A stretch of 64,000 nucleotides of DNA from Acidihalobacter yilgarnensis. GTDB lineage: Bacteria; Pseudomonadota; Gammaproteobacteria; DSM-5130; Acidihalobacteraceae. The stretch spans positions 1,392,501 to 1,456,500 of the forward strand of contig NZ_CP017415.1 in NCBI RefSeq assembly GCF_001753245.1, given 5' to 3'. The first letter of the stretch is position 1. Every line of letters begins with the position of its first letter. A model generated the notes under the pieces. That model was not told where the DNA came from. It searched no databases and worked only from the letters and a program-made list of their open reading frames with translations. The translations under genes and the position numbers were made by a program. This document shows, one piece after another, positions 1 to 64,000 of the stretch.

Positions 1-181
1 CGAACTCTTCGGCAGTCGCGTCACGATTATCGATGATTAGCTTGATGCGCTCGTTCGCAGGGATGCTTATCTCCGTAGGATGGAAGCGATGCTGCTCAAT
101 GACCAACGTGTATTCGGAAGTGGCCGCGTAGATGGGAGTAGCGAAGGCGAGCAGGATCATATATAGGAGCGATTTATTCAT
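1..181 (-). CDS. Periplasmic cupredoxin-domain protein, 3' part outside window
   Basis: Reading leftwards from an ATG at 181, the first 60 codons are present and the rest lies beyond base 1. Residues 1-19 form a signal peptide (MNKSLLYMILLAFATPIYA), so the product is exported. The mature part begins a beta-strand pattern (YTLVIEQHRFHPTEISIPAN) and reaches the DNRDATAEEF stretch typical of the small Cupredoxin_1 family. Such proteins often accompany FTR1- or P19-type metal uptake systems; the copper or iron ligands would lie in the missing part. A GGAGAT Shine-Dalgarno sequence lies about 9 bases before the ATG. Metal-linked function is inferred from family and from the Fur-like site upstream. 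Confidence 0.72.
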   Translation of the reverse strand, partial: MNKSLLYMILLAFATPIYAATSEYTLVIEQHRFHPTEISIPANERIKLIIDNRDATAEEF

Positions 182-222
182 CGGTAAGATCTCCGGCGTG
201 ATTTATTGGTGGAAATACATAA

Positions 223-241
223 GATAATGCAAATAAGAATG
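223..241. promoter_or_regulatory. Possible Fur box upstream of the cupredoxin gene
   Basis: The 19 bases GATAATGCAAATAAGAATG match about 13 of 19 positions of the enterobacterial Fur consensus and read as three GATAAT-like hexamers in tandem. The site lies about 40 bases upstream of the minus-strand cupredoxin start, where an iron-responsive repressor would act. The surroundings are AT-rich, so a chance match is possible. Confidence 0.33.
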
Positions 242-276
242 ATTCGCAATAATGATTTTGGGCTATTCAGAACTGA

Positions 277-1003
277 ACGGTCGTATTGGGTGCCTCGTGG
301 ACGGGGCAGCGCACGTTCAGGCGTGACGTTTCTCAAATAGTCAGACAACGGCAGATGCGCCAAGGCATAGGGATACTCAAGGCAGGAGGTTAAGGTGATC
401 GAGGCACAAATCGACACGGGTTTTGAGTCGCCAAGTGCATTCAGAGGGGCCTTCGCGAAGTTGCTTGGCCAGGCGCCGGGTGATTTCGCGCCCAACGCCC
501 GCCTCCTGGCCGATTGGATCGAGACGCCACTGGGTGCCATGGTTGCGGTCAGCGACAGGCATAGTCTGCAGCTGCTTGAATTCGTCGATCGCCGGGCGTT
601 ACCGAGCGAATTACGACAATTGAGGAACCGGGTAAACGGATCGCTTGGTTTTGGCCGACCAGACCCGACGGAGCAGGTGGCCGATGAACTTGGTCGCTAC
701 CTGGTCGGGGAGGGTGCCGAGTTTACGACGCCGATCAGCCTGCACGGCAGTGCGTTTACCCAGCGGGTTTGGCGTGTGTTGCAGGAAATTCCGCCAGGTC
801 ACACCCGTAGCTACAGCGAGGTGGCTCGCATAATTGGGCAACCGACCGCGATTCGTGCAGTCGCGCGCGCAAATGGGGCAAATCAACTGGCAATCGTCAT
901 CCCGTGCCATCGGGTGATCGGGGCCGATGGCTCACTGACCGGGTATGGCGGCGGACTATGGCGAAAGCAACGATTGATCGAGCTTGAACGGGCCTATCGC
1001 TGA
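277..1003 (+). pseudogene. ada: Ada-like O6-methylguanine-DNA methyltransferase with HTH domain, frameshifted and 5'-truncated
   Basis: The intact reading frame 395-1003 (202 codons, GTG start) holds a complete MGMT domain: the active-site motif IVIPCHRVIGADG with the acceptor cysteine, and the GGGLWRKQRLIELE end. Its first residues (IEAQIDTGFESPSAFRGAF) are the second half of an AraC-type helix-turn-helix. The first half continues upstream in another frame, 277-390 (FRRDVSQIVRQRQMRQG), which ends at a TAA at 391. One frameshift between about 371 and 390 therefore splits a gene of the HTH-MGMT fusion family, and a stop at 274 shows the N-terminus is also lost. The 202-residue part could still act as a stand-alone Ogt-like repair protein that removes alkyl groups from guanine O6. 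Confidence 0.7.
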
Positions 1004-1180
1004 GTTTGCCGGTGCTCGGGCAAGGGCATAAGCCTGCGTATTGGGCGCAAGACTGAAAACGCGAAGGTCGGTGCATTTGCCCATATTTTGGTGTGCCCGT
1101 TACCGATTTTCTGTCCGTCGGTACTTCGGCCTGCGCGCCTATCGGGAGCCCACCCCGGAGGGCGGGCGTGGGAAGTGCGC

Positions 1181-2080
1181 TTATTGCGAGATAAGGCCGG
1201 CAGCCTGGCGCTGGTCGGCGGCGATGCCGGTCCAGTCAATGTCGCCCTGGCCACCGGCGAGCATGCGCAGGAATCGGTCACCGAGCAGGGACGCTAGCGG
1301 CATTGGCATTTCGGCCGCGCGCGCGGCGTCTTGGACCAGGCGCATGTCCTTGGCGCCGAGGCGTAAGGTGAAGCCGGGTGGCGTGAAGCGCTGCTCGACG
1401 ATGGCCTTGCCGTAATTTTGATAGATCGGGCAGGCAAACAGTGTTTGCGTGAGCAACTGATGGACGGCATCAGCGTCGACGCCGTGTTTTTCGGCCAACG
1501 AATAGGCTTCGCTCATCGCCTCGATGGCCGAGGCGATGAGGAAATTGCCGGCGAGCTTGGTGACGTTCGCGGCAGCTGGGTCATCGCCGAACTCGTACAC
1601 CCCCTGGCCCATGGCTGCGAGCAGGGTTTCGAGTCGTGTGCGTGCCGAGGCGGGGCCGGAAAGGCAGAGCCAGAGCTTGCCGGCGCGCGCGGCGTCTGGC
1701 CGGCCGAATACCGGGCAGGCGACGTAGTCCACGCCGTGGGCCTTGTGCCGTTCGGCGAGGCGGGTTGCGGTGGCCGGGCCGAGCGTGCTCATCGACAGAT
1801 GGAGTCCACCTGGCCCCAGGCGCGCCAGTAGCTGATCGTCGAAAAGGCCTTCGACTGCGGCATCGTCGGCCAGCATGCTGATCACGATGCCGCCTTTGGT
1901 GGCGGTGTCGGCTGGATGGTTTGCGATACGGGCGCCCGCGTCGGCAAGCGGGCGCGCCTTATCCTGCGTACGGTTGTAGACGACGAGGGACTGGCCGGAT
2001 TCGAGTAGACGCGTGGCCATGCCCAGCCCCATCTGGCCGAGTCCGATGAATCCGACCGTGTTTTCGGCTTGTGTAGTCAT
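1181..2080 (-). CDS. NAD(P)-dependent beta-hydroxyacid dehydrogenase family oxidoreductase
   Basis: A 299-residue member of the 3-hydroxyisobutyrate dehydrogenase / tartronate semialdehyde reductase family. The N-terminal Rossmann motif VGFIGLGQMGLGMATRLL binds NAD(P), VYNRT follows the second strand, and KLAGNFLIASAIEA carries the catalytic lysine region. These enzymes oxidise beta-hydroxy acids or reduce small aldehydes and semialdehydes such as succinic semialdehyde. It is the last gene of the minus-strand operon behind the Old Yellow Enzyme, with a gap of about 28 bases, so a role in clearing reactive carbonyls is plausible. Its exact substrate cannot be read from the sequence. Confidence 0.85.
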   Translation of the reverse strand: MTTQAENTVGFIGLGQMGLGMATRLLESGQSLVVYNRTQDKARPLADAGARIANHPADTATKGGIVISMLADDAAVEGLFDDQLLARLGPGGLHLSMSTLGPATATRLAERHKAHGVDYVACPVFGRPDAARAGKLWLCLSGPASARTRLETLLAAMGQGVYEFGDDPAAANVTKLAGNFLIASAIEAMSEAYSLAEKHGVDADAVHQLLTQTLFACPIYQNYGKAIVEQRFTPPGFTLRLGAKDMRLVQDAARAAEMPMPLASLLGDRFLRMLAGGQGDIDWTGIAADQRQAAGLISQ

Positions 2081-2108
2081 ACAGACTTCTCCGATTGTGT
2101 GATGAAGC

Positions 2109-3259
<1,151 letters not shown>

Positions 3260-3607
3260 TCAAAAGGTCATCATCTGATAACCTTGTTCGACGACGGTAA
3301 CGAGATCGGCGCCGATGGCTTGCATCTGAACTTCGGCCTCACGGAGGTTGTCTTCCTCGCCGAGTCCACGGGCATTGTAAATGCAGGCGAGGGTGGTCAC
3401 GCCGCTGACGAGGAGTTCGTCGAGCACCGGTTTGAGCGTGGCGTCGTCCTTGAGCTGGCCTGGTACGCGGACGCCGGGGCCGAAGAAGAAAAAGCGGATG
3501 TCTTCCAGGCGATTCTGCTTGAGCGCGACGGCGGTAAAACGCAATGCCATCTCGACCTTTACCGGGTCCTTCATGTCGGAAAGCAGCACGATTGCAAGCT
3601 TGGCCAT
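3260..3607 (-). CDS. DsrE family protein
   Basis: A 115-residue cytoplasmic protein of the DsrE/DsrF-like (YchN) fold: KLAIVLLSDMKDPVKVEMALRF begins the Rossmann-like sheet, followed by FFFFGPGV and a cysteine in TTLACIYNARGL, the position used by sulfur-transfer members. It is three bases downstream of the dienelactone hydrolase gene and is probably co-transcribed. DsrE-family proteins relay sulfur or act as small peroxide and electrophile-linked proteins; which one applies is not decidable here. Confidence 0.78.
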   Translation of the reverse strand: MAKLAIVLLSDMKDPVKVEMALRFTAVALKQNRLEDIRFFFFGPGVRVPGQLKDDATLKPVLDELLVSGVTTLACIYNARGLGEEDNLREAEVQMQAIGADLVTVVEQGYQMMTF

Positions 3608-3610
3608 GGT

Positions 3611-4339
3611 TTACTCCTTGATGTGGCTGGCGAAGAAGTCGAGCGTCAGACGCCAAGACTCATCGGCTGCACCGGCGTGATAACTGGCCCGTTGATCGCA
3701 GAAGAAGCCGTGGCCGGCCTCCGGGTAGACCTGTAAACCATAGCGTTTGCCGGCGTGGCTCAAGGCTTCCGCGACGCGTGCGTGTTCGTCCGGCGCGATG
3801 GATCCATCGGCCGCACCGTAATGCAGCAGCAGCGGCGCCTGCATCGAGGGTATCCGGTCAAGCAGCGGTACGCGTCCGAGGCGATCTTGGGTTGGGGCGA
3901 TGCCGCCCCCGTAGTACGCCACGCTGGCCCCTACGCGGTCGGCCCTGGTGCCATGGGTCAGGAAGGCGTAGCGCCCGCCCATGCAGAAGCCGAGTACGCC
4001 GGGCTTGCTGCCGGCGACTGCAGGGTGTCCCACGAGCAGGTCGAGCGCAGCATCGGTCTCGCCCATGACCTGTTCGTCGTTCAGACCGCGCAGATGAGCA
4101 ATGGCATTGTCGGAATCACTGTATTCGTAGACATGCCCGTGATAGATGTCGGGCACCAGGGCGACATAGCCGGCCTCGGCCAAGCGATTGGCCAGGGATT
4201 GGAAGTGATCGTTAACACCATAGGCCTCAATGAAGACCAGGACCGCGGGGTATGGGCCTTCGCCGGGCGGGCGCGCGAGATAGCCGCGCAGCTCGGGTGT
4301 GATGTCGACCCATTCTGCCTGAGTATTGGCATTGCTCAT
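3611..4339 (-). CDS. Dienelactone hydrolase family protein
   Basis: A 242-residue alpha/beta hydrolase. The nucleophile motif GVLGFCMGGRYAF carries cysteine in place of the usual serine, as in dienelactone hydrolase; an aspartate in LLHYGAADGSI and a histidine in EAGHGFFCD complete the triad. The start at 4339 (MSNANTQAEW) is chosen because AAGGAG lies 6-7 bases upstream; an earlier TTG at 4360 would overlap the preceding gene. Family members hydrolyse lactones and thioester-like bonds. In this operon it may process products of the alcohol dehydrogenase or ene-reductase; that is an inference from context. Confidence 0.83.
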   Translation of the reverse strand: MSNANTQAEWVDITPELRGYLARPPGEGPYPAVLVFIEAYGVNDHFQSLANRLAEAGYVALVPDIYHGHVYEYSDSDNAIAHLRGLNDEQVMGETDAALDLLVGHPAVAGSKPGVLGFCMGGRYAFLTHGTRADRVGASVAYYGGGIAPTQDRLGRVPLLDRIPSMQAPLLLHYGAADGSIAPDEHARVAEALSHAGKRYGLQVYPEAGHGFFCDQRASYHAGAADESWRLTLDFFASHIKE

Positions 4340-4356
4340 GTGAGCTCCTTCGGTGA

Positions 4357-5388
4357 TCAATTGGACGTGGGATTCATGCTCAGGACCACGCGAAAGCGCG
4401 CCTCATTGTTAAGCATGCGTTCGTAGGCGGCCTTGGCCTGTTCCAGCGGATAGGTCTCGATCATGGCGTTGACACCCCTCAGGGCGCTGAAGCGCAGTGT
4501 GTCTTCGGAATCGCGCGCATGGCCGGAGGCCCACCCTGTCAAACTGTGATTGCCAGCGATGAGTTGCAGCGGCGTGACCTCGATGGGCTCGTTGTCGATG
4601 CCGACGACAATCATCCGGCCATGGCGGCTGAGCCCGGAGAACAAGGCGGTGATCAGTCGGCTGTTGGGTGCGGTGGCGAGAATGACGCGAGCACCGCCCA
4701 GCGCTTGCAGTGCGGCCACCCCGTCGCCGGAAGCTGTGTCGATATAGTGGTCCGCACCCAGTTCGCGGGCCAGCGCCTCCTTGTCCGCCCCGCGTGAGAG
4801 CGCGACGGTTAGAAATCCCATGTGGTGCGCGAACTGTACGCCAAGGTGACCCAGCCCACCGATGCCCTGTACCGCGACCAGATCGCCGGGACGAGCGCCA
4901 CTGTTGCGTAGGGCATTGTAGGTGGTGATGCCGGCGCAGAGCAGCGGCGCCGCCTCGACCGAGTCCAGCGTGTCGGGCACACGGGCGAGGCTTTCGGCAG
5001 GCGCCACCATGTATTCGGCGTAGCCGCCATCGAAGGAAATACCGGTGATTTTGGCCTCGACGCAGTTGACGAAATCGCCCTCGCGGCAGGCCTCGCAGGT
5101 GTGGCAATGGCCGCCGTGCCAGCCGACCCCAACCCGCTGGCCCGGTTGCCAGCTCGTCACACCGGGACCGAGCGCGTCGATCACGCCGACGACCTCGTGG
5201 CCGGGGATGCGCGGGTAGGCAATACCGGGGAACAGGCCTTCCTTGACGAACAAGTCGCTGTGGCAGATGCCGCAGGCCTGTACGCGGATACGGACCTCAG
5301 CCTCAGCAGGGGTGGGCAGAGGACGTTCGACGAGTTCGAAGTCGCCACCGGGGCGGGCGATCTGCATCGCCTTCATGGTTTTGGGCAT
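4357..5388 (-). CDS. Zinc-dependent alcohol dehydrogenase
   Basis: A 343-residue medium-chain dehydrogenase. The catalytic zinc site is visible in CGICHSDLFVKEG and the GHEVVG motif, the structural zinc site in GGHCHTCEACREGDFVNC with four cysteines, and the nucleotide site in GIGGLGHLGVQFAHHMG. It resembles the AdhP/AdhA-type enzymes that interconvert primary alcohols and aldehydes with NAD(P)H in the cytoplasm. It is the first structural gene after a TetR-type regulator, and a palindromic operator lies about 50 bases upstream, so the whole minus-strand operon to 1181 is probably controlled from here. Aldehyde reduction is the likely physiological direction, inferred from the partners. Confidence 0.87.
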   Translation of the reverse strand: MPKTMKAMQIARPGGDFELVERPLPTPAEAEVRIRVQACGICHSDLFVKEGLFPGIAYPRIPGHEVVGVIDALGPGVTSWQPGQRVGVGWHGGHCHTCEACREGDFVNCVEAKITGISFDGGYAEYMVAPAESLARVPDTLDSVEAAPLLCAGITTYNALRNSGARPGDLVAVQGIGGLGHLGVQFAHHMGFLTVALSRGADKEALARELGADHYIDTASGDGVAALQALGGARVILATAPNSRLITALFSGLSRHGRMIVVGIDNEPIEVTPLQLIAGNHSLTGWASGHARDSEDTLRFSALRGVNAMIETYPLEQAKAAYERMLNNEARFRVVLSMNPTSN

Positions 5389-5435
5389 GGGATAAAGGCT
5401 CCTGGTGCGGGTTTACGAGGCGGACGCGCATGATA

Positions 5436-5453
5436 ATACAGACCGGTCGGTAT
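5436..5453. promoter_or_regulatory. TetR-type operator
   Basis: The 18 bases ATACAGACCGGTCGGTAT form a palindrome with one mismatched pair in nine, centred on ACCGGT. It lies in the 109-base gap between the TetR gene and the alcohol dehydrogenase operon. The ACC-GGT core with flanking TA resembles NemR-type boxes. It probably binds the regulator encoded at 5498-6124. Confidence 0.66.
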
Positions 5454-5497
5454 GTTTATGCCGACTACCTCTAAAGACCTCTTGAATCCGTGTGGGT

Positions 5498-6124
5498 TCA
5501 ATCTCGGGCGGGCGCTGTAGCCAGTTGCGCGAGATAGTCGCCCAGTGTGCGCATACATCCGCGATAGGCCTCAATGTCCTGCAGATTTTTGCTCAGCCCC
5601 GCACAGCCTTCCATAGAGGCGATGACGAACAGGGCGGCCTGCTTGCAGTCGATGTCGGGACGGATCTGGTCGAGCGCACGTGCGCGACGCAGCGCTTGGG
5701 TCAGCGCATCGGTCCAGTCCTGAAGTACGCGATGCAGAGCGTTGCGGAAGATCTCGTCGCAGGGGCTCATTTCCTGCATCAAATTATTGAGGTCGCAGCC
5801 CAGACGCACGTTTTCCGGGCCTGCATTACGCTGTTTTTGATCGAGCAGGAAGGCGAGCACGTCCAGCGGGCGTTCGGCCTGCATCAGAGGTTCGATCCAT
5901 TCCTGGTGCACGCGGACGGCGATGACCTCTTCGACCACGGCGATGCCGAGCGCCTGCTTGGTCTCGAAGTGATGGTATAACGCGCCCTTGCTTAGTCCGG
6001 TGTCGGTGAGTATTCGTTCCAGGCTGGCCGCTTGGAAGCCACGCTCGTAGATCTCGCGATGGGCCGCGCAGAGCAGACGCTGGCGCGTATTTTCGGGGTT
6101 GCATTGACGGGCGGGATGGGTCAT
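5498..6124 (-). CDS. TetR/AcrR family transcriptional repressor
   Basis: A 208-residue regulator with an N-terminal helix-turn-helix: TRQRLLCAAHREIYERGFQA, then LERILTDTGLSKGALYHHF and KQALGIAVVEEV. The C-terminal ligand domain contains cysteines at GCDLNNLMQEMSPCDEIF and SMEGCAG, which could sense oxidants or electrophiles as in NemR. It sits directly upstream of the detoxification operon on the same strand, with the palindrome at 5436-5453 between them, and 9 bases behind the phosphorylase gene. Repression of the downstream operon and release by reactive aldehydes or quinones is an inference from gene order and family. Confidence 0.85.
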   Translation of the reverse strand: MTHPARQCNPENTRQRLLCAAHREIYERGFQAASLERILTDTGLSKGALYHHFETKQALGIAVVEEVIAVRVHQEWIEPLMQAERPLDVLAFLLDQKQRNAGPENVRLGCDLNNLMQEMSPCDEIFRNALHRVLQDWTDALTQALRRARALDQIRPDIDCKQAALFVIASMEGCAGLSKNLQDIEAYRGCMRTLGDYLAQLATAPARD

Positions 6125-6133
6125 TGGCGTGAC

Positions 6134-8656
6134 TCAGTTACGCGGTTGCCAGAGAATTTCGGTCGCCTCGAGAGGGACGCTGGCCGCCGGATGTGTTGGG
6201 ACAATGCGCGCAGTGTAATCATCTGGCGTGCAGTCCGCGGATAAGGTCGTGCTGTAGCGGTAGCCGTGAATCGCGCCCGCCAAAGGCTCCATCCGCTGTA
6301 GACGGTGACAGGAATTGGGTTCGGCGTAAAGCTCCACTGCGATGTCGTCCGGCCCCAGGTCGTCCAGATAGACCTGCACGTCCGCCCGCCACCCGTTGCC
6401 CTCTTGTTTCCATGATAGATCTCCGATCCGCAGGCCGCCCCAGTGAGCTTTGAGACGCCGATGCCAGGCTTCGAGTTCCGTCCCCAGACGGGCATTGTCG
6501 GCTTGACGCGCGGCGATGGCGCGTGATTGAGGCAAATAATAGTGTTCGACATATTCGCGCAACATACGGTTGGAAGAATAGGCAGGGGTCAATCTGGCCA
6601 TACTCTCGCGGATTCGTGCGACCCAGGGCGGGGGGATACCCGCCTGATCGCGAGTATAAAACAGCGGCACGATCTCTTCCTCGAGTAAGCGGTAGAGATT
6701 CTTCGCCTCGCTGGCATCCCAGGCAGGGTCGGCATCGTGCTCGCAGCGGTCGCCGATCGCCCAGCCGACCTCCGGCGCATAGGCTTCGGCCCACCAGCCA
6801 TCGAGCTCGGACAGGTTGAGACCGCCATTGACGAGTACCTTCATTCCACTGGTGCCACTGGCCTCCCATGGACGCCGAGGTGTGTTGATCCAGAGATCCA
6901 CGCCTTCCACCAGCGTGGCCGCGACGGCCATGTCGTAGTCTTCCACAAAGACGACACGCCCGCGTAGCTCGGGTCTTGCAATGAATTCGCTCCATTCCTT
7001 GATCATGCGTTGGCCGTTCCAATCGCGCGGGTGTGCCTTGCCGGCGAGAACGAGTTGAACCGGCCGGTTGGTATTGGTGAGCAATCGCGAGAGCCGGTCG
7101 GGGTCGGTGAGCAGCAGATTGGTACGCTTGTAGGCGGTGAATCGGCGTGCGAATCCGAGCGTGAGGGCGTTGGGATCGAGCATCAGGGCGCATTCATCGA
7201 TGCGCTCGACGGCCGCGCCGAGGCTCGCGCGCTGGCGGGCAAGGCGTGCGCGTAAGGCCTTGATGAGGGACTGGCGGCTACGTCCTCGGAATTCCCAGAG
7301 AGTGGCATCGTCCAGACCGCGGATACCGCCACCGATACCCGTAAGATCGCCGATCCAGCGGGACTTGCCACAGCTTTGCGTCCACAGCTGATCAGCATCG
7401 CGCGAGTCCCAGCTGGGTGTATGTACTCCGTTGGTAACGTGCCCGATAGGCACTTCGTGTAGAGGTCTGCGTGGGAACATCGGAGCAAACAGGTGTCGAC
7501 TGACTTCGCCATGCAGACGGGATACGCCATTGGCCGCGCCGCAGCCGCGTAACGCAAGGTAAGCGGGGACGAAGTCCTCGTCGGCGTCGTTCGTATCGGG
7601 ATGTATCCGGCCGAGTTGGAGGATGCGCTCGAAGGGCAAGCCCCATTGATCGGCATAGGGTGTCAGATAAAGTCGTACCAGAGCGGGTGGGAAGCGATCA
7701 AAGGCAGCGGGCACCGGGGTGTGTGTCGTGAACAGATTGCCCGCGCGGGTAGCGCGCAGGGCGATCTCGAAGTCCGTGCCGTGTTGCCGCCGGAAGCTTG
7801 CGGCGCGTTCGAATACGGCGAGGGCGGCGTGGCCTTCATTGAGGTGACAGACGCTGACCGGTAGTCCTAGGCGTTCCAGCATGCGCCAACCGCCAATGCC
7901 AAGGATGACTTCCTGGGTTAGGCGGGTCTCGGTGTCGCCACCATATAGCTCTCCGGTGATGCCGCGATCGCGCGGCCCGTTGACAAGGTCATTGGCATCC
8001 AACAGTAACAGGCGCGCGCGACCGACGCGTGCCTCCCAGCAACGTAGCTGTAGTGGGCGGCCAGGCAATTCGACGGTGACGCGCAACCAACCGCCATCAC
8101 CATTGCGTAGCGGCATCACGGGTAGCATCGCAGGGTCGTTGTAGGGGTAGTAAGCCAGCTGTTCCCCATCGATGTTCAGTGCTTGGCGAAAATATCCCTG
8201 TTGATACAGTAGGCCGACACCAACCATCGGAACTCCTAGATCGCTGGCTGTCTTGAGCATGTCGCCGGCGAGAATGCCAAGACCGCCCGAATAAATTGGC
8301 AGCGATTCGCTGAGGCCGAATTCCATGCTGAAGTAGGCGACGGTACCGAAGTTACCGGTGTCCTGTATTTCGCCAAACCAGGTGGGGCCATTGAGACTGG
8401 CTTCGCGCTCGGCCAGCTGGCGTTCGAGTTCATCGCGAAAGGTCGCGTCGTCCGCGAGTTGGTTCAGGCGATCGCGAGAAACCGATTCGAGTATCAACCA
8501 GGGATTGGCGGTGGCGGCCCATAGCTCGGGATCGAGGGTTTCCCAGAGTGCGTCGGAGGCGTGACTCCAGCTCCAGCGCAGGTCAAGGGCGAGCTCGGTC
8601 AGTCTTGAGAGCGGCTCTGGCAGCGTGCGTGTCAGGTAACGTTGGAATGCGTTCAT
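6134..8656 (-). CDS. glgP: Alpha-glucan (glycogen/maltodextrin) phosphorylase
   Basis: An 840-residue phosphorylase of the bacterial/archaeal alpha-glucan type, which releases glucose 1-phosphate from glycogen or maltodextrin with pyridoxal phosphate. It starts MNAFQRYLTRTLPEPLSRL and carries YFSMEFGLSESLPIYSGGLG, HLNEGHAALAVFE, RFTAYKRTNLLL and the cofactor-lysine region EASGTSGMKVLVNGG. The ATG at 8656 overlaps the stop of the sugar kinase gene (ATGA), so the two are translationally coupled. The product feeds glucose 1-phosphate toward the glycolytic genes further upstream in the same direction. A short beta-sandwich tail (about residues 720-840) follows the catalytic core. Confidence 0.92.
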   Translation of the reverse strand: MNAFQRYLTRTLPEPLSRLTELALDLRWSWSHASDALWETLDPELWAATANPWLILESVSRDRLNQLADDATFRDELERQLAEREASLNGPTWFGEIQDTGNFGTVAYFSMEFGLSESLPIYSGGLGILAGDMLKTASDLGVPMVGVGLLYQQGYFRQALNIDGEQLAYYPYNDPAMLPVMPLRNGDGGWLRVTVELPGRPLQLRCWEARVGRARLLLLDANDLVNGPRDRGITGELYGGDTETRLTQEVILGIGGWRMLERLGLPVSVCHLNEGHAALAVFERAASFRRQHGTDFEIALRATRAGNLFTTHTPVPAAFDRFPPALVRLYLTPYADQWGLPFERILQLGRIHPDTNDADEDFVPAYLALRGCGAANGVSRLHGEVSRHLFAPMFPRRPLHEVPIGHVTNGVHTPSWDSRDADQLWTQSCGKSRWIGDLTGIGGGIRGLDDATLWEFRGRSRQSLIKALRARLARQRASLGAAVERIDECALMLDPNALTLGFARRFTAYKRTNLLLTDPDRLSRLLTNTNRPVQLVLAGKAHPRDWNGQRMIKEWSEFIARPELRGRVVFVEDYDMAVAATLVEGVDLWINTPRRPWEASGTSGMKVLVNGGLNLSELDGWWAEAYAPEVGWAIGDRCEHDADPAWDASEAKNLYRLLEEEIVPLFYTRDQAGIPPPWVARIRESMARLTPAYSSNRMLREYVEHYYLPQSRAIAARQADNARLGTELEAWHRRLKAHWGGLRIGDLSWKQEGNGWRADVQVYLDDLGPDDIAVELYAEPNSCHRLQRMEPLAGAIHGYRYSTTLSADCTPDDYTARIVPTHPAASVPLEATEILWQPRN

Positions 8657-9630
8657 GCTGAAGTCGCGCCTGTGGTGTGGGCAATGCGCCGGATTTCTAT
8701 CTGTCCGAGCAGGGATTGGATCTGTTGGTAGCCAAACAGGGCCGTGCCCGGTCGGCTGGCGGTGCCGCTGCCGCAAGCGATGCCGAGACGCAGTGCTTCT
8801 GCGGGCCCTTCGCCGCGCGTTAGTGCAGTGATCAGTCCTGCGATCATGGAGTCGCCCGCACCGACGGTGGACGCCACCTCGATGTTCGGCGCCTTGGCCA
8901 GATAAGTGGCCTGGTCGTCGACCAGGAGTGCGCCCTCGGCGCCGAGTGAGACGCAGACATATTCGATACCGCGGGCCTGCAGCGCACAGGCTTCGCTGAT
9001 GACGGCATCTAAATTTGGCAACGGGTGCCCGACCCATAATCCCAGTTCGTAGCGGTTGGGCTTGATCAGAAAGGGGCGTTCGTCGATGGCTCGGGCCAAG
9101 GGTTCACCCTGGGCATCGACTACGCAGCGGACGGCCTGGGCCCGCAAAGCGCGGATCAGGGTCGCGTAGATGTCCTGGGGTACGCCTGGTGGCAATGACC
9201 CGGTGAGTACGGCGTAGCCGCCGCCAGCCAAGTTGAGCACCTCGTCGATCACGTTCTGTAGCGCGAATGCGGTGACCTGAGGACCGGTGGCGCTGATCTC
9301 ATATTGTGTGCGCGGTGTCTGTTGCAACAAGGTGACGTTGATTCGCGTTTCGCCCTCTATGCGGATGCAATGCGGATGATCGAGTTCATGCGCGATCAGC
9401 CGCTGTAGGAAATCACCGATTTCGCCACCCACGATACAGACCGAGTGAGCGGGCATACGCAGGTGCTTGAGCGCGCGTGCGACGTTGATGCCGTTGCCAC
9501 CAGGGTCGTAGCGGTCCGCGCGGGCGTGAATTTTTTGATCGGCAATCAGCTGGGGAATGTCGTAACTGATATCGACGGAAGGGTTGAGCGTCAGTGTGAC
9601 CAGCGGAGCATGGTCGACGGTCCGATTCAT
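8653..9630 (-). CDS. pfkB: PfkB-family 1-phosphofructokinase/6-phosphofructokinase-type sugar kinase
   Basis: A 325-residue ribokinase-fold kinase. LTLNPSVDISYDI and YDPGGNGINVARALKHL are the substrate-binding start of the PfkB/FruK/LacC group, and VASTVGAGDSMIAGLITAL is the anion hole with the catalytic aspartate. It phosphorylates a fructose- or tagatose-phosphate with ATP. The gene overlaps its neighbours on both sides by four bases (ATGA), which makes a tight mutomerase-kinase-phosphorylase operon and points to a glycolytic role in glycogen use. Confidence 0.87.
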   Translation of the reverse strand: MNRTVDHAPLVTLTLNPSVDISYDIPQLIADQKIHARADRYDPGGNGINVARALKHLRMPAHSVCIVGGEIGDFLQRLIAHELDHPHCIRIEGETRINVTLLQQTPRTQYEISATGPQVTAFALQNVIDEVLNLAGGGYAVLTGSLPPGVPQDIYATLIRALRAQAVRCVVDAQGEPLARAIDERPFLIKPNRYELGLWVGHPLPNLDAVISEACALQARGIEYVCVSLGAEGALLVDDQATYLAKAPNIEVASTVGAGDSMIAGLITALTRGEGPAEALRLGIACGSGTASRPGTALFGYQQIQSLLGQIEIRRIAHTTGATSA

Positions 9631-10745
9631 GCCGGCTCCAGACGTAGCGTTTGGATCAGGGTTGATAGGGGTTGCGGGCGATCGGCCAGGCCATTGATCA
9701 GTTCAATCAGGCTGCGTAGGGCATTGTCGGTGGAATACAGGTCACCGTAGAAATAATTGCCCCGATCGCTGATCCCGAACAGCGCTTGCTTGTCGACCAT
9801 GGCGACCTGGATGGTCGCCGCCCCGCCGTCGCGAACGCCGAGTGGTTGCCCTCCGGCCGAACGGATGGCTTCGGTGACCTCGTGGGAGACTGCGGGTCCA
9901 TGGACCACGCCGCCGCCGGGGTGTTGTTCTAGCATGATCAGGGCGATCAGGCCGCCGAGGCGGTCGGGTGCGATGGGCAATCCTGTTTCATCAACCACCA
10001 TCAGCGCGTCGGCATCTCCATCGAAGGCTATCCCGAGATGGCAACCATGGGTGACGACGCAGCGGCTCAAGGTATCCAGTGCACCAGGGTCCTGCGGGTT
10101 GGGCGAACGATTCTGAAATGCGCCATCCGGCTCGAAGTCCAGTTCCCAGATACGCACGGTGTGCAGGTGAGAAAAGACCATGCGCGTGTCGAGTCCGCCG
10201 ATGCCGTTGCCAGCGTCGATCGCCACCTTGATCGGCGTGTAGGTCCGGCAATGGCTGCGGATCACGGCGGCATAATCCGCCAGTGGCGAGGCATAGTGCA
10301 GTTCGGGTGTACAGGCATGGCCAGAATAGAACGCCGGTTCGGCACGTGCGATAACCTCTTCCAGGCCATGGCCGACGCTCAGCGCCACCGCGTGTTCGCG
10401 GTAGAGTTTGAGGCCGTTATATTCCGCGGGTAGGCGACCGCCGGTGATCATGACTGCACCGTCGAATTTCTGCTCGGCGGCATACCAGCGCAGCATCGGC
10501 GTTGCGCATAGCCCGATGTGGGTGACGTGGTGCCCTCCCGAGCGCAGGCCAATGCTGACCGCCTCGGCGAGCGACGCCGAACTGCGCCGCGCGTCATGGC
10601 CGATCAGGAATTCGCGATCACCTTCCGGGGAAATCAAGTCGCCGAAGGCACGCGCAATGGAAATTACCTGCCCGCACTGCAGGCCTCCATTGACTGAGCC
10701 GCGTATGCCATCCGGGGTCAGCGCCTGTTCGAGTAGGGTGTTCAT
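9627..10745 (-). CDS. Degenerate phosphoglucomutase/phosphomannomutase-like protein
   Basis: A 372-residue protein with the alpha-D-phosphohexomutase fold: FGDLISPEGDREFLIGHDARRSS, GGHHVTHIGLCATPMLRW and AIDAGNGIGG are clear family segments. The catalytic serine loop, normally TASHNP, reads TGGRLPAEYNGLK and has no serine. The metal loop normally ending DGDGDR or DGDADR reads FDGDADAL, and the sugar-binding GExSGH loop reads GISDRGNYFYGD. The protein is also some 80 residues shorter than usual, lacking most of the fourth domain. It probably cannot carry out the usual phosphotransfer. The start at 10745 follows a weak GAGG. It overlaps the sugar kinase gene by four bases, so it is part of the glycogen operon. 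Confidence 0.8.
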   Translation of the reverse strand: MNTLLEQALTPDGIRGSVNGGLQCGQVISIARAFGDLISPEGDREFLIGHDARRSSASLAEAVSIGLRSGGHHVTHIGLCATPMLRWYAAEQKFDGAVMITGGRLPAEYNGLKLYREHAVALSVGHGLEEVIARAEPAFYSGHACTPELHYASPLADYAAVIRSHCRTYTPIKVAIDAGNGIGGLDTRMVFSHLHTVRIWELDFEPDGAFQNRSPNPQDPGALDTLSRCVVTHGCHLGIAFDGDADALMVVDETGLPIAPDRLGGLIALIMLEQHPGGGVVHGPAVSHEVTEAIRSAGGQPLGVRDGGAATIQVAMVDKQALFGISDRGNYFYGDLYSTDNALRSLIELINGLADRPQPLSTLIQTLRLEPA

Positions 10746-10776
10746 GGAAGGCCTCGTTGGTGTGATCATAGGGGCG

Positions 10777-10971
10777 TCGGTCGCGTGGGTTGCGCGGGCG
10801 GGGGTGCAGGGCCTGTTCGGCGAGCCGGATGAAACGCCGGTGGCGCGGTGAATCGGGGTGGAATTGCAGATAGGTCATCAATTTCGCCTGATCCTCAATG
10901 AATATCCACAACAGACAATAGACCCAGATGAGACCCACGTCCGTCCAACCGATGGGTGCGATCAAACCCAT
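10777..10971 (-). pseudogene. C-terminal remnant of a plasma-membrane type H+-ATPase
   Basis: The minus-strand peptide GLIAPIGWTDVGLIWVYCLL, WIFIEDQAKLMTYLQFH and LAEQALHPRPR looks like the last transmembrane helices and basic tail of a P-type proton-efflux ATPase. No in-frame upstream part is found: a stop lies four codons before the methionine at 10971. It appears to be what is left of a deleted transporter gene between pyruvate kinase and the mutase-like gene. Identification rests on a short stretch only. Confidence 0.38.
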
Positions 10972-11121
10972 CGAAACCTAGACCACGAACTGAGGGCAGT
11001 TGCCTTGAGAGACGCAAGCGCGGTGCCGTCTGCAGGGTGGACGTGCTGGGCGCGAAATTAACGAGGCATCGGTTGTGAAATTGTCGGCATCGAGTGGGAT
11101 CAAAGGTCGGTTTGATCTGGA

Positions 11122-12573
11122 TCATTCCGAGTCACCGTTTGCGGTAGCGTGTGGTACATAAGGTGTCGCCGGGCGTAAAGCCACGCGACTGATGCCGTCG
11201 GGGTGGTCGCGCGAAGGGCCTTGGGTGATCACGATCGGGCCATGTCCACGCGGGTAATGGTGTGCCAGCCATTCGTCGATTACCGCGTCCCACGCTGTGT
11301 TGTTGGAAGAGACATGTACAGGATGTACGCCACGGCTGAAGGTCAGTCTTCGACAGATGGCGATGTCGTGGCAGAAGGCGATAATCCAGGCTCGCGGGCG
11401 CAAGCGAGCAATTCGGCGTGCCGTGGCGCCGGTGCGGGTAGGTGTGACGATCAGCAACGCGCGCAGACGCGCCGCGGCCTCGACTGCGGCGGCGGCGATT
11501 ACCGCTTCAAGCGAGTGGCCAGCGGGCTGCGTGGCGGCTGCGGCCTGGGGCTCGGCCTCCGCATGCGCGGCAATACGCGCCAGCATCCGCACGGCGGGCA
11601 CCGGATAAGCGCCGGCGGCGGATTCTTCGGACAGCATGACCGCATCGGTGCCATCGAGTACGGCATTGGCGACATCGGTGGCCTCGGCCCGCGTGGGGCG
11701 TCGGTTGCGCGTCATCGATTCGAGCATTTGCGTCGCCGTGATCACGGGTTTACCGGCGCGGTTCGCGCGTGCGATCAGTCGTTTTTGTACCAGCGCGATG
11801 GCCTCGATAGGGGTTTCGACGCCGAGATCACCGCGCGCGACCATCAAGGCGTCCGCCACATCCAAGATGGCATCGAGATGTTTCAGGGCCGCAGCACGTT
11901 CGATTTTGGCCACCAGCCAAGGGTGATGACCCCGCGCGGCCGCAGCCGCACGGGCGGCGAGCACGTCCTCGGGGCCTTGCACGAAGGACAGGCCGATCGC
12001 GTCTACGCCTAATTCAAGGGCAAAGTCGAGCAGGCGCCGATCTTCGTCGGTGAAGGCTCCGCCCTCGAGTATTAACGACGGCGCGTTGATGCCCTTGTGA
12101 GAGCGCAGCTCCCCGCCGACGATGACATGGGCCTCGATGCCCGCTTCTGTGACCCGGCGTATGCGCAGCTGGAGAAAGCCGTCGTTGAGGAATAGATCCT
12201 CGCCGGGGGTGCTCCCGGCGAGCAATTTGGGTTGATCCATGGGGATGTGGGTCAGCGCAGCGGTTGCGGGCGCGGCTATCGGTCCGAGTAGAACCGATTC
12301 ACTTCGCCGAAGCATCATGACCTCTGTCGGCAGGCGTCCGATGCGCAACTTGGGGCCGGGCAGATCGGCGAGTATGGCCAAGGTGCGCCCGGTGTCTTCG
12401 GCCGCGGCGCGCAGTGCAGCTATCCAGCGGGCATGTGTTTCGAGGTCGCCGTGCGCAAGGTTGAGCCGCGCCACGTCCATGCCCGCGAGCAGCATCCGGC
12501 GCAGGGTAGCCGGCGCTTGCGACGCTGGGCCGATGGTGCATACGATCCGGGTGCGGTGGCGAGGTAGACGCAT
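11122..12573 (-). CDS. pyk: Pyruvate kinase
   Basis: A 483-residue enzyme converting phosphoenolpyruvate and ADP to pyruvate and ATP in the cytoplasm. RTRIVCTIGPASQAPATL, MDVARLNLAHGD (usually RLNFSHG), ADLPGPKLRIG, VAKIERAAAL, ARGDLGVETP, ATQMLESM and the C-terminal domain with TRTGATARRIARLRP are all present. The start lies immediately after the stop of the flavoprotein gene (12574), so the two are one transcription unit. The substitution of Leu-Ala for the usual Phe-Ser in the RLNFSHG motif is a minor oddity. Confidence 0.92.
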   Translation of the reverse strand: MRLPRHRTRIVCTIGPASQAPATLRRMLLAGMDVARLNLAHGDLETHARWIAALRAAAEDTGRTLAILADLPGPKLRIGRLPTEVMMLRRSESVLLGPIAAPATAALTHIPMDQPKLLAGSTPGEDLFLNDGFLQLRIRRVTEAGIEAHVIVGGELRSHKGINAPSLILEGGAFTDEDRRLLDFALELGVDAIGLSFVQGPEDVLAARAAAAARGHHPWLVAKIERAAALKHLDAILDVADALMVARGDLGVETPIEAIALVQKRLIARANRAGKPVITATQMLESMTRNRRPTRAEATDVANAVLDGTDAVMLSEESAAGAYPVPAVRMLARIAAHAEAEPQAAAATQPAGHSLEAVIAAAAVEAAARLRALLIVTPTRTGATARRIARLRPRAWIIAFCHDIAICRRLTFSRGVHPVHVSSNNTAWDAVIDEWLAHHYPRGHGPIVITQGPSRDHPDGISRVALRPATPYVPHATANGDSE

Positions 12574-13944
12574 TTACGATGGGCTCAGGCGTCGGCGCAG
12601 GGCTTCGCCCGTTGCCGCCACGATCGGGTGCACCGGTGCGGTCAGACGGGGATGGCTGCCGAACTGGAAGCTGGCGAGATCGGTGGCCGTGGCGCGCAGC
12701 TGGATGGCGACGGCAAGGGTGTTGAGAATTTCTGCGGTGGTGGCGCCGCCGATGACCTGTCCGCCGATCAGTCGCTCGCTGTTGGCGTCGAATACCAGCC
12801 GGCAATGCACTTCATGCGTGCCCGGCATTGACGCTGGGTGATGGTCGGGCAGGCGTGCGTCGCCGATGAAAACTTCAAAGCCGATTTCGCGCGCCGTATG
12901 CTCGGTCAGCCCGGCGACGCCGAAGGCCAGATCGTCGATCTGGCTGGCGTACACCGCGATGGTGCCGGCATTGGTTCTTGGTAGTTTGAGGCCGTAAAGA
13001 TTCATACCCGCGATACGCCCCTCGGCGGCGGCCTGCGAGGCGAGCAGGGCATGGCTGGCGTGGCGCGTGAAGAAATCCTGCTTGTGGGCACAGTCGCCCA
13101 CTGCGAATACCTGGGAATCTTCCCGGCTTTGCTGGAAGCCATCCACCCAGATGCCGCCCGAGCGTGACAGGGTCAGGCCCATGTCAGCAGCCAGACGTGT
13201 GTCCGGCTGTGTGCCGATGGCGATGAGGACGCCCTCGACGGGCAGATTGCGTCCATCGTCAAGGCGGACGCCGCCCACGCGTTGTCCGCTGGCATCGGCT
13301 TCGATCGCGGTTACGGTGGCGCCGGTATGAATCTTCACGCCCAGCGACGCCAGTCGCGCTTCCACGGCGAGACTGGCGTCCGTGTCGAAGGAGCCTGCCA
13401 GCAGGTGTGGGCGTTGTTCGATGAGGTGGACCTCAATGCCGCGCTTGCGCAGCTCATCAGAGAATTCCACGCCGATGAAGCCGCCCCCGAGTATGGCCAG
13501 CCGGCTGATGCCGGGCAGTGTTTCGCCGAGCAGGGTGTCGAGATAGTCGTAATCCTTGTGGATTTGAAACACACCGGGCAGTTCGCGGCCGTCGATGGGC
13601 GGAAGATAGGGCGTCGAGCCGGTGGCCAACACCAGGCGGTTCCAGGCGATGTGCGTGCCGTCTTCCAGTGTGGCGATGCGGTGATTGCGATCTACCGATG
13701 CAATGTGCCCGATGAGTATTTTGCCGCCGAAGGAGAGAAAGGGCGCTCTGCCCGCGAGGTCCTCGTCGGTGCCACCTAGCGTGCCGAAGATGTAGGGGAT
13801 GCCGCAGGGCACCACGGCCTGTTCCTCCGGGCGTACCAGTAACACGCGTCGCGCTGGCCAGAACTGCGCAGCGGTGATGCCGCACATCATGCCGGCGGGA
13901 CCACCGCCGACGATCAGTACATCTGTCTCGATGGGCGTGCTCAT
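12574..13944 (-). CDS. FAD-dependent pyridine nucleotide-disulfide oxidoreductase, CoA-disulfide reductase/NADH oxidase type
   Basis: A 456-residue flavoprotein: DVLIVGGGPAGMMCGITAA binds FAD, RLAILGGGFIGVEFSDEL binds NAD(P)H, and VFAVGDCAHKQDFFTRH closes the FAD site. A single redox cysteine lies in QAVVPCGIPYIFGTLGG, at the position used by CoA-disulfide reductases, NADH oxidases and CoA-dependent sulfur reductases. The C-terminal dimerisation domain (FGSHPRLTAPVHPIV) is complete. It directly precedes pyruvate kinase. It probably reduces CoA disulfide, polysulfide or oxygen; the substrate cannot be settled from sequence. Confidence 0.83.
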   Translation of the reverse strand: MSTPIETDVLIVGGGPAGMMCGITAAQFWPARRVLLVRPEEQAVVPCGIPYIFGTLGGTDEDLAGRAPFLSFGGKILIGHIASVDRNHRIATLEDGTHIAWNRLVLATGSTPYLPPIDGRELPGVFQIHKDYDYLDTLLGETLPGISRLAILGGGFIGVEFSDELRKRGIEVHLIEQRPHLLAGSFDTDASLAVEARLASLGVKIHTGATVTAIEADASGQRVGGVRLDDGRNLPVEGVLIAIGTQPDTRLAADMGLTLSRSGGIWVDGFQQSREDSQVFAVGDCAHKQDFFTRHASHALLASQAAAEGRIAGMNLYGLKLPRTNAGTIAVYASQIDDLAFGVAGLTEHTAREIGFEVFIGDARLPDHHPASMPGTHEVHCRLVFDANSERLIGGQVIGGATTAEILNTLAVAIQLRATATDLASFQFGSHPRLTAPVHPIVAATGEALRRRLSPS

Positions 13945-13980
13945 GCGTGGCTCCGGTGGGTGGGATGGGATCGGATGGGC

Positions 13981-15246
13981 CTAGCTGCCATGCCAGTAGA
14001 CGTAGACCAGCGACAGCAGGCAACTGACAAACAGCCAGATGGCCGCCGGCAGAACGCGCCGGTTGCGGCTCAGTACGACGGCGTACAGGCCCTTGAGCAA
14101 ATTGTTGCTGCCGCTGGCGACGATCACGGCTGCGGCAAGTCCGGCCTCGTCGACGTGAAAGCGGCCGGCAAGCAAGGAGAGGATGAATGGATCGATGTCG
14201 GTGAAGCCCACGGCGAAGGACAGCAGGTGCAGTCCGGTGGTGCCGTAACGTCCGATGACCCAGTGGGTCAATGCGGCGAAGACCACGAACAAAAAGGCAA
14301 ACAACACCGCCGTGCTGAATTCAAGGGGGTGGCGCAAGGGCGGTACGCCGGCCTCTCCGCCAACGGTCGCGGGGCCGTGATGCAGCAGCCAGGCGACGCC
14401 TAGAGAGCCCGCAAACAGGACGGCAAAGGGTATTACCAGACGCCATGCGATGGCGTCGTGACCGAGGATCAGTATCAGACTGAACAGGCGCAGATACATC
14501 ATCGCGGTGGCGAGCACGATGGCTGCGGCCAGGGTGCGATCGTCACCGCCCGGTTCGTGCGCCTGACGACCCAGCACCACGGTGGCGGCTGTGCTGGAAT
14601 AAAGCCCGCCGAGCAACCCGGTGAGCAGTGCACCACGTGAAGGAAAAAAATAGGTTTGTGCCAGATAGCTCAGATAGGAAATACCGGAGACTACAATGAC
14701 CGCCAGCCAGAGCTGGTAATAGGTCACGCTCAGGAAGGGCGCGATTTGTCGTTCGGGCAATAATGGCAGGATCAGTCCCGCCATGATCAGGAATTTGGCC
14801 AGGGTGGCAGCTTCGCTGCTGCGAAAGGCATCGGAGAAGCGTCGGATGCCGGGTTTTTCCCCGAGGAGCAGGAGGATCACAACCACATAAAGGATAAGCA
14901 ACCAGATCGGCTGACGCAGGGACAACGGACCGATGAGAAAGACCAGCAAGGCAATGAGGGTGGCGAGCAGGCTTTGCTGACCGGCGCGTAGGCGCACCCA
15001 GTAATTCAAGGCAAGCAACACGGTCACGGCGACCAGACCAAAGGCGTAAAGGTGCAGGCTGGGGTCCAGCAGCGTCAGGGTGAAACCGAGTACCGCGAGC
15101 AAGGTGAAGGTGCGCGTGGTGCCGAATCCCAGATCCTGTCCGCCGGCACGACGATAACTGTGCAGCTCCAGACCGATCACGAATCCGAATAGCGTAGTTG
15201 CGATGAAGGCAACCAGCAGGGGTGACAGCGGAGCGAGGTTCGGCAT
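13981..15246 (-). CDS. DUF4010/MgtC-like multi-pass membrane protein
   Basis: A 421-residue integral membrane protein with about twelve hydrophobic segments. The N-terminal part (FGFVIGLELHSYRRAGGQDL, GTTRTFTLLAVLGF) resembles the MgtC/SapB domain and the second half (GLLGGLYSSTAATVVLGRQA, VGFTDIDPFILSL) is the DUF4010 domain. Function is not known for the family; a transport role is often assumed. It lies between the flavoprotein and a DUF202 membrane protein on the same strand. Confidence 0.82.
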   Translation of the reverse strand: MPNLAPLSPLLVAFIATTLFGFVIGLELHSYRRAGGQDLGFGTTRTFTLLAVLGFTLTLLDPSLHLYAFGLVAVTVLLALNYWVRLRAGQQSLLATLIALLVFLIGPLSLRQPIWLLILYVVVILLLLGEKPGIRRFSDAFRSSEAATLAKFLIMAGLILPLLPERQIAPFLSVTYYQLWLAVIVVSGISYLSYLAQTYFFPSRGALLTGLLGGLYSSTAATVVLGRQAHEPGGDDRTLAAAIVLATAMMYLRLFSLILILGHDAIAWRLVIPFAVLFAGSLGVAWLLHHGPATVGGEAGVPPLRHPLEFSTAVLFAFLFVVFAALTHWVIGRYGTTGLHLLSFAVGFTDIDPFILSLLAGRFHVDEAGLAAAVIVASGSNNLLKGLYAVVLSRNRRVLPAAIWLFVSCLLSLVYVYWHGS

Positions 15247-15282
15247 CGGGAGTGCGTTTTCCGATTATGCGGATGGTCAGGG

Positions 15283-15663
15283 TCAGCCTAGTACCTCGCG
15301 GCCGACGTAAATGACGAGAAACAGGCCCAACACCCCCACCACCGTGGCCAGTACGAGATTGGGCACGGTGGTGCGATATTGTTCCGGCGCTTCGCTGTCG
15401 ATCAGGCGTCGGTTGAGCAGATAGCCCCAGCTCGCGACCGCAACCATCACCAGCCCGGTGATCATCAGCGCCAAACCGGCACCGGCCGCGCGATGGCCGG
15501 CACCGGACACGTTGCCTGGATGGTTGCCGGCAACCGCGAGATAGCGCATGAACAAATCGAATTTCTCGATCACGAAGCCGAAGGCCAGCAGTGCGACGGC
15601 CGTGCGTATCCAGGCCAGATAGGTGCGTTCGTTGGCGGCGTGATCGCGGAAGCGCTCAATCAT
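15283..15663 (-). CDS. DUF202 (YidH-like) membrane protein
   Basis: A 126-residue inner-membrane protein with three predicted helices: AWIRTAVALLAFGFVIEKF, GLALMITGLVMVAVASWGYL and LVLATVVGVLGLFLVIYVG. The N-terminal DHAANERTYLAWIRTAVAL is the hallmark of DUF202/YidH. It is 13 bases downstream of the universal stress protein gene and is probably co-transcribed. Function unknown. Confidence 0.85.
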   Translation of the reverse strand: MIERFRDHAANERTYLAWIRTAVALLAFGFVIEKFDLFMRYLAVAGNHPGNVSGAGHRAAGAGLALMITGLVMVAVASWGYLLNRRLIDSEAPEQYRTTVPNLVLATVVGVLGLFLVIYVGREVLG

Positions 15664-15675
15664 GGTTGTCTTCGC

Positions 15676-16143
15676 CTAGGCTGGAGGCGCGCCGGAGGGC
15701 ACGATCAGCATCGGCAGGCTGCCCTTGCGCAGTAGTGTTTCGGTGGTGCTGCCGAGGAGCAGGCGAGCGAGGCCGTGACGTCCGTGGGTCGCGATCACGA
15801 GCAGGTCGGCCTGCCAATCTTCGGCAGCCTTGAGGATGGCGCGGCCGATGCGGCCTTCTGGCGATTCGATCAGCTCGGATTCGACTTCAAGTCCGGCCGC
15901 CTTGGCTTCTTCCAGCGCGGCGTCTAACACCTTGCGGGCACCGCCCACGAGGTTGTCGCGCAGCGTCTGCGGGTCGATCCAGGCAAGCTCGCCGCCCATG
16001 TAGTCACCAATGGCCTCATCGACCACGGTGATGAGCTTGATTGAGGCATCCTGGTCGGCAGCTAGGGCCAGCGCTTGGGCCAGCGATTTACCCGCTGGGC
16101 CACTGCCGTCGACGGGAACCAGAATACGTTGATAGAGGCCCAT
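15676..16143 (-). CDS. Universal stress protein UspA family
   Basis: A 155-residue cytoplasmic protein with the UspA fold: YQRILVPVDGSGPAGKSLAQ at the start and the ATP-binding GRHGLARLLLGSTTETLL near the end, followed by LPMLIVP. The start at 16143 is chosen over an upstream in-frame codon because AGGAG lies 8 bases before it and because the family starts this way. It leads the DUF202 gene. Such proteins bind ATP and help cells survive stress. Confidence 0.9.
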   Translation of the reverse strand: MGLYQRILVPVDGSGPAGKSLAQALALAADQDASIKLITVVDEAIGDYMGGELAWIDPQTLRDNLVGGARKVLDAALEEAKAAGLEVESELIESPEGRIGRAILKAAEDWQADLLVIATHGRHGLARLLLGSTTETLLRKGSLPMLIVPSGAPPA

Positions 16144-16190
16144 TTCGAATGCTCCTTGTGAAGGGGGTATACAGCCACCCCGGCGGGTCA

Positions 16191-16520
16191 TTATCGGCTG
16201 ATTTTGCCTACGTCATCATGACGCGGATCATGGCTAGGGGACGTGATGATTTTGCTGGCAGACGATTTCCTGGCCGATTCAGGATTTCGAACAGGCCGAG
16301 CGCGATCAATTGTGAGTCGCGCGCCGCTCAGGGAACGGGCAAACCAGCCACCGAAGCCTGCGATCAGGCCGATACCTATGGCGGTAGCATGGTGGCCGAG
16401 GCTCGGATCCGAAGGCGTGGGTGGGGTGGGGCACGCTTGTCGTCCGTTATCGGACTCGTGTGCGAGATCGTTCACGTCGACGCTTGATTCCTGCGGGCTG
16501 CGCCCGAATGGGGCACTCAA
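16191..16520 (-). CDS. Hypothetical small membrane protein (uncertain)
   Basis: The 460-base space between the stress protein and the DUF2934 gene has no recognisable gene. The best candidate is a minus-strand frame with a TTG start, or a GTG about 15 codons later. It encodes a hydrophobic stretch ATAIGIGLIAGFGGWFARSL after a proline-rich segment and ends in a basic tail. No family is recognised and codon use is not convincing, so this may be non-coding. Confidence 0.22.
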   Translation of the reverse strand: MSAPFGRSPQESSVDVNDLAHESDNGRQACPTPPTPSDPSLGHHATAIGIGLIAGFGGWFARSLSGARLTIDRARPVRNPESARKSSASKIITSPSHDPRHDDVGKISR

Positions 16521-16563
16521 CCAAGTAGACAGTATTCGCCGTCGCAGGTTCTGAGGCGATGAA

Positions 16564-16594
16564 CGGGCGGCCGGATCATGCGTCTGGCCGCCCG
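16564..16594 (-). terminator. Hairpin downstream of the DUF2934 gene
   Basis: CGGGCGGCC at 16564-16572 pairs perfectly with GGCCGCCCG at 16586-16594 across a 13-base loop. It lies about 10 bases beyond the end of the minus-strand gene at 16606. No clear U-run follows, so termination is plausible but not certain. Confidence 0.45.
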
Positions 16595-16605
16595 GAACTG
16601 GATGT

Positions 16606-16914
16606 CTAGTGGGTCAGTCCACCACCGAGGTGAGCGTCTATCATGGTCTCGGCCTCCAGCCAGTCGTTCAACGAGCGGTTGGGGTCGAAGCCGTGTGTCT
16701 CCGCGATGTAGAACGCCGCCTCGGCAATCATTCGATAACGCTGTTCGGGCGTTCTCTGGCGGGTATCGGCGACCTTGGGTTTGCGGCTGCGTGGCGCGGC
16801 GGATTTGCTCGCGGTGCGTGTCGTGGCCGCTTTGGTAGCGGATTTTGGATTTACCGGCGTGGCGGTTTTGGTGCTGCGGGTGCGTTTTTTGGGGGATTCG
16901 GGGGTTTCGCTCAT
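16606..16914 (-). CDS. DUF2934 domain protein with lysine/alanine-rich tail
   Basis: A 102-residue protein. Residues 1-55 are a basic Lys/Arg/Ala/Thr-rich low-complexity region (TKTATPVNPKSATKAATTRT) resembling histone H1-like or DNA-binding tails. Residues 56-95 form the DUF2934 motif (YRMIAEAAFYIAETHGFDPN and LNDWLEAETMIDA). The family function is unknown; the tail suggests nucleic acid binding. Confidence 0.8.
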   Translation of the reverse strand: MSETPESPKKRTRSTKTATPVNPKSATKAATTRTASKSAAPRSRKPKVADTRQRTPEQRYRMIAEAAFYIAETHGFDPNRSLNDWLEAETMIDAHLGGGLTH

Positions 16915-17229
16915 GGCTTCACTCCGTCAAGGCTTCAGAGAGGCACTGCCGAACGGTATGGGGGCGGGCAGCCTCGAAAGCATAGATCAAATTTGCCGCA
17001 CCATTGGGGCAGTTAGCGCGATTGTGGCGGCTACGGCCGCAGTCGCTTTTCCTTCCCTGCAAGACAACGCGCGTCGCGCAGGGACGGAGCCCGTCCAATT
17101 CCCGGTCGTGTGTTGCGCTGGATGGTTATGCGGGCTGACCCGGCAGCATTTCTTGCGCCTCGCTTGATGGTCATGCAATTGATGGTCGTCCAGTCGCGGC
17201 GCTGGCCAGTACAGGTGATGAACGCGTTT
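16915..17229. other. Intergenic stretch without a convincing gene
   Basis: These 315 bases between the DUF2934 gene and the HIT gene contain only short frames without family resemblance. A GC-rich dyad around GACAACGCGCGTCGCGCAGG is the only structure noticed. Promoter elements for the DUF2934 gene are expected here but none is clear. Confidence 0.4.
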
Positions 17230-17661
17230 TCAATCGGGGAGCGGAGTGAAGCCGGGCAAGTGGGCGCTATGGAGTTGCGCGCGTAGTCTGGCGAGGGCTT
17301 CTGAGGTATAGGTATTGCGTACGGTGGTACCCCAGACCACGCCGGGCCATGCGGGGTCTTTCTCGTGTCGCCCGACGACGTGTACGTGTAATTGGCGGAC
17401 GATATTGCCGATGGCCGCGACATTGAGCTTTTCGACCTGTGAGCAGGCGGTTTTGACGAAGGCCGCGACGCGGTTGACCTCTGTCATCAGACCGGCTTGC
17501 AGGGCGGGTTCGAGCGCGTAAAGCTCGGTTTCGCGGGTGCGCGGCACGAGGATGAACCAGGGGTAGTCGGCGTTATTCATCAATAGCAGTTCACTGAACG
17601 GCAACCGTCCCATGCGGTGGCAGTCCTGCGCGAGGCGCGAGTCGAGGGTGAAGGCATTCAT
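17230..17661 (-). CDS. HIT-like domain protein
   Basis: A 143-residue protein of the HIT superfamily: DCHRMGRLPFSELLLMNNAD, YPWFILVPR, LNVAAIGNIVRQLHVHVVGR. The motif reads HVHVV, so the third histidine of the canonical triad is replaced; this matches a proteobacterial subfamily of HIT-like proteins of similar length. Hydrolysis of a dinucleotide or AMP-linked compound is the family expectation but is not established for this subgroup. It lies downstream of acetyl-CoA synthetase behind a strong hairpin. Confidence 0.83.
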   Translation of the reverse strand: MNAFTLDSRLAQDCHRMGRLPFSELLLMNNADYPWFILVPRTRETELYALEPALQAGLMTEVNRVAAFVKTACSQVEKLNVAAIGNIVRQLHVHVVGRHEKDPAWPGVVWGTTVRNTYTSEALARLRAQLHSAHLPGFTPLPD

Positions 17662-17669
17662 GGCGGATC

Positions 17670-17700
17670 AGCGCGGGTGCGACAATGTCGCACCCGCGCT
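17670..17700 (-). terminator. Strong hairpin after acetyl-CoA synthetase
   Basis: GCGCGGGTGCGAC (17671-17683) is followed by AAT and its exact complement (17687-17699); a flanking A-T pair extends the stem to 14 pairs. It lies between the acs stop (17706) and the HIT gene start (17661). There is no U-run, so it may act as an attenuator or mRNA-stabilising hairpin rather than a simple terminator. Confidence 0.6.
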
Positions 17701-17705
17701 GGGTT

Positions 17706-19667
17706 TCAGGCCTTGCCCTGGAGCTGAGCGATCACCGCCTCGTTCTCCAGTGTGGAGATGTCGGATGTGATGATCTCGCCCTTGGCAATGCTGCGCAGCA
17801 GGCGGCGCATGATCTTGCCCGAGCGGGTTTTGGGCAGGCCCTCGGTGAAGCGGATTTCGTCGGGCTTGGCGATCGGTCCGATCTCCTTCGCCACCCAGTC
17901 GCGCAGGGTCTTGGTCATGGCCACGGCGTTGTCGCCGGTGGGCCGTTCGCCACGCATGATGACATAGGCCACGATGGCCTCACCCTTGATGTCGTGCGGG
18001 CGGCCGACGACCGCAGCCTCGGCTACGGCCTCGTGTGCGGCCAGCGCGGATTCGATTTCCATGGTGCCAAGGCGATGGCCGGAAACGTTGAGCACGTCGT
18101 CAATGCGCCCCATGATCCAGAAATAACCGTCGGCGTCGCGTCGTGCGCTGTCGCCTGCGAGATAGAAGCGACCGTCGAACATGCCCCAGTAGGTCTTGCG
18201 GTAGCGTTCGTCGTCGCCCCATACGGTGCGCAGCATCGACGGCCAGGGCTTACGAATGACGAGGTAGCCGCCGCGATCCGGTTCGGCGATGGTGTTGCCC
18301 TGTTCGTCGACTACGTCGGCGATGATGCCGGGCAGCGCGAGTGTGCAGGAGCCGGGTTTGGTCGCCACGGCGCCGGGGATCGGGGCGATCATGTGACCGC
18401 CGGTCTCGGTCTGCCACCAAGTGTCGACGATGGGGCAGTGTTCGCCGCCGATGATGCGGTGATACCACATCCAGGCCTCGGGGTTGATCGGCTCGCCGAC
18501 GGTGCCGAGCAGGCGGAGTTTGGAGAGGTCATGAGCCTGCGGGAAGGCGTCGCCGAGCTTCATCAGTGCGCGGATCGCGGTCGGCGCTGTGTAGAACACG
18601 GTGACGCCGTGATCGGCAGCGACCTTCCAGAAACGCCCACCGTCGGGTACGGTCGGAGCGCCTTCGTAGATCACCTGGGTGGCGCCGAGCGCCAGCGGGC
18701 CATAGGCGACATAGGTGTGACCGGTGATCCAACCGACGTCCGCCGTGCACCAGTACACGTCGCGGTCGTGCAGGTCGAAAACCCACTTGTTGGTCAGGAT
18801 GGCCTGCAGCAGATAACCGGCACTGGAATGCTGGATGCCTTTGGGTTTGCCGGTGGACCCTGAGGTATAGAGCAGAAACAGGGGATGCTCGGCGTCGACC
18901 CATTCCGGTTCGCAGACGTCATCCTGGCCCGCGATGGCGTCCTGCCAGCGCACGTCGCGGCCCTCCACCATCGGCACACCATGACGAGTGCGCTCGAAGA
19001 CGATGACCTTCTCCACGCTCGGTGTGCCGTGCTCGATGGCTTCGTCGACCGCAGCCTTGAGTGGGACGATCTTACCGCCGCGGTGGCCGCCGTCAGCGGT
19101 GATAATCATGCGTGCGCCGGCGTCGTTGGCGCGGTCGCGCAGGGCCTCGGCGGAAAATCCGCCGAAGACCACCGAATGGGTCGCGCCGATGCGGGCGCAG
19201 GCCTGCATGGCGATCACCGCCTCGGCGATCATGGGCATGTAGATGATGACGCGGTCGCTTTTGCGGATGCCCTGAGCCTTGAGCGCGTTGGCAAAGCGGC
19301 AGACCTCGGCGTGCAGCTCGCGGTAGGTATAGGTGCAGGTGTCGCCGGGCTCACCCTCGAAGACGATGGCGATCTTGTCGCCGCGCTCAGCGAGGTGGCG
19401 GTCGAGGCAGTTGTAGCTGACGTTGAGATGACCGTCGGTGAACCAGTGGTAGTGCGGTGCGTCGGATTCGTCCAGGGTGGTGTTGAACGGCGTCTGCCAG
19501 GTGATTTCCTCGCGTGCACGTTCGGCCCAGAAACCTTCGTAATCCTCGGCTGCCTGGCGATGAAGCGCGGCCAGTGAGTCGGCGTTCAGGCGGGCCTCGG
19601 CGACAAAAGATTGCGGGGGCTGAAATACGCGTTCTTCGTGCAGGACGGATTCGATGTTTTCGCTCAT
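17706..19667 (-). CDS. acs: Acetyl-coenzyme A synthetase
   Basis: A 653-residue AMP-forming acyl-CoA synthetase that makes acetyl-CoA from acetate, ATP and Co[21 protein letters not shown] is the P-loop-like motif, [29 protein letters not shown] and [20 protein letters not shown] are acetate-specific ACS segments, and [12 protein letters not shown] carries the catalytic lysine that is regulated by acetylation in many bacteria. Full length with a normal start ([15 protein letters not shown]). It is monocistronic or leads the HIT gene. Confidence 0.95.
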
Positions 19668-19765
19668 GGTCGCCGCGCTCCTGATGTTTGTGACCTGCGC
19701 CTTGTCGGTCGGCGTGTTCGAAAGTCTTGATAAGAACTGAAAATCTTATCAGAAACATCGGTGGA

Positions 19766-20365
19766 CTAGGGGATGCGGGGTGGCCAGTCGAGCGCGAATA
19801 AATCTGAATTGCCAACCGAAATGTGGCGGAATGCGGCCAATTCGGTGTTATCCGCCAACAGGCGGGCGATGCGAATGACACCGGAATGGGTGACGACAAT
19901 CACGGGTGAGGGCAGCGAGGCCGCGAGGTCGTCCAGGCAGTGTCGAATCCGTTCGGCGGCGATTGGCAGGGCTTCGCCGCCTGCGGGTGGATATGCGTCC
20001 GGTTGGCGCTTCCAGCGTCGCAGCGCCTCTGGCCAGCGTGCCTTGACCTCTGCTTGTGTGAAGCCCTCCCAGTCGCCGTAGGATAGCTCGCACAGGCGTT
20101 CGTCGATTGCCAGGTCGAGGCCGAGTTGATGGCCGATCGGTAGCGCGGTCTCGCGCGCGCGTTGCAATGGACTGCTGATCAGCGTGCGTGCACCGCTACC
20201 GGCCAGGCGTTCGCCAAGTGCCAGGGCCTGCTCGCGGCCGAATGTGGTCAAGGCGGTGTCGCTACGTCCCTGGTAGCGGCCGTCGCGGTTCCAGTCGGTC
20301 TGGCCGTGGCGCACCAGCAAGAGGCGCGCGCGTGCGGTGGCTACCCGTGGTCGAGATTCAGCCAC
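19766..20365 (-). CDS. Histidine phosphatase (phosphoglycerate mutase-like) family protein
   Basis: About 199 residues. LLLVRHGQTDWNRDGRYQGR contains the phosphorylated histidine, LISSPLQRARETA the second arginine, ELSYGDWEGFTQAEV the acid residue and VTHSGVIRIARLL the second histidine. Family members range from CobC-like and GpmB-like phosphatases to signalling phosphatases. The start is taken as the GTG at 20365, which overlaps the end of the outer-membrane protein gene by 8 bases. No ATG lies nearby in frame, so the start is uncertain. It ends the polysaccharide operon. Confidence 0.83.
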   Translation of the reverse strand: MAESRPRVATARARLLLVRHGQTDWNRDGRYQGRSDTALTTFGREQALALGERLAGSGARTLISSPLQRARETALPIGHQLGLDLAIDERLCELSYGDWEGFTQAEVKARWPEALRRWKRQPDAYPPAGGEALPIAAERIRHCLDDLAASLPSPVIVVTHSGVIRIARLLADNTELAAFRHISVGNSDLFALDWPPRIP

Positions 20366-21206
20366 GCAGGCTGAGGCCAAAGGTGATGCGGCTACCGGCG
20401 TGCAGACCTTCACCGGCCAATTCCTTTTCGTAGAGCAATCGCAAGCGTACACCGTGCGCGAGATGATAAGACACGCCGAGTCCGGGACGCAGCAGGTTGT
20501 AATTGGTCGCGTTGTGCGCGGTATTCCCTGGAATGTAGCCGCCGTTCGGGCCTACCACGCGGGAGAGGAACACGCTGCTGAGCCAGGACCAGCGATGCAT
20601 GATGGGGCCGCCGATCAAGCCCATGAAGCGGATCTGCGGGGCACCCCCCTCGAGGAATACGCGTGGACCGAGCGAAAAACTGGCGTAAAACGGCGAACCT
20701 GCGCCGCCAAGACGCGTCCATAACCAGTAATCCATCTCGACGGCATGTTGTCCGGTGCTCAGTGCGGGATCAAGCGTTCCCGACCCGGTGGGGATCACCA
20801 CGCTCATGGCGAGCGCTTGCGCGTACGCCGGCTGGCTGTCGAACACGTGGGCGATACCGAGCTGTTGGTCCTCGGGGCCGTTGGCGGTCAGCGTCTTTTT
20901 GTGCTTGATCTTGCTGATATGTGCGGCGCGCAAATCGAAGAAAAACAGCCAGCGTGGCGCCAGGGCGGCGCGCCCGGTGATGCGCAACTCCTGTTTGAGG
21001 TAGCGGCTGCTCGAAGGCACGGTTGCGGTGCCGAAGCTGCCCTGGGGGAAGCTTCGGTCGGAACTGTAGTCGCGGTACTGAAAATTGAGTACGTTCCGGC
21101 TACCGGCAGGCTCCCAGGGATTGGCGTGTGCCGGACGAGGCAGGGCGAGTAGGATCAAAGTGGCCAGCGCGGCGAAGCCAACGGGCAAGGTCAGGGAACG
21201 GCGCAT
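20358..21206 (-). CDS. Outer-membrane beta-barrel protein, MetA/transporter-like
   Basis: A 282-residue exported protein. Residues 1-27 (RRSLTLPVGFAALATLILL then PAHA) are a signal peptide. The rest shows alternating aromatic strands (FQYRDYSSDR, WLFFFDLRAAHIS, MDYWLWTRLGG, FYASFSLGPRVFLEGG) and ends RITFGLSLRG, consistent with an outer-membrane barrel of the phenol MetA-like/transporter group. It is the only outer-membrane gene in the polysaccharide operon, 11 bases behind the second sugar dehydrogenase. A role in export or envelope attachment of the polymer is an inference. Confidence 0.65.
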   Translation of the reverse strand: MRRSLTLPVGFAALATLILLALPRPAHANPWEPAGSRNVLNFQYRDYSSDRSFPQGSFGTATVPSSSRYLKQELRITGRAALAPRWLFFFDLRAAHISKIKHKKTLTANGPEDQQLGIAHVFDSQPAYAQALAMSVVIPTGSGTLDPALSTGQHAVEMDYWLWTRLGGAGSPFYASFSLGPRVFLEGGAPQIRFMGLIGGPIMHRWSWLSSVFLSRVVGPNGGYIPGNTAHNATNYNLLRPGLGVSYHLAHGVRLRLLYEKELAGEGLHAGSRITFGLSLRG

Positions 21207-21217
21207 AGATTTTTTGC

Positions 21218-22519
21218 TCAACCAGCCAGGGGGATAAAGCACAAACCGAGGGCGCGGAGGGTATCGGCCTCCAGCAGATTGCGCCCATCGATCACGATCC
21301 GCGGGCCGCCAAGATGTTTCGCGATGTCGGCCCAATCCAGCGTGCGGAATTCGGGCCAGTCGGTGGCGATAACCACGGCATCGGCGCCGTCGGCGGCCCT
21401 ATAGGCATCGTCGAAGTGACGCAATTGGGCGTCGGCTGGGCGCGCAGTACGCGCGGCGGTGCCTGCCTGCGGGTCATAGGCCCGTACTTGCGCGCCGCCA
21501 CGGCGTAGGGCATCGATCACCGCGAGACCGGGTGCCTCGCGCACGTCGTCGGTGCCGGCTTTGAAGGCCAGGCCGAAGATACAGATATGCTTGCCGCGCA
21601 AGGTGCCCAGCGCTTCGTGCAAGGTATGGATGACGGCCTCGCGTTGGCGGGCATTGATCGCTAGCGTCGCGCGCAGCAAGCCTGGCGCATGTCCGGGTAC
21701 CAAGCGCTCCAGGGCGCGTACCTCACGGGGCAGGCAGTCGCCACCATAACCGATGCCGGGTTCGATGAAATCAGCGCCGATGCGTGGGTCGAGTGCCATG
21801 CCCTCGGCGACGGAGCGCACGTCAGCGCCGGTGAGGCGCGCCAACGAGGCGATCTCGTTGATGAACGAGATCTTCGCCGCAAAAAAGGCATTGGAGGCAT
21901 ATTTGATGAGCTGTGCGGATGCGGGCGTGACGAACAGGATCGGGCTGCGCAGGGGCGCGTAAAGTCGTGCCAGGACATTGGCCGCCTCGGCGTCATCGGT
22001 GCCGATCACGATGCGACTGGGATGCGTGATGTCATGTAGGGCCTGACCGCGTCGTGGAAATTCTGGATTGATCACCACGGGCAGATGGCGTATCGGGGTA
22101 CGCAATCGCGATAGGGCGGCTTGCAGTCGCGACAAGGCTCCGCCGGGTGGTGGCACGGATTTGAGTACCAGGATGAAGTCTCCGGGCGTGCGTGCCGCGA
22201 GCTGGATCAGAGTGTTGCGCAGGCTCGTGGTTGCGGGGCGTCCATCCGGCGTCAGTGGCGTGCCGACGCAGGCGATAGCGAAGTCGATGGGCGTGTCGGG
22301 ATGGCTTTGCCGACTGAGGGCGATACGACCCTCACTCACTGCCTGGGTAAAGGTGGCGATCAGCTCCGGCTCGTTGCTGTCCAGACGCCCCTCAGCGAGT
22401 GCGTCCAGACGTGCCACGTCGTGATCGTGCGCAGTGACTCGGCAGCCGAGTTCGGCAAGGCAGACGGCGGTGGCAAGTCCGACGTGGCCGAGTCCGACGA
22501 TAAAGGCGTGTTGCGCCAT
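21218..22519 (-). CDS. UDP-glucose/GDP-mannose dehydrogenase family protein
   Basis: A 433-residue NAD-dependent nucleotide-sugar dehydrogenase. FIVGLGHVGLATAVCLAEL binds NAD, YASNAFFAAKISFINEIA is the central helix and GIGYGGDCLPREVRALE contains the catalytic cysteine; FGLAFKAGTDDVREAPGL is the C-terminal dinucleotide-like motif. It is the second such enzyme in this cluster and differs markedly from the one at 24176-25549, so it probably oxidises another NDP-sugar or is a diverged paralogue. It lies in the minus-strand polysaccharide operon. Confidence 0.85.
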   Translation of the reverse strand: MAQHAFIVGLGHVGLATAVCLAELGCRVTAHDHDVARLDALAEGRLDSNEPELIATFTQAVSEGRIALSRQSHPDTPIDFAIACVGTPLTPDGRPATTSLRNTLIQLAARTPGDFILVLKSVPPPGGALSRLQAALSRLRTPIRHLPVVINPEFPRRGQALHDITHPSRIVIGTDDAEAANVLARLYAPLRSPILFVTPASAQLIKYASNAFFAAKISFINEIASLARLTGADVRSVAEGMALDPRIGADFIEPGIGYGGDCLPREVRALERLVPGHAPGLLRATLAINARQREAVIHTLHEALGTLRGKHICIFGLAFKAGTDDVREAPGLAVIDALRRGGAQVRAYDPQAGTAARTARPADAQLRHFDDAYRAADGADAVVIATDWPEFRTLDWADIAKHLGGPRIVIDGRNLLEADTLRALGLCFIPLAG

Positions 22520-22546
22520 CGGGTATATCCCTTTGCGCGGTTTGGA

Positions 22547-24064
22547 TCAGGCCTCCAGCGCGGCCTCTGGCCGTGCCGTGAGGGCATGCAACTCAGTGGC
22601 GACCCGTGCCGCGCCGTCCAGCGGGAAGCTGGCAATGTGGCGATCACTGGCATCCAGGACCATCGGCACTAGGCGACCGAGCTGCTCGGCGATATCCCCA
22701 TCGGGGTCTATGCGGTCGACGAGTCCGAAGCGCGCGAGCATCTCTGCACGCAGGCGCTGCTCGGCGCGTGGTCGGGCACGTGGCACCAGAATGGCCTTGC
22801 AGCCCACCGAGAGGATCTCGGAACTGGTGTTGTAACCCGCCATGGCGATCACCAGTTCGGACTGTTGCATCAGCGGCAGCATGTCGGTCGCGCCGTCGAT
22901 CAGATGCACATCTGGACTCTCCGCCGCGGCACGTTCGAGCTGCGCGCGTTCGGCCGGATCCATCAAGGGGCCGGGTACGATCAGACTCTGACAACCGAAG
23001 CCATCGTGACGCCGCAGGGCGGCCAGATAGGCCTCGATGATACGCACGCCGTCGCCACCACCACCGACGGTTACCAGCACGCGCGGACGTCCAGGCATGG
23101 CCGGGGGTAAGAGGCTATCCGTCGATTCGCCAGCGGATTTATTACATACATAGCCGCAGTAGCGGATCTTGTGTGCCACCGCCTCAGGGATATCGTAGGC
23201 CTCGACCACGTCGAACCAATCTTCCCGTCCGTAGACCAGGATTTGGTCATAGACGCGGTCCAGGATGTCGATGATGCCTTGTTCTCCCCAGACTTTGCGG
23301 GTGGCATCTGGCGCGTCGATGATGTCGCGCATGCCGAGTACGAGGCGGGTTTCCGGGTGGCTTTCCTGCAGCAAGGCAAGCGTGGGCAGCAGTTCGCCGC
23401 CCATGCCGATGGGGGCATGGTCGACGAGGAAGACATCCGGCTTGAATGACAGTGCCGCTTCCAGGATCAGCGCTTCGCGATGGCCCTTGAGCAATGCGAA
23501 ATTCTTGGCATGGTCACGTGGACCGTACTGCTCGTCACCGATTTTGACCACGGGCGGCAGTGCACGCACGGTCAAGCCTGGCGGTAAGGGCCAACTGTCC
23601 TGCATGGGCGAACCGGTGAGCAACAGCACTTCAAAGCGTCCGGGCGAAGCGAGCAATTGGTGGGCGATGGCTAGATTGCGACGCAGATGACCCAGTCCGA
23701 AGGTATCGTGAGAATAGAGCATGATTCGGCTCGGTCGGGCCGCACGGTCGCTGTGCTCCCGTGTGTCCTGGCCCTGGTGTTCCCAGTTGTCCGCCCTCAG
23801 GGATAGATTGCCGACGATGGCATTGCTTCGGTTGTCGGTGAGGAAGGCTAACGATTCGCGTGCGCTGCGAGCGAGGCCGCTGTTGCGCTGACGGCGCCAG
23901 CAGTCCAGACAGAGCGATATCCAGTCATTGCCGTAGAGATAGCGGATGGAGGCGCGGTGTTGGTGGCCGCAGCGGTTGTCCGGCATGGCGGGGGCGTATC
24001 CATTGTGGGGCACAAGGGAAGGGCCGGCGTGGCTATGTGAAATGGCTTGTTCTTGATGATTCAC
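22547..24064 (-). CDS. MurG-like glycosyltransferase (COG4671 type) with N-terminal cysteine motif
   Basis: About 505 residues starting at GTG 24064 (GGAGG 9 bases upstream). The catalytic part from about residue 120 is a GT-B glycosyltransferase: RIMLYSHDTFGLGHLRRNLA, VFLVDHAPIGMGGELLP, VLVTVGGGGDG, and the donor-site AMAGYNTSSEIL. In front of it is an unusual segment with two CxxC/CxxH-like pairs (CGHQHRASIRYLYGNDWISL then CLDCW), which could bind zinc. The protein probably adds a sugar during polymer assembly at the cytoplasmic face. Its neighbours are two sugar dehydrogenases. Confidence 0.8.
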   Translation of the reverse strand: MNHQEQAISHSHAGPSLVPHNGYAPAMPDNRCGHQHRASIRYLYGNDWISLCLDCWRRQRNSGLARSARESLAFLTDNRSNAIVGNLSLRADNWEHQGQDTREHSDRAARPSRIMLYSHDTFGLGHLRRNLAIAHQLLASPGRFEVLLLTGSPMQDSWPLPPGLTVRALPPVVKIGDEQYGPRDHAKNFALLKGHREALILEAALSFKPDVFLVDHAPIGMGGELLPTLALLQESHPETRLVLGMRDIIDAPDATRKVWGEQGIIDILDRVYDQILVYGREDWFDVVEAYDIPEAVAHKIRYCGYVCNKSAGESTDSLLPPAMPGRPRVLVTVGGGGDGVRIIEAYLAALRRHDGFGCQSLIVPGPLMDPAERAQLERAAAESPDVHLIDGATDMLPLMQQSELVIAMAGYNTSSEILSVGCKAILVPRARPRAEQRLRAEMLARFGLVDRIDPDGDIAEQLGRLVPMVLDASDRHIASFPLDGAARVATELHALTARPEAALEA

Positions 24065-24175
24065 TTGGGATCGCCTCCACCTGATGGTATTCCTGCCCGG
24101 CACCGCTGATCTGCGATTCCGGTCTCTGATGACTTACACGCCACCCGCGTCGAAAGGGTTGCATCGGATTGTCGA

Positions 24176-25549
24176 TCAGACGGCCTGGCGCATCGCCGGT
24201 CGTTGCGTGTTGTCCTCGGACGGGTTTTCACCGCGCCCGATGGCGAGGTACTGGAATCCGAGTTGCTGCATGAGTTTGGGGTCGTAGAGGTTGCGCCCGT
24301 CGAGGATGAGGGGTTGTTTGAGTTTTTGTTTGAGGGTGTCGAAGTCTGGGCTTCTGAAGTGGGTCCACTCGGTGACGATGAGGAGGGCGTCGGCGTCGTC
24401 GAGGGTGGCCTCGGGGCTATCGCAGAGGGTGAGGTCGTCGCGCTCGCCGTAGAGTCTGTGGCATTCGTCCATGGCGACCGGGTCGTAGGCGCGGACTCGC
24501 GCGCCGGATTCCCAGAGGGCCTCCATGAGGACTCGACTGGGGGCCTCGCGCATATCGTCGGTGTTGGGCTTGAAGGCCAGCCCCCAGAGGGCGAAGGTGC
24601 GGCCCTTGAGATTGCCGTCGAAATGGGTGTGCAGCTTGTCGAACAGGCGCTGCTTCTGGCGGTCGTTGACCGCCTCGACGGCGGCGAGCAGCTCGGCCTG
24701 ATAGCCTGCGGCGCGGGCGGTGCGCTCAAGGGCCTTAACGTCCTTGGGGAAGCACGAGCCGCCGTAGCCGCAGCCCGGATAGATGAAGTGATAGCCGATG
24801 CGCGGGTCCGAGCCGATACCCACGCGCACCGCCTCGATGTCTGCGCCCAGGCGCTCGGCCAAGTTGGCCAGCTCGTTCATGAAGCTGATCTTGGTGGCGA
24901 GCATGGCATTGGCCGCGTACTTGGTCAGCTCGGCGGAGCGCACGTCCATCAGCACCACACGCTCGTGGCTGCGGTTGAAGGGGGCGTAGAGCGCGCGCAT
25001 CAGCTCGCCGGTGCGGGGATTGTCGGTGCCGACGACGATACGGTCGGGCTTCATGAAGTCATCGATGGCCGCGCCCTCCTTGAGGAACTCCGGGTTCGAG
25101 ACCACATCGAACTCGACCTCGGCGCCACGCGCATCGAGGGCCCCCTGCAGTGTCTGTCGGACGCGGTCGGCGGTGCCGACGGGGACGGTGGACTTGTTGA
25201 CCACGATGCGGTAGTCGTCCATATGCTGGGCGACGGTGCGGGCGACCTCGAGGACGTGGCGCAGATCGGCGGAGCCATCCTCATCGGGTGGCGTGCCGAC
25301 GGCGATGAACTGGAACAGGCCGTGTTTGACGCCCTCGGCGGCGTCGAGGGTGAAGCGCAGGCGTCCGGCGGCGGCGTTATCGCGCACGAGCTTGTCGAGG
25401 CCGGGCTCGTAGATGGGGATATCGCCTTGTTCGAGGCGCTGGATCTTGTCGGGATCGACGTCGACGCAGAGCACGTGATTGCCCACCTGGGCCAGGCAGG
25501 CGCCCGTCACCAAGCCTACATAGCCAGATCCGTATATCGTGATCTTCAT
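24176..25549 (-). CDS. ugd: UDP-glucose 6-dehydrogenase
   Basis: A 457-residue enzyme oxidising UDP-glucose to UDP-glucuronate with two [76 protein letters not shown] and the catalytic [17 protein letters not shown] are all canonical. Its start overlaps the stop of the ABC transporter gene (ATGA). UDP-glucuronate would be a precursor for the acidic polysaccharide made by the surrounding glycosyltransferases. Confidence 0.93.
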
Positions 25550-27381
25550 GCCGGTACACTCCCTCGATTATTGTCAGTGGTCATGATGGTGTCGCCGCGG
25601 GCCAGAGTGTCGTCACGCCACAGAGCCGCGTAGGCGCCGTTGCGTCGTAGCAGCGCCTCGTGCTGCCCGGTTTCGACGATACGCCCGCCATCCAACACCA
25701 CGATGACATCGGATTTGGCGATGGTGGCCAGGCGATGGGCGATGATCAGCGTGGTACGGCCGCGCGTCAGCCGGTGCAATGCTGCCGTGACGCGGCGTTC
25801 GGCAAAGGCGTCGAGCGCGCTGGTCGGTTCGTCGAGCAGGACGACGGGCGCGTCGCGCAACATGGCTCGTGCGATGGACACACATTGACGTTGCCCACCG
25901 GAGAGCCCGGCGCCGCGCTCGCCTACGGCGGTGTCGTAGCCATGTGGGAGCAGGGCAATCATGTCGTCTATGCCAACCGCACAGGCAGCCTCGATCGCGT
26001 CCGCACGACCAGCACCGTCGCGCCCGTAGGCGATGTTTTCCCACACGCTGCCTTGCAACAGCAGGGGTTCCTGAAGCACCAGCGCGACTTGGTCACGTAA
26101 ATAGTCGAGATCGAGTTCGCGCAGATCGTGACCGTCGAGCAGGACGCGTCCTGCCGAGGGATCGTGCAGCCTGGGCACCAGTGCGGCCAGTGTGCTCTTG
26201 CCGGCGCCGGTCGCGCCGACCAGGGCGACGGTCTGGCCAGGTGTAATGTCGAGGTTAATGTCGTGCAGAATTGGGCGGTTTTCCCGGTAGGCGAACGACA
26301 CGCCTTGCAGCACGATGGCACCATGGCTGCGCGGTGGGCGCAACGCGCCGGGGCGGCTGTGGATTTCTGGCGCCTCCTCGAAGATGTCGCCCAACCGTTC
26401 GGCGGCGACCTGGCCCTTGCTGATCACGCCGGCCGACTTGGCGAACTGACGCAGTGGCGCCGCCATGCCACGCAGATAGGCGAGAAATACGAGTAGTTCG
26501 CCCGCGGTGATGCGCCCTGAAAGTACTTGGGTGGCGCCGTACCAGGTGGCCAGTGCGGTGGTCATGGCGATGCCGCCGGCCACCAGCGGGGCGAAGCGGT
26601 TCTGCAGGTCGCTGGCTTCTATGGTGGCTTCCAGGCTGTGTCCGGCCTGTCGACCGAAGCGGTCGTCCTCGTGCGCCTGTCGGCCGTAGGCCTGGACGAT
26701 GGGCAGGGCGGTCATGATTTCCTGAATCAGCCCCGACAGCTCGCCTTCGCGATTGCGTGCCTGGCGTAGGGCCAGACGCAGGCGTTTGCTGTAACGCTGC
26801 ATCAGCCAGAGCAGTATCGGTCCGGCGGAAAGTACGATCAGTGCGTAGCGCCAATCGATGAAGAACATGATCACGATCATGCCGATCAGGGTCAGCAAGT
26901 GTGCGAACACGCCGGTGCCGACGGTGGCGACGAGGTTCTGCAACGCTTGGATGTCGCCGTTGAGGCGACTGGAGAGTTCGCCGCTGCGCCGCCGGCGATG
27001 ATAGCCCAGAGACAGGCGCTGGAGGTGCGCGAACAGGTCACGCCGTAGTTCGAATACGGCGTGTTGTCCGGAGATCAGCAGCAAACGGTTGCCGACGATG
27101 GCGAACAGCATGTCGAGTAAACCTAATGTCACCATGACCGCGGCGAGGACATCGAGCAGCTCGAAGCGCTGCAGCGCCGGGTCAGGCAGCCAGCCGATCA
27201 TCCAGTGCGGTAGCGGGTGCCGGAACAGCACGCTGTCGATGATGAACTTGAGCGGCCAGGGGAGCAGCAGGAGCACCGTGGCGCGCAGGCTCATGGTGGC
27301 AGCGGCGCCGATCAGCGCGCGTCGATGCGGGCGCAAATAGCTACGCAACGACCAGAGCGTGAACTCGCGCTTATCCACCAT
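25546..27381 (-). CDS. MsbA-like ABC transporter, fused permease and ATPase
   Basis: A 611-residue half-transporter: six membrane segments in residues 20-310, then an ATPase domain with Walker [10 protein letters not shown], signature LSGGQRQ, Walker [14 protein letters not shown] and the switch histidine in IAHRLATI. The start at 27381 ([12 protein letters not shown]) is chosen because the preceding residues run into the upstream gene; it lies 7 bases after that gene's stop. Such exporters flip lipid-linked sugars or lipids across the inner membrane. With glycosyltransferases on one side and sugar dehydrogenases on the other, export of a polysaccharide or its precursor is likely. Confidence 0.88.
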
Positions 27382-27388
27382 CAGACGC

Positions 27389-28651
27389 TCATGCCGGCAC
27401 CGGCCCGACGCCGGTAGGCGTATGCAACCCAGATACCAGGGCCGTGACGCGCGAGGCGTTGGAGTCCCAGCTGAAGGCGGTGCGTGCTCGTTGGGCTGCG
27501 TGTTGCCCCATCGTACGGCGGGCGAGCGGATTGTGTAGCAGATCGGAGATGGCTGCCGCACAGGCGCTGGTGTCGCCGGGCGAGTACAGGCGTCCGGTCA
27601 CACCATCCTCGACCAATTCAGCGAGCTGCCCGATGCGTGGCGCGACTACCGGGCGCCCGGTGGCCATGGATTCGATCACCTTCATCGGCGAGAAGTAGAA
27701 ATCCTGTTGAGGTTGGTAGGGTGCAACGGTGATGTCCATGGCGGCGAGGTAGGCGGGGATTTCGTCGTGAGGAACATGGCCGGTGAGTACCACCGAACGC
27801 CCCAGGCGTTCGCGGGTTACGCGCTCGCGCAGTTTTTCCATCACCGGACCGTCGCCGACGATCAGCAGGCGCGCATCGGCATGCTGCCGGCGTACGATCT
27901 GGAAGGCGTCGAGCAAGAGGTCGATGCCGTGCCAGGGCTTGAGGCTCCCGACGAAGCCGATGACGGGTGCGCCCGAGAGGCCATGCCGCGCCCTGATCAG
28001 TAATTTGTCGATGGCGGTATTGAAGCGACTGGTGTCGACGCCGTTAGGCAATACGCTGATGCACGATTCGGCAACACCCTGACCCATCGCGTGAACCTTC
28101 ATCGCCTCGGAGACCGCGACGATATGATCGGCACGATTGAAGACCTCGTGTTCGATGCGTTCGGCGAGATCACGTTGGACCAGCCCGCGAAAACGCGCCT
28201 GTTCCTCGACCAGCGGTGCGTTGATTTCGAGAATGTGAGGTATATCCAGTGCCGCTGCGATCTCGACGCCGGATCGGTGCATCAGCGAGTAGCGTTCGTA
28301 GAGCAGGTCCGGGCGACGCTCCCGCAGTTGCAGTGCGCCCAGGACGCGGGCGGTGAGCGTGCGATCGTGCGCCAGTCGTTCCAGCTCGCGGCGTACCGTT
28401 CGTTCCGATGCCTTGGCTTCGAGATGCAGTTCCGCCACGAGGGCGGCGATCATGTCAGGGTCTTCCGGTGCCGGTAGCTCGATGCATTCGCCCGGTGGCG
28501 GGGGGTTGCCCTCGCCACGCTGAGTGCAGAACAGAGTGACTTCGTGCCCGGTGCGTGCGAATGCGCCAACCATTTCTCGAACATGTACCGATGCGCCCTT
28601 GTGACCGAGTACGGGGATGCCTCGGTCGGCACAGAGATAGGCGATGTTCAT
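27389..28651 (-). CDS. Glycosyltransferase family 4 protein
   Basis: A 420-residue GT-B enzyme. Residues MNIAYLCADRGIPVLGHKGA form the N-terminal fold, AVSEAMK and VLPNGVDTSRF the linker, GFVGSLKPWHGIDLLLDAF the donor-binding strand and FYFSPMKVIESMATGRPVV the EX7E-like region. The start at 28651 overlaps the stop of the preceding glycosyltransferase (ATGA). It probably transfers a sugar from a nucleotide donor to a lipid-linked acceptor in the cytoplasm. Confidence 0.88.
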   Translation of the reverse strand: MNIAYLCADRGIPVLGHKGASVHVREMVGAFARTGHEVTLFCTQRGEGNPPPPGECIELPAPEDPDMIAALVAELHLEAKASERTVRRELERLAHDRTLTARVLGALQLRERRPDLLYERYSLMHRSGVEIAAALDIPHILEINAPLVEEQARFRGLVQRDLAERIEHEVFNRADHIVAVSEAMKVHAMGQGVAESCISVLPNGVDTSRFNTAIDKLLIRARHGLSGAPVIGFVGSLKPWHGIDLLLDAFQIVRRQHADARLLIVGDGPVMEKLRERVTRERLGRSVVLTGHVPHDEIPAYLAAMDITVAPYQPQQDFYFSPMKVIESMATGRPVVAPRIGQLAELVEDGVTGRLYSPGDTSACAAAISDLLHNPLARRTMGQHAAQRARTAFSWDSNASRVTALVSGLHTPTGVGPVPA

Positions 28652-29898
28652 GTGGTGGCCTCCGCGAGCAGCAATGAGCGTACTTCCTTGGCGGTTTCCC
28701 AACATTCGAAGCGACCTTCGATGCTGTTACGTGCCGCCAAGGCGATACGCTGGCGCATTTCCGGTTGCTCAAGCAGGCGTTGCAGCGCATCTGCCATGGC
28801 GACTGGATCGCGTGGCGACACCAAAATGCCGTTGCGGCCATGGTCGACTAGTTCGGGAATGCCGGAAACCTGGGTCGACACGACCGCAAGGCCGGTGGCC
28901 ATGGCTTCGACGATGACGTTCGGGATGCCGTCGCGATCGCCGTCATCGGTGACGTGGCAGGCGAGGGCGAACATCGTGGCCTCTCCGTACAGCCGGGTCA
29001 GGCGGTCGTGCGCCATGGCGCCGAGGAATTGCACTTCAGCGCCAAGATTGAGCTCGCCGACATGGCGTTCGAGATCGCCTCGCAAGGGACCTTCACCCAC
29101 GATCGCACAACGGAAGGGCACACCGCGGTCATGCAGCAGTCGACAGGCCTCGATCAGGTCGGACATGCCTTTTTTGGGGACCAGACGTCCGACCGAGAGA
29201 ATCAGCGGCAGACCGGCATCCGGGTCGATGGGGGCTGCCGGCGGGAAGGCCGAGAGATCGATGCCGTGGTAGACCAGATGGACCTTGGCGTGGTCTTCCG
29301 GGGGCAGGAAGCCGCGTAGGTAATCGACATTGTGCTGCGTGCAGGTCAGCACGAAGCTCGCGGAGCGTACCCGGCGGCTGATCACCCGCGCCGGGGACAG
29401 ATAGAGATCCTTGGCATGGGTCGTGAAGCTGTAAGTGATGCCACACATCACGGCCGCCAGTCGCGCGACCGTGGCCGGGGCATTGGCGAAGTGGGCATGC
29501 AAGTGGCGGATGCCTTGTTTGCGACTGTGATGCGCAACGAATCCGGCGCGTAGGAACTGTTTGCTGACGCTGATCGGGTGCCGTGTGCGTATCGCCCACC
29601 AAGTGGCCAGCCCGAGCGCATGCAGGTATCGGCCCGGTGCGGCGAAGGCGGTGGCCAAGTGCGCGCCAGCCACCGTCAGTGTCTTGCGCAGCCAGGTCGC
29701 GGGGAGGTAATGCACCGGCGAACGCACTTCGTTGACGGTCGGGTGGTAATGGGTTTCCTCCGGGCGCAGCAGGGAAAACAGCGTCAGCTTCGTGCCCAGG
29801 CGTTCCAATGCCCTGATTTCATTCAGGATGAAGGTCTCTGATAGACGAGGATAGCGTTTGAGGATGTAACCGATGGGTTTGTCGGCGCTGGGAAACAT
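28648..29898 (-). CDS. Glycosyltransferase family 4 protein, colanic-acid type
   Basis: A 416-residue GT-B enzyme: IGYILKRYPRLSETFILNEI is typical of WcaL/AmsK-like enzymes, HLHAHFANAPATVARLAA and TTHAKDLY follow, LILSVGRLVPKKGMSDLIEA is the donor domain and GIPNVIVEAMATGLAVVST the EX7E motif. It is the first gene of the minus-strand operon that runs to about 19.8 kb. The 190 bases upstream (29899-30091) should hold the operon promoter; no clear motif was identified. Confidence 0.88.
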   Translation of the reverse strand: MFPSADKPIGYILKRYPRLSETFILNEIRALERLGTKLTLFSLLRPEETHYHPTVNEVRSPVHYLPATWLRKTLTVAGAHLATAFAAPGRYLHALGLATWWAIRTRHPISVSKQFLRAGFVAHHSRKQGIRHLHAHFANAPATVARLAAVMCGITYSFTTHAKDLYLSPARVISRRVRSASFVLTCTQHNVDYLRGFLPPEDHAKVHLVYHGIDLSAFPPAAPIDPDAGLPLILSVGRLVPKKGMSDLIEACRLLHDRGVPFRCAIVGEGPLRGDLERHVGELNLGAEVQFLGAMAHDRLTRLYGEATMFALACHVTDDGDRDGIPNVIVEAMATGLAVVSTQVSGIPELVDHGRNGILVSPRDPVAMADALQRLLEQPEMRQRIALAARNSIEGRFECWETAKEVRSLLLAEATT

Positions 29899-30091
29899 GT
29901 GTCACTCCCGAAGTGATTGGTGTTCTGGTCTTAAGCCGTGTCGCCATCTGCTGGTGCGATTGGCGGCGAATTCTTGTCGAACGGCACGTGGCCGATCATT
30001 GATCTTAATCACGTCAACGCGGATCAATAGGTTCCATGTTTTTTGTATCAGCTATGTTTCAGTGTGACTTAATGGGTGGCAAGGGGCTTTC

Positions 30092-30442
30092 ATGACACCG
30101 AATACCGAGACCGATACCGAACAGGTAGATCCTTGCGATCTACTCAGTCAACACAAAATCGAAGAATTCAATGCCTACCGCGCTGCGGGCAAACCCTGCC
30201 GCGTGGCGGGAAAGGATCTGCATGCCATGGATTTACGCAAGGTGGATGTCAGCGGTGTGGATTTCAGCGGCTGTCTGCTCGATCGCGCCAACCTCTGTGG
30301 CCTGGATCTGCGCAGCTGCACGCTGGATGGGGCCACGTTGCGTGATGCGCTGATCGAGCGGACCTATTTCCCAGCTTCGTTGGATGCCGCCGAGATCGAG
30401 CTTTCGCTGAAATACGGTACGCGCCTGCGTGCCCGACCCTAG
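30092..30442 (+). CDS. Pentapeptide-repeat protein
   Basis: A 116-residue cytoplasmic protein. Residues 38-80 hold about eight consecutive pentapeptide repeats of the A(D/N)LxX type (GKDLHAMDLRKVDVSGVDFS, GCLLDRANLCGLDLRSCTLD) that would form a short right-handed beta-helix. An N-terminal helix (CDLLSQHKIEEFNAYRAAGK) and a C-terminal helix flank it. Repeat proteins of this kind serve as scaffolds or DNA mimics; nothing here points to one partner. It is divergent from the polysaccharide operon. Confidence 0.75.
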   Translation: MTPNTETDTEQVDPCDLLSQHKIEEFNAYRAAGKPCRVAGKDLHAMDLRKVDVSGVDFSGCLLDRANLCGLDLRSCTLDGATLRDALIERTYFPASLDAAEIELSLKYGTRLRARP

Positions 30443-30515
30443 CGGTTGCTCGCCACGGCGCGCGCGTCCACGCACGAATGCGGCATAATCTCCGCTTTGG
30501 CTGCGGACGCGTCGC

Positions 30516-31583
30516 ATGAGTCGATTCTGGAGTGAACTGGTCGGGGCACTGACGCCCTATACCCCCGGCGAGCAGCCGCTGATCGAGCAGCTCGTCAAGC
30601 TCAACACCAATGAAAATCCCTATCCGCCGTCGCCCGCTGTACTGGACGCGATTCGCGGGCAGACGGGCGCAAGCCTACGGCTTTACCCGGACCCGGAAGC
30701 GTCTTCACTGAAGGCCGCCATTGCGACGGTGTTTGGCCTGGATGCCGCCTCGGTATTCGTCGGCAATGGCTCCGACGAGGTGTTGGCGCATACCTTCTGC
30801 GCGCTGCTCAAGCACGAAAGGCCGATCTTGTTTCCGGATGTGACCTACAGCTTTTATCCGGTCTATTGCGGACTTTATGGTGTGGCCTATCGCAACGTGC
30901 CGTTGGATGAGACGTTAAGCATCAACCCGGAGAATTATGCGGCTGACAATGGCGGCATCATTTTCCCCAATCCGAACGCCCCGACCGGTCGCCTGCTGCC
31001 ATTGGCGGCAGTACGCCGCATCCTCGACCTGAATCCCGATTCTGTGGTGGTGGTGGACGAGGCCTATATCGACTTTGGCGGCGAATCGGCTGCCAAGCTG
31101 GTGCCCGATTATCCGAATCTGCTGGTAATCCAGACGCTCTCCAAGTCGCGCTCCCTAGCGGGGCTGCGGGTGGGCTTCGCACTGGGACAGCCTCATCTGA
31201 TCGAAGGGCTGGAGCGGGTCAAGAACAGCTTTAATTCATACCCGCTCGGACGACTCGCGATTGCCGGTGCGGTGGCGGCCATCGAGGACGAGGCTTACTT
31301 CGAACGCATCCGCCGTGCGGTGATCGCCAGCCGTGAACTCTTGATTGCCGGGCTTGCGTCGCTGGGTTTCGAGGTATTGCCTTCGGCGGCGAATTTCGTG
31401 TTTGCGCGGCACCCCGAACGACGTGGCGGCGAACTCGCTGCGGCGTTGCGGGCACGGCGAGTGCTGGTCAGGCACTTCCGCCTGCCGCGTATCGAGGATT
31501 ATCTGCGCATTACCGTGGGTACCGACGAGCAATGCGACACGCTGCTGCAAGCCCTTGCCGCAATCCTCGCCATTCCGGCGTAG
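30516..31583 (+). CDS. hisC: Histidinol-phosphate aminotransferase
   Basis: A 355-residue class II aminotransferase that makes histidinol phosphate in histidine synthesis. [69 protein letters not shown] and the cofactor-lysine site [19 protein letters not shown] are all present. It stands apart from other his genes, 73 bases after the pentapeptide gene on the same strand. Confidence 0.92.
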
Positions 31584-31864
31584 CGAACGGGATCGGTACG
31601 CTCTACCCGCAAGTCTGTAGACGTCCTAGCTGTGTCGATATAAATCCTTGATGTCGCTATCGGAAATTTGTGGGCTGCGAGGTGCAACCCATCATCCGGC
31701 TTTATCGTTTAAAGGGTCGTGGCCGGATTTAGGAGCAGTCCGCTGGCCGGGCGGGTGGTGACGCTCGTCCGGCGCGGGTGAACCTCGTGCTCCGTTACCG
31801 GTCCATTGCATGCCCGAACCTGGGCATCTTGATCCTTTCAACCGATTCTTGAGGAGTCCGTAAT

Positions 31865-32434
31865 ATGACGAGCATTCGATCCTATATGGCCGCATGCATG
31901 CTGCTGGCGTTGCCCGTGTCGGCGCTGGCGATGCCGGCGCCGTATGCCGGGGAAACGCCGTGGACTGGCGCCTACATCGGCGCGCACGCGGGCATTAACC
32001 AGTCGAGCGCGTCCGGTCTCAACACCGAAAATTCGCTGGCCGCTGGCGTTTCCGGCGGCTATCGCCTGGCGCTGGCCAATCCCACCGCGTCGCCGATCAT
32101 CATCGGCGGTGATGTCTTTGCCGACCTCAATGCGCAGGCCACGCACAACGCGAATGTCAGCTATGGCTCCAACGTGGTCGGCGTCGACCTGATGGCGGGT
32201 TATCCGCTGGGCGATAATCAGGCGCTGCTGCCTTATGTCAAAGTCGGCCTGGGCAATCTGCAGGCGACGGGCGATCTCGGCGGCAACGACATCGGCGGTC
32301 GGCTGGGTATCGGGCTGAAATATCATCTGCGTCCGCGTCTCTCGATCGGCGCGCAGTGGATGTCGCAGGATGCCAACAACATCAACAACGACAACTTCAC
32401 CGTCGGCGTCGATTACACCCTGCCGATGGGCTGA
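31865..32434 (+). CDS. Outer-membrane beta-barrel protein
   Basis: A 189-residue exported protein with a signal peptide (SYMAACMLLALPVSALA, cleavage near residue 22). The mature part has eight likely amphipathic strands beginning WTGAYIGAHAGINQSSASG and ending FTVGVDYTLPMG, like the porin/OmpA-type small barrels. No peptidoglycan-binding domain is attached. The 281 bases before it contain no evident gene; GAGGAGT lies 4-6 bases before the ATG. Confidence 0.75.
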   Translation: MTSIRSYMAACMLLALPVSALAMPAPYAGETPWTGAYIGAHAGINQSSASGLNTENSLAAGVSGGYRLALANPTASPIIIGGDVFADLNAQATHNANVSYGSNVVGVDLMAGYPLGDNQALLPYVKVGLGNLQATGDLGGNDIGGRLGIGLKYHLRPRLSIGAQWMSQDANNINNDNFTVGVDYTLPMG

Positions 32435-32466
32435 GCCAGCTGCGAGTGTGGTCGGTGGGTGCCGCT

Positions 32467-32859
32467 TCAGCGACGCCATGGCCACAGGCGGCCCCAGAAG
32501 CCGCCGGGCGGCGTAGGTTTGGGCACGTCGGCCGGCGGCTTCGCCGTTTCCGCTCGCTGATGTGTACGTAGACGAACGATGGTCGCGCCCCAGCCGCTGC
32601 GGTCGGTGGCTGGGCCGTAGGCGATCACGTTCGGGTCGTGCGCCAGGATGTCATGGACCACGGCACGCAGCACACCTTTACCCTTGCCATGGACGATGCG
32701 AATCTCATGGATGTCGCGTCGGTGGCATTCGCGTAGGTATTCGCGCACGAGATCGGGTACCTCGCGTGGGTGGAAATGATGCAGATCGAGAATCCCGTTG
32801 ATATCGAGTGCGACCACAGCCGTTTCCGCTGGACGACGAGGCGGTCGACTGCGGCTCAT
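32467..32859 (-). CDS. Smr domain protein
   Basis: A 130-residue protein whose residues 20-100 form a Small MutS-related domain: ILDLHHFHPREVPDLVREYL holds the DLH motif and IRIVHGKGKGVLRAVVHDIL the HGxG motif, both characteristic of nucleic-acid nicking or binding. The C-terminus is a short proline-rich, tryptophan-containing tail (PPGGFWGRLWPWRR). Convergent with the outer-membrane gene. Confidence 0.85.
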   Translation of the reverse strand: MSRSRPPRRPAETAVVALDINGILDLHHFHPREVPDLVREYLRECHRRDIHEIRIVHGKGKGVLRAVVHDILAHDPNVIAYGPATDRSGWGATIVRLRTHQRAETAKPPADVPKPTPPGGFWGRLWPWRR

Positions 32860-32931
32860 GGTGCAAGCTCCATTCTGCTAGTCGAGTTCAGCAGGTTGGC
32901 GGTATCTCACCATGGCAATGAGGCGGGCTGC

Positions 32932-33597
32932 CTAGTTACGCCGCCCCATCTGGGTCATGCCGAGAATTTGTAGCAGGGCCATGAAAATGTTTAGGACATC
33001 GAGGTAAAGCGACACGGCGAGCAGAATCGGGTCCGCCACGCCGCGCTGATGGATCAGCCGGCTGGTGTCGAATAGGACCAGACCGGAAAAAACGAGGAGG
33101 ACAACGCCTGCGACCACCAAGTGCAGCAATTCGATGTGCAGAAAGATGCCGGCGATACTGCCGATCACCGCGATGACGAGGCCAGTGAACAAGAAGCCGT
33201 GCAGGAAGTTGAAGTCACGGCGTGAGATCCAAGCATAGGCAGACAGTGCGGCGAAGTCGATGGCAGTGCCTGCGGCGGCCTGGCTTACCACTGCGGCGCC
33301 GCCTGGCGCGCGCAGGAATTCGGCGATCACCGGCCCCAGAGAAAAGCCCATCAATCCGGAGAATATGAACAGCAGCGCCAGGGACAGCGTTCGGTTGGCG
33401 CGCAGGAACTGGATGCCGAGTAGGGCGCCGAAGGCGAGAATCATCCATAACCAGGGATGTTCCCAGGCCAGCGGCGAACGCATGCCGACCTCCGCGGTTG
33501 CCGCGGTGACTGCCAGGCTGGCAGCGAGCAGGCCGTAGGTACGGGCGATGACCGACCCTGCGGCGAGGCTGCGTGTCGGAGCGGAATAAGCGGGCAT
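32932..33597 (-). CDS. Bax inhibitor-1/YccA family membrane protein
   Basis: A 221-residue protein with seven hydrophobic segments (for example LLAASLAVTAATAEVGM, LWMILAFGALLGIQFL and LLHLVVAGVVLLVFSGLVLF). VLFDTSRLIHQRGVADPI near the C-terminus matches the BI-1/YccA signature. The start at 33597 (MPAYSAPTRS) has GAGGA about 7 bases upstream and is preferred over an upstream in-frame codon. YccA-type proteins modulate FtsH or ion balance in the inner membrane. Confidence 0.87.
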   Translation of the reverse strand: MPAYSAPTRSLAAGSVIARTYGLLAASLAVTAATAEVGMRSPLAWEHPWLWMILAFGALLGIQFLRANRTLSLALLFIFSGLMGFSLGPVIAEFLRAPGGAAVVSQAAAGTAIDFAALSAYAWISRRDFNFLHGFLFTGLVIAVIGSIAGIFLHIELLHLVVAGVVLLVFSGLVLFDTSRLIHQRGVADPILLAVSLYLDVLNIFMALLQILGMTQMGRRN

Positions 33598-33708
33598 GGC
33601 ATGTCCTCGTGGCGAATTCAATGGATAGGGGTGGTTCGTGAACTGCGGTTCTCCCCAAACCCTTGGAGGACTTCGATGGGTAGTTGGTTCAATTCATTCT
33701 ACGCCGCC

Positions 33709-35118
33709 TCAGCCCGTTTGCTGTGGCAACGGTCGTGTGGTGCGCCAAGCCAGGATGGCGGCCGCGATCTGTATGCCGCCACCGAAGGCCATGGCGGTGC
33801 TCAACCCGTTGGCATTACTACCCATGATTGCGAAAAGACTGCCGAGGACGGCTACTCCCAGGGTGGCGCCGCTCATGCGGGCGACATTGACCAACGCGGC
33901 AGCACTGCCAGAACGTGCAGCCGAAACCGCACCCACCGCGACACCCATCAACGGGCCGGTGGCCAATCCCATGCCGATACCCGTCAGGATGAGCGCGACC
34001 TCGGCGGCGATCATCGATTCATCGTGCGCAGTGACGGCAAGCAGTAACAGGCCGCATCCGATGAGACCCACACCACTGCTGGTGACCGGGCGGTTGCCCA
34101 GCCGTTCAGTCAGCCAGCCGGAAAAAGGCGAAACCAGCACAAAAATGAGCGCCATCGGAATCAAGGCAATCCCCGCGCCGGCTGGCCCCAGGAGTCCTTC
34201 TTTTTGCCAACTCAGTGGGAGAAGAAAGAGCACGCCGTACATGCCAAAGGTCATGGCCGCCGTGGCAATCATGGCACCATTGAAGACAGGCGATGTGAAC
34301 AGCGCCAGCGGCACCAGCGCCTGCTCGCCTCGGCGCGATTCCTGGCGGATGAAAAATGCGATGGCAATCGCTGTGATGGCAAGGCTGAAGGCCGCGAGAG
34401 AGGGGGCGTTCTGAAATTCGATGCCGGCAGTTGCCAGTGCTGCCAGTGCGATTGCCCCGGAAAGCTGTCCACCAGCGTCGAAGTGTCGCCCGCCGGGATG
34501 AGATGATTCCGGGATGCTGAAGACGGCCAGAACCAACGTGATGAGCCCGATGGGCACCACCAGCAGAAATATGCTGCGCCAACCAAACGAGTGAATCATC
34601 TCGCCGCCGAGGCTGGGCCCGATAGCCAGGGCCAAACCATTGCAGGCGGCCCAGATGCCCAATGCCCTTCCACGGGCGTGGGGGTCCGGCCAGCAAACGC
34701 GAATGATTGCCAGCGAAGCAGGTAGCAGCAGGGCGGCACCGAGTCCGGCCGCCACGCGACCGAAAAGCAGGATGGACATGCTGGTAGCGCCCGCGCAGAT
34801 CAGCGAAGCGAGGATGAAAACCGCAGCGCCGGTCATGAACAGACGCCGTCTTCCATAAAGATCGGCGAGCAATCCACCAGTCAGTAGCAAGGCTGCGTAG
34901 GTCAGGTTATAACCATCCACGGTCCATTGAAGCAGCGATACATCGGTGTGGAAATATTGCCCGATCGAGTGCAATGCGAGGTTCACCACCGAGGTGTCGA
35001 TCTGCGCGATCAGTACGGCGAGACAGAGCGTCAGTAATGTCATCGGCGGTGGGCGTGGTTCGGCGCGGTGGCTAGGAGGTTGGAATCGGACATTTGGATA
35101 TCGTTCGGTATCGGGCAT
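33709..35118 (-). CDS. MFS drug-resistance transporter, DHA2 (EmrB/QacA) type
   Basis: A 469-residue inner-membrane transporter with about fourteen hydrophobic segments. LQWTVDGYNLTYAALLLTGG and LADLYGRRRLFMTGAAVFIL are the motif A region, and AAGLGAALLLPASLAII the motif C region, of DHA2 exporters. Proton-driven efflux of a toxic compound is expected. It is divergent from an ArsR-type regulator across a 94-base gap holding a perfect palindrome, so its expression is probably controlled by that regulator. Confidence 0.87.
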   Translation of the reverse strand: MPDTERYPNVRFQPPSHRAEPRPPPMTLLTLCLAVLIAQIDTSVVNLALHSIGQYFHTDVSLLQWTVDGYNLTYAALLLTGGLLADLYGRRRLFMTGAAVFILASLICAGATSMSILLFGRVAAGLGAALLLPASLAIIRVCWPDPHARGRALGIWAACNGLALAIGPSLGGEMIHSFGWRSIFLLVVPIGLITLVLAVFSIPESSHPGGRHFDAGGQLSGAIALAALATAGIEFQNAPSLAAFSLAITAIAIAFFIRQESRRGEQALVPLALFTSPVFNGAMIATAAMTFGMYGVLFLLPLSWQKEGLLGPAGAGIALIPMALIFVLVSPFSGWLTERLGNRPVTSSGVGLIGCGLLLLAVTAHDESMIAAEVALILTGIGMGLATGPLMGVAVGAVSAARSGSAAALVNVARMSGATLGVAVLGSLFAIMGSNANGLSTAMAFGGGIQIAAAILAWRTTRPLPQQTG

Positions 35119-35138
35119 GTGAGTTTAGTGATGTTCCA

Positions 35139-35176
35139 GTTATTGATGCTTCGGTCCGGACCGAAGCATCAATAAC
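35139..35176. promoter_or_regulatory. 38-bp perfect palindrome, probable ArsR operator
   Basis: The left half-site GTTATTGATGCTTCGGTCC is followed directly by its exact complement, with TCCGGA at the centre. It occupies the middle of the 94-base gap between the divergent MFS transporter and ArsR-family regulator genes, the expected place for a shared operator. Its length and perfection are unusual; the half-site ATTGATGCTTCGG may be repeated to seat two dimers. Confidence 0.72.
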
Positions 35177-35212
35177 CTCGAATGGCCTAAAATCGGCTCG
35201 AAATGGGAGAGC

Positions 35213-35935
35213 GTGATGGATTGTGAATCGAATATCGCGGCCGTGGCGTCGCTGATGGCCGACCCGACACGTGCCGTCATGTTGGTGGCGTTGCTTGATG
35301 GCCGCGCATTGCCTGCTGGTGAGCTGGCCTATGCGGCGGGCGTGACCGCACAGACAGCGAGTACCCATCTGGCCAAATTGCTCGATGGCGGTGTACTTGA
35401 GGTGGAGCGAGAGGGGCGGCATCGATATTACCGTCTGGCCGGCGCCCCAATCGCCGAGGTGCTTGAGCAGCTCGCGGCCATCGGTCGCCCGTGCGAGGTG
35501 CGTCGAAGACCCTTAAACGCGAATGCCAGCGCGCTGCAATTCGCCCGTTGCTGCTACAACCACCTTGCCGGTGCGTTGGGCGTGTCGCTCGCGCAGGGCT
35601 TAATGAAAAAGGGTTTGATAACGCCTGGCACCGACAAACGAATTCTCGTGACCGAGACCGGTGTCGCCGGCTTTGCGGCAATCGGGTTGGATGTCACCGC
35701 ACTCAGGCCCACGCGGCTGGGGATTGCGCGGCAGTGTCTGGATTGGACCGAGCGTCGTCATCACCTGGCTGGCCCGCTCGGCATCGAATTGTTGAATATC
35801 CTGTGCGTGAATGGCTGGCTTCGACGGTCGAAATCTTCCCGTGCCGTCAGCCTGACAGCGGCGGGCCGCTACGAATTACGCCGCCGCTTTGATGTGGATA
35901 CGAGCCAACACGGCGCGGTGCAAACATCACGCTGA
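35213..35935 (+). CDS. ArsR-family winged-helix regulator
   Basis: A 240-residue regulator. Residues 8-90 form an ArsR-type winged helix: VASLMADPTRAVMLVALLDG, LAYAAGVTAQTASTHLAKLL (recognition helix), VEREGRHRYYRLAG (wing). The C-terminal 130 residues form a second domain with several cysteines (ARCCYNHLAG, RQCLDW, ILCVNGW) as in the longer ArsR proteins paired with MFS exporters. It is divergent from the efflux pump, and the palindrome at 35139 lies between. Derepression by the pump substrate is the likely mode. Confidence 0.87.
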   Translation: MMDCESNIAAVASLMADPTRAVMLVALLDGRALPAGELAYAAGVTAQTASTHLAKLLDGGVLEVEREGRHRYYRLAGAPIAEVLEQLAAIGRPCEVRRRPLNANASALQFARCCYNHLAGALGVSLAQGLMKKGLITPGTDKRILVTETGVAGFAAIGLDVTALRPTRLGIARQCLDWTERRHHLAGPLGIELLNILCVNGWLRRSKSSRAVSLTAAGRYELRRRFDVDTSQHGAVQTSR

Positions 35936-36292
35936 CAGCGCGGGGCAGCATGACATGGCATTTTATGCGCAGTTTATGCACAGGCACCAGATGATGTGCT
36001 GTCGAGGAAAGGTTAATAACAAATAATCAATAAAAACAGAATGTTACGACATATCAGTAAATTCGAAATATGTCGTAATTCATTGATTATTAAATCATTT
36101 ATTAGTATTGGTGCCGGGAGCGGGCACCATCTATCATTTCCCGCTTTTCTACACTTTAACCCGCTTTTATACACAAATAGCTGAATAATAACGGTAAAGT
36201 GGGCGTGCATACGGGGCAGTGATTTACACAATTCCACACTTTAACCCGCTTTGTTACACTTCGGATTACGCCAAAATTACGCCAGGCAGGAC
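35936..36292. other. AT-rich spacer with 17-bp direct repeats before the integrase
   Basis: No gene is seen in these 357 bases. ACACTTTAACCCGCTTT occurs at 36151-36167 and again at 36236-36252, and a partial copy (CCCGCTTTTCTACAC) precedes the first. A short dyad, GGTGCCGGGAGCGGGCACC, lies near 36110. The base composition drops sharply compared with the left flank. The position suggests the left boundary of the accessory region, with arm-type integrase sites or regulatory sites. Confidence 0.45.
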
Positions 36293-37297
36293 ATGGCCAC
36301 GATCCGAAAACGCGGGAACGGATGGAGAGCAGAGGTCTATCGCAACGGCAGACGCCGGTCGAAGACCTTTCACACCAAAGCTCAGGCGCAGTCCTGGGCT
36401 CTGCAGGTCGAGGTCGAACTCGACGACCTACAGATGGGCCGGATTCCAGCCGACAAATCAGTCCGAGACCTGTTGCAGCGCTACCTGCGTGAGGTGTCGC
36501 CCGGCAAGCGGGGCGAGCGTTGGGAACGGCTGCGTCTGGAAGCCCTCTGTCGGGATGACCCACTTGCCACCGTGCCGCTACGCGAACTTTCCGCACAAAC
36601 CATCTCGAGCTGGCGCGACCGCCGGCTTCGGCAGGTCTCGCCGGCTACCGTGCTGCGCGAATGGAATCTGTTGAGCAACGCCTTCAACATCGGCCTGCGA
36701 GAATGGGGTTGGGTAGCGGAGAACCCGATGACACGGGTGCGCAAGCCGGCGACGCCGGCGGCGCGAGACAGGCGACTCACACAGGATGAAATCGACCAGT
36801 TGGTGATGGTGTCAGGCTACACGGATAAAAAGCCTCCAACGACACTCACAGCCCGCGTAGGTGCCACCATGCTGTTCGCCATCGAAACCGCCATGCGGGC
36901 CGGCGAAATCGCCAGCTTAACCTGGGCTCATGTCCATGCTGAACGACGTTATGTTCATCTCCCCATGACCAAGAACGGGAAGCCTCGCGACGTGCCGCTC
37001 TCGCGGCGTGCGCTCGATCTCATCGAGCGGATGAAGCCGCTAACGGGTGAGCACGAAAGCAACATTGTATTCGGCCTGTCACCCCGTCAAATCGATGCAC
37101 TGTTCCGTAAGATCAAGAAAAAGACGAGTATCGAAGATTTGCACTTTCACGACACCCGGCGCGAAGCATTATCCAGGCTGGCCATGAAGTTCGATGTCAT
37201 GGATCTGGCCAAGATATCGGGCCATCGGGACCTTCGCATCCTGCAGAATGTGTACTACGCGCCGAAGGTCGATGATCTTGTTAGCCGACTAGATTAA
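36293..37297 (+). CDS. Phage-type tyrosine integrase
   Basis: A 334-residue site-specific recombinase. The N-terminal part (ATIRKRGNGWRAEVYRNGRR) is an arm-binding domain, residues 55-150 a core-binding domain, and the catalytic domain shows the first arginine in IETAMRAGEIASL, HFHDTRREALSRLA, SGHRDLRILQ and the nucleophile tyrosine in NVYYAPK. It starts at ATG 36293. It borders the IS-rich region to the right and probably integrated the element of which parts remain. No flanking tRNA gene was found. Confidence 0.88.
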   Translation: MATIRKRGNGWRAEVYRNGRRRSKTFHTKAQAQSWALQVEVELDDLQMGRIPADKSVRDLLQRYLREVSPGKRGERWERLRLEALCRDDPLATVPLRELSAQTISSWRDRRLRQVSPATVLREWNLLSNAFNIGLREWGWVAENPMTRVRKPATPAARDRRLTQDEIDQLVMVSGYTDKKPPTTLTARVGATMLFAIETAMRAGEIASLTWAHVHAERRYVHLPMTKNGKPRDVPLSRRALDLIERMKPLTGEHESNIVFGLSPRQIDALFRKIKKKTSIEDLHFHDTRREALSRLAMKFDVMDLAKISGHRDLRILQNVYYAPKVDDLVSRLD

Positions 37298-37580
37298 TCG
37301 GGTATTCGTACATGGGCACCTCCGTTTTGCCAAGTACTCGGTAAATACCAACAGTGGTAAAGTTCATCGTGGACGTCGGTATCTGATAAGTCGGAAACAT
37401 GGCCTCTACTCTGGTGCAAGGTTTTGGTACATCGGTGCCAGGAAGAGATGGGGGCGTCCATGTCATTGATTTGGGTCGATTTGAGTGAGTGACCCGGGAG
37501 CCGGTAATGTTCTGTAAGTCTTAAATTTGAACATTATGTATATTTGTGGTTAACGGGTTGAGACTCAGCCTATGATAAGG

Positions 37581-37806
37581 CTATTCATCCACATGCAGCG
37601 CCGCGATCAACGGGCAGGCCACTTTCTCCTCGCCTTGGCGGCACTGCTCGAGCAGGTTTGCCAGCGTCGCTTCGACTCGGCGCAGATCCTGTATAGCCGT
37701 GCGCGTACGTCGTCCAAGGGTTGAGCCGCCAGTTCGGCCGCCGAATCGCATTGCATGCCTTCATCGAGTGGCAGCAGCTGAAGGATTTCGTCCAGGCAGA
37801 ATACAG
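37581..37806 (-). pseudogene. merR: C-terminal remnant of a MerR-type mercury regulator, frameshifted
   Basis: The minus-strand frame gives CLDEILQLLPLDEGMQCDSA and LAAQPLDDVRARL, then after a shift near 37690-37698 continues DLRRVEATLANLLEQCRQG, EEKVACPLIAALHVDE. The three mercury-binding cysteines of MerR (MQC, EQC and ACP, with nine residues between the last two) are all present. The N-terminal DNA-binding half is missing; the IS3 element abuts the break. No mer structural genes are in the window. Confidence 0.68.
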
Positions 37807-37818
37807 TGGACCCCTCCG

Positions 37819-38814
37819 TCAAGACAATAACGCATCGAGTTTAAGAGGGTAACCTTTCATGTGCAGCGGAACGGCGCTGCCCCGGTTTTCGGTTTCTTTT
37901 TTTGTTGCTATTTTGGGGTGAGATTTTTCTTTCTCTCTGTATTTGTCCACTATCCTTGCGCCGCCGCCAATTGCTGTTCGGTATACCTGATCCGGTGTTT
38001 CATGGTCCAGTGACTGGTGCGGTCTTTCCGTGTTGTAAAGCACGAAGTATTCCGTCAATCCGATCAGCAAGTCAGGCATCGTGGCGTAGCCTTTCAAATA
38101 CACGTCTTCGTGTTTGACGCTGCGCCAGAGCCGTTCCACAAAGATGTTATCCAATGCCCGACCGCGTCCGTCCATGCTGATCGTGATCCCTTCTTTCAAC
38201 AGCACACCCGTAAACGCTTCGCTGGTGAACTGACAGCCCTGGTCGGTGTTGAATATCTCCGGCGTGCCATAGGCCTGCAATGCTTGCTCCAGGCAGTCCA
38301 CACAGAATCCGCTATCCAGCGTATTCGATAACCGCCATGACAACACTTTACGCGAGTACCAGTCGATCACCGCCACCAGGTACACAAACCCACGCAGCAG
38401 GCGGATGTACGTAATATCCGTACTCCATACCTGATTGGGACGGATCACATTCACGCCCCTTAGCAAATACGGATAAACATTGTGCTGCGGGTGCGGACGG
38501 CTGGTATTCGGCCCCGGCGCCATGCCGGCAAGGCCCAGTATGCCCATCAGTCGCTGCACCCGCTTGCGGTTGATCTTGTACCCCAAGCCACGCAGGTAAC
38601 GCTTGATCTTGCGGCTGCCGTAAAACGGATGCCGCGTGTATTCAGCGTCAATCAGTCCCAGCAACTTCAATTCCTGCTCGTCCGGTCTTACAGCCTTTTG
38701 TGGCGCATAGACCGTTGAGCGGTTGACGCCCGCCAGTTCGCATTGGCGGGTCAGTGCCAGTGGTTCGATGGCACCGACCCATTGCTTGCGTGTTTCTACT
38801 GGCTGATCCCGGAC
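37819..38814 (-). CDS. IS3-family transposase OrfB (produced by -1 frameshifting)
   Basis: An integrase-core DDE transposase: HPFYGSRKIKRYLRGLGY, QVWSTDITYIRLLRGFVYL (first Asp), PEIFNTDQGCQFTSEAF (second Asp), NIFVERLWRSVKHEDVYLK (Glu). There is no good start codon. The frame opens behind an A8 run (plus strand 38815-38822) just before the orfA stop, the usual IS3 slippery site, so the active enzyme is an OrfAB fusion. The C-terminus carries a longer basic tail (KEKSHPKIATKKETENRG) than most IS3 enzymes. Confidence 0.85.
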   Translation of the reverse strand, partial: VRDQPVETRKQWVGAIEPLALTRQCELAGVNRSTVYAPQKAVRPDEQELKLLGLIDAEYTRHPFYGSRKIKRYLRGLGYKINRKRVQRLMGILGLAGMAPGPNTSRPHPQHNVYPYLLRGVNVIRPNQVWSTDITYIRLLRGFVYLVAVIDWYSRKVLSWRLSNTLDSGFCVDCLEQALQAYGTPEIFNTDQGCQFTSEAFTGVLLKEGITISMDGRGRALDNIFVERLWRSVKHEDVYLKGYATMPDLLIGLTEYFVLYNTERPHQSLDHETPDQVYRTAIGGGARIVDKYREKEKSHPKIATKKETENRGSAVPLHMKGYPLKLDALLS

Positions 38815-39092
38815 TTTTTTTTCAGCCAGTCCAGCTCCATCTTCAATCGCCCGATCTCAGAATACAGGCGCTCCGGACTGGCTGACGGGTCGGCAGGTTT
38901 TGGGCCACGCTTGGCATCAAATAAACTCGATGCCTCTTCTTGCAGCAACTTCTTCCAAGCACCGACTTGCGTCGGGTGCACGCCAAATTCCTGGGCAATT
39001 TGGCTCACCGTCTTGACGCCTCGGATCGCTTCAAGTGCGACCTTGGCCTTGAACTCATCCGTAAAAGTCTTGCGCTTCGACTCACTCATCAC
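38796..39092 (-). CDS. IS3-family transposase OrfA
   Basis: A 98-residue DNA-binding subunit: KRKTFTDEFKAKVALEAIRG, VSQIAQEFGVHPTQVGAWKK form the helix-turn-helix and EIGRLKMELDWLKKKSG the leucine zipper. The A8 slippery run near its end allows a -1 shift into orfB. Confidence 0.88.
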   Translation of the reverse strand: MMSESKRKTFTDEFKAKVALEAIRGVKTVSQIAQEFGVHPTQVGAWKKLLQEEASSLFDAKRGPKPADPSASPERLYSEIGRLKMELDWLKKKSGISQ

Positions 39093-39134
39093 CTGCTCCT
39101 CAATTGCAGCAGGTTACAACCTTAATTTATGTGT

Positions 39135-40263
39135 GGTATTCAGCTATTTACGGTAATGCTGACCGCCAAGGATGCGTTGGCACAGAAATATCCAGCGATG
39201 CCGGCGCTTTATTGCGAAGGTTGGATGGCACGGCGAACTCCTGCTTCTCATTTTTTGGCTTAGGATTGGCAACGAGCTCACGAAAGCGCATTGGATGCAT
39301 GGCAACACACTGCTCAATCAATCGAAAGAAGAGCATGCCGCGATGGGCGGACTTGCGACGATTGAATCTAAACACAAATTCGTCCAGATATGCCTGCAGG
39401 TGGTCTTCTTCGAAGGAACCCTGATGTGTCCCCATCAGCCAGCGCTTAACGAGCGCCGCGACACGGTGTACGCCTGGCAAAACTTCGTTGGCATCCTTAC
39501 CAGAGCCACTGATGGAGGTTCCATGATGAATATATTCGTCTTTTGTGGCGCTTGGATAGGACGTAAGCCCGTCGGTGTAAATAGTCGAGCCCGCTTTGAT
39601 ATGCTTCTGAATAAATGCCTTGAGCGTTTCAGTTTCGGCGTTGGGGATAATCTGCAAGCGGCAGCGCCCAAAGCCTTTGGGGGAGAGCAATTCCACTGCG
39701 ACCGCCACCAATACCTTGCCTCCAGCACCGCGCCCGCGCTTGCCGTGCCGCACACCTCCAAAAACTGTCTCATCCACTTCAACGTGTCCAGACAACATGT
39801 CATGCCCAGCGTTGCTGATGGCGCACCGAAACCGGTGCAGCATCGCCCAAGCCGTAGGGTAAGAGCCAAACCCGAGAATTCGATGAAGCGTTTTGGCGGA
39901 AACGCCATTTTTAGCGGATGTCATGTGCCATGCGGCCTCAAACCAGACGGTCAGAGGCGTTCTGGCATGGTGTAAAGATCGTGCCTGCGGTAGATGAGAC
40001 TCGATTGCGGCACGCATTGCACCACCACTTGCTTATTCTTCATGCGCCAGCCCTTAGAACCGTGACACGACGGGCATTCAAAGCCGTCCTTCCATCGAAT
40101 CCAGTCAAGGTAGTCGAGGCAGGCGGCATCATCCGAAAACCACGCCATAAACTCTGCATAGTTGCGCGGGTAATCAACCCCCGCTTTGGGAGTCTTGCGT
40201 TGTGACGGAGCGCTCTTTGATCCCATAGCGCAATTATAGCGTTACCGTAAATAGCTGAATACC
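39135..40263 (-). mobile_element. IS1595-family element inside the IS3 copy
   Basis: Perfect 22-bp inverted ends: GGTATTCAGCTATTTACGG plus TAA at 39135-39156 and its complement at 40242-40263. The flanking 8 bases differ (TTATGTGT and CCACTAAC), so no target duplication remains. It separates the IS3 orfA from that element's terminal sequence. Confidence 0.8.
39148..40226 (-). pseudogene. IS1595 transposase, frameshifted
   Basis: The N-terminal frame (from 40226) has the IS1595 zinc-ribbon region DGFECPSCHGSKGWRMKNKQ but runs off after LYTMPERL. The second frame, to 39148, carries the catalytic part: ARTPLTVWFEAAWHMTSAKN, GHVEVDETVFGGVRHGKRG, STIYTDGLTSYP, RFNRRKSAHRGMLFFRLIEQ. One shift near 39960-39990 joins them. 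The second zinc-ribbon pair is incomplete. The element is therefore probably immobile unless the shift is a sequencing error. Confidence 0.78.
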
Positions 40264-40353
40264 CCACTAACTTAAACCAAACAGCCTCCGCGATACCCGG
40301 GGCGATTCAATATGAGTCGCTGACGACCATGTCGCACCGCTGGACTGACGGGA

Positions 40354-41082
40354 TTAGGCCGCCAAGGTATTGTTACGATCAGCATTCTTGCGCTTGGGTT
40401 TAATATGCTGCCGGTATATGGGAAAAAGGATGCCAAAGCCGGTTAGCATCATAAGCCAGGAGGGGGGGGCCGGAACTGCAATACCACCAACTGCGCCACC
40501 TGGCCTCGCACCAACTAAATTGTACGGGGTGTTTGCAGAGGTTGGGGGATTGACGTCCGCCCCGAGGGGGATAGCTCCATCAGCTGGGCTCGGAACGCTG
40601 AACAAGAATAGTTGAGACCAATCCGATGGTTGATTATCAAACTGCGATAACACAAGGTTGATTCCGGTTTTGTCAGGCGGATTATAATACCCCTCGAAGT
40701 AGGCTTCTACGTTGTTAACATCCCCGAGGTGAAGGGTAGGGACGCCCGCGGTATCCGTAGTCATGAACGGCGCGCCATTCCGATAATATAAATTGTAGAT
40801 GGGGGCCGTGAAGTTGTAGGAGAAAGAACCACCAACGGCTGTCGCGTTTATGCCAGTGATGTTCGAGAATTGGTACGATTGGCTCGCGTAGGAGCTTCCT
40901 CCATTGTCGACCGTAATGGCAAGAGCCATAGCGCTGCCGAACATAGACGGATAATCATTACCAGAGTAGTTCGGTGTAGTAAAATCGTAAGTAAACGGGG
41001 TTGCACTGGCTGTTGCGGAAAAAACAACCAATGCTGCCGTTGCCAATAAATATCTGTTAAATGTCTGTAATCTCATCTGCAT
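40354..41082 (-). CDS. Exported protein with PEP-CTERM-like sorting signal
   Basis: A 242-residue protein with a signal peptide (YLLATAALVVFSATASA) and a C-terminal tripartite signal: VPAPPSW, the hydrophobic LMMLTGFGILFPIY and basic RQHIKPKRK. This is the pattern recognised by exosortase in PEP-CTERM systems, though proline-alanine-proline replaces PEP and ten residues follow the basic cluster. The middle region (FTYDFTTPNYSGNDYPSMFG, NVEAYFEGYYNPPDKTGINL) is rich in Tyr, Asn, Gly and Ser, like other surface PEP-CTERM proteins. No exosortase gene lies in the window. The adjacent 201-bp repeat is 194 bases upstream. Confidence 0.68.
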   Translation of the reverse strand: MQMRLQTFNRYLLATAALVVFSATASATPFTYDFTTPNYSGNDYPSMFGSAMALAITVDNGGSSYASQSYQFSNITGINATAVGGSFSYNFTAPIYNLYYRNGAPFMTTDTAGVPTLHLGDVNNVEAYFEGYYNPPDKTGINLVLSQFDNQPSDWSQLFLFSVPSPADGAIPLGADVNPPTSANTPYNLVGARPGGAVGGIAVPAPPSWLMMLTGFGILFPIYRQHIKPKRKNADRNNTLAA

Positions 41083-41275
41083 GTCCTCGTCAATTCCTAC
41101 AGTCCAGAGTTATCGAAAAAATCAGTTGGCCGGTCGAAGCCTCGGCTCGTCCGGCTAAAATGACGAGCAATAAATGCGCCAACTCACTGTTTGCCTAAAA
41201 AATCGGTGGGGCCCGCGCACTTCAGACCGCCATGAAGGTGATTCGTCGATTGATTGATCGGCTATAGTCAAGCTC
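41083..41275. other. Upstream region of the PEP-CTERM-like gene
   Basis: No gene is seen here. It is followed by the first 201-bp repeat (41276-41476), a possible short frame and a broken frame (41510-41692), so 41083-41693 as a whole contains no intact recognisable gene. Confidence 0.4.
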
Positions 41276-41476
41276 TTCGACACCCCCATATGGGGGTGTT
41301 ATTGACGCAACTGATTATTTTATTTTTGAAAATAGACCGTCTACCTAGAGTCCATAAGCCATGCGGAGTGTAAAGATTTATAACACCCACTTATCAGGTC
41401 CAGCATGGAAGCCACAGGCAGGATTCGACAAGAGGTGCTTGTTTACTTTATGTGCCTGCTCATTCGAGCACTTGTC
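41276..41476. repeat. 201-bp direct repeat, copy 1
   Basis: About 195 of 201 bases match 50093-50293 in the same orientation. It opens with TTCGACACCCCCATATGGGG, containing the perfect 18-bp palindrome CACCCCCATATGGGGGTG, which is imperfect in copy 2. It then holds an AT-rich stretch and the sequence TAGACCGTCTACCTAGAGTC. It lies upstream of the minus-strand PEP-CTERM-like gene. Confidence 0.85.
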
Positions 41477-41509
41477 ATTTTGAATCATTCGATCTACTTG
41501 CTTTTATAA
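41405..41509 (+). CDS. Possible 34-residue hydrophobic peptide (uncertain)
   Basis: The frame starts MEATGRIRQEVLVYFMCLLI and ends RALVILNHSIYLLL: a charged N-terminus and a hydrophobic remainder that could span the membrane. It begins in the 201-bp repeat. In copy 2 the same frame begins with GTG, and the only start-region difference is this ATG/GTG exchange. There is no good ribosome site, so coding potential is doubtful. Confidence 0.18.
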   Translation: MEATGRIRQEVLVYFMCLLIRALVILNHSIYLLL

Positions 41510-41692
41510 CTATTTCTAATCGTAGTATCGTTACCGCAAGACCAATGGGAATGTGATGCATCTGCGCTGACGGGGCTCAAGGCGATGCTGGGTTTTGACT
41601 TCCAGGCAACGCCACCGTGGGAACTGCGTGCAACAAATGCTTATGTCAGCAGACGCGAACCTTCTATTTTGTATTATGGACTTAATGACTTA
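41510..41692 (+). pseudogene. Reading frame of unknown function interrupted by IS5
   Basis: An open frame after the stop at 41507 reads DASALTGLKAMLGFDFQATP, PWELRATNAYVSRREPSILY and YGLND. If the IS5 element and its TTAG duplication are removed, it continues beyond 42874 as LVALRLEIWY and a stop. The family is not recognised; it may be the end of a larger lost gene. Confidence 0.3.
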
Positions 41693-41693
41693 G

Positions 41694-42870
41694 GGCAACG
41701 CTGAAAAAGTCTCTTACCTCTGCGAAAGTTGAGTTGCTCTGACAACCAATGGGGACCGTAACGATGAAACAGCAGACACTGGCGATGGCAGCGGACTCAG
41801 GCGAAGGATTCGAGGTCTATCGGCGGGCGACGCGTCGTGATGTGTTTCTATCGACGATGGAGGAACTCGTGCCGTGGTCCGCGTTGTGTGCGGTGATCGA
41901 GCCCCACTACCCGAAGGCAGGGAAAGGTCGTCCACCGGTGGGGCTGGAACGGATGCTGCGGATGTACTTCGTGCAGCACGGGTTCAACCTGGCTGACGAG
42001 GCGTGTGAAGAAGCGCTGCTGGACAGCACGTCGCTGAGGCGATTCGTGGGCATTGATCTGGGCCGCGAGCGGGTCCCGGACGGAACGACCCTGCTGAAGT
42101 TTCGTCGCCTGTTGGAGCAGCACGACCTGGGTGCGACGTTGTTCGCACAGGTCAATCAGACCCTGCAGGATCGGGGCCTGAAGGTCGGTACTGGAACGAT
42201 CGTCGACGCCACGATCATCGGTGCGCCGAGCTCGACCAAGAATGCCCACAAGACACGTGATCCCGACATGCATCAGACCCGCAAGGGCCAACAGTGGTAT
42301 TTCGGTATGAAGCTACACATCGGTGTGGACAGTCGTACCGGCGTGGTGCACAGCGCGGCGGTCACCGCCGCCAACGTGCACGACAAACACCTGCTCGCGG
42401 ACCTACTGCACGGCGAGGAGCGTCGAGTCTATGGCGATAGTGCCTACGCCAGTCAAAAAGCGCTGATTCGGGCGCATGCCCCTCGGGCGAAGGACTTTAC
42501 CAATCAACGCATCAGCAAGCGTGGCGAAGTTGACGAGGCCGAACGTTCGCGTAACCGCAACAAATCGCGGATCCGGGCCCGAGTCGAGCACGTCTTTGCG
42601 GTGGTGAAGCGGCTGTGGGGGTTCAGCAAAGTGCGCTACCGGGGTTTGGACAAGAATGCCAACCGCAGCTTCGTGGTCCTCGGGTTAGCTAACCTGTACC
42701 TATCACGGACCCGAGTACCCACCTGATAGCGCGTTGAGGGCCCACAACGTGCCTCAAGGCGCGAGAAGGGTGAAAACCGAGAGCAAAAACCGGGATCTAG
42801 ACGTCTGATCAGGGGCAAAACTGATCAACCTTGAGGGTTGATTGATTGTGTCGACTTATTCAGCGTTGCC
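41694..42870 (+). mobile_element. IS5-family insertion sequence
   Basis: A complete 1,177-bp element. The left end GGCAACGCTGAAAAAGTC and the right end (complement GGCAACGCTGAATAAGTCG) are imperfect inverted repeats. TTAG is duplicated on both sides (41690-41693 and 42871-42874), the YTAR-type target of the IS5 family. Confidence 0.9.
41764..42726 (+). CDS. IS5-family transposase
   Basis: A 320-residue DDE enzyme starting MKQQTLAMAADSGEGFEVYR. AGKGRPPVGLERMLRMYFVQ is the IS5 N-terminal signature; GTIVDATIIGAPSSTKN carries the first Asp, RVYGDSAYASQKAL the second, and RARVEHVFAVVKRLWGFSKV the glutamate with the Y-R-E type spacing. The frame is intact and the element may be active. Confidence 0.92.
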   Translation: MKQQTLAMAADSGEGFEVYRRATRRDVFLSTMEELVPWSALCAVIEPHYPKAGKGRPPVGLERMLRMYFVQHGFNLADEACEEALLDSTSLRRFVGIDLGRERVPDGTTLLKFRRLLEQHDLGATLFAQVNQTLQDRGLKVGTGTIVDATIIGAPSSTKNAHKTRDPDMHQTRKGQQWYFGMKLHIGVDSRTGVVHSAAVTAANVHDKHLLADLLHGEERRVYGDSAYASQKALIRAHAPRAKDFTNQRISKRGEVDEAERSRNRNKSRIRARVEHVFAVVKRLWGFSKVRYRGLDKNANRSFVVLGLANLYLSRTRVPT

Positions 42871-42930
42871 TTAGTGGCTTTACGCCTAGAGATCTGGTAT
42901 TGATGTTGGGTCAATATCGCTGGAGGGGGC

Positions 42931-44055
42931 ATGGCTGTTGATGAGACGATGCTCGTCACCATCGAAGCCATCTATGATGCGGCCTTAGAGCCCTCACGAT
43001 GGCCAGACGCGCTAAATTCGCTCGCCGGACTCTTTCGATCACAGGCGGCCACTTTCTGGGTGCTCGGGGGAGGAAAGACACCTCAGCTGAACAAGTTTAC
43101 ATATATCAATTTCGATTCTGCATTCATCCGCGAATACATGGATGGCATGGCGCTTAAGGATCCCACTGTACAATACCTCTTATCCCATCCAGATGCCTCA
43201 ATCATCCATGATGGGCAATATCTGAATGAGCGCGAAATCGATAACCATCCCTACTATGATTGGCATCTCCGACATACCGATACCCGCTATCGCTTGTTAG
43301 GAAAAATAAGCCCTGGCCCAGGACTCCAGGCAGGAGTGGCATTGCATCGCACCCGTAAGTCAGGGCGGTATGAACCATTTGATTTGGCCTTATTCAATTG
43401 CGTGTACCCCCACCTCCAGCGATCGCTCATGATCGCTTTTCGCATGGGCACTTTAGACGCGGGATACCAGGCTATGGCTGATCTCCTGAATCGTGAACAC
43501 GTCGCGATGCTGTTCTTAGACGCCAGAGGACACATGATTCATCACAATGCCAAATTGGAGGTGGTAACCCAAGCAGATGATGGTATTCGTCTGGATAGTG
43601 ATGGGTTGGTCTTAGCTGATCCAGGGTGCGATCAGCATTTGAATCATATGATCGCGATGGCGCTTCCGAAACGAGCAAGTCGCCGCCACGGTGGTGTTAT
43701 GCAAGTTGCTCGCCCTTCAGGTAGGAGGCCGTATCAGGTGTCTGTTACGCCGGTACCTGAAAGCAAGGCGGAGCTATCTATTAGTCCCCCAGTGCTGTGT
43801 ATCACGATTAGTGATCCAGCTGACGACTATGCCGATGCGTTATCGTGCGTAAAAACCACCTTTGGACTGACATCCGCAGAAGGGCGCTTAGCTTGCCTGC
43901 TCGCTTCGGGAGAAGAGCTAAGTTTGGCAGCGAAGCGGCTCGGTATTCAATATGAAACCGCACGCACACGCCTAGCTGATATTTTTCGTAAAACACAAAC
44001 GCACCGTCAGGGAGAATTGGTGAGCTTATTGCTCTCTGCCATCAAAATGCTTTGA
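42931..44055 (+). CDS. LuxR-family helix-turn-helix transcriptional regulator
   Basis: A 374-residue regulator. Residues 300-365 form the LuxR/GerE-type DNA-binding domain: FGLTSAEGRLACLLASGEEL, SLAAKRLGIQYETARTRLAD, IFRKTQTHRQGELVSLLLSA. The N-terminal 290 residues (IYDAALEPSRWPDALNSLAG) match uncharacterised LuxR proteins with a PAS-like sensor region around MLFLDARGHMIHHNAKLEVV. Its ribosome site GGAGGGGG lies about 4 bases before the ATG. It sits between the two 201-bp repeats and may regulate genes preceded by them; that is speculation. Confidence 0.82.
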   Translation: MAVDETMLVTIEAIYDAALEPSRWPDALNSLAGLFRSQAATFWVLGGGKTPQLNKFTYINFDSAFIREYMDGMALKDPTVQYLLSHPDASIIHDGQYLNEREIDNHPYYDWHLRHTDTRYRLLGKISPGPGLQAGVALHRTRKSGRYEPFDLALFNCVYPHLQRSLMIAFRMGTLDAGYQAMADLLNREHVAMLFLDARGHMIHHNAKLEVVTQADDGIRLDSDGLVLADPGCDQHLNHMIAMALPKRASRRHGGVMQVARPSGRRPYQVSVTPVPESKAELSISPPVLCITISDPADDYADALSCVKTTFGLTSAEGRLACLLASGEELSLAAKRLGIQYETARTRLADIFRKTQTHRQGELVSLLLSAIKML

Positions 44056-44822
44056 TGGTTCATGGGTTGTGGGCAGACCACCCTCTCTTCGGGATATCAA
44101 TTTTAATCGAGCATTCTATATCTTGATCTTCGGCGCCTTGCTATGGCCGCTGATTAGCGGGATCCAGACAAAAGCCTCAGCCTGCTGAACGGCAAGAGTG
44201 GGTCAACAGCGGAAATCAACCTGATCGGAAAGCGGACATTACTTCGGAACCCACTAGGTCGCCACCAGAAACACATTATTCAAGATCCTGCAGGTAGCTG
44301 AATCGGGGCGAACAAAACACACCCAAATCCAGATCCCTGGAGTTCCCAGAGTTTTGTGGAGAGTGATACATAAAGTATTCACATCCCATGAGGAGGGACT
44401 TCATGGCCACAAAGCGCAATCGCAATCATGTTCGTCTCGTCTACCAGTTTATTGAAGCCAATAAGGCACGGAACAGCGTTGAAACAATGTGCCAGGTGCT
44501 GGAAGTCGCGCCCAGCGGCTACTACGCGTGGCTCAAGAAACCCATCTCAGATCGTGCTCAGGAAGATGCCAGATTACTTCGTCTTATCCGCGCATCCTTT
44601 GTGCGCAGCCATGGTATTTATGGGGCGCCACGCGTGTTCCTTGACCTGCGCGAAGCGGGTGAGACATGTAGCAAGCACCGAGTAGAGCGTCTGATGCGAG
44701 AAAATGGAATGAGAGCGCAGGGAGGGTTTCGTATAAAACGCGTATCGTGTCAACGCCGACTGAAAAGTGACCCCTTTTGGGGTTGGAACGCCGAAGTAAA
44801 GTTGCCCCCCTAAGCCTGGGGG

Positions 44823-46623
<1,801 letters not shown>

Positions 46624-47291
46624 CTCGCCGGCTCAAAAGCCGACATCTTCGCCCAGGGGGTCAATTTTACCTCGGCGTCAGGGGGGCATTTTTACTGTGG
46701 CGGTGACATATCCGCTGGCAAGTCTGCTGTTTTGATACCGAACCTGCTGCAACGTCAGTTTACAGTGTCGCAACCCAACAAGGCGTGGGTGACGGACATC
46801 ACGTATATCCGCACATGGGAAGGTTGGCTTTACCTGGCTGTCGTCGTGGATCTGTTTTCGCGCAAGGTAATCGGTTGGTCGACAAGAGCAACCATGCAAC
46901 GTGAGCTCGTTCTTGATGCTGTCCTGATGGCGACACGTCGCCGGCATCCTCGAGGAACGTTGATTCATTCGGATCAAGGATCGCAATACGGGAGCGACGC
47001 CTGGAGGCGATTTTGCAAATCCAACCACTTGGAACCCAGCATGAGCCGAAAAGGGAACTGCTGGGACAATGCGGTAGCTGAATCCTTTTTTGGGAGTTTG
47101 AAAAAGGAACGCATCAAGAAACACATCTACAAGAGTCGCGCTCTGGCTGCAAAAGACATAGATGACTACATTGAAAGCTTCTACAATCGAACACGCCGGC
47201 ATTCACATCTTTCCGGGATCAGCCCGGATGAGTTCGAGGCCAACTTCAGGCTTCGGGGCAAAGGTCTCCATTAAATCCTGGGAACTCCAGG

Positions 47292-47493
47292 TCACCAGGA
47301 TGCTGGTCAGCTGATCAAAAACTCCGACTTGGCGCGCGGTGGTGTCGAACCGGTCCTTGCCGCGGATTTTCTGAAGCACCTGGCTCACTGACGGCATACC
47401 GGACATAAAGGCTGGATCAGCGAATACAGCCCCGGGTAGCCAAACACAGCCTGCTGCAATCAACAGGACATTCAGCCCTCGACTGCGTAGCAT
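47292..47493 (-). pseudogene. Secreted protein, 3' end removed by the IS3 insertion
   Basis: From ATG 47493 (GGAG about 5 bases upstream) a signal peptide is clear: LNVLLIAAGCVWLPGAVFA. The mature part reads MPSVSQVLQKIRGKDRFDTT, ARQVGVFDQLTSILVTW and then enters the IS3 end. The pattern of charged residues before a hydrophobic helix suggests a small periplasmic protein, but no family is recognised. The remainder is not evident on the left side of the IS3. Confidence 0.55.
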
Positions 47494-47590
47494 GGTTCTC
47501 CGCCTTGTTACAAAGACTCAAAAGCTGGTGCATGTAGTGCAAATTCCACTACATGCACCAGATAGCAGAACTCATGCTTAATTCTTCAGT

Positions 47591-47956
47591 TCAAAGATGA
47601 TGATGACCCGTAGAGCGGGGGTTACAACCACAATTCTGGTGGTAACCCTTCTCGTTGAAGCCGATGACAGTCGTTTGAGCGGTGATGTCATTGTCTTTTA
47701 AAAATGATTGCTTCACGGGACGCACCCAATGCTCTCGTTTTTCCACGTCCGTCGTTTCCAGCAAAACCTCATCGTCCTCAAGATCAAAATGACAATGAAG
47801 TAGCGAGACTCCAAAACGCTCAAGGCAATTGTGCTTCTGGAGAACCTGGCGTATTTCCTCCAGGCACGCGGCATCCTCCTCATCAACGGGCCTGACATCA
47901 GCGATATGGTTCAAGGTGCTCCATTGCACGGAATTGACAACCAGTTGTTGGTTCAT
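47591..47956 (-). CDS. Hypothetical protein, histidine- and cysteine-containing C-terminus
   Basis: A 121-residue protein of unknown family. The start at 47956 (MNQQLVVNSVQWSTLNHIAD) is chosen because AAGGA lies 8 bases upstream; the frame also stays open further back to 48154. It is acidic in the middle (VRPVDEEDAACLEEIRQVLQ), contains LLHCHFDLEDDEVLLETTD, and ends HQNCGCNPRSTGHHHL, a possible metal-binding tail. It is 97 bases upstream of the truncated secreted-protein gene on the same strand and may have formed an operon with it. Confidence 0.6.
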   Translation of the reverse strand: MNQQLVVNSVQWSTLNHIADVRPVDEEDAACLEEIRQVLQKHNCLERFGVSLLHCHFDLEDDEVLLETTDVEKREHWVRPVKQSFLKDNDITAQTTVIGFNEKGYHQNCGCNPRSTGHHHL

Positions 47957-48259
47957 AACTTTATTCCTTAAGTTTCTCTCGGGATGAAAAAGCCGCTCGA
48001 ATAGCGAGAGAGGACTATCAGGGCAGCGTGAAGTGCGCATCTGAGTTTCCAGTAAGTCAATCGCAAGCTTCAGAGGGTCGGTGCGTATTCTGGTGAACGT
48101 GAACGCCGGAACGGCGCGTTGTGCTGGTGGTTGATTTTTACTTCTGGCGTTCACGTTGGGTCAAGTTTTTTTGGTTTTTCGCATCGATTCTCCGGTTAAA
48201 TCGATGCTGTGAGAGCCGGCGGTTCATCGAGAATTCATAAAAGCGGTCCACCCCCTTTA

Positions 48260-49350
48260 CTCAGCAGTCAGTAATATAGGCAACACTTGGATGCCTGAAG
48301 AACGAGCGGATCAGATTCGGCTGCGCGGCCATGTTGGCGAGTTGAAACTGGATGCGATCTTCCAGACGTTCTCCGGCCCGCAACGGCCGGCGGGCATTGC
48401 CCGTGCGCTTGGCGTGGCTCCAGACCAGCTCGTCGGGATTGAGTTCGGGGGCATAGCCGGGCAGGAAGTGCAACGTCAACTTGCCCTTTGACTTGGCGAC
48501 ATACGTTTTGACGGCGCGGGTCTTGTGCGCAGGCAGATTATCGAGGATCAGATGCAGCGGCTTGCGTCGGCCGCGCATCAGGCGCTGCAGGAAGGTCACG
48601 AACAGGTCGCCGTTCAAGCCGCCTTTGTAAGTCGCGAACCAGAACGCCCCCTTGGCACTGACCGCCGAGGCGGCACTGATCCCTTGCCGTTGTCCGGGCA
48701 CCGAGACGACCGGCGTGTGTCCTTTGGCGCCCCAGGTCTTGCCGTGCACCGAGTCGGCACGAAAACCTGACTCGTCCCAAAAATAGATATCGGCCTTGTC
48801 CCGCTTGGCTTGGCGAGCAATCGCCGGATAGGTTTCCCGTTGCCAGCGCTCGATCGCGTCAGGGTCCCTCTGATACGCACGCTGGAGTGGCTTTTGCGCA
48901 GTCAAGCCGACCCGCGCCAGCAACGCGCCCACTGAGGCCAAGCTCAGCGAAACGCCCAATCGCTGTGCGATCAGTTCGCGCACGATCTGGCGTGTCCATA
49001 AACCGAAGTCGAAGCCATACTGCCGCGGGTTCTTGCCGTTGACCCACCGGAACACTTGCCGTCCTTGGGCATCGGTCAACTTCCGGCGCCGCCCGGGGGC
49101 CCGCCGCAACTGCAGGGCCCGCTTGCCTTGGCCGCGCCCGCGCGCCTTCAGCCGTACCTTGTACGCCCAAGTCCGGTGCATCCCGAACGACGCCGAGACC
49201 GCTGCCGGCGATTCGCCTTCCACCATCCGCTCCAGCGCCATGAAGCGCATCGCTTCCAGCGTCTCGCGGGTCAATGTCCGTCCATCGTTCTTCATACCCA
49301 ATTATGACCAAAGTCGACGCCATTTGTTCCCTAATCTACTGACTTATGAG
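48260..49350 (-). mobile_element. IS630-family element
   Basis: Imperfect inverted ends CTCAGCAGTCAGTAATATAG (48260 on) and, complementary from 49350, CTCATAAGTCAGTAGATTAG. TA dinucleotides flank both sides (48258-48259, 49351-49352), the target duplicated by IS630/Tc1-mariner elements. One intact transposase gene. Confidence 0.82.
48261..49295 (-). CDS. IS630-family transposase
   Basis: A 344-residue Tc1/mariner-type DDE enzyme: VSASFGMHRTWAYKVRLKAR is the helix-turn-helix region, ADIYFWDESGFRADSVHGKT has the first Asp with Glu, LHLILDNLPAHKTRAVKTYV the second Asp, and FLPGYAPELNPDELVWSHAK the C-terminal glutamate. The frame is intact, so this copy could be active. The codon at 49295 is the first ATG; a TTG six bases earlier is an alternative. 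Confidence 0.9.
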   Translation of the reverse strand: MKNDGRTLTRETLEAMRFMALERMVEGESPAAVSASFGMHRTWAYKVRLKARGRGQGKRALQLRRAPGRRRKLTDAQGRQVFRWVNGKNPRQYGFDFGLWTRQIVRELIAQRLGVSLSLASVGALLARVGLTAQKPLQRAYQRDPDAIERWQRETYPAIARQAKRDKADIYFWDESGFRADSVHGKTWGAKGHTPVVSVPGQRQGISAASAVSAKGAFWFATYKGGLNGDLFVTFLQRLMRGRRKPLHLILDNLPAHKTRAVKTYVAKSKGKLTLHFLPGYAPELNPDELVWSHAKRTGNARRPLRAGERLEDRIQFQLANMAAQPNLIRSFFRHPSVAYITDC

Positions 49351-49394
49351 TAAACAAAGACTTTTTCGATACCAAACATATCCTGGAGGATGAC

Positions 49395-49430
49395 ATGTTT
49401 TCTAACCAACTGAATTTATTCGATAGTTAA
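49395..49430 (+). CDS. Possible 11-residue peptide (uncertain)
   Basis: ATG at 49395 is preceded by GGAGGATG with ideal spacing, but the frame encodes only MFSNQLNLFDS before a stop. It is either a leader peptide or the cut 5' end of a lost gene beside the IS630 insertion. The remaining bases between the IS630 element and 49533 show no gene. Confidence 0.15.
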   Translation: MFSNQLNLFDS

Positions 49431-49533
49431 TCGGGCAGTAGCGTATAACAATAAAACGTTACTAATTGCTCTAGGGTGCCTCTTGCTTATCAACAGGATC
49501 TGATATTAATTAGGTTGCTGCAGATGAAACCCA

Positions 49534-49791
49534 TTATTCGAGAGGCTGCGGCTTGACTACTTGCTTGTGTTGTATTTCGCGGATCGTCTTTTGAATGTCA
49601 GCAATCGTCAAAAATGCACCTAACACAACTACGCAAAATATGAAAGACACTACTAGCCCTCCGAGTGCTTCGATGAATCCGTGCCCTACTACCCATCCTC
49701 CGATAAAGCCACAGATCAAAATCAGCCAGATTGCAACTTCTAGAAGTACCGCGTACGAGGACACAATGATTTTGCTAAGCGGCATATTCAT
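49534..49791 (-). CDS. Hypothetical two-helix membrane protein
   Basis: An 85-residue protein with two hydrophobic helices: YAVLLEVAIWLILICGFIGG and ALGGLVVSFIFCVVVLGAFL, separated by a glycine-rich turn, and a basic C-terminal tail (QKTIREIQHKQVVKPQPLE) probably in the cytoplasm. No family is recognised. The second 201-bp repeat lies about 300 bases upstream, as the first lies upstream of the PEP-CTERM-like gene. The 301 bases between 49791 and that repeat contain no evident gene. Confidence 0.55.
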   Translation of the reverse strand: MNMPLSKIIVSSYAVLLEVAIWLILICGFIGGWVVGHGFIEALGGLVVSFIFCVVVLGAFLTIADIQKTIREIQHKQVVKPQPLE

Positions 49792-50092
49792 TTTAACCCC
49801 TCATTATTTATATATTCCGGCTAAACTTGCATAGCTTTGTTCTGACTTACGAAGATTTCTGATGGAAGGAAACATTCAGATTACCCAGGTCCCGGTCTTG
49901 ATGAATCTGAATTTCAGTCAAGCAAAACTGATGTAATTCAAGGCAGCATAAATTTTCCGAAGGCGGCTATTCAAAATCGAAAGCGATTTCCATGCCAATT
50001 TTATAACAAGCTTTAAAACCTCTTGTTTTATGGTGGTTGGATACGTTTTGATCAGTATCAGTCATCCTCTTCTTTTGTTTTCCGCCAGACTT

Positions 50093-50293
50093 TTCGACAC
50101 CCTCATATGGGGGTATTATTGACGTAACTGATTATTTTATTTGTGAAAATAGACCGTCTACCTAGAGTCCATAAGCCATTCGGAGTGTAAAGATTTATAA
50201 CACCCACTTATCAGGTCCAGCGTGGAAGCCACAGGCAGGATTCGACAAGAGGTGCTTGTTTACTTTATGTGCCTGCTCATTCGAGCACTTGTC
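50093..50293. repeat. 201-bp direct repeat, copy 2
   Basis: Near-identical to 41276-41476, same orientation, about six substitutions. It is cut off sharply where the ISL3-type remnant begins (GGGTATCCGGAAG near 50299), whereas copy 1 runs on into unique sequence. Confidence 0.85.
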
Positions 50294-50328
50294 TTTTTGG
50301 GTATCCGGAAGATCGTGTTGATACGGGT

Positions 50329-50784
50329 CTAGAGATCGCCGGTTTCAATCAAGGATATCAATGTTGATATCTGAGCGCCGTAGTTGGTTTCTCGTTCGAT
50401 GTCGATAATCCTTGAAAAGGTTTTGTACGCGAACATCGAGTCTTCCATCGTTGCTCTTCGCTTGGGATATTTGGGTTTCTTGACTGTATGTACCCCTTCG
50501 GTGAAAAGGATCTTTGCCCGAAGCGCCTCGAAGCTATAGCCGCGCCCAAGACGATTCATCACCCGAATCAGGTTGTTCAGACTTTCCGTATAGGCGTTGG
50601 TGATCGGGTGATCGAAGTAGTTGAAGATCTCCGTGTGCCAGTTACCGATGGCCGTGAGAATCGGCTTGAAGGCATCTCTCATCTCATCGGATAGACTCCC
50701 ACACCAGATCTCATAAGCACTTTCCGCGTCAGGCCGGTTGTCCATATCCCAGATGCCATAAAAAGCTTCCTTATAGACTCGGCA
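50329..50784 (-). pseudogene. C-terminal part of an ISL3-family transposase
   Basis: The peptide RVYKEAFYGIWDMDNRPDAE, NWHTEIFNYFDHPITNAYTE, LNNLIRVMNRLGRGYSFEAL, RAKILFTEGVH is the conserved end of ISL3 transposases. The N-terminal two thirds are missing; the second IS630-type element abuts it near 50790. The remaining terminal repeat starts near 50299. Confidence 0.8.
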
Positions 50785-50790
50785 CGATTA

Positions 50791-51891
50791 ATCCGTGAAC
50801 TTTAAGGTGCGGTGATGTGTCTCATTGGTCATGGAAAAAGAAGACGCCCGCAAGCAGTCGCGAGAAGTACTGCACGAGAGACGCAAGCAAGTCATCCGCC
50901 TGTACCGCAAGGGAATGCCCGTGATGCGAATTGTTGAGCATAGCGGCCTGAGTTGGTATGCCGTGAACGCTGCGATCACCGCTTATTCAACTGCGGGGGC
51001 GGTGGCCCTCAAGCCTGCTGCGCGCGGCAAGAAACAAGGAAGCGGACGCAGATTGAGCGGATCGCAAGAAATGGCTGTACGGCAAATCATTTGCGACAAG
51101 CGGCCGGAACAGCTGAAGATGGAATTTGCGCTGTGGAACCGGGCAGCGGTTATGCAGCTGATTGAGCGCGAATGCGGCATCAAGCTATCTGTACGGGGTG
51201 TTGGCAATTACCTCAAGCGCTGGGGATTCACCCCGCAAAAGCCGATCAAGAAGGCTTACGAGCAACGTCCGGAGGCAGTTCAGAACTGGCTGGAAGAGGA
51301 ATACCCCGCCATCGAGAAACGCGCCAAGACTGAGGGTGCCGAGATTCATTGGGGCGACGAGACGGCGGTGGTGAACACCGATGTACGTGGTCGCAGCTAC
51401 GCACCGGCTGGAAAAACACCGGTGACTTTTGCGGTGGGCGGCACGCGCCAGAAACTGTCGATGATCGCCACCGTGACCAACCAGGGCAAGACGCGCTGGA
51501 TGATTATTGATGAGGCGTTCAATGCGGACAGGCTCATCGAATTTTTGGGTGCTTTGATCAAAGACGCGGGACGCAAAGTGTTTTTGATTCTCGACAATCT
51601 GCGGGTACATCACAGCAAGGTGGTTAAGGCCTGGGTTGCTGATCGCACAGACAAGATCGAGTTGTTTTACCTGCCCAGCTACAGTCCTGAACTGAACCCG
51701 GAGGAGCGGCTCAATGCGGATTTAAAACAAGCGATTTATACAAAAAGTGTCGGCGCGCACCAAAGCCAAACTGAAGGCCGCAACCGCCGAATAGAGGCAG
51801 ACCTTGGAGGGCTCGCCAGAGCGCGTTAAAATGTATTTCCAGGACCCGCGCGTGAAGTATGCCGCTTAATACTATTTGCTGGCCGGATCAA
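50791..51891 (+). mobile_element. Second IS630-family element, decayed
   Basis: The right end GGCCGGATCAA (51881-51891) is followed by TA and equals the end of the MITE at 54963-55131. The left end reads ATCCGTGAACTTTAAGG beside TA at 50789-50790 and seems to have lost its outermost bases, as the MITE arm has TTTATCCGTGATT internally. The transposase gene is broken. Confidence 0.6.
50831..51869 (+). pseudogene. IS630-family transposase with frameshift and stop near its end
   Basis: From ATG 50831 the frame gives VIRLYRKGMPVMRIVEHSGL, WNRAAVMQLIERECGIKLSV, EIHWGDETAVVNTDVRGRSY, KVFLILDNLRVHHSKVVKAW and YLPSYSPELNPEERLNADLK, so all three catalytic acids are present. After that the frame shifts. 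The true C-terminus (ARTKAKLKAATAE, then TLEGSPERVKMYFQDPRVKY) lies in another frame that also has a TAG. The catalytic core is intact but the product would end in about 30 foreign residues. Confidence 0.82.
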
Positions 51892-51892
51892 T

Positions 51893-52340
51893 ACTGACTG
51901 CTGAGTAATGTTCGTTTGCGGCGACCCGGTCCCGCCCTTGCGCCGCGACGGCAGCTTTTCCCACAGGTCGGGATCGTGATCGCGTGCGTCGATGGCGTAG
52001 CGGTGATAGCGCAGTCCACCGTCGGCAGCCGGACGGTAGAATCCCCAGCCTTTGATCCGCGCCCCATGAGAAAATAGGGTCCAGGCTTCGCCGCTGGCCG
52101 GCAGGATAATGCGGTGCCGCGTTCCGCCGTCGATACGGTTGATGCGCAGTGGCCAGAACCGGCGTCGGCTTTCAAACAGGCTGCCAGCCTGCTGACGAAT
52201 TTCGAGATAGACGCCGGAAAGGATCAGCGAACGGGACACGCGCCAGGGGTGGTCATGCAGCCCGCGATCCGGATCGGACGCCAGAAAACGGTGCAGGTAC
52301 CAGGTCTGGCCGAGGAAGCGGCCCAGATAATAACGATGAA
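51893..52340 (-). pseudogene. Fragment of a cupin-like phage/mobile-element protein
   Basis: A minus-strand frame reads YYLGRFLGQTWYLHRFLASD, PDRGLHDHPWRVSRSLILSG, NRIDGGTRHRIILPASGEAW, TLFSHGARIKGWGFYRP. The pattern DPDR-x-LHDHPW, HRI and WTL resembles hypothetical cupin-like proteins found in phages and integrated elements. The N-terminus is replaced by the IS605 right end near 52341 and the C-terminus by the IS630 end at 51891, so only the middle survives. Confidence 0.5.
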
Positions 52341-52500
52341 GTCTCCCACCGCTAAATCCCCGAGGGGTTTGTAGCGGGGGTTTCCTGGGTCAACGACCAG
52401 AGCACACGGGTGTTGCCACCCATGCGACTTACCACGGTCTTACCGGGCGTCGATTGCGTTCCCGCAACCGGTTCGGAGCCTTCCGCCCCTACCTTGTTTC
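52341..52500 (-). ncRNA. Candidate omegaRNA of element 1
   Basis: In IS605-type elements the guide RNA of TnpB is transcribed over the 3' end of tnpB into the right end. Here that region contains the hairpin at about 52349-52376. The guide would be taken from host sequence just left of 52341. Limits are approximate. Confidence 0.4.
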
Positions 52501-53797
52501 GTTTGATCGCACACCGTTTTTTCTCTTTCCGAACACACTTTCCTGACAGCAGTTGCCGGACACCGCGCAGGGCGATGACATTGGCCGCATTGTGGTCAGC
52601 ATGGTCGGTGTTTCCGCAGCGTTGGCAGACGAATTCGGATTGAGAAATCCGATTGTCTGGGTGAACGTGGCCGCAAGCGGCACATTCCTGCGAAGAATAA
52701 AACGGCGGCACTTCGATAACCAGCTTGCCTTGGCGGCGAGCTTTGTATTGCAGATAGATTTTCGTCTGGCCCCATGTTGAGGCCAGAATGGATTTGTTGA
52801 GACCCGACTTGGCAGATGCGCCGTTTTTGATCCAGCGCCCGCGTTCGTCTTGCTTGGGCTTTGCTCGCCTGGTCATGTTCGTGACCTTGAGCGCTTCGAA
52901 CGCAAACAGCTTGTAGCGCGGATCGTTAGCCAACGTGCAGCTTGTTTTATGCGCCACATCGCGGCGCACATCGCCGCCATAGCGCTGATACCGAGCCACC
53001 TTGCGCTTGGCCTGGAACCAACCTGCCGACCCTTTGGTTCGTCGAGCCTGACGCCGCTGCCAGCGTTTTTTGTGGCGTTCTTGTGCTGCAAGTCGTTGCT
53101 TCTGTATGTCGGAGAAGTCGAATTTTTGCAAGTCACTGCCGGCCAACGGCAAAGCCACTCCCCGGTCCAGCCCGACCGTCATGGCTCGCAATTCGGACTC
53201 ATCGAACTGCGTCAGGTAGTCGGTCGTTTCCCTATCCGTCGGCTCAGGCATGCCGTCATCGTAATTGAACGACACATGCCAGCGTCCGGCGTGAATACTA
53301 AGGTGCAGCGAGGCGGGAAGCCGGTATTCCTTGTGTGCTTTAAACGCGATGATCCCGACCGGAAACTTTTGGGTGCCCAAGTGAAGTTGATGGCCGGTGA
53401 TTTCACCCGTTTCCGCATCGACCATGGGTACGAACTCGAACAGCTCCGAGGTGATCCACACGGATTGCTTGCCATGGCGCCGGTGGATGACCGGCCGCCC
53501 GCCCAGCTTGGAGAAATACCGGCCATAGGCTTGCTTCCACAACACTGCGCCGTTGCGTAGTACCACGCTGGGCACGTCGCTGAGCCAAGGTGTGAGTTCC
53601 GTCTTGAACTGGGCGTACTGTTGGTCCATCGGCACGCACTGACCGACATGCTGCAAAGATTTGCATGCAAAACGGCGGAAATACTGATCCTCCCGCACCT
53701 TGGCGTTATAGATGTGTCGCTGGCAGCCAATCCACTGCAACAGGATTTTCTCCTGTGCCTTGGTTGGGTAACAGCGAAAACGATTGCCGATTTGCAT
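52352..53797 (-). CDS. tnpB: TnpB RNA-guided endonuclease of element 1
   Basis: A 481-residue TnpB. The N-terminal RFRCYPTKAQEKILLQWIGC domain is typical. The RuvC residues are the Asp in AMTVGLDRGVALPLAG, the Glu in LFAFEALKVTNM and the Asp in NTDHADHNAANVIALRG. The zinc ribbon is SSQECAACGHVHPDNR with FVCQRCG. All look intact. The C-terminal 60 residues are a basic, poorly conserved tail whose coding sequence probably also serves as omegaRNA. TnpB cuts DNA at the site left after transposon excision, favouring element retention. Confidence 0.9.
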   Translation of the reverse strand: MQIGNRFRCYPTKAQEKILLQWIGCQRHIYNAKVREDQYFRRFACKSLQHVGQCVPMDQQYAQFKTELTPWLSDVPSVVLRNGAVLWKQAYGRYFSKLGGRPVIHRRHGKQSVWITSELFEFVPMVDAETGEITGHQLHLGTQKFPVGIIAFKAHKEYRLPASLHLSIHAGRWHVSFNYDDGMPEPTDRETTDYLTQFDESELRAMTVGLDRGVALPLAGSDLQKFDFSDIQKQRLAAQERHKKRWQRRQARRTKGSAGWFQAKRKVARYQRYGGDVRRDVAHKTSCTLANDPRYKLFAFEALKVTNMTRRAKPKQDERGRWIKNGASAKSGLNKSILASTWGQTKIYLQYKARRQGKLVIEVPPFYSSQECAACGHVHPDNRISQSEFVCQRCGNTDHADHNAANVIALRGVRQLLSGKCVRKEKKRCAIKRNKVGAEGSEPVAGTQSTPGKTVVSRMGGNTRVLWSLTQETPATNPSGI

Positions 53798-53833
53798 AAA
53801 TGATATGCTACCAAAATGCGTTAAGACGCAAGT

Positions 53834-54289
53834 ATGGAAAACAACAATAAATCAAGCTCGCACGCAGTTTTTAACATTAAGCTGCATATCGTTTTCGTGA
53901 CGAAGTATCGCCGCAAGACGCTGGCGCCGGAGCTGCTGGATTACCTCAAGGAGGCGTTTGCCGATTGCCTCACCGCCTGGCGCTGCAAGCTGGTGGAGTT
54001 TGGCGGCGAGCCGGATCACGTCCACTTGCTGATCGACATCCATCCGGCGCTGGATATTTCGGTGCTGATCAACAATCTCAAGACCGCAAGCGCCCGCCGT
54101 GCCCGGAACCGCTTTGCCGAACATCTCGCGCCGTTCTACAAAAAACCGCTGTTCTGGCACCGTGCCTACTTCGTCGGCAGTGTCGGGAGAGCTACGCTTG
54201 AGACGGTTCGCGCTTATGTAGATGCGCAGGGAACCGAAGAACATGCCAGAAAAGCAAAGGCCAGGTCAAAAACCAAACCGTCCGCTTGA
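53834..54289 (+). CDS. tnpA: TnpA, IS200/IS605 Y1 transposase, element 1
   Basis: A 151-residue HUH single-strand transposase: FNIKLHIVFVTKYRRKTLAP, the metal-binding GEPDHVHLLIDIHPA and the nucleophile tyrosine in LETVRAYVDAQGTEE. It excises and inserts the element as a single-stranded circle. Intact; divergent from tnpB with 36 bases between the starts. Confidence 0.92.
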   Translation: MENNNKSSSHAVFNIKLHIVFVTKYRRKTLAPELLDYLKEAFADCLTAWRCKLVEFGGEPDHVHLLIDIHPALDISVLINNLKTASARRARNRFAEHLAPFYKKPLFWHRAYFVGSVGRATLETVRAYVDAQGTEEHARKAKARSKTKPSA

Positions 54290-54473
54290 CCCCCTCTTGG
54301 CGCAAGGCTGGTTTTGTACTCGCCCAAGAGGGGGAATGCGCGGACAGGTGTTCAAGATAAGGCTCGCCTTGATCTCCCCGGATGGCACGGAAGGGCAGAC
54401 GGCTCGCGACGGCAAGATACAGCCAGCGGCCGAAACCGCGATCGGGGCGTCATCGCGCCAGTGTTGCGCCGGA

Positions 54474-54794
54474 TCAGCCATGGCGTTTGTCCCGATGGGC
54501 TTCCGCCCAGGCGATGATTTCCACGGCTTTCCAGCGCAGCAAGCCGCGTGGCTTGCCGGTCTGCGCGGTCGCGGTCTTGGCCTGTGCGGACGGAATGCGT
54601 ATCGGCGCGGGAAAGCCTGGCAGGGCCGCGTAGCGTTCGGCTACCTGCCTGCGGCCCACCTTGAGATAGGCCGCCACCTCGTCGGGTCCCCACAGGTCGA
54701 TGCGCAACGGCACGCGCGGCTCGATCAGTCCGGCGACGGCCGCCGCGAGCGCCTGGATATCGACGTTGGTTGATTCGGTTCCCATGTCCAGCAT
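54474..54794 (-). CDS. AlpA/excisionase-like helix-turn-helix protein
   Basis: A 106-residue protein with a MerR-like winged helix in residues 30-100: LWGPDEVAAYLKVGRRQVAE and RYAALPGFPAPIRIP, followed by LLRWKAVEIIAWAEAHRDKR. This layout (entry motif, FPxPIR, R-W-K-xxEI-W) is that of AlpA-type regulators that drive excision or expression in integrative elements. The start at 54794 follows AAGGATC. It is the last gene of the minus-strand element module. Confidence 0.72.
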   Translation of the reverse strand: MLDMGTESTNVDIQALAAAVAGLIEPRVPLRIDLWGPDEVAAYLKVGRRQVAERYAALPGFPAPIRIPSAQAKTATAQTGKPRGLLRWKAVEIIAWAEAHRDKRHG

Positions 54795-55160
54795 GATCCG
54801 ATCCTTTCAACAAGCTGTTGCGCCCGAATAACCGCGAAATAAGGCCTTTTTCGCGAAAGAGCGCACAATGAAATGGAAGTCGGAATCCAGTTTCCGCGAT
54901 CTCAAGGAAACGCAAGTGGATAGCGCAAAGCGCAACAGGAACAACCGCAGGGCGGGGGATTATTGATCCGGCCTGATTTATCCGTGATTCATGCTGCCTA
55001 TTTTGCACTGCGTATTGGAAGGCCTTTTCCACCCGTTCGGACTATTTTTCCCACCGACCGCATGTGCTCAGTTGCAACAGCTTTCAACTTGGCCGCAGTG
55101 CGCAAATCACGGATAAATCAGGCCGGATCAATAGCGAGGGGGCGGAGGTTGGTACGGAAC
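54795..55160. other. Intergenic region holding a MITE
   Basis: No gene is evident in these 366 bases. The right half is the MITE (54963-55131) and the left part should contain the promoter of the excisionase-like gene. Confidence 0.5.
54963..55131. mobile_element. MITE with 27-bp perfect inverted ends, IS630-related
   Basis: The left arm begins TTGATCCGGCCTGATTTATC and continues to CGTGATT (54963-54989); the right arm is its exact complement (55105-55131). TA flanks both ends (54961-54962 and 55132-55133), extending the mirror symmetry. The 169-bp element has no coding capacity. Its outer 11 bases GGCCGGATCAA equal the right end of the IS630 element at 50791-51891, which probably mobilised it. 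Confidence 0.88.
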
Positions 55161-55985
55161 TCAAATATCGATCGTTTTCAGCGCGTCAAAACCACCCGGC
55201 ACGGCCTCGCCCGGGTATCCGGCCTGGTTGCTGAGCAGACGGGTTTGGTTATGCCGGATATCGACATTCGCGTGCGTATGGCCCCATATCCAGACATCGG
55301 CATCGGGCAGCAGATGTGATAGTTCCGATGCGAAGCCGCCCGTCGACAACCCGAGCGGGTATCCTGGGTGCATGGAGGCATCGATGCACGGGGCATGATG
55401 CGTGATGACCACGGTTTTCCCATCGAAAGGCTGCGTGAGCATCGTTTCGAGAAAGTAACGCGCCTCGACGTGTTTCTCGAGGGCCTGAGCGGCATCGAAG
55501 GGAACTCGGCCCTGCGGCGTATCGATTGAAATCCTGCGCGAATCGTTCAGATAGCGGTTGGCCACCGCCATTGCGTCTGCTCGCGTCTCGCCTGCAGCAG
55601 CGTCGACGCCGGCCGCAAAATCGCTCCAGAGCGTGGTTCCAAGAAAACGCACGCCGTTCATAACCAGCGCTTCATCATGAAGGACATAAATGGGTGTGCC
55701 CGAGAAAAACCTATAAAGATTCTCAAGCGCTTCGTGGTATTCGCAGCCGTAAAACTCGTGGTTCCCGGGCACATACACAAAGGGACGATCAGCCGCCCGC
55801 GCGACATTGCCGAGCCAGCGCATCAGATCCGGACGTGCAGCGCTAAGGATATCGCCCGCCAGGACGACCAGATCGGCGTCATCGGCAACGCGCAATGGAC
55901 TGTCGGCCCCATCCGGAACCGGCTTTGGCCGGTCGGCTCGCAGCGCAATCTCAAGGTGCAGATCCGAGAGTACCTGGACGCGCAT
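55161..55985 (-). CDS. Metallophosphoesterase
   Basis: A 274-residue calcineurin-like phosphoesterase with all five metal-binding blocks: VQVLSDLHLEIA, VVLAGDILSAA, FVYVPGNHEFYGCEYHEALE, TVVITHHAPCID and VWIWGHTHANVDIR. It hydrolyses a phosphate ester; this form is frequent on plasmids, phages and integrative elements, where the substrate is unknown. Four bases upstream is the end of a small membrane-protein gene, so they belong to one operon. Confidence 0.87.
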   Translation of the reverse strand: MRVQVLSDLHLEIALRADRPKPVPDGADSPLRVADDADLVVLAGDILSAARPDLMRWLGNVARAADRPFVYVPGNHEFYGCEYHEALENLYRFFSGTPIYVLHDEALVMNGVRFLGTTLWSDFAAGVDAAAGETRADAMAVANRYLNDSRRISIDTPQGRVPFDAAQALEKHVEARYFLETMLTQPFDGKTVVITHHAPCIDASMHPGYPLGLSTGGFASELSHLLPDADVWIWGHTHANVDIRHNQTRLLSNQAGYPGEAVPGGFDALKTIDI

Positions 55986-55989
55986 GGAA

Positions 55990-56202
55990 TCAGATCAGGA
56001 AGAAAGCGGCAATGCCAGCGCAAAAGGCCAGGGCCGCGCTCAGCGTCGCTATCAGGAGGTCCAGTTCGCGCTGCCGTTCTTCGGACCAAATCCCGGCGTT
56101 ATGCTGTTTCTGTGGCTTGGGAGCAGGCATCGGGCCTGCGATCATCTGACGCTCCAGTGCCGGCAGGGTTCTGTTGCGTGCATCGGTTTTCTGCTCAGCC
56201 AT
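55990..56202 (-). CDS. Small hypothetical membrane protein
   Basis: A 70-residue protein starting MAEQKTDARNRTLPALERQM. It has a soluble charged N-terminus (WSEERQRELDLLIATLSAAL) and one C-terminal hydrophobic segment (LIATLSAALAFCAGIAAFFL). The start overlaps the end of the preceding gene by 8 bases. Family not recognised; it belongs to the element operon. Confidence 0.55.
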   Translation of the reverse strand: MAEQKTDARNRTLPALERQMIAGPMPAPKPQKQHNAGIWSEERQRELDLLIATLSAALAFCAGIAAFFLI

Positions 56203-56410
56203 CAATATAACCTCTTTCCATGACCGCGCGCGCCAACAGACCGGCATCGTGCGGTGTCCACAAATCAAAAGCATAACGCTCGGCCAGCACATCGCAGGCC
56301 GCCCGAAACAAGCCGTCCCAGGGATTGAAGCGTTCCTCGACCAACGAAACCAGTGTCTCCATCTCTTGGTCGCTCAGTCCATCGAAGAACAGGGATCGCG
56401 GATCGATCAT
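56195..56410 (-). CDS. Hypothetical protein of the mobile-element operon
   Basis: A 71-residue acidic protein (IDPRSLFFDGLSDQEMETLV, SLVEERFNPWDGLFRAACDV, LAERYAFDLWTPHDAGLLAR). The family is not recognised. The right end of IS605 element 2 lies about 50 bases upstream and has separated it from the rest of its operon, so it may now lack a promoter. Confidence 0.55.
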   Translation of the reverse strand: MIDPRSLFFDGLSDQEMETLVSLVEERFNPWDGLFRAACDVLAERYAFDLWTPHDAGLLARAVMERGYIDG

Positions 56411-56458
56411 GGCGCGCCCGTATCGTTCAGACCGGCGATCTCGATGGCAGTCGAGATT

Positions 56459-56640
56459 TTGACATCCTCCCCGCCCTTGGCCTTCGGCCACCGCTTGCGC
56501 GGGAAGGGCGGAGATTCCTACGGCGCTCAGGCGTGGCATTGAACCGCTCCTGAGTCGCTTCGGTGGGTTCCTGCTGCTGGCGGCATTACGGCACCGCTCA
56601 CTTCACAGGCGAACCGGGCGTGTCCCGCCCTTAGCACATT
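56459..56640 (-). ncRNA. Candidate omegaRNA of element 2
   Basis: The 3' end of tnpB and the right end form nested hairpins, for example AAGGGCGG with CCGCCCTT and inner TGGCC-TTC-GGCCA. The RNA end would read GGGAGGATGTCAA, then a guide copied from the flank, starting AATCTCGACTGCCATCG. Ends are inferred from comparison with the copies near 62.9 and 63.8 kb. Confidence 0.45.
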
Positions 56641-57747
56641 GATCGCGCCGACGACATCGGCGTTGTCCTCGAAGCCGCATTCGACGCAGAGGAATTGCGC
56701 CTGCGTCTGGCGGTTGTCTGCCGAGACATGGCCGCAGCACGGACAAGTCCGACTGGTGTACTGCGGCGGCACGGCAACGAGCCACCCGCCGCTCCACGCC
56801 AGCTTGTAGTCCAGTTGGCGGCGGAACTCGAACCAGCCCTGATCGAGGATGGATTTGTTCAGGCCAGACTTGGCCCGAACATTCCTGCCCGGTTTTTCGG
56901 TGTTACCAGCCGCCGACGTGGACATGTTCCGTACCTGCAAGTCCTCGATACACACCATCGCGTGGTTTTGGCTGATCGCGGTCGAGGTCTTGTGCAGGAA
57001 GTCGCGGCGGGCGTTGCCGATCCGGGAATGAATGCGCTGGACTCGGGCCTTGGCCTTCTTCCAGTTGTTGCTGAACTTCTGTTTGCGGCTCATGGCCTGC
57101 TGCGCTTTGCGCAACCTGTCCTGATGCCGCTTGAAGCTGTTGAGTGGCGCGAAGAACGTGCCGTCCGAGAGCGTGGCGAACCGCGCCACGCCCATGTCGA
57201 TGCCAACCGCATCGCCGGTCGGAATGGGCCGCTCGACCTCGCGCGCGGTCTGGATCGACACAAACCACTTGCCGCAGGACTGGCTCACGGTGACGTTCTT
57301 CACCGCGCCGAGCACATCCCGGCTGTTGCGGTAGCGCAGCCATCCCAGCTTGGGCAGGAACACGCGGCTATTGACCTGATCGAGCTTGATCTGTTTCGGG
57401 TCGGGGTAGCGGAAACTGTCGCCCTGTCCCTTTTTCTTGAAACGCGGGAAATCGGCCCGTTTGGCAAAGAAGTTGGAATAGGCCCGTTCCAAGTCCTTGA
57501 GCGTCTGTTGCAGCGGGTGAATCGGCGCATCGGAGAGCCAGGGCGTTTCCGCGCCGTTGCGCCAGGCGGTGAGTTCCTTGCACAGGCCCGCATAGCCGAG
57601 CTTCTTCTCGCCTTGCTCGTAGCGTTCTTTCTGCAACGCCAGCGCCTTGTTGAATACGAACCGGCACGATCCGGCGAAGCGGCGCATCTGGCGCTGCTGC
57701 TCGCCGGTCGGCATCAGTTCGTATTTGAAGGCCTGGAGACGCTGCAT
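56527..57747 (-). CDS. tnpB: TnpB RNA-guided endonuclease of element 2
   Basis: A 406-residue TnpB. RuvC residues are the Asp in AVGIDMGVARFATL, the Glu in MVCIEDLQVRNM and the Asp in GFEDNADVVGAINVL; the zinc ribbon is TSRTCPCCGHVSADNR with FLCVEC. All catalytic positions are present and the frame is complete, so it could be active. It differs strongly from the TnpB at 52352 and belongs to a second IS605 lineage, shared with the copy at the right edge of the window. Confidence 0.9.
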   Translation of the reverse strand: MQRLQAFKYELMPTGEQQRQMRRFAGSCRFVFNKALALQKERYEQGEKKLGYAGLCKELTAWRNGAETPWLSDAPIHPLQQTLKDLERAYSNFFAKRADFPRFKKKGQGDSFRYPDPKQIKLDQVNSRVFLPKLGWLRYRNSRDVLGAVKNVTVSQSCGKWFVSIQTAREVERPIPTGDAVGIDMGVARFATLSDGTFFAPLNSFKRHQDRLRKAQQAMSRKQKFSNNWKKAKARVQRIHSRIGNARRDFLHKTSTAISQNHAMVCIEDLQVRNMSTSAAGNTEKPGRNVRAKSGLNKSILDQGWFEFRRQLDYKLAWSGGWLVAVPPQYTSRTCPCCGHVSADNRQTQAQFLCVECGFEDNADVVGAINVLRAGHARFACEVSGAVMPPAAGTHRSDSGAVQCHA

Positions 57748-57770
57748 GTCCTGAATTAGACTCTTGGTCT

Positions 57771-58184
57771 ATGAGCGATAACAATGATATTCGGCGCGGA
57801 CGACACTGCGTATTCAAGATGCACGTTCACTTGGTCTTTGTGGCGAAGTATCGCCGCAAAGTGTTTGATGGCGACGCCATCGACCGGTTGCGCATCATCT
57901 TCGCCAAGACCTGCGACGACTTCGAGGCGCAACTGATCGAGATGGACGGCGAGGACGATCATGTGCATCTGCTGGTCGAGTACCCGCCCAAGGTCGCCGT
58001 CTCCCATCTCGTGAACAGCCTCAAGGGCGTTTCCAGCCGCCTGCTGCGCAAGGAGCGACCCGATATCCAGAAACGCTACTGGCGTGGCGTTCTCTGGTCG
58101 CCGTCTTACTTCGCCTCATCTTGCGGTGGAGCGCCAATCTCCATCGTGCGGCAGTACATCGAACAGCAGCAGACGCCACACTAA
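57771..58184 (+). CDS. tnpA: TnpA, IS200/IS605 Y1 transposase, element 2
   Basis: A 137-residue HUH transposase: FKMHVHLVFVAKYRRKVFDG, the metal site DGEDDHVHLLVEYPP and the nucleophile tyrosine in SIVRQYIEQQQTPH. Intact; 23 bases separate its start from that of tnpB, so both are driven from one divergent promoter region. Confidence 0.92.
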   Translation: MSDNNDIRRGRHCVFKMHVHLVFVAKYRRKVFDGDAIDRLRIIFAKTCDDFEAQLIEMDGEDDHVHLLVEYPPKVAVSHLVNSLKGVSSRLLRKERPDIQKRYWRGVLWSPSYFASSCGGAPISIVRQYIEQQQTPH

Positions 58185-58211
58185 AACTCAAGGACGGCTA
58201 CGCCGTCCGCG

Positions 58212-58682
58212 CTATCCTTCCCCGCCCTGAACGGCGGGGCTTGTCGCGCACCGGGTCAGCTGCACCAGGAATATGGCGACGCCCCAGGCGGCCAACGGAA
58301 ATCCCAGCCAGAGATGCGCGCCGGCGATGGCGCAATTCGGCGCAGCGCCAGCGATCTGCAGGGGGCATACGGGGGCACCGGAGGCAACCTCGCTATATTG
58401 AAATCGCGCGGACAGCAGTCCGCCCAGGGCGCCCACAAAAGCCACGCGGCTGCACCAGGCGCAAGGTTTTGCGAAAAACCCGCGGTACCCCAGCCCGACG
58501 CCGATCGCCAGCAGGCAGCCGCGCTGCACCCAGCACAGGGAACAGGGCTGCCATCCCACGAACCATTCCATTGAAAAGGCCGCGAGCAAGGCCATAAAGC
58601 CGATTCCAAATCCAAACAAAGCCAGTAGCCGGGATGTGTCGAATGCGCGCCGAGGCGATACCAGTCCTACATGAAATCTCAT
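58212..58682 (-). CDS. dsbB: DsbB-like disulfide bond formation protein
   Basis: A 156-residue inner-membrane protein with four hydrophobic segments and the first redox pair in WQPCSLCWVQRGCLLAIGVG. A second periplasmic pair may be the cysteines of SGAPVCPLQIAGAAPNCAIA. It reoxidises DsbA-type thiol oxidases. Such proteins are common in conjugative elements, where pilus proteins need disulfides. The last ten or so residues are encoded by the IS605 left end, so the natural C-terminus is lost. Confidence 0.83.
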   Translation of the reverse strand: MRFHVGLVSPRRAFDTSRLLALFGFGIGFMALLAAFSMEWFVGWQPCSLCWVQRGCLLAIGVGLGYRGFFAKPCAWCSRVAFVGALGGLLSARFQYSEVASGAPVCPLQIAGAAPNCAIAGAHLWLGFPLAAWGVAIFLVQLTRCATSPAVQGGEG

Positions 58683-58686
58683 GTGA

Positions 58687-59043
58687 TTATCCTTCCTGCG
58701 ACAGCAAAACCCTGGATTCGGTCAGCGCGCGGCTGAGCAGACGGCGCCGCAGGATCAGAAAGCCCAACGGGGGCAATCCGCGCGCCAGCATGAGCGGCAT
58801 GAACAGCAGCCGCCAGAACGGGTTGAGACGCCGTTCGACAACCGTGATCGTCAGGCTGCCGTTTTCGAGGCTAAACGTATACTCGAACGCCGAGATACGG
58901 CGTCCCGCCAGCAGGCCGTGTCGCCCAAAACGGCGGGCGAAAATGTTGCCGAATGCTTCGAGCGTGCGTTCGTTGATGGGGCTATCGGACGCATCGGCCA
59001 TGATGACCGCCTTGCCGATTTCATCGTCGTCAATATCGTTCAT
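58687..59043 (-). CDS. Hypothetical membrane-associated protein
   Basis: A 118-residue protein. The start at 59043 (MNDIDDDEIGKAVIMADASD) has GGAG nine bases upstream. The first half is acidic, ASDSPINERTLEAFGNIFAR; the second has a hydrophobic segment FWRLLFMPLMLARGLPPLGF followed by arginines. Family not recognised. It is four bases upstream of dsbB in the element operon. Confidence 0.6.
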   Translation of the reverse strand: MNDIDDDEIGKAVIMADASDSPINERTLEAFGNIFARRFGRHGLLAGRRISAFEYTFSLENGSLTITVVERRLNPFWRLLFMPLMLARGLPPLGFLILRRRLLSRALTESRVLLSQEG

Positions 59044-59070
59044 CGAACAATTCTCCTTCTCACTCAATAT

Positions 59071-59604
59071 TCAGTCGCCGGCATCGGCCAGCAGGATCTG
59101 ACCGCTGGCATCGAACCCGTGGTTTATCGCAAATCGCATGACGCGCGTCGCGTACTGCACGCCGGCGCCGAGGGCATAGCCTGCGTGATACGCTTCGACG
59201 GCTTGCCACCAGTCGCCATAGCGCCGGTAATCGCGCGACAGCACATAGGAGGCCGCGAGCACGTTGGCGCACACGTTGTCGCGCAGCGCGCTGCGTGTGA
59301 TGCCGAACCGCCGGTGCAGGCGAGGAAGCCACACGCTGTTGACCTGCATGATCCCGAAATCGCGCGTGCCGTTGGCATCCACCCGCACGGTACCGGGCCT
59401 ACCGCCTTCGACACGCGCGATGCCGGCGAGTACCTGCGCGGGGACATGCTCCATGCGCTGCTCGGCGCGCGCGCACGTCAAGAACGATCGGGCCGTCATT
59501 CGACCGAGCCTGGGCGGCGCAAGCGGCGCGCCCTGCGCGAAGCCGGAACCTCCACCCAGCGTCAAGCCGAACCATGCCAGCGTCAGGCATCCGGCTCGGG
59601 CAAT
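59071..59604 (-). CDS. Lytic transglycosylase (VirB1/IagB-like), start uncertain
   Basis: The frame encodes an SLT-type muramidase: VLAGIARVEGGRPGTVRVDA with the catalytic Glu, DFGIMQVNSVWLPRL, and YRRYGDWWQAVEAYHAGYAL. Upstream of the first ATG (59499) the frame continues in LTLAWFGLTLGGGSGFAQGA, an obvious signal peptide. No ATG, GTG or TTG precedes that segment closely; the only candidates are ATT at 59604 or CTG at 59586. A coupled rare start or a lost start codon must be assumed. The enzyme would open peptidoglycan for a conjugation apparatus. Confidence 0.72.
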   Translation of the reverse strand: MARAGCLTLAWFGLTLGGGSGFAQGAPLAPPRLGRMTARSFLTCARAEQRMEHVPAQVLAGIARVEGGRPGTVRVDANGTRDFGIMQVNSVWLPRLHRRFGITRSALRDNVCANVLAASYVLSRDYRRYGDWWQAVEAYHAGYALGAGVQYATRVMRFAINHGFDASGQILLADAGD

Positions 59605-59849
59605 CTGAACACCAAGGCCGCGACCAGCTTGCGATGCCGCGCGAAGGCTGAAAGTTCGCTGGTATCCAGCCAATCGAGACAGGTGTCTTTCCCGACACGC
59701 GAAACCGATGTTCGCCAGCGACCCGAGCCGACTCTGGCCGTTTCGACGCGGGTCGGACTGCCTTCCGGCCAAATAACAAGCGTTGCGCATTGGTTCGGTT
59801 GCCGCCATGTGCGCACCCGGGCTTGAAAAGTTTCGGATATGCATCTCAA
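59583..59849 (-). CDS. Hypothetical protein of the conjugative-element type
   Basis: An 88-residue protein. The start is taken as TTG 59849, which overlaps the stop of the preceding gene (TTGA), an arrangement pointing to translational coupling. The sequence reads TWRQPNQCATLVIWPEGSPT, RVETARVGSGRWRTSVSRVG, KDTCLDWLDTSELSAFARHR. The family is not recognised, but the composition is protein-like. It overlaps the signal-peptide region of the transglycosylase in another frame. Confidence 0.55.
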   Translation of the reverse strand: MRCISETFQARVRTWRQPNQCATLVIWPEGSPTRVETARVGSGRWRTSVSRVGKDTCLDWLDTSELSAFARHRKLVAALVFRLPEPDA

Positions 59850-60463
59850 TGCCCCGCCTCCAGCGTTCGAACATCGCGGTCATACCAAATCGCTTCGCGA
59901 TGCTCTGGATTGCCGGTCTCCAGCATCGGCACGGGTGCCTCGCACAGGTCCGGGAAACAGCTGGCAATCGCATCTCGTTCCTGAATGCCGGGCAAATGAT
60001 CCGGTGGCTCGACGGCGCCGCCGTGGGCGACATAGGCGGCGTAGCGTTTGACGAACTCGCGCGCGGAAAAATCCAGTTCGCGCTCGCTCTGGTTGGCGCA
60101 CAGCCTGATCCAGCCGCCCATGTCACGGATCACGCACAACGTGATGGGGTCGCCGCCGCAGATGGACCGATACGGACCGATGCTGCGGATCGTGCGTTCC
60201 ACCGCGCTCCAGGCCCGCAGGGCGAGATCTTCGGTGCCGCCGCCCATGATCATGCGGATGATGTCCGCCGGCTTGGGCGGGAAGCGGCCGCCGTCCGGGT
60301 TACCGAAATGGCGCTCGATACCCCGCGTGACTTCGTCAAGGGACCAGCGCGACAACGCGGCAAAAGCGAGTTTCACCTCGACCGCCGTCGGCGTGCGCCC
60401 ATAGGCGTCCTGGGTCCCAAACCAGATGGCGGCAAAGCGCTCGAAGTCCTGTTTTCCGTTCAT
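59846..60463 (-). CDS. DUF6475-like protein of integrative elements
   Basis: A 205-residue cytoplasmic protein: MNGKQDFERFAAIWFGTQDA, SRWSLDEVTRGIERHFGNPD, GGRFPPKPADIIRMIMGGGT, SIGPYRSICGGDPITLCVIR. The pattern resembles DUF6475-type proteins found beside replication or conjugation genes of plasmids. It follows the larger replication-like gene by 50 bases on the same strand. Function unknown. Confidence 0.65.
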   Translation of the reverse strand: MNGKQDFERFAAIWFGTQDAYGRTPTAVEVKLAFAALSRWSLDEVTRGIERHFGNPDGGRFPPKPADIIRMIMGGGTEDLALRAWSAVERTIRSIGPYRSICGGDPITLCVIRDMGGWIRLCANQSERELDFSAREFVKRYAAYVAHGGAVEPPDHLPGIQERDAIASCFPDLCEAPVPMLETGNPEHREAIWYDRDVRTLEAGH

Positions 60464-60513
60464 CGCAAAAAACCTCCTGACGCCATTACCGCACGGGACC
60501 TGGATAACGCAAC

Positions 60514-62079
60514 TCAGGGCGCGGTCGCGCTGAGCGATATCCCTTCGCGGACAAGCATTTCATCCATCTGTTCGGCAAACAGCGCGGCCAGTGCGGCTTC
60601 CGACCGTTGGCTCATTTGTCCTGCGCGTATGCCTTTGTTCGCCAGCGTGCCGGCCACTTCGTCGTCGCTGCGCCGACGTCCAGCCGGATCGACCGGACGG
60701 TTGGTGGCCCAACGGGTCCGCAGCGTTTCCGCATCCTTCACGAGCAAATCCATTGGGTGACAGCGCTGCGCATAGAAACCGCCTTGCCCGACGTACCATC
60801 GGGCGACCTGCGGGGCTTCGTCCGCGCCGATTCGCGATACCAGATGCGCGCACTGGCCGTTCGTCTTGGCGTTGCGAACGGGTTCTGCGCCATAACGTTG
60901 GGCGTAGGCGGCGGCGTAGGCTTCCCAGGTCAGGCTGGCCGGACTCTTGGGTTTTTCCCGGGTGGAGGGCGGGGCAGCTGACGGCGATTCCAGCGCAAAG
61001 TCTTCCGGCGCCTGAACGGATTCCTGCACCGGTGTCGTCGTCGGTTTTTGTTGCGCGTCCGTGAGGTTCGTTTCGGGCCTCGCCGCGTGTTCGGTTCGGC
61101 TGACATCGCGAGACAGCGCGGTTTCGGGTTCGGCCTGCGCCGGCGCATCGGCAGGATGGGGCTTGATAGTGGATTCGCTGCCAGCGGGCGACTCGGCCGC
61201 GGCCTCCGGCATCAGGCGACGTAACAGGTTGCTGGCATGCGTGGCAGCGGGTTTCGGGGCATCCTGGTCAATACCAGAGGCGCGGCGACGGGCATCCTGC
61301 GCCAGGATCGCTCGATCATGCTCGACGACCGTGATGCTGTTGTAGCGCCGCAGCGGGTCCCGGTACGGCTTTTCGTCCGAACCATTGGTACCATTAGCCG
61401 TCGGTGGCGCAGACGCATCGACGGTGACCGTTGTCTCGGCAACCGCTTCACACAAAGGCTTGTCGCGTTCACGCTGGGCGGGGCTGTCCGCGCCCGGTTG
61501 TTCGGCGCCCGGCTGCTGAGCCGGTTGCCGAACTGACGATGCGTACGAAGCATCGGGTTGCGCCGATGCGGTCGGCGCGAATGGCTGTTCAGCGTCTTGC
61601 CGTGCCGGCCGATCCGTCTTTTCCGAGGTCCTGCCGCCCGATGGCGGCGGAACGATGGGGGCAGGCTTTGCCGCCTTCTCCAGCGCTTGTACGGCCACCT
61701 CGTCGAGTCGCTCGCGATCGAGGTCCAGCAGTTCGAGGGCAAGGCTGCCCCGCACCACCGAGCTTGCGGGTAAATCCCGCCAAAGCCGCATGCGGCCTGT
61801 CGCCACGTTGGGATTCGCCGCTCGCCGGAGCATGCCGACCAGGTGATTGCGGTGCGTCTGCGGGCAATAGCGCACCAGTCCTGCGGACATGAGTTCCGAG
61901 AGTGCCCCCTGGTAGCGGTTTTCGTCGAGACCGAGATCGCCGATGGCGTACCAGGGTGGCACGCGCGGTGCGTTCAGCCGGTCCGTATGCGGCCCGGTGG
62001 CAAGATAGGCGCCCAGCAAGCGGGCGTCCTGCGGCAAATCAACGGCCCAGAGCTTGCGCATAAAGGTCGACACGGCCAT
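60514..62079 (-). CDS. Replication- or primosome-like protein with N-terminal winged helix
   Basis: A 521-residue protein in three parts. Residues 1-110 (STFMRKLWAVDLPQDARLLG, DENRYQGALSELMSAGLVRY) look like a winged-helix domain as in plasmid Rep or DnaD-like proteins. Residues 130-390 are a disordered Pro/Ala/Glu-rich linker. Residues 395-470 (TWEAYAAAYAQRYGAEPVRN, GADEAPQVARWYVGQGGFYA) form a small C-terminal domain common in replication-associated proteins. It is the first gene behind the control region at 62.1-62.5 kb. Replication role inferred. Confidence 0.6.
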   Translation of the reverse strand: MAVSTFMRKLWAVDLPQDARLLGAYLATGPHTDRLNAPRVPPWYAIGDLGLDENRYQGALSELMSAGLVRYCPQTHRNHLVGMLRRAANPNVATGRMRLWRDLPASSVVRGSLALELLDLDRERLDEVAVQALEKAAKPAPIVPPPSGGRTSEKTDRPARQDAEQPFAPTASAQPDASYASSVRQPAQQPGAEQPGADSPAQRERDKPLCEAVAETTVTVDASAPPTANGTNGSDEKPYRDPLRRYNSITVVEHDRAILAQDARRRASGIDQDAPKPAATHASNLLRRLMPEAAAESPAGSESTIKPHPADAPAQAEPETALSRDVSRTEHAARPETNLTDAQQKPTTTPVQESVQAPEDFALESPSAAPPSTREKPKSPASLTWEAYAAAYAQRYGAEPVRNAKTNGQCAHLVSRIGADEAPQVARWYVGQGGFYAQRCHPMDLLVKDAETLRTRWATNRPVDPAGRRRSDDEVAGTLANKGIRAGQMSQRSEAALAALFAEQMDEMLVREGISLSATAP

Positions 62080-62312
62080 GAAAGCACCTCCAGGTCAGGG
62101 TTTCGCTCAGTGGGTCGTACCGTTGTAAACCGGCAGATGACCGCCCGGATGCCGGAATAACCTAAAATCCGGAGCTTTTTCGCGATTTCCGTGACCAGCA
62201 TGCCGATTTGCGGGAAAACGCAAGCTGATCGGACTGCGTGAACATCAAGACATCGAATAACCTGTATATCAAAATATCTCGATACCTAAATATCTAGAAG
62301 CTTGACGAGATA

Positions 62313-62354
62313 CGCGCGCGCGTGCGCGGGCGCGGGCGCGGGCGCGGGCGCGCG
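62313..62354. repeat. CG/GGGCGC low-complexity tract
   Basis: Forty-two bases of alternating CG followed by four GGGCGC hexamers. Such alternating purine-pyrimidine DNA can adopt the Z form and is prone to slippage. Confidence 0.85.
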
Positions 62355-62383
62355 ATAAGTTATTACCCCTAAGAAGTTAAAAA

Positions 62384-62443
62384 AAAACCAAAGTCAAAAT
62401 CAACGTCAAAGTCAAAACCAAAACCAAAACCAAAACCAAAACC
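62384..62443. repeat. Tandem hexamer array (AAAACC-type)
   Basis: Ten consecutive hexamers: AAAACC, AAAGTC, AAAATC, AACGTC, AAAGTC and then five perfect AAAACC. The right half is thus a clean tandem repeat and the left half a diverged one. Confidence 0.88.
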
Positions 62444-62465
62444 CTCCGCCTCGCTTCGCTCGGCG

Positions 62466-62497
62466 CCAAGGGGGATTCGCTTCGCTCACCCCCTTGG
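62466..62497. other. Strong hairpin beside the hexamer array
   Basis: CCAAGGGGG (62466-62474) pairs with CCCCCTTGG (62489-62497) around a 14-base loop ATTCGCTTCGCTCA. The same TCGCTTCGCTC sequence occurs in a second, shorter dyad just to the left. It may be a terminator or part of an origin. Confidence 0.65.
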
Positions 62498-62683
62498 GAC
62501 CCCTGTATCCAACCTATGCCTCGATTTCTAAAACCAAAGGAACAGTTAAAACCGTTTCAACTGTTAAAGAGCGCACGCGAAATTCTCAAAAAAAATCAAC
62601 AGTATGGGCGTCAAGGGGAACCGCTTCGAAACGGTTTGCTGAAACATTGCCCGTGCGTGTCGAACACAACGAAGATCATCAGA

Positions 62684-62796
62684 ATGAAGATTCCCAGCTC
62701 AATCACTCGGAAGGCGATTGCGGAGCTTGAGGCCGGGAAGGGCAAGCGCTCGCCAGTGTCGATGGCCTGATGACGGAATTGCATGCGGACGATTGA
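62684..62796 (+). pseudogene. RelB/DinJ-type antitoxin remnant, frameshifted
   Basis: From ATG 62684 the frame reads KIPSSITRKAIAELEAGKGK and then shifts by one base; the continuation FASVDGLMTELHADD and a stop at 62796 is the usual RelB/DinJ ending. The missing T lies in AAGCGCTCGCC near 62746. No toxin gene follows; instead the sequence runs into the tnpB remnant. The bases 62501-62683 before it contain no convincing gene. Confidence 0.6.
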
Positions 62797-62828
62797 TCGC
62801 GCCTCCGCGCTCAAGCGTGACTGTTCTT

Positions 62829-62939
62829 TGGGCGGAACACGCCGGTTAGCTTGTGAAGTGAGCGGTGCGGTAATGCCGCCAGCAGCAGGAACACCCATCA
62901 AAGCGACTCAGGGGTGGCTTAGTGCCGCCCCAGAGCGCC
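62829..62939 (+). mobile_element. Orphan tnpB 3' end / omegaRNA scaffold relic
   Basis: This stretch matches the 3' end of the tnpB of element 2 (in opposite orientation there): the coded peptide LACEVSGAVMPPAAGT is nearly identical to the element 2 end, and AAAGCGACTCAGG and GAGCGCCGT follow as in the right ends. No tnpB body or tnpA is attached, and the terminal hairpin and GATGTCAA are lost. It lies directly before the TumE-TumA pair. Confidence 0.75.
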
Positions 62940-62980
62940 GTGCATTTAGACTGGGAGATACTTGTCTAGTGCCAATTAAT

Positions 62981-63005
62981 ATCAGCTGATGATATAGTTA
63001 ACTAT
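62981..63005. promoter_or_regulatory. Two palindromes at the toxin-antitoxin promoter
   Basis: ATCAGCTGAT (62981-62990) and the perfect 12-mer ATAGTTAACTAT (62994-63005) lie in tandem. The second overlaps the ATG at 63004. They probably bind the downstream helix-turn-helix antitoxin for autoregulation. Confidence 0.5.
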
Positions 63006-63369
63006 GCGCGCAGATCATGGCATAGATACCCTGTTAGACCTGGATGGTCAGATCATCGATCAAGGCCGTGGGTATTGGGTCAAGTTCGAGGTTTGGCGCA
63101 TCGAGGCAAGCTCTGCCGTTCCGCATGGTATCCGCTACTCCCTGACGCTCCACGAACCCTATGGCAAGAGGATTTTAGGGTACGACAACGCGCACGCAGT
63201 CAAACCGCCGAAGAAGTTCAAGTATGTGGGACGCATCCTTGCCCATGACCACAAACATCGTCATGTCTCTGACAAAGGTGTGCCCTATGAGTTTCAGGAC
63301 GCCGCCCAGTTGCTGGCGGATTTTTTTGTAGACGTGGATCGCGTACTGAAAGAGGGTGAAAGCCAATGA
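63004..63369 (+). CDS. TumE-like toxin (DUF6516)
   Basis: A 121-residue protein: RADHGIDTLLDLDGQIIDQG, YWVKFEVWRIEASSAVPHGI, RYSLTLHEPYGKRILGYDNA, YVGRILAHDHKHRHVSDKGV, PYEFQDAAQLLADFFVDVDR. This layout (short N-terminal strand, GYDNAH, H-x-H-RH) fits the TumE family of toxins encoded before a TumA-like DNA-binding antitoxin. There is no Shine-Dalgarno sequence; the palindrome abuts the ATG, so the message may be leaderless. The stop overlaps the next start by four bases. Confidence 0.75.
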   Translation: MRADHGIDTLLDLDGQIIDQGRGYWVKFEVWRIEASSAVPHGIRYSLTLHEPYGKRILGYDNAHAVKPPKKFKYVGRILAHDHKHRHVSDKGVPYEFQDAAQLLADFFVDVDRVLKEGESQ

Positions 63370-63716
63370 AACAGATTGTTATCGGCATCATGCCGCAAGA
63401 ACAGATTCGAGAGCGGATGCTGGCCATCGCGCGCGGTGAATACAAGCCGAAACCCAGCGAACCCAAAGTGTGGTTCACGTCCATGCGCTCCCTGGCCGAG
63501 GTGCTGAGCGACGACAACCGCGCACTGCTTAAAGTCATCATGGAAATCAAGCCGGAATCGATCTCTGCTTTGGCCGAGGCGACTGGCCGCAAGCAAGGCA
63601 ATCTTTCCCGAACGCTGAAAATGCTGTCCAACTACGGCATTGTCGAAATGCGCCGCGAGAACCGTCATGTGAGGCCGATCGCGAAAGCGTCAAAATTCAG
63701 GATAGTGGCAGCGTGA
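63366..63716 (+). CDS. TumA-like helix-turn-helix antitoxin
   Basis: A 116-residue winged-helix protein: SLAEVLSDDNRALLKVIMEI, SISALAEATGRKQGNLSRTL (recognition helix), KMLSNYGIVEMRRENRHVRP (wing). It overlaps the toxin gene (ATGA), so production is coupled. It is probably the antitoxin and the autorepressor. The 110 bases between its stop and the right-edge IS605 end contain no gene. Confidence 0.78.
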   Translation: MKQIVIGIMPQEQIRERMLAIARGEYKPKPSEPKVWFTSMRSLAEVLSDDNRALLKVIMEIKPESISALAEATGRKQGNLSRTLKMLSNYGIVEMRRENRHVRPIAKASKFRIVAA

Positions 63717-63829
63717 TGGGGATCGAGTGGCATCTGTTCGACTCAACTCAAGAACGGCCGAATCGGGAGCTTGTGCGCTGATGCCGATTCAGGCTCCAGA
63801 TGGCAAGACCGCATCTTGTAGTGCACCGG

Positions 63830-64000
63830 TTGACATCCTCCCCGGCTTGAAGGCCGGAGATTCCTACGGCGCTCAGGCGCGGCATTGAGCCATTCCTGAG
63901 TCGCTTCGGTGGGTTCCTGCTGCTGGCGGCATTGCTGCACCGCTCACTACACAGGCGAACCGGGCGTGTCCCGCCCTTTTGATGTTGATCGCGCCGGCCA
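63830..64000 (-). mobile_element. IS200/IS605-family element 3, right end entering the window
   Basis: TTGACATCCTCCCCGG at 63830 and the following 3' region of tnpB match element 2, except for a shorter terminal hairpin (CCGGC/GCCGG). Only the last 43 codons of tnpB fall in the window; the rest lies beyond 64000. Confidence 0.85.
63830..64000 (-). ncRNA. Candidate omegaRNA of element 3, partial
   Basis: By comparison with element 2 the RNA would end GGGGAGGATGTCAA, then a guide copied from the flank, starting CCGGTGCACTACAAGATG. The guide differs completely from that of element 2, as expected for independent insertions. Confidence 0.42.
63873..64000 (-). CDS. tnpB: TnpB C-terminal end of element 3, partial
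   Basis: The minus-strand frame reads AGAINIKRAGHARFACVVSG, AAMPPAAGTHRSDSGMAQCR and ends at 63873. It matches the C-terminus of the element 2 TnpB (GAINVLRAGHARFACEVSGA). The catalytic part is outside the window. Confidence 0.87.
   Translation of the reverse strand, partial: AGAINIKRAGHARFACVVSGAAMPPAAGTHRSDSGMAQCRA

Follow-up and report, generated by a model that had tools for sequence, protein, structure and literature searches.

A 169-bp element bordered by two right-end-like arms, very probably a MITE of the IS630 family, in Acidihalobacter yilgarnensis

Bacterial MITEs are described as short elements with terminal inverted repeats (TIRs), many of them with TA ends, that are thought to derive from insertion sequences (ISs) and to be mobilized by ISs in trans (PMC10969869, PMC2229807). 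In these accounts, RUP and IS630-Spn1 form the best supported case of trans mobilization (PMC10969869, PMC2229807). The element that we analyzed here resembles RUP, which occurs in Streptococcus pneumoniae with IS630-Spn1, as that element is described in PMC2229807: both are short and gene-less, have TIRs, target TA, and possess arms like those of IS630-family ISs. Trans mobilization of RUP was likewise proposed from the resemblance of the arms (PMC2229807), as it is here. Our element occupies positions 54963..55131 (plus strand) of the window, a stretch of 64,000 nucleotides from A. yilgarnensis, and is bordered by two copies of an IS630 right end. On the sequence comparisons reported below, we give a probability of about 0.93 to the reading that it is a non-autonomous type I MITE of the IS630 family.

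We first describe the structure of the element. An inverted-repeat search paired positions 54961-54989 with 55105-55133, two 29-nt arms that are 100% complementary when the flanking TAs are counted. Between the TAs the element is 169 bp long, and its left arm (54963..54989, plus strand) and right arm (55105..55131, minus strand) are perfect inverted repeats over 27/27 bp. The two TA copies lie at 54961..54962 and 55132..55133. Within 300 nt, simulations of the window (n = 20, first-order Markov) yielded perfect inverted repeats of at most 11-14 nt, compared with 29 nt at the element. An earlier note on this DNA had described a TA-flanked element of 169 bp whose terminal inverted repeats are perfect over 27 bp, and the repeat search and simulations bear this out. 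Its statement that the element has no coding capacity also holds: translation of the minus strand gave a decayed remnant of a transposase C-terminus and no protein. The only listed ORF starting inside the element (54963-55319, TTG start, 118 aa) extends past its end and looks mechanical.

The decayed remnant belongs to a 142-bp part (54961..55102, minus strand, TA included) that, by alignment and translation, is a relic of the right end of an IS630 element, where the transposase gene ends. This part aligned at 73-82% identity to the right ends of the IS630 elements L014, L039, L040, L046, L081, L083, and L098, and an IS630 right end was likewise the third hit, at 73% over 131 bp, in the initial search. 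Identical positions numbered 116/141 with L083 (Thiobacillus sp. Sulfur_bin.2), 114/141 with L040 (Thiobacillus MAG_95), and 103/141 with L014, which lies in the same chromosome as the element. When the arms were compared with the ends of IS630 relatives, a check that the earlier note had proposed, the whole arm was found to be shared; with its TA, each arm agreed at 29/29 positions with the L040 and L083 right ends. The right end of L014 differed from the arm at 4/29 positions, and its left end, which is of another type, differed from the right arm of the element at 8/29 (both counted by eye). In the autonomous elements of this IS630 clade that were read here, the left end (TATAGACTCGG or close) is distinct from the right one (TATTGATCCGG). 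Because both arms match the L040 and L083 right ends completely while the L014 left end differs, the element has two right ends, its right arm being a second right-end copy and not an IS left end. In a tree of 13 right ends over 142 columns, both known copies of the element (the second is described below) fell outside the group formed by L014, L098, and the window-type copies (support, 81; 75 with L039 included). They were placed beside L081, L040, L046, and L083 with support of 42-43, and since this support is low, the tree does not decide the exact parent.

From these comparisons, we infer that the source was an IS630 element whose clade is today represented in Thiobacillus, Sulfuriferula, and other betaproteobacteria. 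It would have been cut to ~142 bp of its right end, and the terminal 29 bp, present a second time in inverted orientation, would have been attached to this piece. As is the case for the mechanism of the family, the two right ends may then be recognized in trans by an IS630 transposase, which would move the element to a TA that becomes duplicated.

The earlier note had considered the element to be probably mobilized by the neighboring IS630 copy, 3 kb away at 50774..51891 (plus strand; TA at 50772-50773 and 51892-51893). Its assignment of the element to the IS630 type stands, given the second copy, the empty site, and the presence of the arm in IS630 relatives, but the role given to the neighbor does not. 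The two do share the TA target and the outer 13 bp: the outer GGCCGGATCAA-TA reported as common to the element and the right end at 51891 is real, and TATTGATCCGGCC reads inward from 51893 (minus strand) as well as at both ends of the element. However, exact identity ends there. Over the 142-bp relic, the neighboring copy was identical at only 79/137 positions (58%), below L014 (103/141) and below each of six IS630 ends from other genomes, among them that of Thiobacillus (116/141). Moreover, its transposase gene carries a frameshift and a stop near the C-terminus, even though the copy nearly matches L014 over ~400 bp at its start, where the N-terminal part of the transposase is encoded, and 307 aa of the protein show 92% identity to the L014 transposase. 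On right-end identity and the broken transposase, we rejected this copy as the parent; it is probably not the source of the element, and a role as parent or mobilizer is improbable.

The neighboring copy itself is a mosaic, L014-like on the left and L017-like on the right. Compared with L014, it was identical at 287/288 positions over the first three alignment blocks and at 100/100 in the fourth (to ~400 bp), beyond which identity dropped to 73-93% per block. Compared with L017, another copy in the same genome, identity was 96-99% in 4/7 blocks where both are present, the others giving 31/40, 89/100, and 31/34. The neighboring copy abuts an ISL3-type transposase fragment at 50329-50745 and shares its left flank with copy L013. 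A second, distant IS630-like transposase (DDE_3) at 48261-49301 is 33% identical to that of L014.

A better candidate for a resident helper is L014 (chromosome positions 2144284-2145408), which has both ends and an open reading frame for a 347-aa transposase matching NCBIfam NF033545 with 238 bits over 298 of 299 model positions. By these features it would be the likeliest helper, on the assumption that its transposase acts on two right ends.

Next, we examined the site of the element in other genomes. A search with the phosphoesterase gene to the right of the element showed two other genomes of the genus. In one of them (G001), the encoded protein is 95% identical; the other (G002) gave no match to the gene and is therefore uninformative on the site. 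In locus L109 of G001, window positions 54962 and 55132 align to the adjacent positions 2363 and 2364 with one shared TA, and the flanks are collinear with the window at 95.6% (54350-54962) and 94.2% (55132-56458) identity. A single TA in collinear sequence thus marks the precise empty site in the congener, and the 169 bp at 54963 are an insertion at a TA. The empty site that the earlier note had suggested looking for is thus present: G001 has a single TA where the window has TA-169 bp-TA. The perfect arms of the window copy fit a recent insertion without proving one. In a DNA search of 114 genomes, including that of the window, with the best three candidates per genome scored, L014 had no match in G001 or G002; its other matches were 84% over 805 bp in G025 and 74% over 343 bp in G004. 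Since L014 had no match in the two congeners, the IS and the MITE both look like newcomers to this lineage, unless the congeners have lost them.

The stretch around the element collects insertions. At 52336-54349, the window contains an IS200/IS605-type element (Y1 transposase and TnpB-like OrfB) where G001 is uninterrupted, the alignment joining at position 2977 of L109; by eye, this element seems to interrupt a gene that G001 has intact. A further insertion relative to G001 occupies 56459-58254 (positions 1027/1028 of L109 are adjacent), and its ORFs, named by eye, resemble a second pair of TnpB-like protein and Y1 transposase.

A whole-chromosome search detected a second full copy of the element at G000:C1:1765667-1765834, 92% identical to the first and 318 kb from it, so that the further copy that the earlier note had proposed to look for, by its arm and TA flanks, was found in the same chromosome. 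These two were the only full copies found in the genome. The arms of copy 2 have 1 and 2 mismatches to the 29-mer, and it is flanked by TG instead of TA on the left and by TA on the right. Both copies have the same internal junction and a common 1-nt deletion, and this deletion is present in 0/11 IS rows of the alignment. Because the copies share the junction and a deletion that is absent from the 11 IS ends, both most likely come from one founding MITE.

This second copy bears on another explanation, that the element is a degraded IS630 copy that lost its middle in place and never moved as a small element. The ~142 bp of IS end retained with the decayed 3' end of the transposase gene would fit such a history. 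However, the same junction and the same 1-nt deletion recur at another site, and the two sites have the element in common but not the flanks: the match covered only positions 802-972 of a 1701-nt query, which gives no indication that copy 2 belongs to a larger duplicated stretch. Furthermore, two right ends are not the product of a simple internal deletion. Degradation in place is accordingly very improbable. Since copy 2 lies elsewhere with the same junction and deletion, the small element itself has moved, as the MITE reading holds. Within the 142-bp part, the two copies differ at 14/141 positions. This divergence exceeds that of the flanks between the two species and suggests a founding MITE that predates the insertion at 54963.

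When the flanks of copy 2 are joined, its site reads as the TAG stop codon of a gene for an AAA-like ATPase (Pfam AAA_22, E = 1.6e-5, slightly short of the cut-off). No empty site for copy 2 turned up in G001-G004: the matches obtained there, one in G001, three in G002, and one in G004, cover only DNA to the right of the copy, and G003 gave none.

We then considered the neighboring genes. The window copy lies between two minus-strand genes, a calcineurin-like phosphoesterase gene (55161..55985), whose stop codon is 27 bp past the right TA, and downstream a 106-aa helix-turn-helix (HTH)-like gene (54474..54794), whose ATG is 168 bp from the element. The earlier note had called the latter gene excisionase-like. 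HTH-like matches were indeed obtained, but those behind the excisionase label are weak, with 0.016 for an "excisionase and transcriptional regulator" family and 0.046 for HTH_17 (under the cut-off); an HMM match to PHROG 4996, of unknown function, reached 2.3e-12, and nothing was found in NCBIfam. The 168 bp between the element and the ATG fall in the 54350-54962 stretch that is 95.6% identical in G001, which has no element, so the insertion would leave a promoter close to the HTH gene intact. The region 54700-55300 showed no promoter-like site, and no terminator-like site was detected within the element; one terminator-like site outside it (54896-54881, minus strand) is within chance expectation. 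The predicted transcript fold of the element was -82.8 kcal/mol on the minus strand and -79.7 kcal/mol on the plus strand (z = -9.8 and -9.4), a stability that follows from the perfect arms. A search of Rfam gave no match at E up to 1, and a known RNA family was ruled out on this basis. By analogy, a post-transcriptional effect on the neighbors is possible: in Correia elements, RNase III is described as cutting at such arms (PMC10969869). That the element is instead a conserved operator or RNA regulator of the HTH gene, and not mobile, is extremely unlikely, because despite its very stable predicted hairpin it is absent from the same place in a congener with 94-96% identical flanks, has no Rfam match, promoter-like site, or internal terminator-like site, and owes the hairpin to its perfect arms.

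Outside the genome of the window, no full-length copy was found among 274 relatives or among 369 genomes of the class (overlapping sets, best two to three candidates per genome scored), nor in plasmid and phage collections, from which records near this genome may be missing. Viral contigs gave no match to the arm pattern. Two short matches, of 33 bp at 88% in G160 and of about 50 bp at 81% in G090, are regarded as chance, and a reading of the G090 stretch showed no element. Four chromosome sites with CGTCCTTATTTATCCGAGA, which has three mismatches to the inner arm, were taken as unrelated; they lie in a ~1.3-kb repeat (L127-L130) whose four copies are 99.9-100% identical and for which no inverted partner was found.

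The contigs of other genomes were also scanned with TTGATCCGGCCNNATTTATCCG, yielding 87 stretches with 90 arms; the scan needs one intact right end, so the frequency of left-left elements is not readable from it, and records near the genome of the window may be missing. Most arms (83/90) follow TA, three are cut at that point, and four follow another dinucleotide. A second end lies between TAs 93-159 bp away from 62/90 arms, with the outer end scored as left-type in 31 and right-type in 31 (11-mer, up to one substitution); two Sideroxydans elements were counted as right-type according to their sequences, whereas a looser rule scored them as left-type. The other 28 arms comprise 13 IS630 right ends (by a motif test), nine arms cut by the end of the record, three unpaired arms, and three without TA that are probably chance. 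Candidatus Nitrotoga CP45 contributed 28 paired arms of 118-bp elements and three more that are cut, and Thiobacillus C20 contributed 25 arms, 24 of 110 bp and one of 108 bp. These are high-copy MITE-like families, represented by L024, L026, and similar loci. Because the matches outside the genome of the window cover at most the first 143-144 bp of the element (IS ends) or its arms, none of these elements is the 169-bp MITE. Right-end outer sequence occurs at both ends of the element over the whole arm in the window family and over its outer part in elements of Thiobacillus, Sideroxydans, and a Pseudomonas MAG. It is a tentative and rather doubtful idea that the right end is the better transposase substrate and that its doubling makes the MITE more mobile than its parent.

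As far as sequence can test them, the features of MITEs are found in the window element, and for this reason we file it under the known kind. It is short (MITEs being <200 bp in PMC2229807), encodes no protein, and has TIRs; it has TA on both sides with a single TA in the empty site; it occurs in more than one dispersed copy, with two full copies 318 kb apart; and it shares sequence with autonomous ISs beyond the TIRs, in line with the type I definition in PMC10969869. It lacks the pairing of a left with a right end that a simple internal deletion of the parent would give, a pairing that MITEs need not have, and the two right ends are its one unusual trait. Literature searches found no paper on this element, with poor coverage of subscription journals, and a narrow search found none on two right ends, which is not evidence of absence. 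The element is clearly a further case of a type of mobile element that is already known, and it leaves existing knowledge about MITEs unchanged. What it adds is a bacterial MITE whose insertion can be set against the unoccupied site of a congener, whose parent end can be traced, and whose chromosome also encodes a candidate helper transposase. The right end of a single IS630 clade is used by several MITE-like families, most of them in genomes of betaproteobacteria.

Compared with RUP, of 107 bp and 108 copies in the description of PMC2229807, the window MITE is longer (169 bp), has two copies, retains a long relic of the transposase 3' end, and carries two right ends. It also resembles the Correia/NEMIS elements of Neisseria, as these are described in PMC2229807 and PMC10969869, in a size of about 100-200 bp, TA ends, TIRs of about 24 bp, and a stable RNA hairpin, but differs from them in its low copy number, in the identifiable related IS, and in that no promoter-like site was found in it. 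The 118-bp Candidatus Nitrotoga CP45 and 110-bp Thiobacillus C20 families have the right-end sequence TATTGATCCGGCC..ATTTATCCG in common with the window MITE, whereas their interiors and lengths are different. Paired Nitrotoga copies consist of one right and one left end, and Thiobacillus copies consist of a right end and an end that is right-type in its outer part only.
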